From positions 1-43,711 of the forward strand of contig JASHNR010000025.1 of the NCBI GenBank assembly GCA_030041535.1: a DNA stretch of 43,711 bases. Reading direction: 5' to 3'. The DNA comes from Nitrosopumilaceae archaeon. Its GTDB lineage: Archaea; Thermoproteota; Nitrososphaeria; Nitrososphaerales; Nitrosopumilaceae. The notes below the pieces were generated by a model. That model was not told where the DNA came from and did no database searches. It saw only the letters and a program-made list of their open reading frames with translations. This document shows positions 1 to 43,711 of this stretch, one piece after another. The number at the start of each line of letters is the position of its first letter. Position 1 is the stretch's first letter. A program made the translations under genes and the position numbers.

Positions 1-35
1 TTGCCAACAAGAAGATTTTTTACGTTTAATCCCAT
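1..35 (-). CDS. 5' end of a gene running off the left edge
   Basis: Only the first eleven complete codons are visible on the minus strand (MGLNVKNLLVG), too few to name a product. The ATG is chosen because the inverted-repeat element at 76-92 has its right half-site 47 nt upstream, the same distance as in front of many genes here, with a TATA-like CAAATATC between. The start is inferred from promoter geometry rather than from protein similarity. Confidence 0.35.
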   Translation of the reverse strand, partial: MGLNVKNLLVG

Positions 36-75
36 GAATATAATTTTCTGAGGCGATATTTGACTTGAGTATTCT

Positions 76-92
76 GATATCAGATATGATAA
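76..92 (-). promoter_or_regulatory. shared operator/promoter element, upstream of the left-edge gene
   Basis: Reading the minus strand: TTATCA-TATC-TGATATC, then 10 nt and a TATA-like box, with the ATG 47 nt from the first T of the right half. Read on the plus strand it also gives TATCA-GATA-TGATAAC followed by ATTTTTATA, but no start codon lies at the expected distance there. Confidence 0.5.
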
Positions 93-412
93 CTGTCTTA
101 GTTATTTTTATACCAAAAATAGCTGGCTTCTCTGTTCATCTCATCTCCAAACAGAAATTTCCAGATATTTATCTAGGATAGATAATCTAAGTACTTGCAT
201 GGTTCAAAAAAGAATTTTTGGCATAAAAAATGATATAGACCTGAGCGTTAATACAATCAAGATTTTACAACGATTTACTTGTTACAAAATAAGGAGGAGA
301 AATTCTTGAAACTCCACTGCGCGATTGTTTAGAAGAATATCACGTGTTGTTGTTTCAGTGGAAACAAAACATGGTCAAAAGGGGAGGATGTTAAGAGTAT
401 AGAGAGTGAATT
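93..412. other. no convincing gene
   Basis: I see no supported gene here. A 36-codon plus-strand ORF begins with ATG at 199 but has no properly spaced TATA box or recognisable sequence. A purine-rich AGGAGG at about 292 is followed by TTG and only seven more codons before a stop. Confidence 0.4.
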
Positions 413-544
413 TTACCGAGTAATGTCGAGATTGGGATCTTTGCCAAATATGCCCGCGCTAATGAATGCTGGTACAAGATGGGTCAAAAATGAAGATGAA
501 ACTAATAGAACTATCCCACTAATGGAAATGTTCGTTTTGTTCAT
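413..544 (-). CDS. possible 43-aa small membrane peptide
   Basis: ORF starting ATG AAC AAA, with one hydrophobic stretch (about residues 5-33) and a short polar tail ending in NLDITR. It lies 25 nt downstream of the secreted-protein gene on the same strand, so it could be its second cistron, or an out-of-frame remnant of a former C-terminal membrane anchor of that protein. There is no recognisable family and no strong ribosome-binding site. Treat as tentative. Confidence 0.25.
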   Translation of the reverse strand: MNKTNISISGIVLLVSSSFLTHLVPAFISAGIFGKDPNLDITR

Positions 545-569
545 ATGTTTAATCTTGTACACTTTTTCT

Positions 570-1262
570 CTATTTGTTGGGAGGCTGCAGTTTCTCTCCT
601 GGAGAGCACACATGATTCCCACAGATTTGTTTGCAAGGTTCGCTTGCAGTGCAAATCTGGTGCGAATAATCAATAAAGTTTACAGGATCCCAACTAGTTT
701 TTCCCGTAAATGAGACTGCGTCCACTACAAGAGAATAGCCAACAGCTAACTTGTTGTCTACCGCGCTTACAATCATATCAGACGTGTTCATTTTTGAACC
801 CGGTGTTATGATAAATGTCACATATGCAAACTTGCCAGAAAAGCTAGCGCTGCCCTTGACAGTATCTATAAAGTGATGCGGATCTTGAACGATTGTATTT
901 CCTGATATGTCATATTGTATGCTGGTATCGCTATTTTGCACCGATGCATTTGGACCGCGGATATTAAGAAAGAGCGATGCTGATCTTAGGGCAGAGCCTG
1001 AGTCATCGTATATTTTGAGTGTAACATTGGAAGGTACTCCAATGGTAAGATTCTGTGTTTGTATTGTTTGTGAATACCCAGAGATATCAAATGTTTTGTC
1101 GTTGATTACAAGGCCATCTGTGTAGTGATATGTTCCCCCTCCAAATGAGGGAGGATAGGACACTCCGTATGCTTCTTTTATGTATTCAGATAGGGTGGTA
1201 CCGTCTAAGACTGGTATCAGTAAGAGAATGATTGCAAGGATGATTATGGTACGGTTAGACAT
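570..1262 (-). CDS. secreted protein with a cysteine-rich C terminus
   Basis: A 230-aa protein beginning with a hydrophobic export signal (about residues 4-20), followed by a beta-rich extracellular region with alternating hydrophobic and Thr/Ser-rich strands and several N-x-S/T sites. It ends in a compact Cys cluster (CTASEPCKQICGNHVC) and SPGE, of the CGxxxCxPGE type seen at the ends of secreted archaeal proteins. No catalytic motif is visible. It probably acts at the cell surface; its function is unknown. The protein is intact, and the small ORF at 413-544 follows it. I did not find the TTATCA/TGATAAT element at the position expected for this start. Confidence 0.7.
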   Translation of the reverse strand: MSNRTIIILAIILLLIPVLDGTTLSEYIKEAYGVSYPPSFGGGTYHYTDGLVINDKTFDISGYSQTIQTQNLTIGVPSNVTLKIYDDSGSALRSASLFLNIRGPNASVQNSDTSIQYDISGNTIVQDPHHFIDTVKGSASFSGKFAYVTFIITPGSKMNTSDMIVSAVDNKLAVGYSLVVDAVSFTGKTSWDPVNFIDYSHQICTASEPCKQICGNHVCSPGEKLQPPNK

Positions 1263-1408
1263 TTGAAGTATATCTGATCGTTTCTAGTAATAAGATACAA
1301 TGAAGAATACCGGCTTTGATTATCAGGTTTGGACGCGTAGAAGCGCGCCATCATATTGTCTCTATATTCTCACTTTCTGCTCTGTTTTCTTCCTCTTATA
1401 GGCTTCAA

Positions 1409-1954
1409 CTATTTATTCTCAAGTTTTATTTGCCTTATAAGTTCCACAGGTGCATTCTTATTCATTAAAACCGCATATCTTACCTCCTCTCGATCCAAAG
1501 CCAGCTCTTCCAAAATCTTCGCAGAAGTTTTCTCATTCCAAGCTACGCATTCTCTTACCCTCCATTCCTTATCCTTACACATTTTTTCAACAACTACCAC
1601 ATGGGTATTGTGATTCCTTGCCACGCCGTATCTTACCTTCCAATCATCATCATTAGATAGTTTTTCCAAAATTCCAGCAGAAGTTTTCTTATTATGTGCG
1701 ACTTCTCTTCTTATCTCTTCTTTCTTATCACTAGCCAGTTTTTCTAAAACTTCCATGGGGACGGCTTCATTATGTGCGACTTCTCTTCTTATCTCCCAAT
1801 CCTTATCATTGGCCAGCTCTCTCAAAACCTCCGCAGAAGTTTTCATATTCTTGGCAAGGGCTTTTCTTTCTATCTTATTTTTTTTAACTATTGTTGCCTT
1901 AACTTCCTCGGACCTATCTTTCTTTGAACTAGATATGCCATCAAATTTTATCAT
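1409..1954 (-). CDS. leucine-rich-variant (LRV) repeat protein
   Basis: A 181-aa cytosolic protein built of about six tandem repeats of 24-25 residues after a charged N-terminal lead of about 30 residues. A typical unit reads N-x-x-T-S-x-x-[IV]-L-E-x-L-A-x-D-x-x-W-x-[IV]-R-x-x-V-A, matching the LRV/HEAT-like consensus. Such superhelical scaffolds usually mediate protein-protein contacts; no enzymatic motif is present. The start ATG follows a TATA-like TAATTATACGG about 28 nt upstream, compatible with a leaderless transcript. The next gene, a Usp, is divergent. The family assignment comes from the repeat itself; the partner is unknown. Confidence 0.75.
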   Translation of the reverse strand: MIKFDGISSSKKDRSEEVKATIVKKNKIERKALAKNMKTSAEVLRELANDKDWEIRREVAHNEAVPMEVLEKLASDKKEEIRREVAHNKKTSAGILEKLSNDDDWKVRYGVARNHNTHVVVVEKMCKDKEWRVRECVAWNEKTSAKILEELALDREEVRYAVLMNKNAPVELIRQIKLENK

Positions 1955-2039
1955 GATGGGGGTTACTCCCGCTGTCTATTGCCGTATAATTAGCCATTGT
2001 ATGATTTTGACGCTTTTTAATTATAACTTGCTTGCATGA

Positions 2040-2056
2040 ATACCAGAAATGATAAT
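2040..2056 (+). promoter_or_regulatory. shared operator/promoter element before usp gene 2096
   Basis: ATACCA-GAAA-TGATAAT, then 10 nt and ATAATAAGG as the TATA-like box. The GTG start of the Usp gene lies 46 nt after the first T of the right half. Confidence 0.65.
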
Positions 2057-2095
2057 CATCTTTCAGATAATAAGGTAAATTGATCAACATAATAT

Positions 2096-2527
2096 GTGAA
2101 ACCTAAGATAAAAAAGATATTGGTTCCATTAGACGGTTCGGAAAATTCTCTCAAGGGTCTTGACAAGGCAATATATCTTGCAAGGCAATGTAGTGCCACC
2201 ATAACTGGATTATATGTGATTCCATTTTACGTGGTGAAATCTGGTCCCAGAATATTTGGACCATACAGAGAGAAAATGCTAGAACATGTGAGAAAATCTT
2301 TGACCAAAGCAAAAATCCACTCGGCAAAAAACGGCATTGTTTTTGATGAAAAGATAATCGAAGGTGATGTGATAGCAGCAGATATAGCAAATTTTGCCAA
2401 GAATAAAAAATTTGATCTTATAGTTATTGCATCCCGAGGATTTGGTCCAGTAAAGGAAATCTTCCTTGGAAGTGTTGCATATGGGGTTTTGTATAAATCC
2501 AAAATACCTATACTTTTAGTAAAATAG
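2096..2527 (+). CDS. universal stress protein (UspA family)
   Basis: A 143-aa single-domain Usp. The N-terminal strand KKILVPLDGSENS carries the conserved Asp of the nucleotide pocket, and the C-terminal part holds the GSRG-like ATP-binding turn (ASRGFGPVKEIFLGSVA) followed by V-x-x-KSKIPILLVK. This resembles the ATP-binding Usp subclass, although the canonical G-x2-G-x9-G is altered. The length is normal for the family. The start is GTG at 2096, placed exactly where the upstream element predicts a leaderless mRNA. It is closely similar to the Usp at 13584 (both have the LARQCxATITGL segment), so the two are recent paralogs. Its role is inferred: stress-responsive nucleotide-binding regulator. 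Confidence 0.9.
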   Translation: MKPKIKKILVPLDGSENSLKGLDKAIYLARQCSATITGLYVIPFYVVKSGPRIFGPYREKMLEHVRKSLTKAKIHSAKNGIVFDEKIIEGDVIAADIANFAKNKKFDLIVIASRGFGPVKEIFLGSVAYGVLYKSKIPILLVK

Positions 2528-2582
2528 ATCTTGATCTAGTTAAAAAAATATGAATCTTGAAGCTACAATAATCTGGATATTC

Positions 2583-2600
2583 ACAAGATCCCAATCTTGT
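2583..2600. repeat. short inverted repeat between usp and 2661
   Basis: ACAAGAT-CCCA-ATCTTGT, a perfect 7-bp inverted repeat 55 nt after the Usp stop and 61 nt before the next start. It could be an RNA hairpin at the end of the usp mRNA or a protein site; nothing distinguishes these. Confidence 0.35.
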
Positions 2601-2660
2601 AATTTGTACTCTGAGAATTGCGAGATGGTTTAATTACCAGAAAAGACTCTTCTTCTCTGC

Positions 2661-3050
2661 ATGGTCTCTGAAAAAGTGGTCAGATTTCAAAACAAAAACA
2701 AGGATTTGAACCAGCTAGCGCAACAAGTAGTCACAATGCTAGATCAAGACGGATACAAGACACAGATGACTGCTACTTCTCCTGTAGGTACAATCATCCA
2801 GGCAACAAAGGCAGGCATTTTGAGGGATTTCATTACTGCAGACAGGGCATTTACTATAATGATTAGTGGGGATCCAAACGACTTTGCCGTACACATTGGA
2901 ATTGGGAGATTCATACAAAATATTGCTATTGCTGCAGTAGAGGCATTGCTCTTGTCATTGCTATTTTTGGCAGTTGACATACCGGAGATGTTATGGACAG
3001 TACATGTGGAAAAAGAGATATTAAATAAAATAGTTCAGATGGTAGGTTAA
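2661..3050 (+). CDS. conserved-looking protein with a membrane-associating C-terminal half
   Basis: A 129-aa protein of unknown family. Residues 1-60 look like a small alpha/beta domain (polar N terminus, LAQQVVTMLDQDGYKTQM, then GTIIQATKAG). Residues about 80-115 are strongly hydrophobic (IAIAAVEALLLSLLFLAVDI) and could form one membrane helix or a re-entrant pair. ATG 2661 follows a TATA-like TTTAATTA about 30 nt upstream, and a weak right half-site TGAGAAT lies 49 nt upstream without a clear left half. A strong 9-bp hairpin follows the stop. I do not recognise the function. Confidence 0.65.
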   Translation: MVSEKVVRFQNKNKDLNQLAQQVVTMLDQDGYKTQMTATSPVGTIIQATKAGILRDFITADRAFTIMISGDPNDFAVHIGIGRFIQNIAIAAVEALLLSLLFLAVDIPEMLWTVHVEKEILNKIVQMVG

Positions 3051-3068
3051 GTCAAAAGATCTCAAGAA

Positions 3069-3087
3069 TTTGATCTTCAAGATCAAA
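3069..3087 (+). terminator. palindromic hairpin after gene 2661
   Basis: TTTGATCTT-C-AAGATCAAA, a perfect 9-bp inverted repeat with a single central base, 18 nt after the stop codon and followed by AATTTGTC. Likely a 3' end hairpin; a DNA-binding site is the alternative. Confidence 0.4.
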
Positions 3088-3118
3088 ATTTGTCAATTCT
3101 TATTCGACCAGCATACAG

Positions 3119-3148
3119 TGCCGTGCTATGCAGTCCTGCTTGTTATAT
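3119..3148 (+). promoter_or_regulatory. promoter element shared with 18980-19009
   Basis: About 25 of 30 positions match the region at 18980-19009. The shared pattern is TGCC, TGC, ATGCAGTCC, CT and GTTATAT at identical spacing. The GTTATAT part is the likely TATA box and lies about 28 nt before ATG 3171, as the copy at 18980 lies about 27 nt before ATG 19032. Confidence 0.55.
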
Positions 3149-3170
3149 TTTATAAAACAAATAACTTACT

Positions 3171-3257
3171 ATGTCTCTAACTATATCCAACCTTCAAAGC
3201 AAAAAGATGGTAAAAGAATTAGAGACAGTTCTAAGATATCTTGTATTAGATTTTTAA
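3171..3257 (+). CDS. possible 28-aa leaderless small protein
   Basis: ORF starting MSLTISNLQSKKMVKELETV and ending VLDF, predicted to be one amphipathic helix. No family is recognised. Its support is the upstream promoter: the same conserved element as in front of wHTH gene 19032, with the start codon at the same distance from the TATA box. It could instead be the 5' remnant of a lost gene. Confidence 0.35.
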   Translation: MSLTISNLQSKKMVKELETVLRYLVLDF

Positions 3258-3276
3258 ACGATTGAAAAAATGGTTG

Positions 3277-3293
3277 TTATCATTGTTGATATT
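3277..3293 (+). promoter_or_regulatory. shared operator/promoter element before gene 3341
   Basis: TTATCA-TTGT-TGATATT, then 10 nt and TCTAAAATAG as the TATA-like box. The ATG is 54 nt from the right half, giving a predicted leader of only a few nucleotides. Confidence 0.65.
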
Positions 3294-3340
3294 TGTCTTC
3301 CCATCTAAAATAGGCTCAAACAGTATCTTATTTATCTGAG

Positions 3341-3790
3341 ATGACCAGAAAGACACTTGTCTACCTTGCTATGGGAGTGGCAGCAATATGTGCAGCAGGG
3401 TTGGCCATAGAAGGCAATCCCGTGAGGAATACCTTTGCTGAGAGTTGTGCTGCAAGTGGCCCAAACGTTGACCTGCATGGGTGTAATTTTATTGGTGCAA
3501 ATCTTAGTGGTGCGGCCCTCAGTGGTGCAAACCTAAGTGGCGCAGATCTTAGAGGCGCAAAACTCAGTAGTGCAGACCTTAGTGATACAAATCTTAGTGG
3601 TGCAGACCTAAATGGTGCTGACCTCAATGGTACAAACTTTATTGGTGCAAATCTTAGTGGTGCAGACCTAAATGGTGCAAATCTCGCTAATGCGGTTTTC
3701 CTTAATGCAAACCTCAATGGTATAACATACACAGGATGTGCTGGAACGCCAGTTGGACCGCCTGCACAAGGAACATTGCCAGTCTGTTAA
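3341..3790 (+). CDS. secreted pentapeptide-repeat protein
   Basis: A 149-aa protein with a signal peptide (about residues 1-22, hydrophobic AMGVAAICAAGLA), a short Cys-containing linker, then about 14 tandem pentapeptides of the A(N/D)L(S/N)G type (about residues 45-128), and a Cys-containing tail (TGCAGT and a terminal Cys). Pentapeptide repeats form a right-handed quadrilateral beta-helix. The four cysteines outside the repeats probably form disulfides capping the helix, consistent with export. Function unknown; a cell-surface structural or binding role is a guess. The DNA is highly repetitive, and the long antisense ORF across it is a by-product. Confidence 0.85.
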   Translation: MTRKTLVYLAMGVAAICAAGLAIEGNPVRNTFAESCAASGPNVDLHGCNFIGANLSGAALSGANLSGADLRGAKLSSADLSDTNLSGADLNGADLNGTNFIGANLSGADLNGANLANAVFLNANLNGITYTGCAGTPVGPPAQGTLPVC

Positions 3791-3864
3791 TAAAATCCAC
3801 ACCTTTTTCAATTTCTAAACTCTGTCTGTGCTCTTATTTTATAACATAAATCCCCTGACAGATA

Positions 3865-3881
3865 TTATCAAGTTTGATAAC
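3865..3881 (+). promoter_or_regulatory. shared operator/promoter element before gene 3938
   Basis: TTATCA-AGTT-TGATAAC, a full inverted repeat, then 10 nt and TCTTAAATA as the TATA-like box. The expected transcript start is near 3923, giving a short leader that includes GGGGAG ahead of the start codon. Confidence 0.65.
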
Positions 3882-3937
3882 GGTCTCCCATTCTTAAATA
3901 TCAAGAAGCAAATAATCAGGGGAGACAACTATTGGTT

Positions 3938-4306
3938 ATGTATTCCGAATTAGATGCATTATGTGAATCGATATCATGTCTTGACAGTAGTATAGAGGCT
4001 GTAGCTGTCATCAACAAATTTGGAAGACCAGTGGAAAGAATCGACAGAGAGGGAAATAACAAACGTCTTCCACGTGACAGTGAAATGTTCTTCATGCAGT
4101 GCGTATTACAGATATCTATGGGAAATGATTTTGATGAACAATATGGTCCTATCAATTATCACATCTCAGAGAGACAAAACCTAACTATGCTTACCTTCCC
4201 AATTTATGATCATGTCCTCCTCGTGATTGTCAAGAAGGACACAAGTCCAATATCACTTGCAAGAAAGATCACTTGCGTCATCGATACACACAGAAAGCAG
4301 CTATGA
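3938..4306 (+). CDS. DUF6659-like (roadblock/profilin-like) protein
   Basis: About 122 aa if ATG 3938 is used; an in-frame TTG at 3932 gives two more residues. The order of elements is an N-terminal helix (LDALCESISCLDSSIEAV), a strand with AVINKFGRPVE, and two C-terminal hydrophobic strands (LTMLTFPIYDHVLLVIVKK). This matches the archaeal DUF6659 family, which looks like a small roadblock/LC7-type fold, and gene 29463 has the same layout. The molecular role is unknown. Unlike most genes here it seems to have a short leader with a purine-rich GGGGAG about 14 nt before the ATG. Confidence 0.65.
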   Translation: MYSELDALCESISCLDSSIEAVAVINKFGRPVERIDREGNNKRLPRDSEMFFMQCVLQISMGNDFDEQYGPINYHISERQNLTMLTFPIYDHVLLVIVKKDTSPISLARKITCVIDTHRKQL

Positions 4307-4602
4307 ATTTGTCATCATAAAATAAATAGATATAAAATAAAAAATTTGAAAAGGAGATTTGAAACCATCCTTGTAATAACGAGAACTTTTCATAATAATA
4401 ATAGAATCTTATCTGGAAGCAGACCCTTAGCTTTGTACTGCCGGTGTATGAGTTTATGCACTTTTAAAGTAGTTTCTAACATTTGGTTTGAATAGATAAA
4501 GCAAGATCTTCCATTCATTATCAAATTTGCCACCTCGACAAAATTGAATAATGCAGCTACGATGACAAATATGAGCACATTTCAAACTCAAACACTTCCT
4601 CA
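4307..4602. other. non-coding stretch
   Basis: No convincing gene. A minus-strand ORF of about 62 codons crosses it (about 4390-4578) but lacks a promoter at the right distance and any family resemblance. The first 60 nt are extremely A-rich, typical of a transcript end. Confidence 0.4.
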
Positions 4603-4619
4603 TTCTCAAAAATGGTATT
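4603..4619 (+). promoter_or_regulatory. variant shared promoter element before MFS gene 4663
   Basis: TTCTCA-AAAA-TGGTATT, then about 10 nt and GTATAATTG as TATA box. ATG 4663 is 50 nt from the right half. The right half deviates (TGGTATT), so this is one of the weaker members. Confidence 0.45.
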
Positions 4620-4662
4620 TTCCTTGCACGTATAATTGTAGCAGTAGTGATAACAGTATCAA

Positions 4663-5973
4663 ATGTCAAGCGCAAGATCCAACTCAACGACTGGTCTTTC
4701 CAAACAACAGAAGTCAGTACTTCTAGGTTCCTTTCTAGGATGGTCTCTCGATGGTTACGACCTCGTGTTAATGTTGCTTGTAATTCCGTTAATTAGTCAT
4801 CTCTTTTTTCCTGCAAGCAATCTGACCCTCTCTCTTCTTGCCACCTTTGCAACATACATTGTCACGCTGATAATGCGTCCCGTTGGGGGAGCTTTCTTTG
4901 GAAACTTTGGCGATAAGATAGGAAGAAAAAAGACGATGCTGATTACCATAATAGGATTTTCTGCTGCTACATTTTCAACCGGCTTGTTGCCCACATGGGA
5001 GATGGTTGGCGTGTTCGCTCCCGTGTTATTAGTAGCTTTGAGGTTTACACAGGGCTTTTTTGCGGGTGGAGAGTGGGGAAGTGGCGCTGTAATTACAATG
5101 GAGACTGCTCCAAAATCTTCAAGAGGATTACTTTCTGGGATTCTTCAAAGTGGGTATAACTTTGGGTTTATGATGGCATCAATTGTATATTATTTTGTAT
5201 TCGCTGCCCTGCCAGAAAATCAGTTCATAGAGGTGGGATGGAGAATAATGTTTTTCACAGGAATAATTCCAGGCCTCATAGCACTTTTTGTAAGGTTCAG
5301 GATGGAGGAATCAGAAGTCTGGCTTGAAAAGTATCGTCAAAAGGAAATAGAACGAGCTCCCCTCAGAAAAGTATTTTCCGACAAGGAACAACGAAAGCGT
5401 TTCCTTTTGGCACTGATAATAACAACGGGATTGATGTATGCTTACTATAGTACCATGGGCTTTTATCCGACATTTCTTCAGGATTATGTAAATGTGACCA
5501 AGTCCGAGGTGCCTACCCTGATGATTGTCGCAACAGCAACTTCATTTTTTGGGCAGATGTTTGCAGGCTATGCAAGTCAGATAATTGGCAGAATGAAGAC
5601 TCTTATTTTATTTGCAATAGCTGCTGTCATTCTTGCAATCCCTGTAATTTATGGACTGTATCACGCCATATCATTTTATGAGAGAACATTGTATACTGTA
5701 ATTTTGATCTTTGTTGCAACATCTGGTTTTGGTCCAATGCCGGCATTTTTATCAGAAAGGTTTTCCACCGAGGTGAGAAATAGTGCAAGCGGATTTGTTT
5801 ACAATGGAGGTTTGCTATTTGGTGCCTGGGCACCCCTGATTGCAGTCATCATCTTACCACAAGTGGGGTATTTGATTCCAATACTTTTGGGAATAAATGT
5901 GATGATAGGCTCAATCATAATACTAGTTGGCGCAAAGAGTAATCCTGAGACAAGAGACTTGGAAATAAAATAA
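4663..5973 (+). CDS. MFS transporter, metabolite:H+ symporter type
   Basis: A 436-aa protein of about 12 membrane helices. The MFS signature between helices 2 and 3 is G-N-F-G-D-K-I-G-R-K-K (about residues 85-95), and the helix 4/5 signature is RFTQGFFAGGEWGSGA, typical of the SHS/MHS carriers that import organic acids or related small metabolites with protons. A second gating motif follows helix 8 (GYASQIIGRMKT). The substrate cannot be read from the sequence. The start fits a leaderless mRNA from the TATA box at about 4630. It is a single-gene unit ending well before the convergent CBS gene. Confidence 0.85.
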   Translation: MSSARSNSTTGLSKQQKSVLLGSFLGWSLDGYDLVLMLLVIPLISHLFFPASNLTLSLLATFATYIVTLIMRPVGGAFFGNFGDKIGRKKTMLITIIGFSAATFSTGLLPTWEMVGVFAPVLLVALRFTQGFFAGGEWGSGAVITMETAPKSSRGLLSGILQSGYNFGFMMASIVYYFVFAALPENQFIEVGWRIMFFTGIIPGLIALFVRFRMEESEVWLEKYRQKEIERAPLRKVFSDKEQRKRFLLALIITTGLMYAYYSTMGFYPTFLQDYVNVTKSEVPTLMIVATATSFFGQMFAGYASQIIGRMKTLILFAIAAVILAIPVIYGLYHAISFYERTLYTVILIFVATSGFGPMPAFLSERFSTEVRNSASGFVYNGGLLFGAWAPLIAVIILPQVGYLIPILLGINVMIGSIIILVGAKSNPETRDLEIK

Positions 5974-6127
5974 AAAACAAACTGTAACGCTACGTCTGTC
6001 TGTCTTCAATTTTTATGTAATCATGGGGTACACATTAAAGCACGATTTTGCATGATAAACAACAATGTAAAGACTTGATCTGCTTATTGCTAAAGTAAAA
6101 GGAAATAAACTCAATCTTTTTTTATTT

Positions 6128-6991
6128 TCAACCTTCAGCTATGGCATTAACAATATCCGATTTTGTAATAATTCCAATCAACAATCCATTATTGACAACA
6201 GGTAGTCCACTTATTTGGTGACGAATCATAAGCAATACAGCTGTAAATAAATATTCATTCTTGTTTATGAACACGGGATTTGGAGTCATGATGTCTTCTG
6301 CCCTAAATGTGAGTGCGTAATCAAGGCGATTTACGTTAAATTCGTTAGGTCTTTGATAATATTTCATCTCCTCTAGATCATCTATCTCAGTAAACTCTCT
6401 TATCCAATGTGATGTTCTTGCTGGAAGAAAGTCTCTGTATGTAATAATCCCTATAGGTTTACGATTTTTTCCTACAATAACTCTTGAGATTTTGTTGTTA
6501 ACAAGTACGCTTTCAACTACAAAAAGCGACTCTTTAGGATCTACAGTGATGATTTTATGCGTCATATACTTGGATACTTTTGCTCCAGTGGTTCCATGAA
6601 TCAAGAATGCTCCAATTAGGTCTGTTTTAGTGACAATCCCAGTCAGTGAATCATCTTCGTTTAGTACTACGACTGAGCTAATGTTGTGCTTTTTCATCAA
6701 TTTTGAGCAATCATAAATGGAATTGTTTTTCTTTACCGTTATGAGATTTTCAGACATGAAATCTCCCACCTTCATATCTCCAATATACCTCCCACTAAAG
6801 ACAGACGTAGCTCTGACAAGGTCCTTTTCTGTTATGATACCAGCGGGTTTTTTAGAATTTTCCATCACTACAAGACGCTTTATTCCGTACTGCAGTAAGA
6901 GATCCCTTGCAGATACAATGCTTGTTTTTGGTGTTACTGTGATGGCTTTCTTTAATATCGAGCTTAACAGAACTGGAGTCTCAAATTGCAC
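6128..6991 (-). CDS. protein with four CBS domains
   Basis: About 287 aa organised as two Bateman modules: four repeats of the type ITVTPKTS...GIKRLVVME...P-x-GIITEKDLVRA. CBS pairs bind adenosine nucleotides and act as energy sensors; no catalytic domain is attached. The longest ORF starts at GTG 7027, but the operator at 7033-7049 and the TATA-like GTATTTATC predict transcription starting near 6991, where an in-frame GTG (second residue Gln, QFETPV) lies exactly 48 nt from the right half-site. I therefore prefer 6991; 12 fewer residues are lost and no domain is cut. Paralog of gene 19459. Confidence 0.85.
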   Translation of the reverse strand: MQFETPVLLSSILKKAITVTPKTSIVSARDLLLQYGIKRLVVMENSKKPAGIITEKDLVRATSVFSGRYIGDMKVGDFMSENLITVKKNNSIYDCSKLMKKHNISSVVVLNEDDSLTGIVTKTDLIGAFLIHGTTGAKVSKYMTHKIITVDPKESLFVVESVLVNNKISRVIVGKNRKPIGIITYRDFLPARTSHWIREFTEIDDLEEMKYYQRPNEFNVNRLDYALTFRAEDIMTPNPVFINKNEYLFTAVLLMIRHQISGLPVVNNGLLIGIITKSDIVNAIAEG

Positions 6992-7032
6992 GCCATAATC
7001 TTGACTTTTTCTTGATAAATACTTCACAGAAG

Positions 7033-7049
7033 AATATCATCTTTGATAA
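7033..7049 (-). promoter_or_regulatory. shared operator/promoter element that sets the start of the CBS gene
   Basis: Minus strand TTATCA-AAGA-TGATATT, then CTTCTGTGAA and GTATTTATC. It lies 48 nt from GTG 6991, and the longer ORF start at 7027 falls inside this promoter. Confidence 0.65.
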
Positions 7050-7088
7050 TCTGTATGCTTGATTTCATATAAGATGAGTGTTTTAGAT

Positions 7089-9173
7089 TCACATTGGTTT
7101 GTATCTATTCAATAGTAGAGAATTACTGATAACAGTTACAGAACTTGTTGCCATTGCACCAGCTGCAAGAAATGGCAAGATCATGTACACATGAGGACCA
7201 AATATTGGAACGAGGGCACCCGCAGCAACTGGGATTAGAGCAGAGTTGTATACAAATGATAAAAAGAGATTTTGCTTTATTTTTGATACCGTCTTTTTGC
7301 TCAATTCCATTGCCGTTACGACATCACGAAGATCATCTTTAACAAGTATTATGCCTCCTGTCTCTTTTGCAATATCAGTTCCACTTCCAAAAGAAATTCC
7401 AAGATCTGCGGCAGCAAGTGCTGGAGCATCATTTATTCCATCGCCCACCATGGCAACAATTTTGTCTTCTTTCTTTATTTTTCTAATTGCATTTTCCTTT
7501 TCTTGAGGCAGTACTTCCGCAATTACTCTATCTATGCCAAGTTTGTTTGCAGTTGTATTAGCTGTTCTTTTATTGTCACCAGTAAGCATTACAACCTGAA
7601 TTCCAATTTTTTTGAGTCTTTGTATGGCCTCTTGTGCATGATCACTGATTGTATCCATCATTGCAATTATTCCAGATAATTTTTTATCTATAGAAATAAT
7701 GACTGGTGTTTTTCCATCTCCTTCAAACTCCTCCATCTTTTTTCCTAATGTTTCATCAATAGTAATCCCATTACCAATTATGAATTTTCTATTTCCGATC
7801 AATATCTGATGATCTCCGTATTGAGAGAATACACCGCTGCCAGCAAATACTTTGAAAGAATGAGGTTCAGAAATAGGAATTCCTAATTTTTTTGCATGTC
7901 TGACTATAGCTTGTGCAAGTGGATGTTCGGAATTTTTTTCTGATATTGCTGCTAGGCGCAAGATCTCGTTGTCATCAATTCCATTTACTGAAAATACATC
8001 AGTGACTGAAGGAATTCCTTTTGTCAGTGTACCTGTCTTATCTAATACTAGGACCTGAACCTTTCGTGCGATCTCAAGATTCTCTCCTCCCTTTATCAAA
8101 ATTCCATTCTCTGCCGCTTTTCCAGCTCCGACCATCAAGGCAGCTGGGGTAGCAATTCCCAATGCGCATGGGCAAGAAATTATTACCACAGATACAAAAG
8201 CAAGAAGTGAGAAGGTGAGCCCAATTCCACCAAAAAAGAACCACCCTAGTGCAGAAATTAATCCAATTATGACAATTGCAGGTACAAAATACGAGGATAT
8301 CCTGTCAGCAAGCTTTTGAATTGGGACCTTGCTTGATTTTGCCTCCTCGACAAGTTTTACTATCTGCGATAAAACAGATTCGTCTCCAATCTTGGTTGTT
8401 TTGAATTTAAAAGCTCCTTCTTTGTTGATCGTGCCACCAATCACTTCATCGCCAGGTTCTTTCTCAACTGGCATACCCTCTCCTGTTATTGCAGATTGGT
8501 CTACAGAAGAACTTCCATCAAGTATAATGCCGTCAACTGGAATTTTTTCTCCAGGACGAACTAGAATGATATTATTTAGTTGTACATGTTCAACGGGTTC
8601 ATCTGTTTCTTTACCATCTGTGATGATATGAGCTATGGTCGGTTTGAGATCTAGTAACTTTTTGACAGCTTTTGACGCCCTCGTCTTTGTTCTGCTTTCT
8701 AGCAATCTTCCAATTAGCAAAAGGGTAATTATTATTGAAGACGTTTCAAAGTACAGATCTCCGAATGGTAAAACATTATGCGCAAATGTTACAACGGTAC
8801 TGTAGCCCCATGCTGTTGAGGTCCCTATGGCAATCAAGACATCCATGTTAGTCATCTTGTGTTTGAATGCATCAAATGTTCCTTGATAGAATCTCCACCC
8901 CAACCAGAACTGAACTGGGGTAGCTAAAGTAAAAAGTATGTATCCGTTAATTTGATGAGGTAATACAGGAATATATGTTAACAAAACTATAGGAATTGTG
9001 AGTGCGATGCCTAGAACGACATATCGCTTTAGTTTTTTAAGCTCTTTTTCTGGTGCAGTGAATTCATCAAGGCAACTCTTGCAACAAAAATAGTGTTTGG
9101 TTCCTTCTGTTTCGTAGTTAAGTGATTGGTCTTTTTCCTCAACAAACATTCCACAAATAGGATCTCTTGCCAT
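7089..9173 (-). CDS. copA: copper-type P1B-ATPase with N-terminal YHS domain
   Basis: A 694-aa heavy-metal efflux pump. Residues 1-45 are a YHS/TRASH-like metal-binding domain (DPICGM ... [11 protein letters not shown]) in place of the usual HMA domain. Then come the membrane helices, the actuator loop (TGEGMP), the transmembrane metal site SCPCALG (about residue 335), the phosphorylated DKTGT (about residue 378), the SEHPLA motif of the nucleotide domain and the hinge [15 protein letters not shown] with SEHPLA defines the P1B subgroup; Cu+ is the most likely ion, Ag+ also possible. The metallothionein-like gene lies 34 nt upstream on the same strand, and a YHS membrane protein is divergent, so this is a copper-handling block. 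A shared mRNA with the upstream small gene is likely. Confidence 0.95.
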
Positions 9174-9207
9174 TTTTTATCAACTATGAAAAAAGTTGAG
9201 TTATAGT

Positions 9208-9336
9208 CTAACGGTGTTTTCCATGTCTGGGATCTCTACAATCCACACACGTACAGTTACTCCCACAATCACACTTTCCGGTTGTTTCACATTTGCAATG
9301 TGATTTGTGTTGAGCGCCACAGCCACAATTTGCCAT
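9208..9336 (-). CDS. metallothionein-like Cys-rich small protein
   Basis: A 42-aa protein with nine cysteines (residues 4, 6, 14, 16, 22, 24, 28, 30 and 33), four of them in C-x-C pairs (CGC, CKC, CDC, CTC) plus VDC, and a basic HGKHR end. This is the density and spacing of a metal-thiolate cluster protein. It is encoded directly upstream of copA, pointing to Cu+ buffering or delivery to the pump. The start ATG is 47 nt from the operator half-site at 9377-9394, with TCTAATTAA as TATA box. It is not similar enough for me to assign a named metallothionein family. Confidence 0.8.
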   Translation of the reverse strand: MANCGCGAQHKSHCKCETTGKCDCGSNCTCVDCRDPRHGKHR

Positions 9337-9376
9337 AATTATACAATGTATCACTAGTTAATTAGATTATTCCTAG

Positions 9377-9394
9377 ATTTTCAAGTTTGATAAT
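9377..9394. promoter_or_regulatory. bidirectional shared operator between metallothionein and CcdA-YHS genes
   Basis: Minus strand TTATCA-AACT-TGAAAAT with a TATA-like TCTAATTAA 10 nt on, 47 nt before ATG 9336. Plus strand TTTTCA-AGTT-TGATAAT, 60 nt before GTG 9448, where the TATA box is less clear. One site sits between both halves of the copper block. Confidence 0.65.
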
Positions 9395-9447
9395 CAATTC
9401 TAGAATTGTACCAACGATGTTAAGATTAACCATGTATAATTAATTGT

Positions 9448-10575
9448 GTGCAGAATGTAAGCTCCAGTGTAGGAAAGAAGACGTTAGTCTATGCATGTCT
9501 TATCCTATTCTCAATTATTTTTTTAGGAATTGTTTTTGGATTAACTTCGAAAATTAATACAGAGACAACTGACCAATCTTATTCAGCTTGGTTGGTAATA
9601 TCATACCTTGCAGGACTTTCTATGATTATTCTTCCATGTACCATGCCATTTGCCTTTATCGTTGTTCCAATGGTGATGAACAAAGGCTACAAGAAAGGCT
9701 TTGCAACATCCTTGCTATTTGGTGCTGGGATGACTGTAACACTTACCCTATATGGCACGGTACTTGGCTATCTTGGCAAAGCTACGGGGTTGGATCAAAT
9801 CTACAACATATTGATGTTGGTTGCAGGAATAATCTCTTATGTTTATGGACTTCATCGCCTAAAGCTTATCAATATCCACATGCCGTCGTATTCAGGAATT
9901 CCAAAATTTGTACAGAAGGGTGGTGATTATTCAAAACCCTACTTTATGGGAATGTTGGTTGGTAATGCAGGTGTTGGATGTACGAATCCCTTGTTTTACA
10001 TGATGTTATTTTACATTATGGGGACTGGAAGCCCAGAGATTGGTGCATCATTAGGTTTCGTTCACGGCATTGGCAGAGCCATACCATTGATTCTTGTTGC
10101 CATCCTTGCTATGTTAGGATTCAATCCACTAGCTGGGTTGGCAGCAAAACGAGATAAATTAGAGAGCATTAGTGGAATTTTACTTGTTATTATAGGTTCA
10201 TTCTTTATTATCAACGGAATTCCTGACGGTCAGGATTGGTATATGCAATACATCATGCATGGATGGTTGAATGTTAATATTTCAAACGTATTACATTTGT
10301 CTCCAAGCTATGACACTTTTTCAAGTCAAGGACACATTATTCCCTTGGAATCAATTCCGATAATCATAGCTATTTTAATAGGATCGCCTTTTGCTTGGTA
10401 TTTTATTCATGAAAGAAGGAAAAAGGAGGTGAATGTAGTGAAAGATCTAGTGTGCGGCATGGAAGTAAGTGAGAAAAAATATTCAACAACATACAATGGT
10501 ATGAATTACCTCTTCTGCTGTGCCCATTGCAAAACGACATTTGAAGGCAATCCAAAACAATTTGTCAAAGCATGA
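9448..10575 (+). CDS. CcdA/DsbD-like membrane protein with C-terminal YHS domain
   Basis: A 375-aa protein. Residues about 15-300 contain about eight membrane helices of the cytochrome-c-biogenesis (CcdA/DsbD transmembrane) type, with the paired motifs LPCTMPFAF (about residue 62) and GCTNPLFYM (about residue 178), i.e. a Cys-Pro-containing pair at the pseudo-symmetric positions used for electron or metal transfer. Residues about 328-375 are a YHS domain (DLVCGMEV ... YLFCCAHCKTTF) like that in CopA. Divergent from metallothionein and copA; a role in copper transfer or thiol redox across the membrane is inferred. GTG 9448 is the ORF start. Other nearby start codons are out of frame. Confidence 0.8.
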   Translation: MQNVSSSVGKKTLVYACLILFSIIFLGIVFGLTSKINTETTDQSYSAWLVISYLAGLSMIILPCTMPFAFIVVPMVMNKGYKKGFATSLLFGAGMTVTLTLYGTVLGYLGKATGLDQIYNILMLVAGIISYVYGLHRLKLINIHMPSYSGIPKFVQKGGDYSKPYFMGMLVGNAGVGCTNPLFYMMLFYIMGTGSPEIGASLGFVHGIGRAIPLILVAILAMLGFNPLAGLAAKRDKLESISGILLVIIGSFFIINGIPDGQDWYMQYIMHGWLNVNISNVLHLSPSYDTFSSQGHIIPLESIPIIIAILIGSPFAWYFIHERRKKEVNVVKDLVCGMEVSEKKYSTTYNGMNYLFCCAHCKTTFEGNPKQFVKA

Positions 10576-10708
10576 TGTAAGTTCGGTCTAGTAAGAAGAT
10601 TCCACATATAAGACTATTTTTGGACACCTGCTGTTCATAAAATCATCAAAATTGCCAACCTAAGTATTGAACTAAAATCGCAGTATCCATCAAAGGCACA
10701 AGTTTGAT

Positions 10709-10873
10709 CTAGAGTCGTAATCCTTTTTCCATCTTTGCGATTAGCTTTTCAAGCTTTTCTGCATCAATTTCAACCTCTTGACTTACACTACCCAAAGGAC
10801 AAGCTGCTATTGAAAATTGCATTATTGCAATTAGTGTCTTAATTTCTTCATTGTTGAGATCAATGGAAGTCAA
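10709..10873 (-). CDS. 54-aa small helical protein, paralog of gene 11044
   Basis: Sequence begins MTSIDLNNEEIKTLIAIMQF, followed by SIAACPLGSVS and a C-terminal charged helix (EIDAEKLEKLIAKMEKGLRL). The layout helix - Ser/Ala-Cys-Pro - helix matches gene 11044 (ILNFCSTSCPISEM ... IDHRMIQKILQKM), so the two form a family. The TTG start is supported by a strong TATA-like GTTTATATAA and by the operator half-site exactly 48 nt upstream. Function unknown; the lone conserved Cys-Pro and its position beside copper genes are suggestive only. Confidence 0.65.
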   Translation of the reverse strand: MTSIDLNNEEIKTLIAIMQFSIAACPLGSVSQEVEIDAEKLEKLIAKMEKGLRL

Positions 10874-10914
10874 TGATCAAATCAAGTCCACATTTTATAT
10901 AAACAGAGAATAAG

Positions 10915-10931
10915 ATTCCTATTATTGATAA
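10915..10931 (-). promoter_or_regulatory. shared operator/promoter element before small gene 10873
   Basis: Minus strand TTATCA-ATAA-TAGGAAT, then CTTATTCTCT and GTTTATATAA, 48 nt before TTG 10873. The right half TAGGAAT is shared only with the paralog's promoter at 11318-11334. Confidence 0.6.
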
Positions 10932-11043
10932 TTATAATTACAAATGATTGCAAACAGTTCTACAATTCTTGATAATATTAGTCCAGTGCATGAATTATTA
11001 AGTAACACAAATTCCTTTAAAACAAAATAAAAAGGATCAGTTT

Positions 11044-11277
11044 TTAGTGATCTAACTTGACTGCCTTTGACAGATCATCCGGTTTCTGTTCGTGTAATGT
11101 CATAGACTCTAGCATTTTCTGAAGTATTTTCTGAATCATCCTGTGATCAATTTTTACATGTTCATTCATCTCAGAGATTGGACAAGATGTACTGCAGAAA
11201 TTTAAGATTGAGATGATTGTTTCTGCTTCATCCTCTTCTAAACTAACTTGGATCTTGGTGGGTGATCGTGCAGGCAT
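11044..11277 (-). CDS. 77-aa small helical protein, paralog of gene 10709
   Basis: The middle region (LEEDEAETIISILNF, CSTSCPISEM, then VKIDHRMIQKILQKM) aligns with the whole of gene 10709. This copy has an extra Cys (CSTSCP), an N-terminal MPARSPTKIQ extension and a longer C-terminal tail. No known domain is recognised. ATG 11277 lies 47 nt from the operator half-site, with CCTTAAATT as TATA box, implying a leaderless mRNA co-regulated with its paralog. Confidence 0.7.
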   Translation of the reverse strand: MPARSPTKIQVSLEEDEAETIISILNFCSTSCPISEMNEHVKIDHRMIQKILQKMLESMTLHEQKPDDLSKAVKLDH

Positions 11278-11317
11278 GAAGATGTTACCCCTTCTTAGAA
11301 TTTAAGGCGAAACGATG

Positions 11318-11334
11318 ATTCCTAATTATGATAA
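11318..11334 (-). promoter_or_regulatory. shared operator/promoter element before gene 11277
   Basis: Minus strand TTATCA-TAAT-TAGGAAT, 10 nt, then CCTTAAATT. The right half is 47 nt from ATG 11277. Confidence 0.6.
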
Positions 11335-11479
11335 TGAACCCTGCAAAAATATCGAGTTTGACGTCTTTGACGGGTATTGCAATTTTAGTTCGATATCATG
11401 AGATGAATTTGTTAGATGAACTACTTACTTCATAGTTAAGGTCGTATGGGACTCGGGTACTTGTTTCCATTATCAGATT

Positions 11480-11719
11480 TTACTGTTCATGCTTTGTCTT
11501 GTACAACAAACATCTTTTCCCGTCTCTTATCTCGCTTGCATAAACTTTGAGCATATTACAGTTACATAGCTTATACACTCTCCTGTATACAGTGTTAAGC
11601 GGAATCTCATACTCTACACTTATCTCTCGCATAGATTTTGGTTCACACACGGCTTCTATTATTCTGGTGTATAACTCATCGAAGATGATCCTCTCTTGAT
11701 TAACCTGACTCATTTTCAT
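11480..11719 (-). CDS. small winged-helix regulator (79 aa)
   Basis: A compact DNA-binding domain: helix 1 (FDELYTRIIEAV), helix 2 (SMREISVEYEI), recognition helix (PLNTVYRRVYKLCN), then a beta wing (LKVYASEIRDGKRCLLYKTK). This is an ArsR/MarR-like wHTH without an effector domain. It closely resembles the C-terminal part of gene 19032 (PISTTYRRVQML ... DGKKYFLYKSK). It is divergent from the small-gene pair at 11831 and shares one operator with it, so autoregulation is plausible. It is a reasonable candidate for a regulator acting on the repeated operator, but nothing proves this. Confidence 0.8.
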   Translation of the reverse strand: MKMSQVNQERIIFDELYTRIIEAVCEPKSMREISVEYEIPLNTVYRRVYKLCNCNMLKVYASEIRDGKRCLLYKTKHEQ

Positions 11720-11766
11720 ACACTCTGTTATGAACTTCCAAAAATATGTTAAATTACTTGGGGGTA

Positions 11767-11784
11767 ATTCTCATCTCTGATAAT
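11767..11784. promoter_or_regulatory. bidirectional shared operator between wHTH 11719 and small gene 11831
   Basis: Minus strand TTATCA-GAGA-TGAGAAT, then TACCCCCAAG and TAATTTAAC, 54 nt before ATG 11719. Plus strand TTCTCA-TCTC-TGATAAT, then CAGCCCCTTA and CTTAAAAAC, 53 nt before TTG 11831. A single palindrome has correctly spaced TATA boxes on both sides. Confidence 0.7.
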
Positions 11785-11830
11785 CAGCCCCTTACTTAAA
11801 AACAAATAATTTTACCAAGTTTCAATAACC

Positions 11831-11974
11831 TTGAATCAGGAAGAAGAAAAACCAACAGAAGATTACGAATATGTTGAAAATGAATTCTCTTCCAATGATG
11901 ATTCTGAAAAAATCGAATGGGAACAACATTACAAAAGAAGAAATGAAAAATTGGTAAAAGAGGATGAGATTTGA
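11831..11974 (+). CDS. 47-aa highly acidic small protein
   Basis: Begins MNQEEEKPTEDYEY, continues through NDDSEKIEWEQHYKRRNEKL and ends EDEI; about a third of residues are Asp or Glu. No known family. Support comes from the full operator/TATA arrangement upstream and from the overlap of its stop codon with the TTG start of the next gene (ATTTGACC), a typical translational-coupling layout. It could be an unstructured partner protein or an inhibitor of a basic protein; this is speculation. Confidence 0.55.
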   Translation: MNQEEEKPTEDYEYVENEFSSNDDSEKIEWEQHYKRRNEKLVKEDEI

Positions 11975-12084
11975 CCAGAAAATGTTCTACCTATGGAAAA
12001 ATACTTGATAGCCAGGAATCAACTCATTGTTCTGAGCAATGTCTTTTTGAAAGTATAAAGGAAAGCAAACAGTTCATGCCATGA
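11971..12084 (+). CDS. 37-aa degenerate zinc-ribbon protein, paralog of 38897
   Basis: Starts MTRKCSTYGKILDSQESTHC and ends QFMP. It aligns with the 46-aa protein at 38897-39037: MxRKC, GK-x-L, THCS, CLF and S-x(3)-K all match. That protein has CxxC...CxxxC (DUF2116-like ribbon), whereas here the second Cys is Tyr (KCSTYGK), leaving three of four zinc ligands. The start TTG overlaps the stop of 11831. Either it binds metal differently, or it is decaying after duplication. Confidence 0.5.
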   Translation: MTRKCSTYGKILDSQESTHCSEQCLFESIKESKQFMP

Positions 12085-12224
12085 GATCATTTCATGATTT
12101 CTACTATGTTAGAAATAATGAGGGAGAAATTCAATCTTGATAATCTGGTTAGTCTACAATGTATTATAGAATAGCTGGAAGTGATGTTTGAATTTTAATT
12201 TTGATAATTAACAGACAACCTTCA

Positions 12225-12241
12225 ATACCAGATTTGATATT
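12225..12241 (+). promoter_or_regulatory. shared operator/promoter element setting the start of usp 12283
   Basis: ATACCA-GATT-TGATATT, then CAACAATTGC and CTTTAATAAA. The right half is exactly 48 nt before ATG 12283. Two further TGATAAT words at 12138-12144 and 12202-12208 lie upstream without a TATA box and may be auxiliary sites. Confidence 0.65.
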
Positions 12242-12282
12242 CAACAATTGCCTTTAATAAAATCAAACACCTATTGACTACT

Positions 12283-12729
12283 ATGACAAATACAAAGATT
12301 TCAAACATTGTAGTTGCCATAGATGGGTCCGATCCATCTAGGAAGGCGGCAGATTATGCAGTATCTCTAGCAAAGGAAAAAGATGCCAAGGTATCTGCAG
12401 TTTCTGTGGTAAAGATTCACCAGTCTGATGCATTTCGAGGATCTGCTCAAACACTTCACAAGTTTGTCAACAAACAAGTTAGCATTGCAGATGAGTGGTT
12501 GGGGTCAATAAGAAAAGATGCCGATAAGAGCAACGTCAAGTTTGAGTCAAGAGTAATCAAGACAACCGCAAGCATTCCAGAAGAGATCATCAAGTACGCT
12601 AAAGACAAAAAATCTGATCTCATAGTTGTGGGGACACGTGGTAGAACAGGATTTAAGAAGATGTTACTTGGCAGTGTAGCCTCGGCAGTAGTTACCCATG
12701 CTGGATGCACAGTAATGGTAGTAAGATAA
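12283..12729 (+). CDS. universal stress protein (UspA family)
   Basis: A 148-aa single-domain Usp: N-terminal [20 protein letters not shown] with the conserved Asp, and C-terminal nucleotide-binding loop [33 protein letters not shown], which is the canonical G-x2-G-x9-G(S/T) pattern, so this one should bind ATP. The longest ORF begins at TTG 12274, but ATG 12283 sits 48 nt from the operator half-site and is preferred. It is a different lineage from the 2096/13584 pair. Single-gene unit, leaderless. Confidence 0.92.
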
Positions 12730-12892
12730 GATCCAACATCTTATTACTATTTCATTTTTACTTAGCTAAGTTATAATGTAAACAAACTCAAAATGGTTGC
12801 GAGTTTTCTAATTGTGTGTGAATGTAGATTATAGGATTAAAAGACTTGTTATGAAACTCACAGTTGAGAAACCACATTTAGATAATTATGAA

Positions 12893-12909
12893 TTATCAAA
12901 TATGATAAT
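12893..12909 (+). promoter_or_regulatory. shared operator/promoter element before gene 12951
   Basis: TTATCA-AATA-TGATAAT, perfect repeat, 48 nt before ATG 12951. From the right half onward through the TATA box, the sequence is the same as at 20430 for more than 20 nt (GATAATCTAATTCTGT then CTTTTTA). Confidence 0.7.
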
Positions 12910-12950
12910 CTAATTCTGTCTTTTTATCTCTGAAATAGTAACAAATCGTA

Positions 12951-13439
12951 ATGAAAACATCAAAGCTACAAACCAGACCACTAGCATTACTTAGTGTCTT
13001 GACTTTCGTTGCTGTTGTTGCCATCTCTTCACATGCTTTTGCGCAACAACCGTTTCAAGGTGGGCAAGGTCAACAAAACGGTATTCCGCTTGGATCATCA
13101 TATAATGCGCCAGCAAATATGTCTTCGACACCAACTGCTCCACACCACACAGCCAATCTGACATCTAATGGTTTTGCTTCACAGGTACAGCAGGGAGGCA
13201 ATCAAATTGCTCAACAAGCTGGGCAAGGTCAACAAAACGGTATTCCTCTAGGATCGTCATATAATGCGCCACCCGGTAGTACACAACCAAGTGAGGCTTC
13301 ACCTGTTTCTGCACAAGTAGTGTATAACGATTCAGACAATCCTTATGGTCCACTTCAAAGTGTGGGATGGGCAGCCGGAATGGCAGTAGTAGGAATAATG
13401 AGCGGCGTTGGAGTCTGGACCGCAGTACGACGCAGATAA
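12951..13439 (+). CDS. exported, C-terminally anchored protein with two internal repeats
   Basis: A 162-aa protein. Signal peptide at residues 1-31 (LLSVLTFVAVVAISSHAFA, likely cleaved after AFA). Two near-identical repeats, GQGQQNGIPLGSSYNAP, lie at about residues 41-57 and 92-108 in a Gln/Ser/Pro-rich region. The C terminus is a short DNPYGPL box, one membrane helix (about residues 139-158) and a final Arg cluster. That three-part tail resembles the PEFG-CTERM sorting signal of thaumarchaeal archaeosortase substrates, with NPYGPL in place of PEFGPL. It is probably processed and displayed on the cell surface. Function unknown. Confidence 0.75.
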   Translation: MKTSKLQTRPLALLSVLTFVAVVAISSHAFAQQPFQGGQGQQNGIPLGSSYNAPANMSSTPTAPHHTANLTSNGFASQVQQGGNQIAQQAGQGQQNGIPLGSSYNAPPGSTQPSEASPVSAQVVYNDSDNPYGPLQSVGWAAGMAVVGIMSGVGVWTAVRRR

Positions 13440-13525
13440 GATAAAACTAGAGGCTAAAAAGCTCTAGATTTCCTCCATTTTTATCATTCATGGTTTTTTC
13501 AGGCAAGTTACAACAAATTCAATTA

Positions 13526-13542
13526 TTCTCAATAATGAAAAT
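13526..13542 (+). promoter_or_regulatory. shared operator/promoter element before usp 13584
   Basis: TTCTCA-ATAA-TGAAAAT, then CAAAGTAAAA and CTTCTTAAAC. The right half is exactly 48 nt before ATG 13584. Confidence 0.6.
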
Positions 13543-13583
13543 CAAAGTAAAACTTCTTAAACAAATCTTCTAGATATAACATA

Positions 13584-14006
13584 ATGCAGAAAATTAAGAA
13601 GATACTTGTTGCATTAGATGGCTCGGCACAATCCTTCAAATCTCTTCAAGAGGCAATTTATCTTGCAAGGCAATGCAATGCAACTATCACCGGATTATGC
13701 GTTCTACCACTATATACGATAAGCCTTGGAAGGTTTACAACAACACTTAGAAACCACAGCATAAAAGAAGCCAAGAAATTCATGGCAAAAGCAAAAAACC
13801 TCTCTGCACAGAATGGAATTGTATTTAACGAGAGGCTAGTTGTAAGCGATCACACATCCAAGATTTCAGAGTATGCAAGTGACAACAAGTTCGATCTAAT
13901 AGTAATGGGATCGCGCGGCATGAATCCAGTCAAGGAATTGTTTCTTGGCAGCGTTGCAAACTATACTGTTCACAAGTCTAAGATACCGATTTTAGTGGTA
14001 AAATAA
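13584..14006 (+). CDS. universal stress protein (UspA family)
   Basis: A 140-aa Usp: N-terminal KKILVALDGSAQSFKSL, then LARQCNATITGLCVLPLY, and the C-terminal loop GSRGMNPVKELFLGSVA followed by HKSKIPILVVK. Very close in order and motifs to the Usp at 2096, indicating a gene duplication within the window. The nucleotide loop is altered from the canonical ATP-binding form in the same way in both. Leaderless ATG start; followed 73 nt later by a CBS gene with its own promoter. Confidence 0.9.
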   Translation: MQKIKKILVALDGSAQSFKSLQEAIYLARQCNATITGLCVLPLYTISLGRFTTTLRNHSIKEAKKFMAKAKNLSAQNGIVFNERLVVSDHTSKISEYASDNKFDLIVMGSRGMNPVKELFLGSVANYTVHKSKIPILVVK

Positions 14007-14021
14007 GCATATTGGGGTCAA

Positions 14022-14038
14022 TTACCAATAGCGATAAT
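14022..14038 (+). promoter_or_regulatory. shared operator/promoter element before CBS gene 14080
   Basis: TTACCA-ATAG-CGATAAT, then TAAATCTCGA and CTTTTTAAG. Exactly 48 nt before ATG 14080. Confidence 0.65.
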
Positions 14039-14079
14039 TAAATCTCGACTTTTTAAGCATCTAATTTGCAAGTAATACA

Positions 14080-14517
14080 ATGAATGAATACTTTGCAAGA
14101 GACATAATGAAAGAACCCGTAGTCACGGTTGATTCTGTAGTCACTGTGATGGATGCTGCTAAAAAGATGGATGAAAAAAACATCGGATGCGTGATTGTAA
14201 TGGAGAAGGAGAGACCAATAGGAATACTAACTGAGAGAGATGTTGTAAAAAAGATAGTAATCAATGAAAAACCCCTGTCAACTTCTGTAAGAAATGTAAT
14301 GTCTTCACCTTTAATCTCAATAGATCACGACGCTACAGTATGGGAGCTGGCTGAGCTCATGAAACTTAAGCAGATTCACAAGTTACCTGTGATGCAAGAA
14401 AACAAACTGATTGGAATTGTAACTACAACTGATATTACTAGCCTCTGCAGCATAGGTTCAGATTCTGAGATAAGACAAGTCTGTCAACAAATTCTTTTAC
14501 GATTAAATCAACCTTAA
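14080..14517 (+). CDS. CBS-pair protein (single Bateman module)
   Basis: A 145-aa protein made of two CBS domains: IMKEPVVTVDSVVTVMDAA ... IGCVIVM ... RPIGILTERDVV, then VMSSPLISIDHDATVWELA ... IHKLPVM ... LIGIVTTTDI. Free-standing Bateman modules bind AMP, ATP or related ligands and usually regulate a partner protein. It is closely related to gene 20478 (both have NVMSSPLI and KxxKIHKxPV-type segments and the same length). Leaderless single-gene unit. Confidence 0.92.
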   Translation: MNEYFARDIMKEPVVTVDSVVTVMDAAKKMDEKNIGCVIVMEKERPIGILTERDVVKKIVINEKPLSTSVRNVMSSPLISIDHDATVWELAELMKLKQIHKLPVMQENKLIGIVTTTDITSLCSIGSDSEIRQVCQQILLRLNQP

Positions 14518-14552
14518 GCATTTGAGAAAAACTGTTCAATTATTGACACAAA

Positions 14553-15425
14553 TTATTTTTTATTATGACCCCAGGAATATTCGGTAAGGTTTTCAGAACT
14601 AAGATTCCTTATGATATCCCAAGGTGTCAGAACTCCTTCTTCATATAAAAGATATGGGGATTGCATTTCGTATAGCATCTTGCTTGCTTCTTCAAGTAAA
14701 ATCTTCCCAGAAGCCACTTTTGCTTTGTCTAATCTAAATTCACTGCATTTTATTTCGAGAAAATTGTCTACATCATGTAAGCAATTCAAATCTTGAGATA
14801 TTTTTTGAATAATGATTCTATCACTTATGAACTGCGAAGTTCCTTCTAGGATTAGCTTGCGAGTCCTGTTTTTGAACATTGCAGAGATTATCTCTTTTAC
14901 TGTTTGATCTTTTTTGAAAGTAAAGATTTTCTTCTTTGAGATATTTTCTATCTCCATTTTTGTTTTGCATAGCATTCCTATCTCAAGCAATTTTCTTGCA
15001 GAGATTGCAGAGTAACTGCAATACTGATTCGGCATTATGGCAAATGCTCTATTTGTCTTCATCCATTGCCTTAGAAGATCGCCTAATGTTGTATCCTTAT
15101 CCAATATGACCAGATTTTCGTGCATGATCTCTTTGATTCGAGTTTTTTCAAAAAAGGCGCCATTTGGGCTATGCAGTACTTCCTCTAGGATGTCAGCTCC
15201 TCCCACAAATCCTACTGGCTTGTCGTCTTGTACTACTACCAACGAGTCTGTAAAAGTCTCCAAGTTGTGAGAAAGGAGATTGGTTGCTTCTGTTACTGGA
15301 TCATTTACCCCTATGCTAACTACTGGTGAAGACAGAAGAGAATCTGGCAATAGATCATGCATAACACGTTGTGAGATTGGTGTCTTTTCCTGGTTTGTAT
15401 GAGAATAGTTAATGGGTCTTTTCAC
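14553..15425 (-). CDS. CBS-domain protein with diverged C-terminal half
   Basis: A 290-aa protein. The N-terminal half has a recognisable CBS pair (SSPVVSIGVNDPVTEATNLL ... PVGFVGGADILEEV, then IMHENLVILDKDTTLGDLLR). The C-terminal half (KKIFTFKKDQTVKEIISAMFKN ... RKLILEG) looks like a third, degenerate CBS unit plus a closing helical segment. The start is GTG 15425, exactly 48 nt from the operator half-site. It is convergent with CBS gene 14080 with 36 nt between. The ligand and partner are unknown. Confidence 0.82.
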   Translation of the reverse strand: MKRPINYSHTNQEKTPISQRVMHDLLPDSLLSSPVVSIGVNDPVTEATNLLSHNLETFTDSLVVVQDDKPVGFVGGADILEEVLHSPNGAFFEKTRIKEIMHENLVILDKDTTLGDLLRQWMKTNRAFAIMPNQYCSYSAISARKLLEIGMLCKTKMEIENISKKKIFTFKKDQTVKEIISAMFKNRTRKLILEGTSQFISDRIIIQKISQDLNCLHDVDNFLEIKCSEFRLDKAKVASGKILLEEASKMLYEMQSPYLLYEEGVLTPWDIIRNLSSENLTEYSWGHNKK

Positions 15426-15466
15426 TAACTGATCTTTTAAAAAGTAATATATTTAGACACAAGATA

Positions 15467-15483
15467 ATTATCAAAAATGATTT
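15467..15483 (-). promoter_or_regulatory. shared operator/promoter element before CBS gene 15425
   Basis: Minus strand AAATCA-TTTT-TGATAAT, then TATCTTGTGT and CTAAATATA. Exactly 48 nt before GTG 15425. It lies just beyond the 3' end of the adh gene. Confidence 0.65.
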
Positions 15484-15495
15484 TTGTCATATACA

Positions 15496-16527
15496 TTATG
15501 GTATTAGAATGGCTCTTCCCTGAATCTTTCCAGATTCCAAGTTTTCAATGGCTTTTTCCACCTCATCTAGTTTAAATGGATTGACAACAGTCTTGAGCTT
15601 GTTTGCACGAGCAAGGCTGATTACTTCAGTGAGCTCGTTGTAATTTCCCCAAAGAGAACCAATGACGCTGTATTCATTTATGACAGATTCTACTACCGGT
15701 ATGTTAAAGGAGCTGCCCATCAATCCCACTAGAACTAGTGCTCCACTCTTTTTCAGGCATGCTATACCTACATCCAGTGTATCCTTTGATGCTACTATGT
15801 CAAAAACAACATTCACACCTTGGTTTCCAGTTATCTTGTTTACAGATGATACAACATCCTCGTTTTTGGAATTGATGATATAGTCAGAGCCCATCTCTTT
15901 TGCAAGTTTGGCCTTGGGCTCATCTCGTACTACCGCAATTACATTTGTTGGAGAGAACAATTTCAGGTATTGTATAGCATAACTGCCAAGACCGCCAACT
16001 CCAAACACTAGTGTAAAGCTGTTAGGATTTAGCATATGGCGAACCTTTTTTACTGCTCTATATGGTGTGAGTCCCGCATCAGTCAAGGGGGCTATGTATT
16101 TTGGATCCAAGCCAGAAGCCTTTACAAGAAAACGATACGATGGGACGTACATGTATTCAGCGTATCCTCCATCCGATTGTGAGAGCCCCGGCCATCTGGG
16201 AGAGTTACAAAGTTGTTCATCGCCTCCTTTACAAAATTGACAAACCCCGCATCCCCAGCCGCCGAAGACTGCCACTACGTCCCCTTTTACAAGTCCTCGC
16301 ACAGACTCCCCCACCTCCTCGACATAACCTGCCGTCTCATGTCCTATTGTGACAGGAAGCTTTACTGGAATTGCTTTTTGCCATTCGCCGTGCATAAAAT
16401 GAATATCACTATGGCATATTCCGGCGGCGCCCACTCGTATCACCACACTCGCTCCTTTTGGTTTTAGGAGATCTACCTCATCTAGTTGTAATGGTTCTCC
16501 ATAATTGTGCAGTCTTGCGGCCTTCAA
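15496..16527 (-). CDS. zinc-dependent alcohol dehydrogenase (MDR superfamily)
   Basis: A 343-aa medium-chain dehydrogenase/reductase. Catalytic zinc ligands: Cys in GICHSDIHF (about residue 38) and the GHE motif (about residue 63). Structural zinc site: CGVCQFCKGGDEQLC (four Cys, about residues 94-108). The Rossmann nucleotide fold carries GVGGLGSYAIQYLK (about residue 177), and the following acidic/basic region does not clearly decide between NAD and NADP. It oxidises or reduces an alcohol/aldehyde; the substrate is not readable. The TTG start is preceded by an operator 56 nt away, implying a leader of about 8 nt. Confidence 0.92.
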   Translation of the reverse strand: MKAARLHNYGEPLQLDEVDLLKPKGASVVIRVGAAGICHSDIHFMHGEWQKAIPVKLPVTIGHETAGYVEEVGESVRGLVKGDVVAVFGGWGCGVCQFCKGGDEQLCNSPRWPGLSQSDGGYAEYMYVPSYRFLVKASGLDPKYIAPLTDAGLTPYRAVKKVRHMLNPNSFTLVFGVGGLGSYAIQYLKLFSPTNVIAVVRDEPKAKLAKEMGSDYIINSKNEDVVSSVNKITGNQGVNVVFDIVASKDTLDVGIACLKKSGALVLVGLMGSSFNIPVVESVINEYSVIGSLWGNYNELTEVISLARANKLKTVVNPFKLDEVEKAIENLESGKIQGRAILIP

Positions 16528-16576
16528 AATATATCTGCAAACATGAGCAATCCTGCTATATTAAATTCAGAACTAC

Positions 16577-16593
16577 ATTATCATTTGTGAAAA
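16577..16593 (-). promoter_or_regulatory. shared operator/promoter element before adh gene
   Basis: Minus strand TTTTCA-CAAA-TGATAAT, then GTAGTTCTGA and ATTTAATATAG. Right half to TTG start is 56 nt. Confidence 0.6.
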
Positions 16594-16630
16594 TAGGCAG
16601 CTCATGTGCAGATTTTTGGCTGGCAAGATC

Positions 16631-17101
16631 TTAATGTACTATCATTACTGCGCAAGGTGAACTTTCTGAAATTTTTCTGCTCACGCTGCCAAGGACCTTC
16701 AGTTTATTCAAACCGCGCAACCCTTGGCTTCCTATTACTATGAGGTCGATTTTTTTTCCTTTGGCGTACTTTAGGATCATCTCAACTGGTTTTCCTGCAA
16801 GAATATCATACGTTGCGTCTACTCCTTGAGATTTGCATATTGCCGCCTCTGCAAGAACTTCTCTTCTAGCTTGGGTTTTTGTAGCTGCCATAAATTCAGC
16901 TATTGATTCTTCAAGTTTTTTATCCTTTTTTAACAAGCCCAGTAGCATTCCTGGAGGAAAATCTTCGGAATCAACTACTATGATAACATGGATCTTAGAA
17001 CCTAGTCTTTTAGCTATTTTTATTGCATGAGAAAGGGCTTTTCTTGAAAATTTTGAACTGTCGGTTGGAACCAATATTTTTTCAAATTTTACTTCTGACA
17101 T
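16631..17101 (-). CDS. universal stress protein (UspA family)
   Basis: A 156-aa Usp: KFEKILVPTDSSKFSRKALSHA at the N terminus and VIGSQGLRGLNKLKVLGSVSRKISESSPCAVMIV at the C terminus, retaining the G-x2-G-x9-G(S) nucleotide loop. A middle segment (LLGLLKKDKKLEESIAEFMAATK) is longer than in the other Usps here. The longest ORF begins at ATG 17119, but ATG 17101 (MSEVKF) lies exactly 48 nt from the operator half-site and gives a standard N terminus, so it is preferred. Single-gene unit. Confidence 0.9.
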   Translation of the reverse strand: MSEVKFEKILVPTDSSKFSRKALSHAIKIAKRLGSKIHVIIVVDSEDFPPGMLLGLLKKDKKLEESIAEFMAATKTQARREVLAEAAICKSQGVDATYDILAGKPVEMILKYAKGKKIDLIVIGSQGLRGLNKLKVLGSVSRKISESSPCAVMIVH

Positions 17102-17142
17102 TAATACATGATATTTCATAGTATACTTAAAACCAATTCTTA

Positions 17143-17159
17143 AATCTCAATAATGATAT
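17143..17159 (-). promoter_or_regulatory. shared operator/promoter element that sets the start of usp 17101
   Basis: Minus strand ATATCA-TTAT-TGAGATT, then TAAGAATTGG and TTTTAAGTA. Exactly 48 nt before ATG 17101. Confidence 0.6.
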
Positions 17160-17247
17160 CCAAACTCCAACAAAAACCATTCAAGTTCAATCATTCTTCT
17201 TCATTTTTGTTTTCATTATGAAAAGGCTTGATCATTATTTTGGATCA

Positions 17248-17264
17248 TTCTCAAAGATGATAAT
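17248..17264 (+). promoter_or_regulatory. shared operator/promoter element before gene 17305
   Basis: TTCTCA-AAGA-TGATAAT, then GGTATTTCTG and TTTTAAATAA. Right half is 47 nt before ATG 17305. Confidence 0.65.
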
Positions 17265-17304
17265 GGTATTTCTGTTTTAAATAATGTTTTACATATAGAA
17301 TGAC

Positions 17305-17637
17305 ATGCCCCAAAATGTAGAGATACAATATGACAATTTTTTGGATCAGCTTGTCAGCAAGCTCGGAAAGATAAATCTCAAATTAGCGACAGATGTACTG
17401 TATTATGAGAGAAAATTTACTGATGTAGCGCCCAAAGTTGAACTAGAGATACACTATAGGAGCGGAACAAATATCGACAAGAAAAAATACGAACTAGAAG
17501 CAAGTTACATGGTTGCCCGAGAAGGAAAAAATGGCATTCGAGCAGTTGGTTTGTCATCGCTAACTGATTTATTCCAACTAGCAAAAGATCCTGATATTGA
17601 AGCAATTGATGGATTTGCAACCTGTGCGTCTTACTAG
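17305..17637 (+). CDS. uncharacterised 110-aa protein
   Basis: Soluble alpha/beta protein: an N-terminal helix (NFLDQLVSKLGKINLKLATDV), a charged strand region (VELEIHYRSGTNIDKKKYELEASYMV), then GLSSLTDLFQLAKDPDIEAIDGF and a CASY end. No known motif is recognised. ATG 17305 is supported by the operator and a TATA-like TTTTAAATAA, making a leaderless unit. It is convergent with the RHH gene 17658 and could be co-regulated with its Usp/CBS neighbours. Confidence 0.7.
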   Translation: MPQNVEIQYDNFLDQLVSKLGKINLKLATDVLYYERKFTDVAPKVELEIHYRSGTNIDKKKYELEASYMVAREGKNGIRAVGLSSLTDLFQLAKDPDIEAIDGFATCASY

Positions 17638-17657
17638 ATACACATTTAAAATATTTT

Positions 17658-18236
17658 TTAGTAATCGTGTTCGCTAAAATCTGATCCTAGCGCAGTACTG
17701 ACTATGGCGGTATTTGGAGTTGTACGTGATTTTACTGCAAGGTCTGGCAAGAATTGGTAAAAGATCTGTTTCAAAAGCATTTCCGTGAAGAGAGACCACT
17801 TGATACCAAGATTATGCTGTACAATAAAGTGATGAGTCTCACCTTCTATTCTATGATCTGATGTCATACCTGATGCCTTCATGTAATCCTCAAAAGCCTC
17901 AATAGCGCGTTTTAGATCATAATTTCCCTTCATGAACATCACCCAATCTTTTACCAAGGGAACCATGACATCAATTATCTTGTTCATCGAATCTCCTTCC
18001 ATCTCTTCACCTAATGTCTTCAAAATATCCCTTGGAACAGGTATCATTCCTATATTTTCTGCAAATCTATCCCAGTTGACGTACTTTTCTAAAATCTGCT
18101 TTACAAGTACATTTTGAGAGATTTTTTTCTGCATTGCTTCAGTTTCTAGTTCTTCTACTATGTGTACAGGTAGCCGGTAGCTTATGCTTCTGGTATCTTC
18201 ATGTTTTGAAGGATGAGGTTTTCTTGTAACGACCAT
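17658..18236 (-). CDS. ribbon-helix-helix protein with a helical C-terminal domain
   Basis: About 192 aa. Residues about 17-55 form an RHH-like DNA-binding unit: strand SISYRLPVHIV, helix EELETEAMQKK, then ISQNVLVKQILEKYV. The remaining 130 residues are helical, with a distinctive GETHHFIVQHNLGIKWSLFTEML segment, possibly a dimerisation or ligand domain; I know no name for it. The ORF can be extended to 18299, but the start ATG 18236 (MVVTRKPHP) lies at a leaderless distance from a TATA-like CATTAATTAG. Transcription-regulator role is inferred from the RHH alone. Confidence 0.7.
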   Translation of the reverse strand: MVVTRKPHPSKHEDTRSISYRLPVHIVEELETEAMQKKISQNVLVKQILEKYVNWDRFAENIGMIPVPRDILKTLGEEMEGDSMNKIIDVMVPLVKDWVMFMKGNYDLKRAIEAFEDYMKASGMTSDHRIEGETHHFIVQHNLGIKWSLFTEMLLKQIFYQFLPDLAVKSRTTPNTAIVSTALGSDFSEHDY

Positions 18237-18343
18237 GTAGATTCTAACGAATCTTTTCCAACTTCTAATTAATGAGTGTTTTTCAATTAGACTCAACATC
18301 TGGAGTAATTGTCCCTCTTATATGACGTCCAGTTCCACAAAAT

Positions 18344-18853
18344 CTACTTGTTTATATGATCTTTGTCTATGTGATTGCATACTGATTTTGTATCTTTGAA
18401 TTGTTTTGAACAGTATGGACAATATGTTTTATCAGTTATCTCCAATTCTGGGAGTAGGAGGTCATGTCCCTCAAGGTTCCCGCAAACCATTTTTTGTGTA
18501 ATAAGACCAATTGGGCGTTTGTCCATTACAACCAGCCTGCGTATGTCATGTTTTCTCATAATCTCTAATGCAGCCCTGACTGGAGATGTTTTTGGTATCG
18601 TTATCAGAGGACTTTTTGTGATCTGCTTCAACGTAGTTTTTGTTGGATCTAGTCCTTTTGCTACTACGTCGTACAAGATATCTTTCTCAGTCACAATGCC
18701 AGTTATCTTGTTATTCTCAAATACAAGAATGCTATCTACCTTAGACTCTGCCATGGCTTGGGCTGCATCTTGTATGGTAAGGTTACTCTCAACAGTAGTC
18801 ATTTTAGGATTGGTGAATTTGGAAACTGGTTCGTTGAGAAGCTCTAATACCAT
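18344..18853 (-). CDS. CBS pair fused to a C2H2 zinc finger
   Basis: A 169-aa protein. Residues about 10-130 are a CBS pair (PKMTTVESNLTIQDAAQAM ... KITGIVTEKDILYDV, then ITKSPLITIPKTSPVRAAL ... DIRRLVVMDKRPIGLIT). Residues about 140-167 are a C2H2-type finger: YCPYCSKQF ... VCNHIDKDH (C-x2-C-x12-H-x4-H). This couples a nucleotide-sensing module to a likely DNA-, RNA- or protein-binding finger. ATG start, 46 nt from the operator half-site. The finger resembles the free-standing small protein at 40198. Confidence 0.87.
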   Translation of the reverse strand: MVLELLNEPVSKFTNPKMTTVESNLTIQDAAQAMAESKVDSILVFENNKITGIVTEKDILYDVVAKGLDPTKTTLKQITKSPLITIPKTSPVRAALEIMRKHDIRRLVVMDKRPIGLITQKMVCGNLEGHDLLLPELEITDKTYCPYCSKQFKDTKSVCNHIDKDHINK

Positions 18854-18892
18854 GTCACATGATGCCTATATCTTGATTTAATTTTAGAGGTA

Positions 18893-18910
18893 TTTATCAG
18901 GATTGATAAT
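18893..18910. promoter_or_regulatory. shared operator/promoter element before CBS-zinc-finger gene
   Basis: Minus strand TTATCA-ATCC-TGATAAA, then about 10 nt and AATTAAATC, 46 nt before ATG 18853. On the plus strand the same palindrome reads TTATCA-GGAT-TGATAAT but has no start codon at the usual distance. Confidence 0.65.
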
Positions 18911-18979
18911 TGGAAAATTTCTGTATTTGACAAGGTCCAATCACGTGTAAAATCAGATTTGTGTTTAATTTGTATGCAT

Positions 18980-19009
18980 TGCCATGCAATGCAGTCCCAC
19001 TGGTTATAT
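18980..19009 (+). promoter_or_regulatory. promoter/operator shared with 3119-3148
   Basis: Contains TGCATTG-CCATG-CAATGCA (perfect 7-bp inverted repeat beginning at 18975), then GTCCCACTG and GTTATAT as TATA box, about 27 nt before ATG 19032. The block matches 3119-3148 in about 25 of 30 positions at the same spacing. Confidence 0.6.
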
Positions 19010-19031
19010 CCAATATTACTGAATACGACAT

Positions 19032-19376
19032 ATGCAAGTATTATTAAAAGGAAAACCGGTACAGGAGGAGACAACAAAAGATGTATTGCTTGAGATCTTG
19101 GCAGACAAGTACTCTAGAACCATATTGGAATCCACAATGGATATGCCAAAATCAGCCATTGATCTAACCAATGACTGCGGCATACCAATCAGCACCACTT
19201 ATCGTAGAGTGCAAATGTTGCACAGACACAAACTGCTTGGCATCTCAGGTTCCATCAGTCAAGATGGCAAAAAATACTTTTTGTACAAATCCAAGGTCAA
19301 ATCAATCATGACTTGTTTCAACAACGGTTCACTTGAGGTTGAGATTGTTCTTAATTCTACGTTAACTGAGAGTTAG
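19032..19376 (+). CDS. winged-helix regulator (114 aa)
   Basis: Helix 1-2 region KDVLLEILADKYSRTILESTM, MPKSAIDLTNDCGI, recognition helix PISTTYRRVQMLHRHKLL, and beta wing GSISQDGKKYFLYKSKVKS: an ArsR-like wHTH with a short C-terminal strand. It shares its recognition-helix pattern (TYRRV) and wing (DGKxxxLYK) with gene 11480, so both come from one expanded family. Its promoter carries a palindrome found elsewhere only at 3119, a hint of autoregulation. The effector is unknown. Confidence 0.82.
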   Translation: MQVLLKGKPVQEETTKDVLLEILADKYSRTILESTMDMPKSAIDLTNDCGIPISTTYRRVQMLHRHKLLGISGSISQDGKKYFLYKSKVKSIMTCFNNGSLEVEIVLNSTLTES

Positions 19377-19401
19377 GAACTGCAAAAATTTTTCGAGATG
19401 A

Positions 19402-19418
19402 AAATCATGTGTGAAAAT
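19402..19418 (+). promoter_or_regulatory. shared operator/promoter element before CBS gene 19459
   Basis: AAATCA-TGTG-TGAAAAT, then AGAGTCGGCA and TTTTAAATG. Right half is 47 nt before ATG 19459. Confidence 0.6.
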
Positions 19419-19458
19419 AGAGTCGGCATTTTAAATGTGATAAAAGTGAGGGTATGGC

Positions 19459-20319
19459 ATGATATCTAAGATACGACAATTTACCTCACCTGTTATAACA
19501 CTAGAACCAGAAAGTACCATTAATGATGCTTTATTTTTAATGCAAAAAAATGACATCAAACGAGTTGTTATTGTACAGAACAATCTTCCTATTGGAATAG
19601 TTACAGAGCGTGACATAGGAAAATTCTTGGAATATGACAAGACAACAAGGGCCCTTGACAAAATACCTGTTCAGAATATAATGAGTAGAAATCTAGTTAC
19701 TATATCTGCAGAAGATGAGGATATTGCAACACAATCATCTATTAGAATGGATACATTTCAAATAAGCTCAGTTGTTGTAATAGATAACGAAGGAAAACTA
19801 GCGGGAATCATAACAAAGTCTGATTTGACAAGGATTTTTTCCAGTCTTTATGGTAGAACCTACAAAGTTGCCGATTACATGTCAAAGAAGATAATCACCT
19901 GTCGCAAATCAGATTCGCTAATGTTTGCTTTGGATATGTTAAACAAAAATAAGATCTCAAGATTGGTAGCTACTGATAATGAAGGAAAACCTGTTGGGGT
20001 AATTACATACGATACGTTTCTAAGAAACAGTGGTTTTTTCAAGGCCAATAAGAGTACGCGCGACTATCTTTTACCCAACATCAATGCAAAGGAGATGAGG
20101 GTAGGAGATCTGATACAAGAGGAACTGCTTACAGTCGAGACTGAAGACGATTTGGCTATAGCTGCTAAATTAATGACAGATTTCAAGGTAAGTGGAATCC
20201 CAGTAGTTGACAGTAAGGGATCTCTTGAGGGAATCATAAGCTCTACAGATATTGTGAGGGCATATTCTGAAGCTGAGACACATTTCCGCCTTATCAAAAA
20301 AGATCCTCATTTTGATTAG
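19459..20319 (+). CDS. protein with four CBS domains
   Basis: A 286-aa tandem of two Bateman modules. Repeats: SPVITLEPESTINDAL ... PIGIVTERDIG; IMSRNLVTISAEDEDIAT ... LAGIITKSDLTR; YMSKKIITCRKSDSLMFAL ... PVGVITYDTF; IQEELLTVETEDDLAIAA ... LEGIISSTDIVRA. No other domain is present. The layout is the same as gene 6128, its paralog. Presumed adenine-nucleotide sensor acting on an unknown partner. Leaderless ATG start. Confidence 0.92.
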   Translation: MISKIRQFTSPVITLEPESTINDALFLMQKNDIKRVVIVQNNLPIGIVTERDIGKFLEYDKTTRALDKIPVQNIMSRNLVTISAEDEDIATQSSIRMDTFQISSVVVIDNEGKLAGIITKSDLTRIFSSLYGRTYKVADYMSKKIITCRKSDSLMFALDMLNKNKISRLVATDNEGKPVGVITYDTFLRNSGFFKANKSTRDYLLPNINAKEMRVGDLIQEELLTVETEDDLAIAAKLMTDFKVSGIPVVDSKGSLEGIISSTDIVRAYSEAETHFRLIKKDPHFD

Positions 20320-20419
20320 TAAATTTATGCCAACCATAACATTGCAAATATTGTCATGATGTTCTGCATTGTATTTTTATTTCATATCTCGCCTGAAAAT
20401 TATAAAAAAGAAGACATGA

Positions 20420-20436
20420 TTCTTAGAACTGATAAT
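20420..20436 (+). promoter_or_regulatory. shared operator/promoter element before CBS gene 20478
   Basis: TTCTTA-GAAC-TGATAAT, 48 nt before ATG 20478. The segment from the right half through CTTTTTA is identical to that before gene 12951. Confidence 0.65.
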
Positions 20437-20477
20437 CTAATTCTGTCTTTTTAACTATGAAATAATATAGATTTGTA

Positions 20478-20906
20478 ATGGAAACTCTAGTGAGCGATAT
20501 TATGAAGAACCAGGTAATCTCGATTGATTCTTCGATGTCAGTTACGGATGCAGCTAAAATGATGTCAGACTCTGGAGTTGGCTGCGTGGTTGTTATCCAG
20601 AAAAACATTCCAATAGGAATATTAACTGAAAGAGATTTTGTAACAAAAATTGCTTTTCTTACAAAATCATCATCTATACCAGTACGAAATGTTATGTCTT
20701 CACCTTTGATAGCAATCAGTCCAAAAGAAACAATTAAGAATTTAGCAGATGTGATGAAAGAGAAAAAAATTCATAAGGTTCCTGTCATAGATGGAAACAA
20801 GCTTGTAGGAATTGTTACGGCAACTGATTTGATAAGAAAATGTGTTGTTTCGTCTGATTTGGATATGAAACAAATCTGTAGTTCTTTTGCTCAGATGGCG
20901 TTTTGA
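20478..20906 (+). CDS. CBS-pair protein (single Bateman module)
   Basis: A 142-aa protein of two CBS domains (IMKNQVISIDSSMSVTDAA ... IPIGILTERDFV; VMSSPLIAISPKETIKNLA ... IHKVPVI ... LVGIVTATDLI). Paralog of gene 14080, with the same length and the same junction between domains. The ligand is probably an adenine nucleotide, by family. It is the last gene of the operator-bearing island; the next gene, the NRAMP transporter, lacks the element. Confidence 0.92.
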   Translation: METLVSDIMKNQVISIDSSMSVTDAAKMMSDSGVGCVVVIQKNIPIGILTERDFVTKIAFLTKSSSIPVRNVMSSPLIAISPKETIKNLADVMKEKKIHKVPVIDGNKLVGIVTATDLIRKCVVSSDLDMKQICSSFAQMAF

Positions 20907-21022
20907 ATTGGTAATAGCCATCTAGATAGAAACTTTTAGATTTTACATACAAAAATGAAAGGAATTAACTGTAAAACATTGGCTTTCAAAAAGCAAGTAA
21001 TTCACGTTAGTTTAATTAAATT

Positions 21023-22312
21023 ATGAAATTCAAAGAATACCTTTCTAAAATTATTGGGCCTGGTCTGATTAGTGGAGCGGCAGATGATGATCCATCTGGT
21101 ATTGCGACTTACTCACAAGGTGGTGCACAATTTGGTTTAGGTGTATTGTGGTTTGCGTTATTTCAGTATCCTTTGATGACTGCAATTCAGGAGATGTGTG
21201 CAAGAGTAGGCCTTGTCACAGGAAAGGGTATCGTGAGTGTTATAAAGCAGAGATATTCCAAAAAGATGACAATTCCCATTGTCATATTATTACTTGTTGC
21301 AAATACAATAACAATAGGTGCAGACATTGGAGCAATGGGTTCTTCAGTTCAACTAATTGTACCAAACATCCCTTCTGTTTTTATCACTGTCTCTTTTGCC
21401 ACTCTTATTTTATTTACGCAGATCTTCTTTTCATACAAAAGATATGCAAAGATACTAAAATATACTACACTGATTCTTTTCTCATACGTTATTGTATCTA
21501 TCCTAGTAAGTGGGAACTGGGATCAGATAATTCGCTCTACTCTCATACCTCATTTTGAAATGAATGTCACTTTCTTAATGATATTTGTAGCATTCTTTGG
21601 TGCTACAATCTCTCCTTATGCCTTTTTCTGGCAAGCATCTGAGGAAGCAGAAGAAGATGTCCTCAAAAACAAGATAGAGGAAATTGGAAAAGGAAAGCCC
21701 CGAGTAACAAAGAAAGAGATGCGTATCATGAGGGCAGACACTGCTGTAGGAATGGCCTTTTCACAAATAATCATGTGGTTTATCATAATTGCTACAGCAA
21801 ACACTTTGCATGCTAACAATATAACTGACATTCAGAGTGCATCTGATGCTGCAAAAGCATTGGAGCCGTTGGTTCACAACTTTCCAAACGCAGGCAAAAT
21901 AGCAGAGGTTCTTTTTGCATCAGGAATAGTTGGAACAGGGTTACTTGCAATTCCTGTTCTTGCTGGGTCTTCTGCATATGCACTATCTGACGGTCTAGGA
22001 TGGAAAGAAGGTCTTAGTAAAAAATTTGGACAGGCAAAAGGGTTCTACTTGATTATTATCGGATCTACTGTTATTGGGCTGGGGATCAATCTAGTGAACA
22101 TAAATCCAATAGAAGCCTTGGTTTACGCATCAATAATTAGCGGAATAATTGCTATTCCTCTGCTCGTAATGTTGCTGAAGATCTCTAATGATAAAAAAAT
22201 TCTCGGCAGCAAGAAAAATGGGTTCTTGTCAAATGCTCTTGTTTGGATTACTGTTGTAATCATGGGAATATCTACAATTGTGATGTTTATAGCTCCACTT
22301 GTCTGGAAGTAG
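21023..22312 (+). CDS. NRAMP-family divalent metal transporter, divergent motif form
   Basis: A 429-aa protein of about 11 membrane helices. The helix 1 signature is GPGLISGAADDDPSGIATYS (about residues 12-31): the classical DPGN metal site reads DPSG here. The helix 6 region has TISPYAFFWQASEEAEED (about residue 193) in place of the classical MPH motif, so the Met that gives selectivity for transition metals in MntH is missing. The overall fold is NRAMP, but the ion could be Mn2+, Fe2+ or Mg2+; altered selectivity is inferred. ATG start; its promoter is not of the island type. Confidence 0.85.
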   Translation: MKFKEYLSKIIGPGLISGAADDDPSGIATYSQGGAQFGLGVLWFALFQYPLMTAIQEMCARVGLVTGKGIVSVIKQRYSKKMTIPIVILLLVANTITIGADIGAMGSSVQLIVPNIPSVFITVSFATLILFTQIFFSYKRYAKILKYTTLILFSYVIVSILVSGNWDQIIRSTLIPHFEMNVTFLMIFVAFFGATISPYAFFWQASEEAEEDVLKNKIEEIGKGKPRVTKKEMRIMRADTAVGMAFSQIIMWFIIIATANTLHANNITDIQSASDAAKALEPLVHNFPNAGKIAEVLFASGIVGTGLLAIPVLAGSSAYALSDGLGWKEGLSKKFGQAKGFYLIIIGSTVIGLGINLVNINPIEALVYASIISGIIAIPLLVMLLKISNDKKILGSKKNGFLSNALVWITVVIMGISTIVMFIAPLVWK

Positions 22313-22354
22313 TCATTTTCTTGATTGTTTCGTATTTTACACAAGAAAACATAG

Positions 22355-22909
22355 TCACTCTACAATCTTTAGCGTGTCCGATGCAGTAATTATTCCAACA
22401 ATCTTACTTTGTTTTGAGACAAGAACGCATTTTGAATATCTTATCAGCGAGACCAATGTCTTGACTGGCGTGTTATAATCTACAATGGGCGGGCGAGGAT
22501 CCATTATCTCTGACAATCTTATCTTCTTTCTTTGTGTCTCATCGTTGTCAATAAGATGCTTTACTATGCCGTCCTCTGTTACTACGCCTACCACCTCGCT
22601 TCCTTCAAAAACTGGAACTTGACTAATGGACAAGTCTTGCATTTTTTTTATTGCGTCATTTAAGGTGTCATTTGTCTTTAGCTTTACAATCTCTTTACTA
22701 CAAATGTCGCCTGCTTTCATTGATGACTGGCTTTCAAGTGACCACAAGACCTCAAATATTTTTCTTGCAGTAGCATAGCTTGGCTGACATCTTCCTGACT
22801 CGATTTGGTTTATCATGGAAGTGCTAACCCCTGTAAGGGAGGCAAGCTTTTGCTGCGTCAATCCTATTTTCTGTCTTGCTTGCTTTATGGATTCAAGTCT
22901 AGGTAGCAT
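22355..22909 (-). CDS. XRE-type HTH regulator with a CBS pair
   Basis: A 184-aa protein. Residues about 8-60 are an XRE-type helix-turn-helix (IKQARQKIGLTQQKLASLTGVSTSMINQIESGRCQPSY). Residues about 66-183 are a CBS pair (CSKEIVKLKTNDTLNDAI ... EVVGVVTEDGIV, then IMDPRPPIVDYNTPVKTLV ... KIVGIITASDTL). This is a known archaeal architecture, presumed to bind DNA in response to adenine nucleotides. Its ATG directly follows the ppdK stop (TAGATG), so it is made with that enzyme, whose reaction interconverts ATP and AMP. Confidence 0.92.
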   Translation of the reverse strand: MLPRLESIKQARQKIGLTQQKLASLTGVSTSMINQIESGRCQPSYATARKIFEVLWSLESQSSMKAGDICSKEIVKLKTNDTLNDAIKKMQDLSISQVPVFEGSEVVGVVTEDGIVKHLIDNDETQRKKIRLSEIMDPRPPIVDYNTPVKTLVSLIRYSKCVLVSKQSKIVGIITASDTLKIVE

Positions 22910-25588
22910 CTATCTGTCACGTACCACTTTTTTTGAAGATTTTTTTGAATTTTCAAGAGCTGCTTGTGCTGCTGCTAGAATTGCTATTGGAACCCTGTGA
23001 GCTGATGCACTCACGTATGTTAATCTGGCCGTGTTGCAAAACTTGATTGAGCGAGGATCTCCTCCATGTTCACCACAAACTCCTATCTCAAGATTAGGTT
23101 TTACCTCTCTGCCTCTTGATATTGCAATCTGCATTAGGTTTCCTACTCCATTGACATCTAGTGACTGGAATGGATTTTCAGTCATTACGTCTTTTTCAAA
23201 ATACTCTGGAAGGAATTTTCCCTCTGCATCTTCTCTGCTAAAACTAAATACCGCCTGAGTAAGGTCGTTTGTTCCAAAGCTAAAGAACTCGGCTGCCCGT
23301 GCAAGCTCATCTGATGTCAGACAAGCTCTGACAACTTCCATCATTGTGCCAAAATTCATTTTCAGTTTGACTTTGAACTTTGATTCGACGTCTGATTTTA
23401 TGGAATCGTATATTTTTTTGATATATTTTAATTCGTTTATACTTCCAACCTGTGGAATCATTATTTGTGGATGGACGTCTATTTTTTCAATTTGAAGTTC
23501 TGCTGCCGCTTCGCATATGGCTCTAATTTGCATTTCATATATTTCAGGGTAAGTGATGCCAACTCTTACTCCTCGATGGCCCATCATTGGGTTTACCTCT
23601 GCCAACTCCTTTGCTCTGTCAAATATTTTCTGGGTTTGAATTATTTGCTCTGGTGTACCTTGTTTTTCTAGAGAATGTATTTTGTTTATTAGTTCTTCAG
23701 TATTTGGAAGAAATTCATGTAACGGTGGGTCTAGGAGCCTGATTGTTACATGGTATCCTTGCATTATTTTGAGAATTTCCTTAAAATCTTGTTTTTGTAA
23801 TATGTGAAGCTTCTCCAAGACTGATTTTCTTTCCGGTACTGTCTTTGTCATTATCATCTCTACAAAGACTGCGAGTCTATCACGCGCATTGAACATTCTC
23901 TCTGTCCTGCACAATCCAATACCTTTTGCACCATAGGTACGGGCAAGTTTTGCAGCTTCTGGAGTATCAGCGTTGGCTCGTACGCCCAGTGTTTTGAATT
24001 TTTCAGACCATTCTAGTATGGTTCTAAAGTCATTAGTTAGTTTTGGCTCAACTGTGGGTATCTCACCTGTGTAAACATCCCCCGTACTTCCATCTACCGT
24101 TATAGTCTCACCCTCGCCAACAGCCTTGCCGTCAACAAAGAATTGTTTTGCAGAATAATCTATTTTGATATCGGAACACCCGACAATGCATGGTTTTCCC
24201 ATCCCCCTTGCTACCACAGCTGCATGAGACGTCTTTCCTCCTCTGCTTGTCAGGATCCCTGCTGAAGAAAAAAATGCCGGCACGTCTTCTGGCTTGGTCT
24301 CTTCTCTAACAAGAATGACTTTGGTTCCATTTTCTCCAATGCTTACTGCTCTTTTTACATCAAATATGACAATGCCAGATGCAGCACCTGGAGATGCCGG
24401 TATGCCTTTTGTTATAGAATTTAATCTCTTGGCTGCCTCTGTGTCTATAGTTCTATGTAGAATTTGATCTAGATCTTCAGGATGCAGACGGAGAATGGCT
24501 CTTTCTTTTGATATCATTTTTTCTTTTACCATTGAAACAGATGTTTTAATCATTCCAGCTGTATTCATTTTAGCAGAGCGAGTCTGCAATAGGTAGAACT
24601 TTCCTTTCTCTACCGTAAACTCGATGTCCTGGGGTTCCTTGAAATGCCTTTCAAGCTTGTTACAAGTGCTGAGCAATTGCTTGTACGTTGAGGGCATCTC
24701 TTTTGACATGTGGTCTATTGGCTGTGGCGTTCTGATACCCGCAACAACATCTTCTCCTTGAGCATTAATCAGGTATTCTCCGAAGATCTTTTTTGAACCA
24801 TCTGAAGGATCGCGCGTAAAGACCACTCCTGTTGCGCTGTCGCTTCCCATGTTGCCAAACACCATTGTGACAACATTTACTGCAGTTCCACTTGCAGCAT
24901 CTTTTGAAATTTTATATTTTTCTCTATATACTACGGCTCTTTCACCCATCCAGCTTTTGAAGACTGCCTCGATTGCAAGCTCAAGTTGTTTGTATGGGTC
25001 ATCTGGAAAATGTTTTCCTGCATGTTCTTGACAAATTGCCTTGTACTGTGACACTATTTTTCTTAGTGATTCTTCATTTAATTCGTAATCGTGTTGCACA
25101 TTTTGTTCCTTTTTTATGTCATGCAAGACACTTTCAAATTTCTTATCATCTACCCCGAAGACCACTTTTCCAAACAGTTGGACAAATCTTCTATAGGAAT
25201 CAAGTGCAAATCTTGGATTCTTGCTTGAATTGCCAAGTCCTAAAACAGTCTTATCGTTTAATCCTAAATTAAGAATCGTATCCATCATGCCTGGCATTGA
25301 TACTGGGGCACCTGATCTGACAGATACTAGAAGGGGATTCTTCTCAGAGCCAAATTTCTTGCCTGTTTTCCTCTCAATTTTTTGAATGTTTTTTTTTACA
25401 TCACGCATGAGATTCTTTGGCAGTTTCTTGTTGTTATTGTAATATCTGGTACAAACCTCTGTCGTAATGGTAAAGCCTGGAGGTACTGCAAGCCCGAGCC
25501 TTGTCATCTCCATCAGGCCTGCACCCTTGCCGCCGAACAATTTTTTGTTCTTGCCATCACCTTCGTTGAAAAAATAGACAGACTTCAC
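22910..25588 (-). CDS. ppdK: pyruvate, phosphate dikinase
   Basis: An 892-aa enzyme: reversible pyruvate + ATP + Pi to phosphoenolpyruvate + AMP + PPi, the gluconeogenic entry in these archaea. The N-terminal ATP-grasp domain carries KNPLLVSVRSGAPVSMPGMMDT, the central phosphohistidine domain has TSRGGKTSHAAVVARGMGKPC with catalytic His (about residue 454), and the C-terminal TIM-barrel has the PEP-binding region ending in IGVCGEHGGDP (catalytic Cys, about residue 835). Length is normal. GTG start, 26 nt after the tpiA stop; zero-gap with the downstream XRE-CBS regulator. The operon joins PEP formation and triose metabolism. Confidence 0.97.
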   Translation of the reverse strand: MKSVYFFNEGDGKNKKLFGGKGAGLMEMTRLGLAVPPGFTITTEVCTRYYNNNKKLPKNLMRDVKKNIQKIERKTGKKFGSEKNPLLVSVRSGAPVSMPGMMDTILNLGLNDKTVLGLGNSSKNPRFALDSYRRFVQLFGKVVFGVDDKKFESVLHDIKKEQNVQHDYELNEESLRKIVSQYKAICQEHAGKHFPDDPYKQLELAIEAVFKSWMGERAVVYREKYKISKDAASGTAVNVVTMVFGNMGSDSATGVVFTRDPSDGSKKIFGEYLINAQGEDVVAGIRTPQPIDHMSKEMPSTYKQLLSTCNKLERHFKEPQDIEFTVEKGKFYLLQTRSAKMNTAGMIKTSVSMVKEKMISKERAILRLHPEDLDQILHRTIDTEAAKRLNSITKGIPASPGAASGIVIFDVKRAVSIGENGTKVILVREETKPEDVPAFFSSAGILTSRGGKTSHAAVVARGMGKPCIVGCSDIKIDYSAKQFFVDGKAVGEGETITVDGSTGDVYTGEIPTVEPKLTNDFRTILEWSEKFKTLGVRANADTPEAAKLARTYGAKGIGLCRTERMFNARDRLAVFVEMIMTKTVPERKSVLEKLHILQKQDFKEILKIMQGYHVTIRLLDPPLHEFLPNTEELINKIHSLEKQGTPEQIIQTQKIFDRAKELAEVNPMMGHRGVRVGITYPEIYEMQIRAICEAAAELQIEKIDVHPQIMIPQVGSINELKYIKKIYDSIKSDVESKFKVKLKMNFGTMMEVVRACLTSDELARAAEFFSFGTNDLTQAVFSFSREDAEGKFLPEYFEKDVMTENPFQSLDVNGVGNLMQIAISRGREVKPNLEIGVCGEHGGDPRSIKFCNTARLTYVSASAHRVPIAILAAAQAALENSKKSSKKVVRDR

Positions 25589-25614
25589 ACAGGAACTCTA
25601 TTTATCGTGGCATA

Positions 25615-26286
25615 TCAAATTTTTCTGCTTTTTGTGAAGGCCCAAGCAAAGTCATCTATTGTTTTCTCCCAATTCTTGGCCTTGACTATGCCGCTTGCTA
25701 CCAAGATACCATGCGCTCCAAGCTCAAGCGCTTTTGCCACATCATCTCCTGTGACAATGCCTGCGCCGCAAAGTAGTCGAGTGGAATTTTTTGCATCTTT
25801 GACTGCCTTGACTGAATTTGTTATGATCTCAGGTTTCTCCCTTGATACTGCTTTGCCACTTCCTATCAGCTCAGGTGGCTCTATTGCGATATAATCTGGA
25901 TTTAATTTTGCATATTTTTTTGCCTCACTTACATTTTTTACACATATTACAGATATCATCTTCAAGCTCTTCAGTCTTGAAACTATCTGTTCAATATCTT
26001 TACTTGCAATCCTGTGCTCGCTGTGATTGATTAATGAGCCGCTAACTCTGGATTTTTTTAAAAGCTCTGGGACAATAAACCCTGTCGTACTGCCAACTTT
26101 TGAGGTATCTACATGTTGAGAAAATACTGTAATTGGAATCTTGACTACTTCAGAGATTAGGTGTTGTGGAGGGCACACAATGATTTTGATTTTGTGTTTT
26201 TTGGCAATCTTTGATGCAGCTTTTGCCAATCGTAATGAATTGTCTGCTGAAATCTCTTCATAATTTTTAAAGTTAATTATGAACAA
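25615..26286 (-). CDS. tpiA: triosephosphate isomerase (archaeal type)
   Basis: About 223 aa. Interconverts dihydroxyacetone phosphate and glyceraldehyde 3-phosphate. Catalytic Lys is in FIINFKNYEE at the N terminus, catalytic His in LINHSEHR, and catalytic Glu in IAIEPPELIGSG; the phosphate loop is LCGAGIVTGDD. The longest ORF starts at ATG 26361 and adds 25 residues before FIINFKNY, which the family does not have. The in-frame TTG at 26286 gives the usual MFIINFKNYEE start and the short (about 225 aa) length of archaeal enzymes, so it is preferred. First gene of the tpiA-ppdK-regulator operon. Confidence 0.93.
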   Translation of the reverse strand: MFIINFKNYEEISADNSLRLAKAASKIAKKHKIKIIVCPPQHLISEVVKIPITVFSQHVDTSKVGSTTGFIVPELLKKSRVSGSLINHSEHRIASKDIEQIVSRLKSLKMISVICVKNVSEAKKYAKLNPDYIAIEPPELIGSGKAVSREKPEIITNSVKAVKDAKNSTRLLCGAGIVTGDDVAKALELGAHGILVASGIVKAKNWEKTIDDFAWAFTKSRKI

Positions 26287-26412
26287 TATGCTTTCAGCTA
26301 AATTCGTTGTTGCCTCTATATCAAGAGTTCCTTGTATGAATGCTAGGATAAAATTAAACATGATTTCGTTTTTTGAAAATTCTTATAGGATGGAAGAAAG
26401 AAAAGAAACTTC

Positions 26413-26712
26413 ATGAGAAGTGAGTCGTTTTTACTCTTGGAACAACTTCAAGGTCTGGTATCAAATGCTAAATCTTTAGGATATCATGATGACGATCTTG
26501 TAAAGTTGACCTTCAAAAAAATACTTGAAAGCGGTGACACTTATAGTATCACGGAATTGGAAAATTGGTTTGTCAGTAAAGTAAACGGTGTTGACCGATC
26601 AGTAATTGACAGAGTGCTCAATATGGCACATTACCAGAAGTCAAAATTTGAGGCAAATAACAAGTTTAGGATAGTGTCAGATGGCAACGACTGTGGTTGC
26701 GGAAGTCATTGA
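26413..26712 (+). CDS. uncharacterised 99-aa protein with CGCG end
   Basis: Helical protein (LLLEQLQGLVSNAKSLGY, LVKLTFKKILESG, SITELENWFVSKV, VIDRVLNMAHYQK) ending in NDCGCGSH, a possible metal-binding tail. No known domain is recognised. It is divergent from tpiA, with TATA-like CTTATAGG about 30 nt before the ATG, and its stop codon is directly adjacent to the stop of the convergent eL40 gene. It belongs to the short conserved-looking genes of this lineage; function unknown. Confidence 0.7.
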   Translation: MRSESFLLLEQLQGLVSNAKSLGYHDDDLVKLTFKKILESGDTYSITELENWFVSKVNGVDRSVIDRVLNMAHYQKSKFEANNKFRIVSDGNDCGCGSH

Positions 26713-26880
26713 TTACTTCTTTATGCCAAGTGTTCTGTTCTTTAGCCTCAGGTAAGGGTTGTGACACTTGCGACATCTTGTAGATGACATTGAATTTTTG
26801 GCACCACATGAGAAGCAGACCTTAAAGTAAAGTCTTGCCTTTTGGGCAATCTGTTTTTTTAATGGGTCTGTAATTGGCAT
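26713..26880 (-). CDS. rpl40e: large-subunit ribosomal protein eL40
   Basis: A 55-aa protein: MPITDPLKKQIAQKARLYFK, then a zinc ribbon (VCFSCGAKNS ... TRCRKCHN, two CxxC pairs) and basic tail YLRLKNRTLGIKK. This is the archaeal form of eL40, which lacks the ubiquitin fusion of eukaryotes. All four zinc Cys are present. It lies 25 nt downstream of sucD on the same strand with no obvious promoter of its own, so it is probably the third gene of the sucC-sucD transcript. Confidence 0.95.
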   Translation of the reverse strand: MPITDPLKKQIAQKARLYFKVCFSCGAKNSMSSTRCRKCHNPYLRLKNRTLGIKK

Positions 26881-26905
26881 TTCTATTTTTCATCCTATTT
26901 GTCTG

Positions 26906-27826
26906 CTATTTGTTTCTACCCTTTTCTAACTTTCCTGCAAGTAGCATTGGTACTTCGGCAGGTCTCTTGGCAACAGGTACGTTTGCCTTGGCATACATGG
27001 ATACTTTGGACTCTGCTGACCCATATGTTCCATAAATTATGGCCCCTGCATGACCCATCCTCTTCTCTTTTGGAGCTGCGCGTCCTGCAATGTATGCTAC
27101 AACAGGCTTGTCAAACTTGGTATCAATAATATGCTGAGCTAGCATCTCTTCGGCATCGCCACCTATCTCTCCTACAACAACTACGCCGTCTATGTTGGCT
27201 CCACTTCGAATTGTGTCAAATGCCTGTATCAGGGGTGATCCATTAATGGGGTCTCCACCTATTCCAAAACAGATGCTCTGACCAAAATTTGCAAGTGAGA
27301 GATTGTTAGATACTTCATACATGAGAGTACCACTTCGTGAAAGCACGGCTATTCTTCCAGGCTTGAATGGAGATGCTGGCATGATTCCAATCTTGATAAT
27401 TCCGGGTATTATCACTCCAGGGGTATTTGGCCCAACCACTATTGCATCATTCTTTTTTGACAATTCTACTACTGCTAATGCATCTTTTATCGGTACATGT
27501 TCTGGAATTGCAATTAACAATTTGATTCCAGCCTCAAGTGCTTCAACTGCGGCGCTGAGGAAAAACTTTGCAGGAACAAAGATTATTGAAATTTTTGCAC
27601 CAGTTGCACCTACTGCCTCTTTCATGTTTTCATAAATTGGAACTCCTTCAAACTTTTGTCCGCCTTTTCCAGGAGTAACTCCGGCAACTATGTTTGTGCC
27701 ATATGCCAGCATTTGCTGTGTATGCAACGATCCAAATTTTCCAGTAATTCCCTGCACAATCACTGGCTTTTTCTTGTAGTCTTTTTCTCCTTCCTTGCCA
27801 ATTAATAGTTCAAAAAGATCAGCCAT
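26906..27826 (-). CDS. sucD: succinyl-CoA synthetase alpha subunit
   Basis: A 306-aa subunit with an N-terminal CoA-binding Rossmann domain (VQGITGKFGSLHTQQMLAYG, VAGVTPGKGG) and the ligase domain containing the phosphorylated His in RMGHAGAI. With SucC it forms succinate + CoA + ATP from succinyl-CoA, or the reverse. Its start overlaps the sucC stop by 8 nt, implying translational coupling. In ammonia-oxidising archaea this would serve the incomplete TCA cycle linked to carbon fixation, which is general knowledge rather than read here. Confidence 0.96.
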   Translation of the reverse strand: MADLFELLIGKEGEKDYKKKPVIVQGITGKFGSLHTQQMLAYGTNIVAGVTPGKGGQKFEGVPIYENMKEAVGATGAKISIIFVPAKFFLSAAVEALEAGIKLLIAIPEHVPIKDALAVVELSKKNDAIVVGPNTPGVIIPGIIKIGIMPASPFKPGRIAVLSRSGTLMYEVSNNLSLANFGQSICFGIGGDPINGSPLIQAFDTIRSGANIDGVVVVGEIGGDAEEMLAQHIIDTKFDKPVVAYIAGRAAPKEKRMGHAGAIIYGTYGSAESKVSMYAKANVPVAKRPAEVPMLLAGKLEKGRNK

Positions 27827-28931
27827 TTTTATTTACCTCGATTACTGCTGCATTTATTGCTTCTTCAATGGTATCGAACATTTTTGTTCTAGAGCCCTTC
27901 AGCATCTCTTTTGATTTATCTGCCTCTGCACCTGACATTCTTGCAAAGACTGGCACGTCGACCAGTTTGGCATCATATGCTTTGATAAAGGCGGTTGCAA
28001 CAGTTGTTGTTTTGACAATGCCGCCATAAAGATTTACAAGTATGCCTCTGACTTTTTTCATTTTACTAATAAGAGTAAGTGCTTCATACACTGTATCAGT
28101 TGTTGCTCCTCCACCAACATCAAGAAAACATGCTGCCTTTCCTCCGTTATCAGATAGCATGTCTAATGTAGACATGACAAGACCTGCTCCATTGCCCACT
28201 ACGGCAATGTTGCCATCAAGCTCAACTAGTGAAAAGCCGCTTTTTTCAGCACGCTCCTCAAGTTCTGAAACTTCTTGGAATTTGCGTAACTCATCATGTC
28301 TGAACATGGAATTGTCATCAATTATCATTTTGCCATCTAATGCAACAAGTGAATCATCCTTTAACACTGCAAGAGGGTTGATTTCAGCCAACTCTGCTTC
28401 CTTTTCTACTGTAACTTTGGATAATCTTTGAAGTATGTCAACAAATTGTGCCAGTGCCTTGTCCTTTAGTCCCATTTCTTTACCGATTTCTTCTGCGACT
28501 TTTGCGTCAACCATTCCTAATCCTACTTCGTGTATTATCTGGTTCTTGACAGCCTCTATCTCTACTCCTCCTTCTGATGAGGATATTACTGTGTAACACC
28601 TCTTACTTCTGTTCAAAAACAATGAAAGGTAAAGTTCTTTTTTAATATCGGCCATTTTTTCAAGTAGGATTGCCCTTGTTTTTTCACCCTTGACTACTTT
28701 TTGCATGATCTCTGGATATTTTAATTCAAACTCGTCTGCATTGTGGCACTTTTGAATGGCTCCTGCTTTTCCTCTTCCGCCCACTGCCATCTGTGCCTTG
28801 ATCACAAATGGAAAACCAAGTTCTGAGGCTTCTTTTCTACCTTGTTCTATGGTAGTAGATGTCAATCCTTTAGGAATTGGGATTCCGTAATCTGCAAATA
28901 ATGACTTGGCTTGATATTCAAGTAAACGCAT
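27819..28931 (-). CDS. sucC: succinyl-CoA synthetase beta subunit
   Basis: A 370-aa subunit: ATP-grasp domain at residues 1-225 (LLEYQAKSLFADYGIPIPKG, VIKAQMAVGGRGKAG, ALAEINPL-type AELAEINPLAVL) and a C-terminal CoA-ligase domain (CFLDVGGGATTDTVYEAL, GILVNLYGGIVKT). Nucleotide specificity (ATP or GTP) is not decided by what I can see. ATG 28931 has a TATA-like TTATAAAG about 25 nt upstream, so it is leaderless. First gene of sucC-sucD-eL40. Confidence 0.96.
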   Translation of the reverse strand: MRLLEYQAKSLFADYGIPIPKGLTSTTIEQGRKEASELGFPFVIKAQMAVGGRGKAGAIQKCHNADEFELKYPEIMQKVVKGEKTRAILLEKMADIKKELYLSLFLNRSKRCYTVISSSEGGVEIEAVKNQIIHEVGLGMVDAKVAEEIGKEMGLKDKALAQFVDILQRLSKVTVEKEAELAEINPLAVLKDDSLVALDGKMIIDDNSMFRHDELRKFQEVSELEERAEKSGFSLVELDGNIAVVGNGAGLVMSTLDMLSDNGGKAACFLDVGGGATTDTVYEALTLISKMKKVRGILVNLYGGIVKTTTVATAFIKAYDAKLVDVPVFARMSGAEADKSKEMLKGSRTKMFDTIEEAINAAVIEVNKNG

Positions 28932-29218
28932 GGAAAGATTTCATTTTTATGGTCTTTATAATCTGTATGTAAAGTCCTGTCGATATTGCACCCACCAAAT
29001 CCAATAATGGCAGGTTCTGTCTCTTGTCTTGGTTCAGTTTGATTATCCGTCTTATTTTTTGATACTGTTTTGTATTGTAAAATATTTGCCTGACCGTTTT
29101 TTTTGACTTGTTGTTGTATCTACCTTGGATTTGATGCATCAATGTTTGTTGTAGTATATCATAAGACTAGAATTTTATGATAAGGAGAGTTAAAAATAGC
29201 ATAATTTGATTTAGTAAT

Positions 29219-29280
29219 GTTTTGGAGTAAAAGACCAGGCAAGAGGGTGTCCTAACGGGCACTCGGTCGTACTCCAAAAC
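29219..29280 (+). ncRNA. candidate structured non-coding RNA
   Basis: A 62-nt element that folds into one long arm: a perfect 11-bp base helix (29219-29229 with 29270-29280), a 3/1 internal loop (AAA/G), a 4-bp helix GACC/GGTC (29233-29236 with 29265-29268), an eight-nt bulge AGGCAAGA, an 8-bp helix with two G-U pairs (29245-29252 with 29257-29264) and a TAAC tetraloop. A TATA-like GTTAAAAAT is centred about 26 nt upstream, so transcription would start at the first paired base. A T-rich run (TTCTTAGTTTTA) follows the 3' end. It does not match tRNA, C/D, H/ACA or a riboswitch class I know. The strand is inferred from the promoter. Confidence 0.55.
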
Positions 29281-29462
29281 ACTTACAATTCTTAGTTTTA
29301 TGAGCCAATCAAGATGAAATAAACATACCGTTGAGATTAAATTTTGTTGTTTTTTACAAATTTATAAACTTTTTACAACATTTCTATAGTTTATCTCGCG
29401 CTCAATTCTAATAATCTACACATTTGATATAAAACAAAAACCACATTGAACAGGTCCAATGC
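29281..29462. other. AT-rich intergenic stretch
   Basis: No gene seen. It contains the T-rich end after the RNA candidate and the promoter of gene 29463 (TATA-like GATATAAAAC about 25-30 nt before the ATG). The other side, 28932-29218, is likewise without a supported gene; a minus-strand ORF of 74 codons at 28918-29142 overlaps the sucC promoter and is not credible. Confidence 0.4.
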
Positions 29463-29831
29463 ATGAAAATACCGGAATTCTGCGATCTGATACTTTCCGT
29501 GGATAAAAAAATTCGCTACGTCGGGGTGTATCATAACGAGAATGTATATCATAAATTACAAAAAAATGTAAAAAGCTATTTTACAAATGAGGAAAGTATG
29601 ATATCGGTAAAGACTGAGGTTGCAAGGGCATCCATGCGCAGATACATGGTAGAAAAATTAGGCGAACCCATATTTTCAATTACTAAATATCCGAAAGTTA
29701 CCCTGGTAACTTTGTATTGTATGGTGACAAATCTTGTATTGTTAAGTATCGAACCTGATGTAAATCCTGATGATGTAATAAACAAAGTATTGGGCATGAT
29801 AAAAACACATGGCGATTCATTAGAACCATAG
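29463..29831 (+). CDS. DUF6659-like (roadblock/profilin-like) protein
   Basis: A 122-aa protein with the layout of gene 3938: helix FCDLILSVDKKIRYVGVYH, a middle helical segment with ARASMRRYMVEKLGEPIFSI, then hydrophobic strands KVTLVTLYCMVTNLVLLSIE and a closing helix (DVINKVLGMIK). This fits the archaeal DUF6659 family better than its paralog does. Molecular role unknown; these small folds often form dimers that sense or scaffold. Leaderless by TATA spacing. It lacks the inverted-repeat element that precedes 3938. Confidence 0.75.
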   Translation: MKIPEFCDLILSVDKKIRYVGVYHNENVYHKLQKNVKSYFTNEESMISVKTEVARASMRRYMVEKLGEPIFSITKYPKVTLVTLYCMVTNLVLLSIEPDVNPDDVINKVLGMIKTHGDSLEP

Positions 29832-29953
29832 TGCATCTACAGGCAATCCATTGCAATTTTGGAAAACACAGAGTGTTTCACAATGAACGAACACAGTCTT
29901 TTCAATAGGTATCACGTAATTACCGATGTAAGTTGTAGATTCTTACCAAGGCG

Positions 29954-29989
29954 GTCTGTTCTTGGTGGAAGTCCTCCGGGAGCAGACCC
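29954..29989. terminator. strong hairpin between convergent genes
   Basis: 36-nt hairpin: outer 9-bp arm (29954-29962 with 29981-29989, one G-T pair) continuing into G-T pairs, GG/CC, one T-T mismatch and GG/CC around an AAGT loop, followed by CCCCTTTTGTT. It lies between the convergent genes 29463 and 30011. Bidirectional 3' end structure is the simplest reading; a small RNA is the alternative. Confidence 0.4.
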
Positions 29990-30010
29990 CTTTTGTTATT
30001 GTTTCTTGCA

Positions 30011-30340
30011 TCAACTAAACTGCTCTTCAAGCAAGTCTACGCAAGAAAGCAAGAGGTCTTTACTTTTTTTCACAAGCCATCCTGGAAACTCTTCTACTGT
30101 GAAAACTAGTTGCTGCTGGAAACTTGGAGGTATGCCTCCTCCTGATGTTACTACTTGTACTATTACATAGTCTTCAGTCAACGTGCAAACTGTTTCTTGG
30201 TATGACTCCCCTTCCTCTTCCATGCTGTTTCTATATAGTATGATAGGCATCTTTGTCTTTGTCACATGGGACGATCCTTTCTTTAACAATACTTGAAAGT
30301 GGGACAAAAGCCAACCATCGAGAGTTATTTGCTTGGGCAT
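30011..30340 (-). CDS. uncharacterised 109-aa protein downstream of ileS
   Basis: Soluble protein: amphipathic start (PKQITLDGWLLSHFQVLLKKG), strands (KMPIILYRNS, VCTLTEDYVIVQVVTSGGG) and a C-terminal helix (FTVEEFPGWLVKKSKDLLLSCVDLLEEQ). No motif is recognised. It lies 44 nt downstream of ileS on the same strand, so co-transcription is possible. The overlapping plus-strand ORF at 29859 lacks promoter support and has poor composition. Confidence 0.65.
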   Translation of the reverse strand: MPKQITLDGWLLSHFQVLLKKGSSHVTKTKMPIILYRNSMEEEGESYQETVCTLTEDYVIVQVVTSGGGIPPSFQQQLVFTVEEFPGWLVKKSKDLLLSCVDLLEEQFS

Positions 30341-30384
30341 GAGAATTAATCTCTGTTTAATTATTTAATTGGATGGATAAAACC

Positions 30385-33300
30385 TTACTCAATTGAGATT
30401 TGGATCTTTTGACCATCCAGATCTTCATCTTTGTAACTTTTGGCCTTGTCTGAAAACTCTACTCTTTTCACCCTTACAAGGAAGGCAAGGTCTGACTGTT
30501 TTTCGTTGACCATTGTAAGTGAATCATCATCAAGACCTAGTATGTATGCCGCATCAAGAACATCGGTTGGATTGTATCCGCGTTCCTTTCTGAGTACCTG
30601 CAATCGTCTTGCTATGTCTCGAACCAGGCCACGCGCCATCATTTCACGATTTCTTGATGTACTGATAAACACTATGAGAGAATCATGTCTTGCCATTGCA
30701 TGGCCTTTCTGCTCTGTAAAATCTATCACAAAATCGTCTTCATCTAGCTCAATTTTGGTACTGCCAAGATCAAAGCTAAATGTCCCATTTTTCAATAATC
30801 CTTCTACAATTATGTTAGGGTCTGTCTCTGAAAACTTTGCTACAAGATTTCCCATGTCTTGTTTTGCTTTTGGGCCTATCTTCTTTCGTTCAAGTTCGAC
30901 TTGGGGGATGATGGGCAATCCTGCCTTCATTAGGTTTGATACAAGCTCAAGTCCTTCAGATTTTGGCAATTCAACTATTTTGTATTTTTCTACATTGAGT
31001 TGTGATAAAAGTAGCTCTGACAAAGATTCAAGTTTTTGTTTCTGTAATGGCTCAACGCAAATGATTGCTTCATTTAATGGCCATCTTCGTTTTAATTTTC
31101 CTTTCATTCTTGCAGCAGCTGAAACAGACACGGCTTCTTTCATCAAGTCAAATGCTTCCTCAGTTTTTTCACTGATTAGCGACTGCTGTGGGACAGGAAA
31201 GTCCTCCAAGAGTATGCTCTTTTTTTCAGAAAACATTGTGGTGTGCAGATATTGTGTCGTAAATGGACAAATTGGGTGAATTAAAACATCGATTGTTCTT
31301 AAAATCTCATACAGTGTTGCATAGATTGCAAGTCTTCTTTCTCTTAATGACTCGTCTTCTGTCCACAATTCTTCCCTGGTTATTGGAATGTAAACTTGGC
31401 TTACGGAATTTATGATAAAATCATCTATTGCTCTTGCTGATTCATGGAACCTGCATCTTTCTTGAGACTCTATTATTGACGAAATCAATTTTTGAAGCTT
31501 TGATAATATCCAAATCTCTGGTTCTTTTAGAAGATTCTTGTCTTTTGACCATTGTACGGTGAAAGTCTTGTCGTACTTGTCATATTCACTATTTTGTTTC
31601 AGGTAGATGTGTAAGTGATATAACGTGCTGAGAATCTGGTAGGGCCGTGATACAAGCTCGTCTGTGCTAAAGTTGAGAGGCTCAATTGGGCTTGATTTCC
31701 ACATGAAATACAACCGAATCAAATCTACAGAGTACTTGTTTAACAGCTCTATTGCATCTAGCACATTGCCTTGGCTCTTGCTCATCTTGTTGCCATTTTT
31801 GTCAAGCACATGTCCTTGAAAGAGAAATGATTTGAATGGGGCAACAGGCGCATCATTGAATATTACATTTTCAATTAATAGTGTATATGCCCATCCTCTT
31901 GTCTGGTCTATGCCTTCGGTAAGAAATGCGGCAGGGATGTATTCTTGATAATCGCTATTGGTAAGTGATGCATACGGTGCGGCTCCACTGTTGTGCCATG
32001 TATCCAAAACAAACTGCTCTCTTTCCATCTTTGAATTACACTTGTCACAATTTATCACCACCTTGTCTATCCATGGACGATGCATCTCAAAATTTGGTCC
32101 ATCTGGAAGCTCTGACGCAACCTTTGTTATGTCATCTCTTGAGAAGAACCATTTTTGGTTACCGCATTTTTTGCAGTTCCAAAGAGGTAATGGACAGCCC
32201 CAAATGCGTTCCCGTGAAATACACCAGGGATGACGATCTTTAATGATTTCAACAAATCTGTTTCTTGGCGGCTCAAAAAAATATTCTACGCTCTCTGCTG
32301 CCTTTACTGCCTTGTCTCCAAGCCTGTCAAGAAAATAAAAGAACCCTCTTCTTGCAAGCCAGAGCAGTTTGTGCTGTGATCTCCAGCACAATGGGTATTG
32401 GTGTTTTATTTTTCCAATTCGTACAAGTGCGTTTTTTTCCTTGATTGCGCTAACTATCTTGTCGTCTGCATCTCTTACAAAAAGGCCTGCAAAGACTCCT
32501 GCATCTTTTGTAAATTTTGCCTCGTCATTTATTGGGTTAAAAATTGGTATTTTTCTTTTTGTTGCAATCTCAAAGTCTTCCTCTCCGTTTGCAGGAGACA
32601 AGTGAACAAGACCGCTTCCGGTTTGTACATCTACAAAATCCTCTGATACTACAATGTGAAAATTGGGAAGAGCGGAACGTTCTCTGAGCCCTGGAATCTC
32701 ATCTAAAAGAGGATGAATGTACTTTTTTCCTTCAAGGGTGGCACCCTTTACCTCACTGATGACTATATGCTTCTCGACTCGGGCTTCCTTCATAAATTCT
32801 TCTAGGCGGCTTTTGCCTACCAGCCATACCTCGTCTCCCACTTTGGCATGGACATAATCTTCATCTGGGTTTACTCCGACCATTGTATCAGTAACAAGCG
32901 TAAATGGCATTGTGGTCCAAACAATAAGATAAAGATCTTCGTCTTGCATCTTCACTTTGTAATAAAGAGACGGGTCCTGAACCGTATCATATCCTTGGTT
33001 TACTTCGGCATGACTTAGCGATGTCTGACAGCTTGGGCAGTACGCCACTACCTTGTAGGCTTCAGAAAGAATTCCACTCTCATGAGCTTTTTTTAGATAT
33101 TTCCATTCTCGTTCAATGTATTCATCCTTGTATGTCCAGTATGCATTTTTTTGGTTAAATGACATTCCCAATAATTTGTCAGACTCTATCCACTTCTCGT
33201 TGAATCTGTGTACGATTTTTTTGCATTCTGCAACAATTTTTTCTATTCCCGCAGATTCTATTACTTGTGACTTGCTTCCTGAGATACCAAGTTCTTTTTC

Positions 33301-33582
33301 TGCCTGCAGCTCAACTGGAAGACCCTGTGTGTCCCACCCAGCATTGAAAACAATCTTGTAGCCTCGCAGAGTAGTGTACCTATACCACAAATCTTTCATT
33401 ACTCGGCCACGAAGGTGTCCTGCATGGGGAATCCCGTTCATAGTGGGGGGACCTTCTATGAAGACAGTCTTTTTTGTTTTATTTGTAGACTCGAAAATTA
33501 ATTTCTCTAAATCGATGCCTGATAACTGCTGTTTTACTTCAGCTTCTATCTTCTTTGGATTAAACTCGCTTGAAATCTGCAT
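30385..33582 (-). CDS. ileS: isoleucyl-tRNA synthetase
   Basis: A 1065-aa class Ia synthetase: Ile + ATP + tRNA(Ile) to Ile-tRNA. The Rossmann HIGH motif appears as NGIPHAGHLRGR (about residue 53) and the KMSKS loop as GNKMSKSQGN (about residue 600). The inserted editing domain has the TTMPFTLVTDT-type segment (WTTMPFTLVTDT), and the rest is the anticodon-binding helical domain and the long C-terminal extension typical of archaeal/eukaryotic-type IleRS. Zinc Cys pairs are present (CPSCQTS; CKKCGN with CDKCNS). ATG start with TATA-like CTTTATAAAATC about 25-30 nt upstream. Confidence 0.98.
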   Translation of the reverse strand: MQISSEFNPKKIEAEVKQQLSGIDLEKLIFESTNKTKKTVFIEGPPTMNGIPHAGHLRGRVMKDLWYRYTTLRGYKIVFNAGWDTQGLPVELQAEKELGISGSKSQVIESAGIEKIVAECKKIVHRFNEKWIESDKLLGMSFNQKNAYWTYKDEYIEREWKYLKKAHESGILSEAYKVVAYCPSCQTSLSHAEVNQGYDTVQDPSLYYKVKMQDEDLYLIVWTTMPFTLVTDTMVGVNPDEDYVHAKVGDEVWLVGKSRLEEFMKEARVEKHIVISEVKGATLEGKKYIHPLLDEIPGLRERSALPNFHIVVSEDFVDVQTGSGLVHLSPANGEEDFEIATKRKIPIFNPINDEAKFTKDAGVFAGLFVRDADDKIVSAIKEKNALVRIGKIKHQYPLCWRSQHKLLWLARRGFFYFLDRLGDKAVKAAESVEYFFEPPRNRFVEIIKDRHPWCISRERIWGCPLPLWNCKKCGNQKWFFSRDDITKVASELPDGPNFEMHRPWIDKVVINCDKCNSKMEREQFVLDTWHNSGAAPYASLTNSDYQEYIPAAFLTEGIDQTRGWAYTLLIENVIFNDAPVAPFKSFLFQGHVLDKNGNKMSKSQGNVLDAIELLNKYSVDLIRLYFMWKSSPIEPLNFSTDELVSRPYQILSTLYHLHIYLKQNSEYDKYDKTFTVQWSKDKNLLKEPEIWILSKLQKLISSIIESQERCRFHESARAIDDFIINSVSQVYIPITREELWTEDESLRERRLAIYATLYEILRTIDVLIHPICPFTTQYLHTTMFSEKKSILLEDFPVPQQSLISEKTEEAFDLMKEAVSVSAAARMKGKLKRRWPLNEAIICVEPLQKQKLESLSELLLSQLNVEKYKIVELPKSEGLELVSNLMKAGLPIIPQVELERKKIGPKAKQDMGNLVAKFSETDPNIIVEGLLKNGTFSFDLGSTKIELDEDDFVIDFTEQKGHAMARHDSLIVFISTSRNREMMARGLVRDIARRLQVLRKERGYNPTDVLDAAYILGLDDDSLTMVNEKQSDLAFLVRVKRVEFSDKAKSYKDEDLDGQKIQISIE

Positions 33583-33694
33583 GATAATGGCTATAATTTT
33601 ACTGATTTTATAAAGGTACGATAGAACCTGCTTGAATTGTATTATTAAAAAAGTAAGTACTGCTAAAAGCTGCTTTCATTGACCACGTTGTATG

Positions 33695-34093
33695 CTATGC
33701 CCAGATTCTAACTGTACCTTTTTTACATTTCTCGTAAAGTCCTATCTTGTACAGTTTTTTCTCTAGCTCCTTTTTGAGCTCCTTTGGAACTGCTATGTGG
33801 AGAGGAATCTCTTTGCCGTTCATCTCTCTGCCTGTAAATGCCTTTAACTGTGCATTTATGTTCGGATCTCCTTTGATTCTAGTCTTGACTTCTCCTAGAT
33901 GTCGTAGCGCACCCTTCATACCTTCCAAATCCGGGACATGTCCGTCTCTTTCTTTTGGTTTTGGAAGTTTTCTGTATTTTTCATCAAAGTATTCTGGCAT
34001 CTCTGCCATGTCAATGTGTGTTACTGTAATTCCTTGGGATTCCAACGTGGCTGCAAGCAAGTTTAGCATTTTTTGGTGCTCCACGGATGTCAT
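33695..34093 (-). CDS. PD-(D/E)XK nuclease-like protein
   Basis: A 132-aa protein. N-terminal helix-strand (KMLNLLAATLESQGITVTHID), then DGHVPDLEG at about residue 48 and, about 17 residues later, LGEVKTRI. The spacing PD ... ExK with hydrophobic strands is the core of the PD-(D/E)XK nuclease/resolvase fold. The C-terminal half (IPLHIAVPKELKKELEKKLYKIG) supplies the strand-helix after the core, ending in a basic tail with RIWA. The assignment is by motif pattern only; it may be a DNA-repair or RNA-processing nuclease, or an inactive relative. Confidence 0.6.
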   Translation of the reverse strand: MTSVEHQKMLNLLAATLESQGITVTHIDMAEMPEYFDEKYRKLPKPKERDGHVPDLEGMKGALRHLGEVKTRIKGDPNINAQLKAFTGREMNGKEIPLHIAVPKELKKELEKKLYKIGLYEKCKKGTVRIWA

Positions 34094-34211
34094 GCTAGTA
34101 ATATCTGAAGATGATTAAATTTAGGTATTGTTTGCTTTTGGCTCTACTGCAAATAGGTTTTGGTTCTAAATCAGAACATATCAATCATATTGTCATGCCA
34201 AAATCAGGAAG

Positions 34212-34235
34212 GGGGAAAGTCCAACGTCTTTCCCC
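34212..34235 (-). terminator. GC-rich hairpin with a competing alternative
   Basis: GGGGAAAG-N8-CTTTCCCC (perfect 8 bp) lies downstream of gene 34298 on the minus strand. The 3' CCCC can alternatively pair with GGGG at about 34246-34249. Likely a 3' end structure between two genes on the minus strand; the alternative pairing may be accidental. Confidence 0.4.
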
Positions 34236-34253
34236 GCTTTTCTATGGGGCCTA

Positions 34254-34350
34254 AAGATGAGCCCTGTGTAGCCTATCCAAATGTATTGGAAGATTGTCTA
34301 CCAGTTCCACATGGGGTTGACTCTGAAGATGAGTGCTACGTAGCCTATCA
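34254..34350. repeat. two imperfect direct repeats, 72 nt apart
   Basis: AAGATGAG ... GTAGCCTATC occurs at 34254-34278 and 34326-34350, with ATGGGG preceding each copy. The right copy encodes the last membrane segment of gene 34298 (IGYVALIFR); the left copy lies after its stop codon but is in frame with it (IGYTGLIFR). Confidence 0.6.
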
Positions 34351-34546
34351 CAACGCCTGCACAGATCAAACCTGCTGATTCATAGAATGCGGCTGGATTG
34401 TTTCCACCACCGTATCCGCCAGCTTCTGGGTTGATGACAAAGATGGTCACAAATATACACGCCAACATTATCGCAACTGCTATTGGAATGTATCCATCGT
34501 GGCGTTTTGTTTGTTGGAATTTACTAGGTGCATCACTTGTTGACAT
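34298..34546 (-). CDS. small two-helix membrane protein
   Basis: About 82 aa: polar N terminus (STSDAPSKFQQTKRHDG), helix 1 (YIPIAVAIMLACIFVTIFVI), Gly-rich loop (GGYGGGNNP), helix 2 (AGLICAGVVIGYVALIFR) and VNPMWNW end. The longest ORF starts at 34579, but ATG 34546 is at a leaderless distance from TATA-like CTATATTTACG. The function is not recognised; it could be an accessory subunit of a membrane complex. A near copy of its last segment follows the stop codon in the same frame. Confidence 0.7.
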   Translation of the reverse strand: MSTSDAPSKFQQTKRHDGYIPIAVAIMLACIFVTIFVINPEAGGYGGGNNPAAFYESAGLICAGVVIGYVALIFRVNPMWNW

Positions 34547-34643
34547 CGCCTTAGATACGTTGTACGTAAATATAGGCATATACTGAATTTTTAATACAAA
34601 TGTATAGAAAAATGCTTAATTATTGAACAAACGTGCATATTGC

Positions 34644-35090
34644 ATGGCAGTTGACGATCTGGATAAACGCATATTGAAAGAATTATTGAAGAACTCAAAG
34701 CGCTCCTATCGCCAACTAGCAGACGAGCTGGAAATTGCGCCAGGAACTGTTCTTAAGAGAATAAAGGACTTGGAGTCAAAAGGAATAATCAAGGGTTATT
34801 CGATAATTGTGGATCAAGGAAAGCTAGGCTCTCCAATTATTGCTTTGATTGAGATAATTTCATCAGGCGGCAAATTGGAAGAGATGGGAAAAAAACTCTC
34901 AAAGCTTCCAAACCTATATGGTATCTACGAAACTACTGGCTCACCTGACGCAATTATAATTGGAAAATTCAAGGATACCGATGAGCTTGGCAAGTTTGCA
35001 AGACATCTTTTAGGTCTTCCATCTGTTAGCAGAACAAATACTCATGTAGTGTTGAACACTGTCAAAGAAGACTTTAGAATTTTGATATAA
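34644..35090 (+). CDS. Lrp/AsnC-family regulator
   Basis: About 148 aa. N-terminal HTH: DDLDKRILKELLKNSKRSYRQLADELEIAPGTVLKRIKDLESKGIIKGYS, the typical Lrp layout. C-terminal RAM/AsnC ligand domain: SPIIALIEIISSGG ... LPNLYGIYETTGSPDAIIIGKF. It binds DNA as a dimer or octamer and usually responds to amino acids; its ligand is unknown. The ORF extends to TTG 34623, but ATG 34644 begins the standard N terminus and is about 28 nt from TATA-like GCTTAATTA. Confidence 0.92.
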   Translation: MAVDDLDKRILKELLKNSKRSYRQLADELEIAPGTVLKRIKDLESKGIIKGYSIIVDQGKLGSPIIALIEIISSGGKLEEMGKKLSKLPNLYGIYETTGSPDAIIIGKFKDTDELGKFARHLLGLPSVSRTNTHVVLNTVKEDFRILI

Positions 35091-35129
35091 ATATAACAGA
35101 TGAATCGTTTCTAAAATAAAAAATTCGTA

Positions 35130-36302
35130 CTAGGTTAACGCTATTTTGGAATCAACCTTGATGTGTATCTTCTCACCAGTGTGCTGGTGATCATTGTAAA
35201 TCATCTTCGTTTTGATTCCTTTTTTGTTCAGGTATCCTTCAAGCAAAAGTGCCCACGGAATTGAATGACCACTGTTCATCTTTGATTCTATTACAAAGTG
35301 ATTACCCTGAGATTCATATCTGAGATGGCCTGAACATGTAATATCTAGGGTAGAGTCAACCAGGGAGATTATCTCGTCAAGTGTCTTTGATTGTAGGTCT
35401 AGCCCATTTTTCTCTAAGAATACTATGATGTCTACCCCCCTGCCTTTTGAGTTTAGTATTGAATTTAGGACAAATCCCAGGCCATTTTCATTTATCAATT
35501 GCACTACCTTGAGGGTCTCTTGCGCATCTGACTTTGTCATATCTGATAAATTGTTAACCTTTATCCCGCTCTTCCATGTCTGTTCAAAAGTCTTGACCTG
35601 GTTTATGCCAAGCACATCAGTGGATAGAAATATTGCACCCTTGCCGTTGCTGCTGTTAATCATGAGAATCTCGGAATCATCAAAGGTAATCATGTTTTGA
35701 GAAACCTCTGCAGTTTTGAGCCTTATTTCTACTGGCAAATTATGAAAAGCCTCTGTTCCTATCACGTTTGACGGAATTATTATCTTGATATCGATATTTC
35801 TTCTCAGAGCTATCAAGAGCTCTTCTTTGCATTGTGAGATAAGGTTGAGTCCCCATGAATCAACTATTGCATGAACTGATGTCTTGGAACCATCTATCAT
35901 AGACTGGAATTGTTTGAATACATAGTTTTGAGTAAGGTGAAAATATCTCTTCTCTTCTGAGCCTCTTGCTTTTTTGCTATCCTCACTGAGCCGCTTTAGT
36001 TTGGTGGTAAGGCGGTTCATTGCATTTACGCGATTTATCTGATCTTGTATGATTTCATCAAATGCATCTTCTGGTGCAATTGCAGTGCACATTATTGGTT
36101 TGCTTTTTGATATTATAGCAATCTTCTTTTTTTCAAGTTTTAGTAGCGTTGGATACACCTTGGTTCTGGGCAAGTCGGAATAATATGCAAGTTCGCTTGC
36201 AGATATAGTACCTTTTGTAATCAATGTGACATAGGCTTGAGCTTCGTATTTGCTCAGCCCAAATTCTTCCAAGCTTACTGCTAAATCTTGCCCCTTGACC
36301 AT
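35130..36302 (-). CDS. TrmB-family transcriptional regulator
   Basis: A 390-aa protein. Residues about 8-75 are the TrmB winged helix (LEEFGLSKYEAQAYVTLITKG, ISASELAYYSDLPRTKVYPTLLKLEKK), followed by a coiled linker (about residues 85-118) and a PLD-like effector region (about 125-255). A further C-terminal domain (about 265-385) with GHSIPWALLLEGYLNKKG is of a type found in archaeal regulators of this group. Divergent from the ESCRT-III-like/CdvC operon, with palindromes in the 159-nt gap, so it may control that operon. Confidence 0.85.
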   Translation of the reverse strand: MVKGQDLAVSLEEFGLSKYEAQAYVTLITKGTISASELAYYSDLPRTKVYPTLLKLEKKKIAIISKSKPIMCTAIAPEDAFDEIIQDQINRVNAMNRLTTKLKRLSEDSKKARGSEEKRYFHLTQNYVFKQFQSMIDGSKTSVHAIVDSWGLNLISQCKEELLIALRRNIDIKIIIPSNVIGTEAFHNLPVEIRLKTAEVSQNMITFDDSEILMINSSNGKGAIFLSTDVLGINQVKTFEQTWKSGIKVNNLSDMTKSDAQETLKVVQLINENGLGFVLNSILNSKGRGVDIIVFLEKNGLDLQSKTLDEIISLVDSTLDITCSGHLRYESQGNHFVIESKMNSGHSIPWALLLEGYLNKKGIKTKMIYNDHQHTGEKIHIKVDSKIALT

Positions 36303-36391
36303 TGACTGGAGTCGTCTATTTGTAAGGTAAGCTTAATAGCTAAATTCATTGAACAAAGGCTAGAAAAAATACTAAGCTGTATCTCAAGACC

Positions 36392-36422
36392 GTGTTACTG
36401 TGGTGACACAAGTTACCGTAAC
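36392..36422. promoter_or_regulatory. nested palindromes between trmB-like gene and ESCRT operon
   Basis: GTGTTAC-TGTG-GTGACAC (one mismatch) at 36392-36409 and GTTAC-C-GTAAC (perfect) at 36412-36422, side by side. GTTAC-type half-sites occur four times. They sit just upstream of the ESCRT operon's TATA region, a usual place for an archaeal regulator to bind. Confidence 0.5.
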
Positions 36423-36424
36423 AT

Positions 36425-36445
36425 GGGTTTGATATATCAAAACCC
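36425..36445 (+). promoter_or_regulatory. palindromic TATA region of the ESCRT operon
   Basis: TTTGATATATCAAA (perfect 14-bp palindrome, 36428-36441) flanked by GGG and CCC. The TATA-like GATATATC is about 28 nt before ATG 36462, so this is probably core promoter; the symmetry could also serve a repressor. Confidence 0.5.
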
Positions 36446-36461
36446 AATCTTGTAATTGAAA

Positions 36462-37025
36462 ATGGCAACTCAATCAAAATGGGTAATAAAAGATGAGAGC
36501 AAAAATCAGATTGTTCGTGCAAGCACCATAAAGCCTAGGCTAGACTATGCAACTGAGACTGTAGATGGCATATTGGAAATCTTGGTACAAAATAGACGCA
36601 GTTTGAACGAATCTAATTTGATACTCTATAGAAGATCTGATGGTACTGCAGAATCGCTCAAAGCACTTCAAAGAGAAGTGCGACATGAGCTTGAAATCTC
36701 ATACGCAGTAGAATCGTTAAGGCAGGTAAGGCGAAGCCTTGACTCCATTGCAGGCATGGGAAATGTTCCTGCTGGCCTTGCTCCTACAATATCAATTGTA
36801 AGAATAGTCAGGTCAAGGATGCTCTCTTTGCTGCCTGTAATTGACCTTGAGCTAGGCGAGCTATCTCTTCTCTTAGCTGGGGTCATAATAGATGCGGCGC
36901 ACCTTGCAGGCTCTACTCTTGACTTTGGAAGGGCAAATGAAGAGTCGCAAAGACTATTGGATGAAGCTAAATTGATTGCCGACTCTAAAATATGCAAGCA
37001 ATTTCCTAATCTAGATTTCCTGTAA
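36462..37025 (+). CDS. ESCRT-III-like protein (CdvB family relative)
   Basis: About 187 aa, nearly all helical. The first part (IKPRLDYATETVDGILEILVQN, then LQREVRHELEISYAVESLRQVRRSLDSI) matches ESCRT-III helices 1-2. A short GNVPAGLAPT linker leads to ISIVRIVRSRMLSLLPVIDLELGELSLLLAG, the helix 3-5 region with the conserved central Pro. ESCRT-III proteins polymerise on membranes and are remodelled by Vps4/CdvC. It is the first gene of the operon with cdvC. I prefer ATG 36462 over TTG 36456. Family assignment is by helix pattern; it is shorter than a full CdvB and lacks a clear MIM tail. Confidence 0.65.
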   Translation: MATQSKWVIKDESKNQIVRASTIKPRLDYATETVDGILEILVQNRRSLNESNLILYRRSDGTAESLKALQREVRHELEISYAVESLRQVRRSLDSIAGMGNVPAGLAPTISIVRIVRSRMLSLLPVIDLELGELSLLLAGVIIDAAHLAGSTLDFGRANEESQRLLDEAKLIADSKICKQFPNLDFL

Positions 37026-37033
37026 GGCATCAC

Positions 37034-37606
37034 ATGTTGGATTTCTCAAAGGATGACACTGGGCACGATCTGTCTCATCCTCTTTTTAGAATCAAGACTT
37101 TATCATCAAAGATAGAGCAAAAAATTATGCAAAAAGACAAGGGAACACAAGATGGTTTTATCGAGACACTCTCAGTTGAGGAATTGAAGGATTTGCGACA
37201 GGTGATTCTTGCATCTGAATACCTGCTTACAAAATATCAAGACAAAAAAGACCTCAAGGCATTCTTGGAGGAGTTTATTGGCATAATCATGCATGCTACA
37301 AACTCCATAAATGGATTAAGAGATGAACTGGAAGACTTGGTAATATCAGCAGAGGTTGCATTGCAGCAGATTCACACGTTGCATGACGATGTAACCCGGA
37401 ACCTGGCCTTTGGGCAAGGGTCTCAAACAAAGCTTGATGACTTTAGGTTATCACGCGTACCTCCCTCACCTGTACTGGCAAAGCCTGTCAGTGCATCTCA
37501 TGATATGACGCCTCCAGTAACACAACCAAGTTCAATTAATTTAACAAATCCTACTAGACGAGTTCACACCAGTGATTACCTAACAAGAACCGAAGTGGGA
37601 ATCTAG
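37034..37606 (+). CDS. helical protein with a proline-rich tail, between ESCRT-III-like gene and cdvC
   Basis: A 190-aa protein. Residues about 25-130 are helical with coiled-coil character (LSVEELKDLRQVILASEYLLTKYQ, FLEEFIGIIMHATNSINGL, LVISAEVALQQIHTLHDDV). From about residue 140 the chain is disordered and Pro/Ser/Thr-rich, with LSRVPPSPVLAKPV resembling a MIM2-type peptide that binds MIT domains. The next gene encodes an MIT-containing ATPase, so this tail may dock on it. I do not recognise the fold; it could be a second ESCRT-III-like subunit or an adaptor. Eight-nt gap before it, eleven after. Confidence 0.6.
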   Translation: MLDFSKDDTGHDLSHPLFRIKTLSSKIEQKIMQKDKGTQDGFIETLSVEELKDLRQVILASEYLLTKYQDKKDLKAFLEEFIGIIMHATNSINGLRDELEDLVISAEVALQQIHTLHDDVTRNLAFGQGSQTKLDDFRLSRVPPSPVLAKPVSASHDMTPPVTQPSSINLTNPTRRVHTSDYLTRTEVGI

Positions 37607-37617
37607 TTGACAATATT

Positions 37618-38802
37618 ATGAGCCTAGCACCGCAAGAGTTAGAAAACAGCGCAAGCAAATTTGCTGCGGAAGCCATAAAGCTTGACTCGCAAGGCGCACG
37701 CGGCATGGCAATTTCAAGTTACCAGAGGGCAATTGATTCGCTCATAAAGCTAATTCACCTATATCCTGAGAACAAACTAAACAGGGTATACCAGGAACGT
37801 GTTGCCGCATATCAGAATCGCATCAAGGCACTACAAATGACTAATGTCGAAGTTGAGCCAGCTGTTGATCCAAAAGCAACACCTGAAGAGCAGAAACAGT
37901 CTCTGGCAAAAAATGAACTTGATTCATTGATAATGAAGGAAAAGCCAAACGTCAGCTGGGCAGAAGTAATTGGTCTTGATGATGCAAAAAACGCACTCCG
38001 CGAATCTATTGTTTATCCTGCTAAACGTCCTGACCTATTTCCTCTTGGTTGGCCAAGAGGAATCTTACTTTATGGTCCTCCTGGATGTGGCAAGACAGTA
38101 CTTGCAGCAGCCACTGCAAGCGAGATTGATGGATATTTCATAAACGTAGATGCCGCATCCATGATGAGCAAATGGTTGGGTGAAGCAGAGAAGAACGTAT
38201 CCAAGCTATTTGTCATGGCAAGAGGAATGGCTGAAAAAGAAGGATTGCCAGTAATACTGTTTATTGACGAAGTAGATTCACTTCTTGGAAACCGCAATAG
38301 CGAGATAGGCGGAGAGATTAGAGTCAAAAATCAATTTTTGACCGAGATGGATGGCATCAACGGAAAAGGAAAAGATCTCAAGCTCTATGTCATAGGGGCC
38401 ACAAACAAACCCTGGAGCCTTGACTGGCCGTTTCTTAGGAGATTTACAAAGAGAGTCTATGTATCACTTCCAACGCTAGAGGCACGAGTTAATCTTTTTG
38501 AGCTATATACTGCACCACTTCAAAAAGAGGAGAAAGCAAAACCGTCAGAGCTTGCAAAACTAGCAGATGGGTACAGCGCAAGTGACATTAAAGACATTTG
38601 TCAGTCTGCACAACTGATGGTTGTAAATGACTTGTTCCGCTCTCCAGAATTCAAAGATCCTGTAGTGGGAGAAGCACAACCGCAACCGCGTCCGATTACA
38701 ATGCCTGACTTTAAGGAAATAATCACAAGACGAAAGCCAAGTGTAAGCATGGAAATGATTCGCGCCTACTACAAGTGGAGCGATCAATTCAAGGCCCTGT
38801 AG
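37618..38802 (+). CDS. cdvC: CdvC/Vps4 AAA ATPase
   Basis: A 394-aa cell-division ATPase. The N-terminal MIT domain (about residues 1-72; FAAEAIKLDSQGARGMAISSYQRAIDSLIK) binds tails of ESCRT-III proteins. The AAA domain carries Walker A GPPGCGKT (153-160), pore-loop region MMSKWLGEAE (about 182-191), Walker B ILFIDEVD (213-220), sensor 1 GATNKPW and the arginine-finger region FLRRFTKRV. It ends with the Vps4-type C-terminal helix (SVSMEMIRAYYKWSDQF). It disassembles CdvB/ESCRT-III polymers at the division site. It is the third gene of the operon, which points to the two upstream proteins as partners. Confidence 0.96.
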   Translation: MSLAPQELENSASKFAAEAIKLDSQGARGMAISSYQRAIDSLIKLIHLYPENKLNRVYQERVAAYQNRIKALQMTNVEVEPAVDPKATPEEQKQSLAKNELDSLIMKEKPNVSWAEVIGLDDAKNALRESIVYPAKRPDLFPLGWPRGILLYGPPGCGKTVLAAATASEIDGYFINVDAASMMSKWLGEAEKNVSKLFVMARGMAEKEGLPVILFIDEVDSLLGNRNSEIGGEIRVKNQFLTEMDGINGKGKDLKLYVIGATNKPWSLDWPFLRRFTKRVYVSLPTLEARVNLFELYTAPLQKEEKAKPSELAKLADGYSASDIKDICQSAQLMVVNDLFRSPEFKDPVVGEAQPQPRPITMPDFKEIITRRKPSVSMEMIRAYYKWSDQFKAL

Positions 38803-38896
38803 GTTTCACTACAATATTTATCAAATCTTGTAAGATTTTAGACAAGGGATATCAAACTGATATAAGGAAATTCCCCTTAATGGGTGTGAAATTATT

Positions 38897-39037
38897 CTAC
38901 TGGGCTTTTTTTGGTTTAATCTTAGTTGGCTCAAACTTCTTTGCTTTTTCCACGCTCTTGAAAAGACAGGAGTCAGAGCAATGAGTGGTATGAGGATCTG
39001 ATAATTCTTTCCCACATACCTTGCATTTTCTTTTCAA
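38897..39037 (-). CDS. 46-aa zinc-ribbon protein (DUF2116-like)
   Basis: Begins MKRKCKVCGKELSDPHTTHC, continues SDSCLFKSVEKAKKFEP and ends in a Lys-rich tail. C-x2-C-x(11)-C-x3-C forms a single zinc site of the type found in DUF2116 small archaeal proteins. The related 37-aa protein at 11971-12084 supports that this frame is real. TTG start. A competing plus-strand ORF (38880-38984, one hydrophobic helix) overlaps it and was rejected. Function unknown; these ribbons often bind RNA or ribosomes. Confidence 0.6.
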   Translation of the reverse strand: MKRKCKVCGKELSDPHTTHCSDSCLFKSVEKAKKFEPTKIKPKKAQ

Positions 39038-39275
39038 TCCGTTTTCGGAAAAAATAGGTTGTTAATAACTACATGCCATGACTATTACGTTTGATAATAA
39101 GGTAAGGGAAATCAAATTCCAATACCTAAGCGATTGGAAATGAATTAAATGTTTGGCATCAAATTTAGCAAAAATCTGTAATTACAAGAATTTCATGTTT
39201 TACAGAATTAAACATGTTATGTTTAAAAGGACCCATTCAATTATGTCGTCAGTGATTACACCGAATTATCACTAA

Positions 39276-39935
39276 ATGATCAGTATGAACAAGTTAACAG
39301 TCGTATCGGATTTTGATGGAACTATATCTTTACATGAACTTGGAGAGATCATTTTAAAAAAATTTGCGCCAGATGACTGGGAAAAATTTTATTCACAAAT
39401 GATACGTGGAAATCTATCTTTTGATGAATGTATCACAAAACAATACTCATTAATCTGTGAGAAAAATCGTGAAAAAATTATAAATTCAATCAAAGACAAA
39501 TGCGATCTGAGGAAAGGTTTTAGAAATTTTGTAGATTTGGTAAATGATAACAACAATCAATTTGTTATAGTTAGTGGAGGTCTTGATTTTATTGTAGACT
39601 ATTGTCTACAGGGCAATGACCTATCTAATGTACAATGCGTGGCTCCAAGAATAAAATTGGATGGGCGCGGTGCAACATTACTACCGCCTAATAGGGCAAT
39701 TGTAAATTTTGGCCGTTCTAATTTCAAGATGGATCTAGTTGTAAGATTAAAACTCTCGGATAGGAAGGTATTATACATTGGAAACGGCGTTAGTGACTTT
39801 GCACCAGCATCAATTGCGGATATGGTGTTTGCTGTTAAAGGTTCTACTCTAGAAAAAAAATGCCGCAATGATGGAATGGCATACAGATCATTTAACAATT
39901 TTGAAGAAGTGAAGAATTTCATAATTTCTAGCTGA
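39276..39935 (+). CDS. HAD-superfamily phosphatase (phosphoserine-phosphatase/MtnX-like)
   Basis: A 219-aa protein. Motif I DFDGTIS (about residues 12-18) has the nucleophile Asp and acid/base Asp. Motif II is VIVSGGLDFIV (about residue 96), and motif IV is YIGNGVSDFAPASIAD, holding the Mg2+ ligand. The helical cap (about residues 25-75) places it in the C1-cap group with SerB and MtnX-type phosphatases. The substrate is not readable; a phospho-metabolite such as phosphoserine or a methionine-salvage intermediate is a family-based guess. TATA-like GTTTAAAAGG is about 55 nt upstream, so the mRNA has a leader. Confidence 0.87.
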   Translation: MISMNKLTVVSDFDGTISLHELGEIILKKFAPDDWEKFYSQMIRGNLSFDECITKQYSLICEKNREKIINSIKDKCDLRKGFRNFVDLVNDNNNQFVIVSGGLDFIVDYCLQGNDLSNVQCVAPRIKLDGRGATLLPPNRAIVNFGRSNFKMDLVVRLKLSDRKVLYIGNGVSDFAPASIADMVFAVKGSTLEKKCRNDGMAYRSFNNFEEVKNFIISS

Positions 39936-40197
39936 CTGAACCTAACTGGAAGTATGAATGATTCAATTGTTATTGTAAGTATCTAAAATCCAGTAAAATC
40001 TACAGTAGGAGGGGTCCATTATTGTCGCAATGCCTCACAAGATACTTTGATAGGTCCCTCTCCCACTCAATTATGTTTTAAAACAATTTAAGGCATTTCT
40101 ATGAAATTACTAGAAATTCTAGAATTTCCAGAATTTACAATAATTAGTGAGATATTGATTATAAGCACAGGTAGGTATATCAAGACAAGAAGATCAA

Positions 40198-40353
40198 GTG
40201 AAATTGGAAGATAAATACAATTCCAGTGGAAAAAATCTAGAACGATGGAAATGCTATAGGTGTGATTTTGTTTTTTTAAATGAATCAATCGCAAAATTAC
40301 ATGAAGATCTTCTCAGGCACCAAGTCTACAAGATAAGATCAATTAATTATTGA
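40198..40353 (+). CDS. 51-aa C2H2 zinc-finger protein
   Basis: Starts MKLEDKYNSSGKNLERWKCY, continues RCDFVFLNESIAKLHEDLLR and ends HQVYKIRSINY. The finger is C-x2-C-x12-H-x5-H, similar to the C-terminal finger fused to CBS domains in gene 18344. GTG start, with TATA-like TTGATTATAAG about 35 nt upstream. No homolog name is known to me; it could act as a DNA- or RNA-binding adaptor. It lies in an otherwise empty 460-nt stretch, with AGAATTTC-type repeats at about 40105-40135. Confidence 0.5.
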   Translation: MKLEDKYNSSGKNLERWKCYRCDFVFLNESIAKLHEDLLRHQVYKIRSINY

Positions 40354-40399
40354 GCAATTTTTCCATAAATTAACGGGGTCAAATGCCTCATGCTAGTAA

Positions 40400-41014
40400 T
40401 TACTCTTCGTCACTAGCATATCCTCTTTCTACAAGGAATTTCTTGAATTCGTCAGACTCTGTTATCATAAGATCTATGGATCTAAGCAGGCTTGCATAAA
40501 AGAATTCCATTGCCTCGTGACTTCGCTGACAGTTTGGACAAACATTGGTATTCTGAGTTGGTAAAAATTTTCGTAATTCTTTGTTTTTTTCAAACTCGCT
40601 TCGTAATTCCTTGAATATTTTTATTATTGGTTGACGAAGCTCTTCTGTCATGTAAGCCATCATGCCACTCATCTTTAATGCTGCATCGAATTCTCTGTCT
40701 ATGCCGTATTTTCCCCAAGTGCCTTTTTCACAAACAAAGCGTTTCTTTCTATCTCCTTTACTTTTCTTGTCTCTTGGATACAAGAAGATAAATTCTAATC
40801 TATAAAGTTCTTTTAAAATTGAATAAACAACACTTGCTGGAATTTTTTCTTTCTCAATAATGTCTTCAGCTGTGATTCCATTTGCTCCAGCTTGTCTAAT
40901 ATCGTCCATTATCTTCCATGCTAATTCTTTTGACAGTATGTCTGCTTCAAGATAAGATTCAACTGGAAAATGAGTCAGATAGGTCTTGATATTCTTGGGT
41001 TTTGTATTGTTCAA
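40400..41014 (-). CDS. winged-helix regulator with C-terminal CxxC
   Basis: A 204-aa protein. Residues about 25-85 form a wHTH (ELAWKIMDDIRQAG, ITAEDIIEKEKIPASVVYSILKELYRLEFIFLYP) of TrmB/ArsR type. Residues about 110-160 are helical. A CPNCQRSHEAMEF motif at about residue 158 may bind metal or sense redox state, and the tail is acidic. It starts with TTG, about 28 nt from TATA-like CATATAAAAATG, just downstream of the inverted repeat at 41061-41087. It may control its own gene and the Hyf-like operon, which carries the same repeat. Confidence 0.75.
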   Translation of the reverse strand: MNNTKPKNIKTYLTHFPVESYLEADILSKELAWKIMDDIRQAGANGITAEDIIEKEKIPASVVYSILKELYRLEFIFLYPRDKKSKGDRKKRFVCEKGTWGKYGIDREFDAALKMSGMMAYMTEELRQPIIKIFKELRSEFEKNKELRKFLPTQNTNVCPNCQRSHEAMEFFYASLLRSIDLMITESDEFKKFLVERGYASDEE

Positions 41015-41060
41015 TACATCAGTTTTGCTCTTTTCACATTTTTATATGTTTCACAGAAAC

Positions 41061-41087
41061 TGAATTTCTGGAAAGTCTGGAAATTCA
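41061..41087 (-). promoter_or_regulatory. 27-bp inverted repeat, copy 1
   Basis: TGAATTT-N13-AAATTCA, just upstream of the TATA box of wHTH gene 41014 and also within the divergent promoter region of gene 41146. The same half-sites with the same 13-nt spacer occur at 41399-41425. Confidence 0.6.
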
Positions 41088-41145
41088 CATAATTCGGTTT
41101 TTACTTACTAATTGTTTAAGTTTACACATTACAAGTGAGAGACAA

Positions 41146-41343
41146 ATGTACTTTGATCTCAAGATAGTAAGCTTCAGGTGTGCAGAAATGGGAACAAATT
41201 GTAGCTATACATTAATTGCACGCAGCAAGGAGGAACTGCTTCGAGATATCCAAAATCATGCCCTAAGAATTCATGGAATGGAGGATTTGCCTGCCGATCT
41301 TGTCAAGAAGATCGAGTTCTCAATCAAAGTCGGTCGGATGTAA
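41146..41343 (+). CDS. DUF1059-family small protein
   Basis: A 65-aa protein: MYFDLKIVSFRCAEMGTNCS, then ARSKEELLRDIQNHALRIHGM and LPADLVKKIEFSI. The Cys pair, the EELL-x(6)-HA-x(3)-HGM block and the length fit the DUF1059 family of small proteins of unknown function. The His and Cys residues suggest a metal site. The ORF reads back to 41002, but ATG 41146 is the family start and lies about 28 nt from TATA-like GTTTAAGTTTAC. Single-gene unit, divergent from the wHTH gene. Confidence 0.82.
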   Translation: MYFDLKIVSFRCAEMGTNCSYTLIARSKEELLRDIQNHALRIHGMEDLPADLVKKIEFSIKVGRM

Positions 41344-41398
41344 ATATGAGATGGTTATGACAATTGTGCGAACGAAGTTTTACAAGATTCTTAAATAC

Positions 41399-41425
41399 TG
41401 AATTTTTCAAATTTATGTAAATTCA
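41399..41425 (+). promoter_or_regulatory. 27-bp inverted repeat, copy 2, before Hyf-like operon
   Basis: TGAATTT-N13-AAATTCA (extended to CTGAATTT/AAATTCAG), immediately followed by a TATA-like CAATTAAATG. It is about 95 nt before the start of gene 41520 and matches the copy at 41061-41087 in half-sites and spacing. Confidence 0.6.
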
Positions 41426-41519
41426 GAACAATTAAATGTCATAAAACTGGGCATAATTCAAGATACAACATATGATTGGCATTTTCATAGAAAGCGAGAA
41501 TTAGAATTCGTTGATTTTC

Positions 41520-43571
41520 ATGATGATGGACAGTTTTACGTTATTTCAAGATGTGGTCTTACTTTATGTGACAGGTGCCGTCTTGGGGCTTTTTTCAAGG
41601 AACACCTGTTTGACCAGAACTCTAACATTTGTGCCTTCTGTGGTGGCCTCTGCTTTACTTGTTGTTTTTTCCAGCAGCGTAATAATGAGTGGAAAATCAT
41701 TACAAATTGTAGCGCCAGGTGTCCTTTCCTTTTTTAATTTTGAAATTCTCATAGATGGTATTTCCGCATTTTTCATTTTGATTATTGGCATAATTTCATT
41801 TGCAGTATCACTGTATTCAATAGGCTACTCAAAAGAATATGAAATAAAAAAAAGAACACCTACTTTGGTATTTCTTTTCAACATATTCATACTTTCAATG
41901 GTTCTTGTGGTTGCATCAAACAATGCCTTTTTCTTTCTAGTGTTTTGGGAACTGATGTCATTGGTATCTTTCTTACTAGTGATTTATGATCATGATAAAG
42001 AAGAGAATCTCAGGTCTGGAATAACTTATCTTATAATGACACATTTTGGAACTGCGTTCATCTTTGCCTCATTTTTGTTAGGTTATATTCAGACCGGTAG
42101 CTTTAGTTTTGATTCATTTCGTCATTCTTCTACAGGTTTTCCTTTATTTGTAAAAAACCTTGTATTCATTTTTGCATTCATTGGATTTGGAACAAAGGCA
42201 GGAATGGTACCCTTGCATGTCTGGCTTCCAAAGGCCCATTCATCTGCACCGAGCAACATCTCTGCTCTCATGTCTCCAGTTATGATAAAAATTGGTATAT
42301 ATGGAATGATAAGAACAATTTTTGATTTTAGCGGATTTGGGATCTCTCCTGATTTTGCATGGTGGGGAATGCTTCTGATTGTTTTTGGTTCTGCATCAGC
42401 CATAATAGGAGTTCTATATGCTGTAGTGGAACGCGACATCAAGCGGGCCCTTGCCTTTTCTAGTATAGAAAACATTGGGATAATACTAATCGGTCTTGGG
42501 CTGTCTATAGTTTTTACATCATTCCAGCTTACCGCATTTGCTATACTTGCATTGGTGGCAAGCATGTATCATACAATCAACCATGCGGTCTTCAAAGGCC
42601 TGCTCTTTATGGGAGCAGGCTCTGTGGTATCTGTAACGCATACAAAAAACATCGAACACTTGGGTGGTCTTGTAAAACAAATGCCATGGACTTCTTTGTT
42701 GTTTTTAATTGGAGCGATCTCAATTTCTGGTCTTCCTCCATTTAACGGATTCATCAGTGAATGGTTTACACTGCAATCTTTGCTGTCAAGCTATCATATT
42801 CCGTCAACAATACTTCAAATCTCTATTGCTTTTGCAAGTCTACCTTTTGCGCTGACAATAGGAATCGCGGCTGCAACATTTGTCAAACTGTTTGGCATGA
42901 CATTTCTTTCCAAGACAAGAAACAAGCATGCTATAAACATCAAAGAAGTTTCGCGCAGTATGATTTTAGGAATGTCAATTCTTGCTGCCACTTGTGTATT
43001 GTTTGGTATCATGCCATATCTTGGTACGTCGTTGATATCTACTGCATTCCACCTACCTTCCCAACCGCCAAGTCCGTTTGTTTCCATTTCAATTCAGAAC
43101 AGTTCGGGTAAAAGTTTTGCAAATATTTCCATGCCTGTTGTTGTGATCATGCTATTGTCAGTCTCAATTGCAATTTTTGGCTTTATTCGGGTATTGGGTG
43201 GCACTACCAAAAAGACCACATATGGTACATGGGATTGCGGATTTGGCAGTCTAACTGAGAGAATGGAATATACTCCAACATCCTTCTCACAGCCAATACG
43301 TGCGGTATTCAAGGTTTTTTTCAAACCTCACAATCACACCGAGAAAGAATCTTTTGGAGAAAACCCATACCTGCTAAAGACTGTAAAAATTGAAACTATG
43401 GTAAAAAATGTTTTCGAGGAGATACTTTACGAGTCTATCATTTCTTCATTTGTTTTCTTTTTTGACAAGGTGCGAAGGCTTCAGACTGGAAAGATAAACG
43501 CATACCTGCTTTACATCATGATAACACTAGTTCTACTCTTACTGTTTGTGAGGTTAAGCAACAATGCATAG
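41520..43571 (+). CDS. HyfB/NuoL-type proton-conducting membrane subunit
   Basis: About 683 aa, some 15-17 membrane helices. The antiporter-like core contains the key helix residues (FWELMSLVSFLLVIYDH; GFGTKAGMVPLHVWLPKAHSSAPSNISALMSPVMIKIGIYG; HTINHAVFKGLLFMGAG), the Lys/Glu/His set used for proton translocation in complex I-like enzymes. The sequence after GLPPFNGFISEW and the C-terminal extension are closer to HyfB/formate-hydrogenlyase subunit 3 than to NuoL. It overlaps the next gene, a HyfC-like subunit, by 8 nt. The catalytic hydrogenase-like subunits would lie beyond the window. An in-frame TTG at 41511 is the longest possible start; the ATG run at 41520-41528 is preferred. Confidence 0.88.
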   Translation: MMMDSFTLFQDVVLLYVTGAVLGLFSRNTCLTRTLTFVPSVVASALLVVFSSSVIMSGKSLQIVAPGVLSFFNFEILIDGISAFFILIIGIISFAVSLYSIGYSKEYEIKKRTPTLVFLFNIFILSMVLVVASNNAFFFLVFWELMSLVSFLLVIYDHDKEENLRSGITYLIMTHFGTAFIFASFLLGYIQTGSFSFDSFRHSSTGFPLFVKNLVFIFAFIGFGTKAGMVPLHVWLPKAHSSAPSNISALMSPVMIKIGIYGMIRTIFDFSGFGISPDFAWWGMLLIVFGSASAIIGVLYAVVERDIKRALAFSSIENIGIILIGLGLSIVFTSFQLTAFAILALVASMYHTINHAVFKGLLFMGAGSVVSVTHTKNIEHLGGLVKQMPWTSLLFLIGAISISGLPPFNGFISEWFTLQSLLSSYHIPSTILQISIAFASLPFALTIGIAAATFVKLFGMTFLSKTRNKHAINIKEVSRSMILGMSILAATCVLFGIMPYLGTSLISTAFHLPSQPPSPFVSISIQNSSGKSFANISMPVVVIMLLSVSIAIFGFIRVLGGTTKKTTYGTWDCGFGSLTERMEYTPTSFSQPIRAVFKVFFKPHNHTEKESFGENPYLLKTVKIETMVKNVFEEILYESIISSFVFFFDKVRRLQTGKINAYLLYIMITLVLLLLFVRLSNNA

Positions 43572-43711
43572 CATTGCAGCACTCGCAGTCGGATTAATCC
43601 AAGTGCTGGTCATACTGGCACTAGCCCCACTGCTAACAGGAATAATAAGAAAAACAAAGGCAATAACGCAAAAAAGAATTGGTGCTGGTATTTTGCAGCC
43701 ATACTATGATC
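43564..43711 (+). CDS. HyfC/NuoH-like membrane subunit (5' part)
   Basis: The first 49 codons are visible before the window ends. One membrane helix (AALAVGLIQVLVILALAPLL) leads into TGIIRKTKAITQKRIGAGIL and QPYYD. The pattern LAPLLTGIIRKxKA-x(4)-KR-x-GA-x-ILQPYYD is the hallmark of HycD/HyfC, the formate-hydrogenlyase membrane subunit related to NuoH. Together with the preceding gene it shows the order HyfB-HyfC. Truncated by the window edge only. Confidence 0.85.
   Translation, partial: MHSIAALAVGLIQVLVILALAPLLTGIIRKTKAITQKRIGAGILQPYYD

Follow-up and report, generated by a model that had tools for sequence, protein, structure and literature searches.

Nitrogen-regulated small RNAs of bacteria, cyanobacterial NsiR4 among them, are controlled by the same transcription factor as ammonium assimilation. 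NsiR4 differs from the archaeal RNA described here in being served by bacterial sigma promoters and NtcA sites, and we know of no likeness in sequence or structure between RNAs of the NsiR4 type and ours. Within the archaea, sRNA154 of Methanosarcina mazei is the nearest functional parallel, with no homology claimed: it is an intergenic RNA tied to nitrogen status, folds into stable stem-loops and leaves conserved segments exposed (PMC5867862). It comes from another phylum, is linked to nitrogen fixation and acts by means of two loops. The present RNA, in contrast, is a single arm with a bulge and has a promoter pattern in common with an ammonium transporter. In the accessible parts of its description, Tan1 of marine group II Euryarchaeota appears as an abundant stand-alone archaeal non-coding RNA outside the model species, from another lineage and with no link to a nitrogen promoter (PMC5069720). 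A literature survey of mostly open papers and no preprints found neither a regulatory small RNA in Nitrosotalea or ammonia-oxidizing archaea nor a nitrogen-responsive promoter element in ammonia-oxidizing archaea.

The RNA lies in a stretch of 43,711 nucleotides from a Nitrosopumilaceae archaeon (contig JASHNR010000025.1, hereafter the window), whose genome belongs to Nitrosotalea, a genus of acidophilic ammonia oxidizers. The original prediction placed a hairpin in a gene-free gap of about 530 nt, and the gap measures 531 nt, from the end of sucC (27819-28931, reverse strand) to a 122-aa ORF that starts at 29463 and is followed by a 109-aa ORF and then ileS. The hairpin occupies 29218-29281 on the forward strand, with an arm of 62 nt. 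Minimum-energy folding of 29189-29292 gave -35.7 kcal/mol, compared with a mean of -17.8 for shuffled sequences (z = -5.7), and none of 200 shuffles equalled it. The arm is built on helix 1 (29218-29229 paired with 29270-29281), which had been described as a perfect 11-bp helix and turned out to be one pair longer, at 12 bp. All the other predicted elements were recovered by the same fold: a 3/1 internal loop (29230-29232/29269), helix 2 (GACC at 29233-29236 with GGTC at 29265-29268), a single-stranded bulge AGGCAAGA (29237-29244) that is near-invariant among homologs and is proposed as a contact surface, and the 8-bp helix 3 (29245-29252/29257-29264, spanning 29245-29264), which caps the arm with a TAAC loop (29253-29256). 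The predicted T-rich stretch after the last pair is there in moderate form, and a clear terminator was not established. In most homologs a block resembling TAGTATAATTGCATTATG is found 3' of the RNA, for example after L009:1613, and is inverted together with it. The window copy lacks this block, which may be a 3' end mark or a second site.

Upstream of the hairpin lies a TATA box, TTAAAAAT (29190-29197), whose first base lies 29 nt upstream of the first paired G (29219), in agreement with the predicted coincidence of transcript start and first paired base. Among the homologs described below, 25 of 26 copies keep 29-30 nt between the TATA start and the first paired base, and two leaderless-looking genes with the same promoter pattern, amt and a Cas4-like gene, have their ATG 31 nt from the TATA start. 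We therefore predict a transcript start at 29219, to within about 2 nt. The TATA box is preceded by the 7-nt spacer AGGAGAG (29183-29189), which, from what is known of archaeal promoters, lies in the BRE position and which has the same length at the amt and Cas4-like promoters. Adjoining the spacer is a 26-bp palindrome, TATCATAA-GACTAGAATT-TTATGATA (29157-29182), conserved in the form TATCATAA-N10-TTATGATA at a fixed distance from TATA and presumably the site of a dimeric transcription factor. This palindrome, its sharing with amt and the Cas4-like gene and the restriction of the RNA to one genus are what the present analysis adds to the original prediction. The RNA type of palindrome and TATA also precedes the gene of an unrelated secreted-looking protein of about 95 aa (L060, L068 and L080, in genomes G012, G024 and G014). 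This protein has no Pfam match and occurs in only three of the 37 Nitrosotalea genomes, always behind an RNA-type promoter.

The original description, a structured RNA of no recognised class that has an archaeal promoter of its own, was borne out, since it matched no Rfam family or tRNA while structure, promoter and spacing are kept in 25 genomes. No Rfam 15 family reached its gathering cut-off anywhere in the window, and when the locus and two homologs were scanned permissively, only chance-like matches below threshold came up: SCARNA7 (30 bits against a cut-off of 65), mir-4878 (17 against 100) and CRISPR-DR22 (13 against 50). The SCARNA7 score was rejected as an AT-rich chance match under the cut-off. 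ARAGORN reported no tRNA or tmRNA gene in the window, and direct reading of 29218-29281 revealed neither box C (RUGAUGA) nor box D (CUGA) of a C/D box sRNA.

A sequence search of the genus gave DNA matches to the RNA in 24 of 37 Nitrosotalea genomes. We then built a covariance model from 19 copies, leaving out the window copy and L012, in both of which MAFFT had misplaced the bulge. With this model, 26 copies were found in 25 of the 37 genomes (E-values 1e-12 to 1e-20; 77 bits for the window copy), including 15 of the 19 genomes of good quality. One genome (G026) contributes two copies of the locus (L016 and L025) with identical neighbours, which probably represent two strains mixed in one assembled genome. 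When all 26 copies (22 distinct) were realigned to the model, standard pairs filled 97.3% of the base-pair cells and changes on both sides were seen at four pairs. The covariation score was 0.157, compared with 0.112 for shuffles, and was reached by none of 500 shuffles; with the partners slid by 1-3 columns, only about 30-51% of the cells remained paired and the score did not exceed 0.077. An alignment fitted to the model somewhat favours the structure, and the MAFFT alignment gave a similar result; nearly every copy also folds independently into the same arm. Compensating changes, which the original prediction had proposed as a check on its three helices, are present in helices 1 and 3 and missing from helix 2. 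In helix 1 (nine modelled pairs, 95.9% of cells paired) one pair alternates between A-U and G-C in seven distinct sequences, in helix 3 (98.1%) three pairs changed on both sides, and in helix 2 (98.9%) the variation is between A-U and G-U only.

Conservation follows the boundaries of the proposed elements. Pairwise identity is 0.95 in the left half-site, 0.86 in the right half-site, 0.95 in the TATA box, 0.77 in the hairpin and 0.94 in the bulge AGGCAAGA, within which GGCAAGA is identical in all 26 copies. It is lower outside: 0.33 before the palindrome, 0.52 in the spacer between TATA and hairpin, and 0.52 and then 0.34 downstream.

The RNA is limited to one of 66 genera in a covariance-model search of 400 genomes of the order, which did not find it in the other 65 genera sampled. 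A laxer search of 15 genomes from other genera and 10 Nitrosotalea genomes lacking the RNA gave best scores of about 20 bits, which is chance level. A structured pattern run over the GTDB genome collection matched 19 contigs, including the complete N. devanaterra chromosome (LN890280.1); where the contig titles name a genus it is Candidatus Nitrosotalea, and the others say only Thaumarchaeota. Among viral contigs a 15-nt pattern gave 26 scattered matches and the structured pattern none, so that we see no sign of a viral carrier. Several complete Nitrosotalea genomes are without the RNA, which is therefore not essential. In three genomes of the genus the sucC-ileS gap still holds the palindrome but no hairpin (L161:3004, L162:2807 and L165:2949), which suggests that the hairpin was lost secondarily in them. 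In L165 the middle part of the 122-aa ORF follows the promoter directly, the arrangement expected after a deletion.

Between the ileS-109-aa side and sucC, the unit of promoter and hairpin lies in opposite orientations in two lineages, which marks the RNA as a stand-alone gene and not a leader of sucC or ileS. A riboswitch or attenuator in front of sucC or the 122-aa ORF would be a rival reading. In its favour, one lineage has sucC on the same strand, beginning 230-310 nt downstream, and in the other the 122-aa ORF lies downstream. We consider it very unlikely: the two lineages carry the entire unit in inverted orientation and with different downstream genes, at L020 and L021 the first gene found downstream is not sucC, and the promoter travels with the hairpin. 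A short leaderless peptide encoded in the hairpin region is harder still to credit. An ATG at 29217 does open a frame of 12 codons in the window, and the bulge contains an ATG in one lineage, but the spacing between fixed anchors is not constant (16-20 nt ahead of the bulge and 17-19 nt behind it, with differences of 1-2 nt or more) and no frame is kept; with reading frames broken by indels of 1-2 nt, the RNA is taken as non-coding. We are highly confident that 29157-29281 is a stand-alone small-RNA gene.

The combination of palindrome and TATA at the fixed distance of 7 nt has exactly three matches in the window genome, all without mismatches: the RNA locus, C40:64875 and C40:68153. Reversed-pattern controls had no match in 37 genomes. 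The gene behind C40:68153 encodes an ammonium transporter (amt; PF00909, 7e-107), and the one behind C40:64875 encodes a 248-aa protein, divergent from a PII gene (PF00543, 4e-21) and weakly similar to Cas4 (TIGR00372, 6e-5, below the cut-off). The genes beside the latter we take, from sequence and context, to be amoB, amoY and amoZ. Orthologs of the Cas4-like protein (L160:6940-7686 in the window genome, on C40; L159:5297-6046; L240:4093-4842; L241:6605-7354) are 71-76% identical across species and a sister genus and lie beside probable AMO subunit genes. A signal-peptide-like start and the PII/AMO neighbourhood make the amt of the window genome fit Amt2. In N. devanaterra, PII adjoins the high-affinity Amt2, which is transcribed more than 10-fold above the other Amts (PMC4836417). 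A relaxed palindrome gives sister sites of the form TATCATAAAA-N6-TTTTAGGATA in most Nitrosotalea genomes. The sister genus carries the same sites 63 nt upstream of its amt and Cas4-like starts, with no hairpin; the sites of these two genes thus occur outside Nitrosotalea as well, and the RNA seems to have been added within that genus.

These matches bear the marks of a nitrogen-related promoter site, the pattern of the RNA being common, in this genome, only to amt and the Cas4-like gene beside PII, and both of these genes presumably respond to nitrogen here. On the strength of the shared promoter pattern, the RNA quite likely belongs to the same regulon as amt. A different reading accepts the RNA gene as real and assigns its palindrome to a paralogous regulator, with no co-regulation with ammonium uptake. 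The right half-sites do differ consistently, TTATGATA at the RNA (the full palindrome) as against TTAGGATA at amt and the Cas4-like gene, the BRE/TATA sequences are not the same either, and in three genomes the RNA-type site stands before the secreted protein. We nevertheless regard this reading as improbable, because the left half, the N10 spacing and the 7-nt distance to TATA are all alike, and because the genome has only three such places and the controls none.

The mechanism that we infer, covering transcription, the identity and sign of the factor, the response to ammonium and antisense action, would run as follows. A dimeric transcription factor would bind the palindrome at 29157-29182, probably as an activator since the site abuts BRE/TATA, and would switch on the RNA together with the amt2-type transporter gene and the Cas4-like gene beside PII, so that the RNA would be produced as ammonium uptake is induced in the cell. 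Transcription would begin with the first base of the hairpin. Stability would come from the stems, and the exposed near-invariant AGGCAAGA bulge would do the work, most likely by pairing with target mRNAs and altering their stability or translation. Taken by itself, action by pairing through the bulge is about an even bet. A conserved complement of the bulge was not found near glnA starts at 30 genome loci, nor, at the loci examined, near the starts of amt, PII, the AMO-neighbour genes and the window genes.

The lack of such a complement makes protein binding a serious rival, in which an RNA gene of the same regulon would act through its bulge as a sponge or scaffold and not on mRNA. It would agree with a bulge that is invariant in sequence and with helices that vary in sequence and keep their shape. 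The absence of a target is weak evidence, as a handful of candidate targets were scanned, and the RNA carries one motif, unlike multi-site sponges; we give protein binding a lesser chance, though a real one. A bolder reading is rather doubtful: acidophilic ammonia oxidizers might have an ammonium-response circuit of their own, with the hairpin as its RNA arm and a single regulator driving amt2, the Cas4-like gene and the RNA, and the bulge may work by a new mechanism, for example by binding directly to the Cas4-like protein or to some other partner. Overall we lean slightly towards a small RNA of the ammonium regulon that acts through its exposed bulge, most likely by mRNA pairing. Promoter sharing and conservation across the genus make it a candidate ammonium-responsive regulatory RNA specific to Nitrosotalea.

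Ammonia-oxidizing archaea are major nitrifiers in acid soils. The locus offers two things at once, both testable in cultured N. devanaterra: a defined RNA family whose start site is predicted, and a small candidate regulon of three genes centred on the high-affinity ammonium transporter. The shared site could also serve as bait for an archaeal nitrogen regulator.
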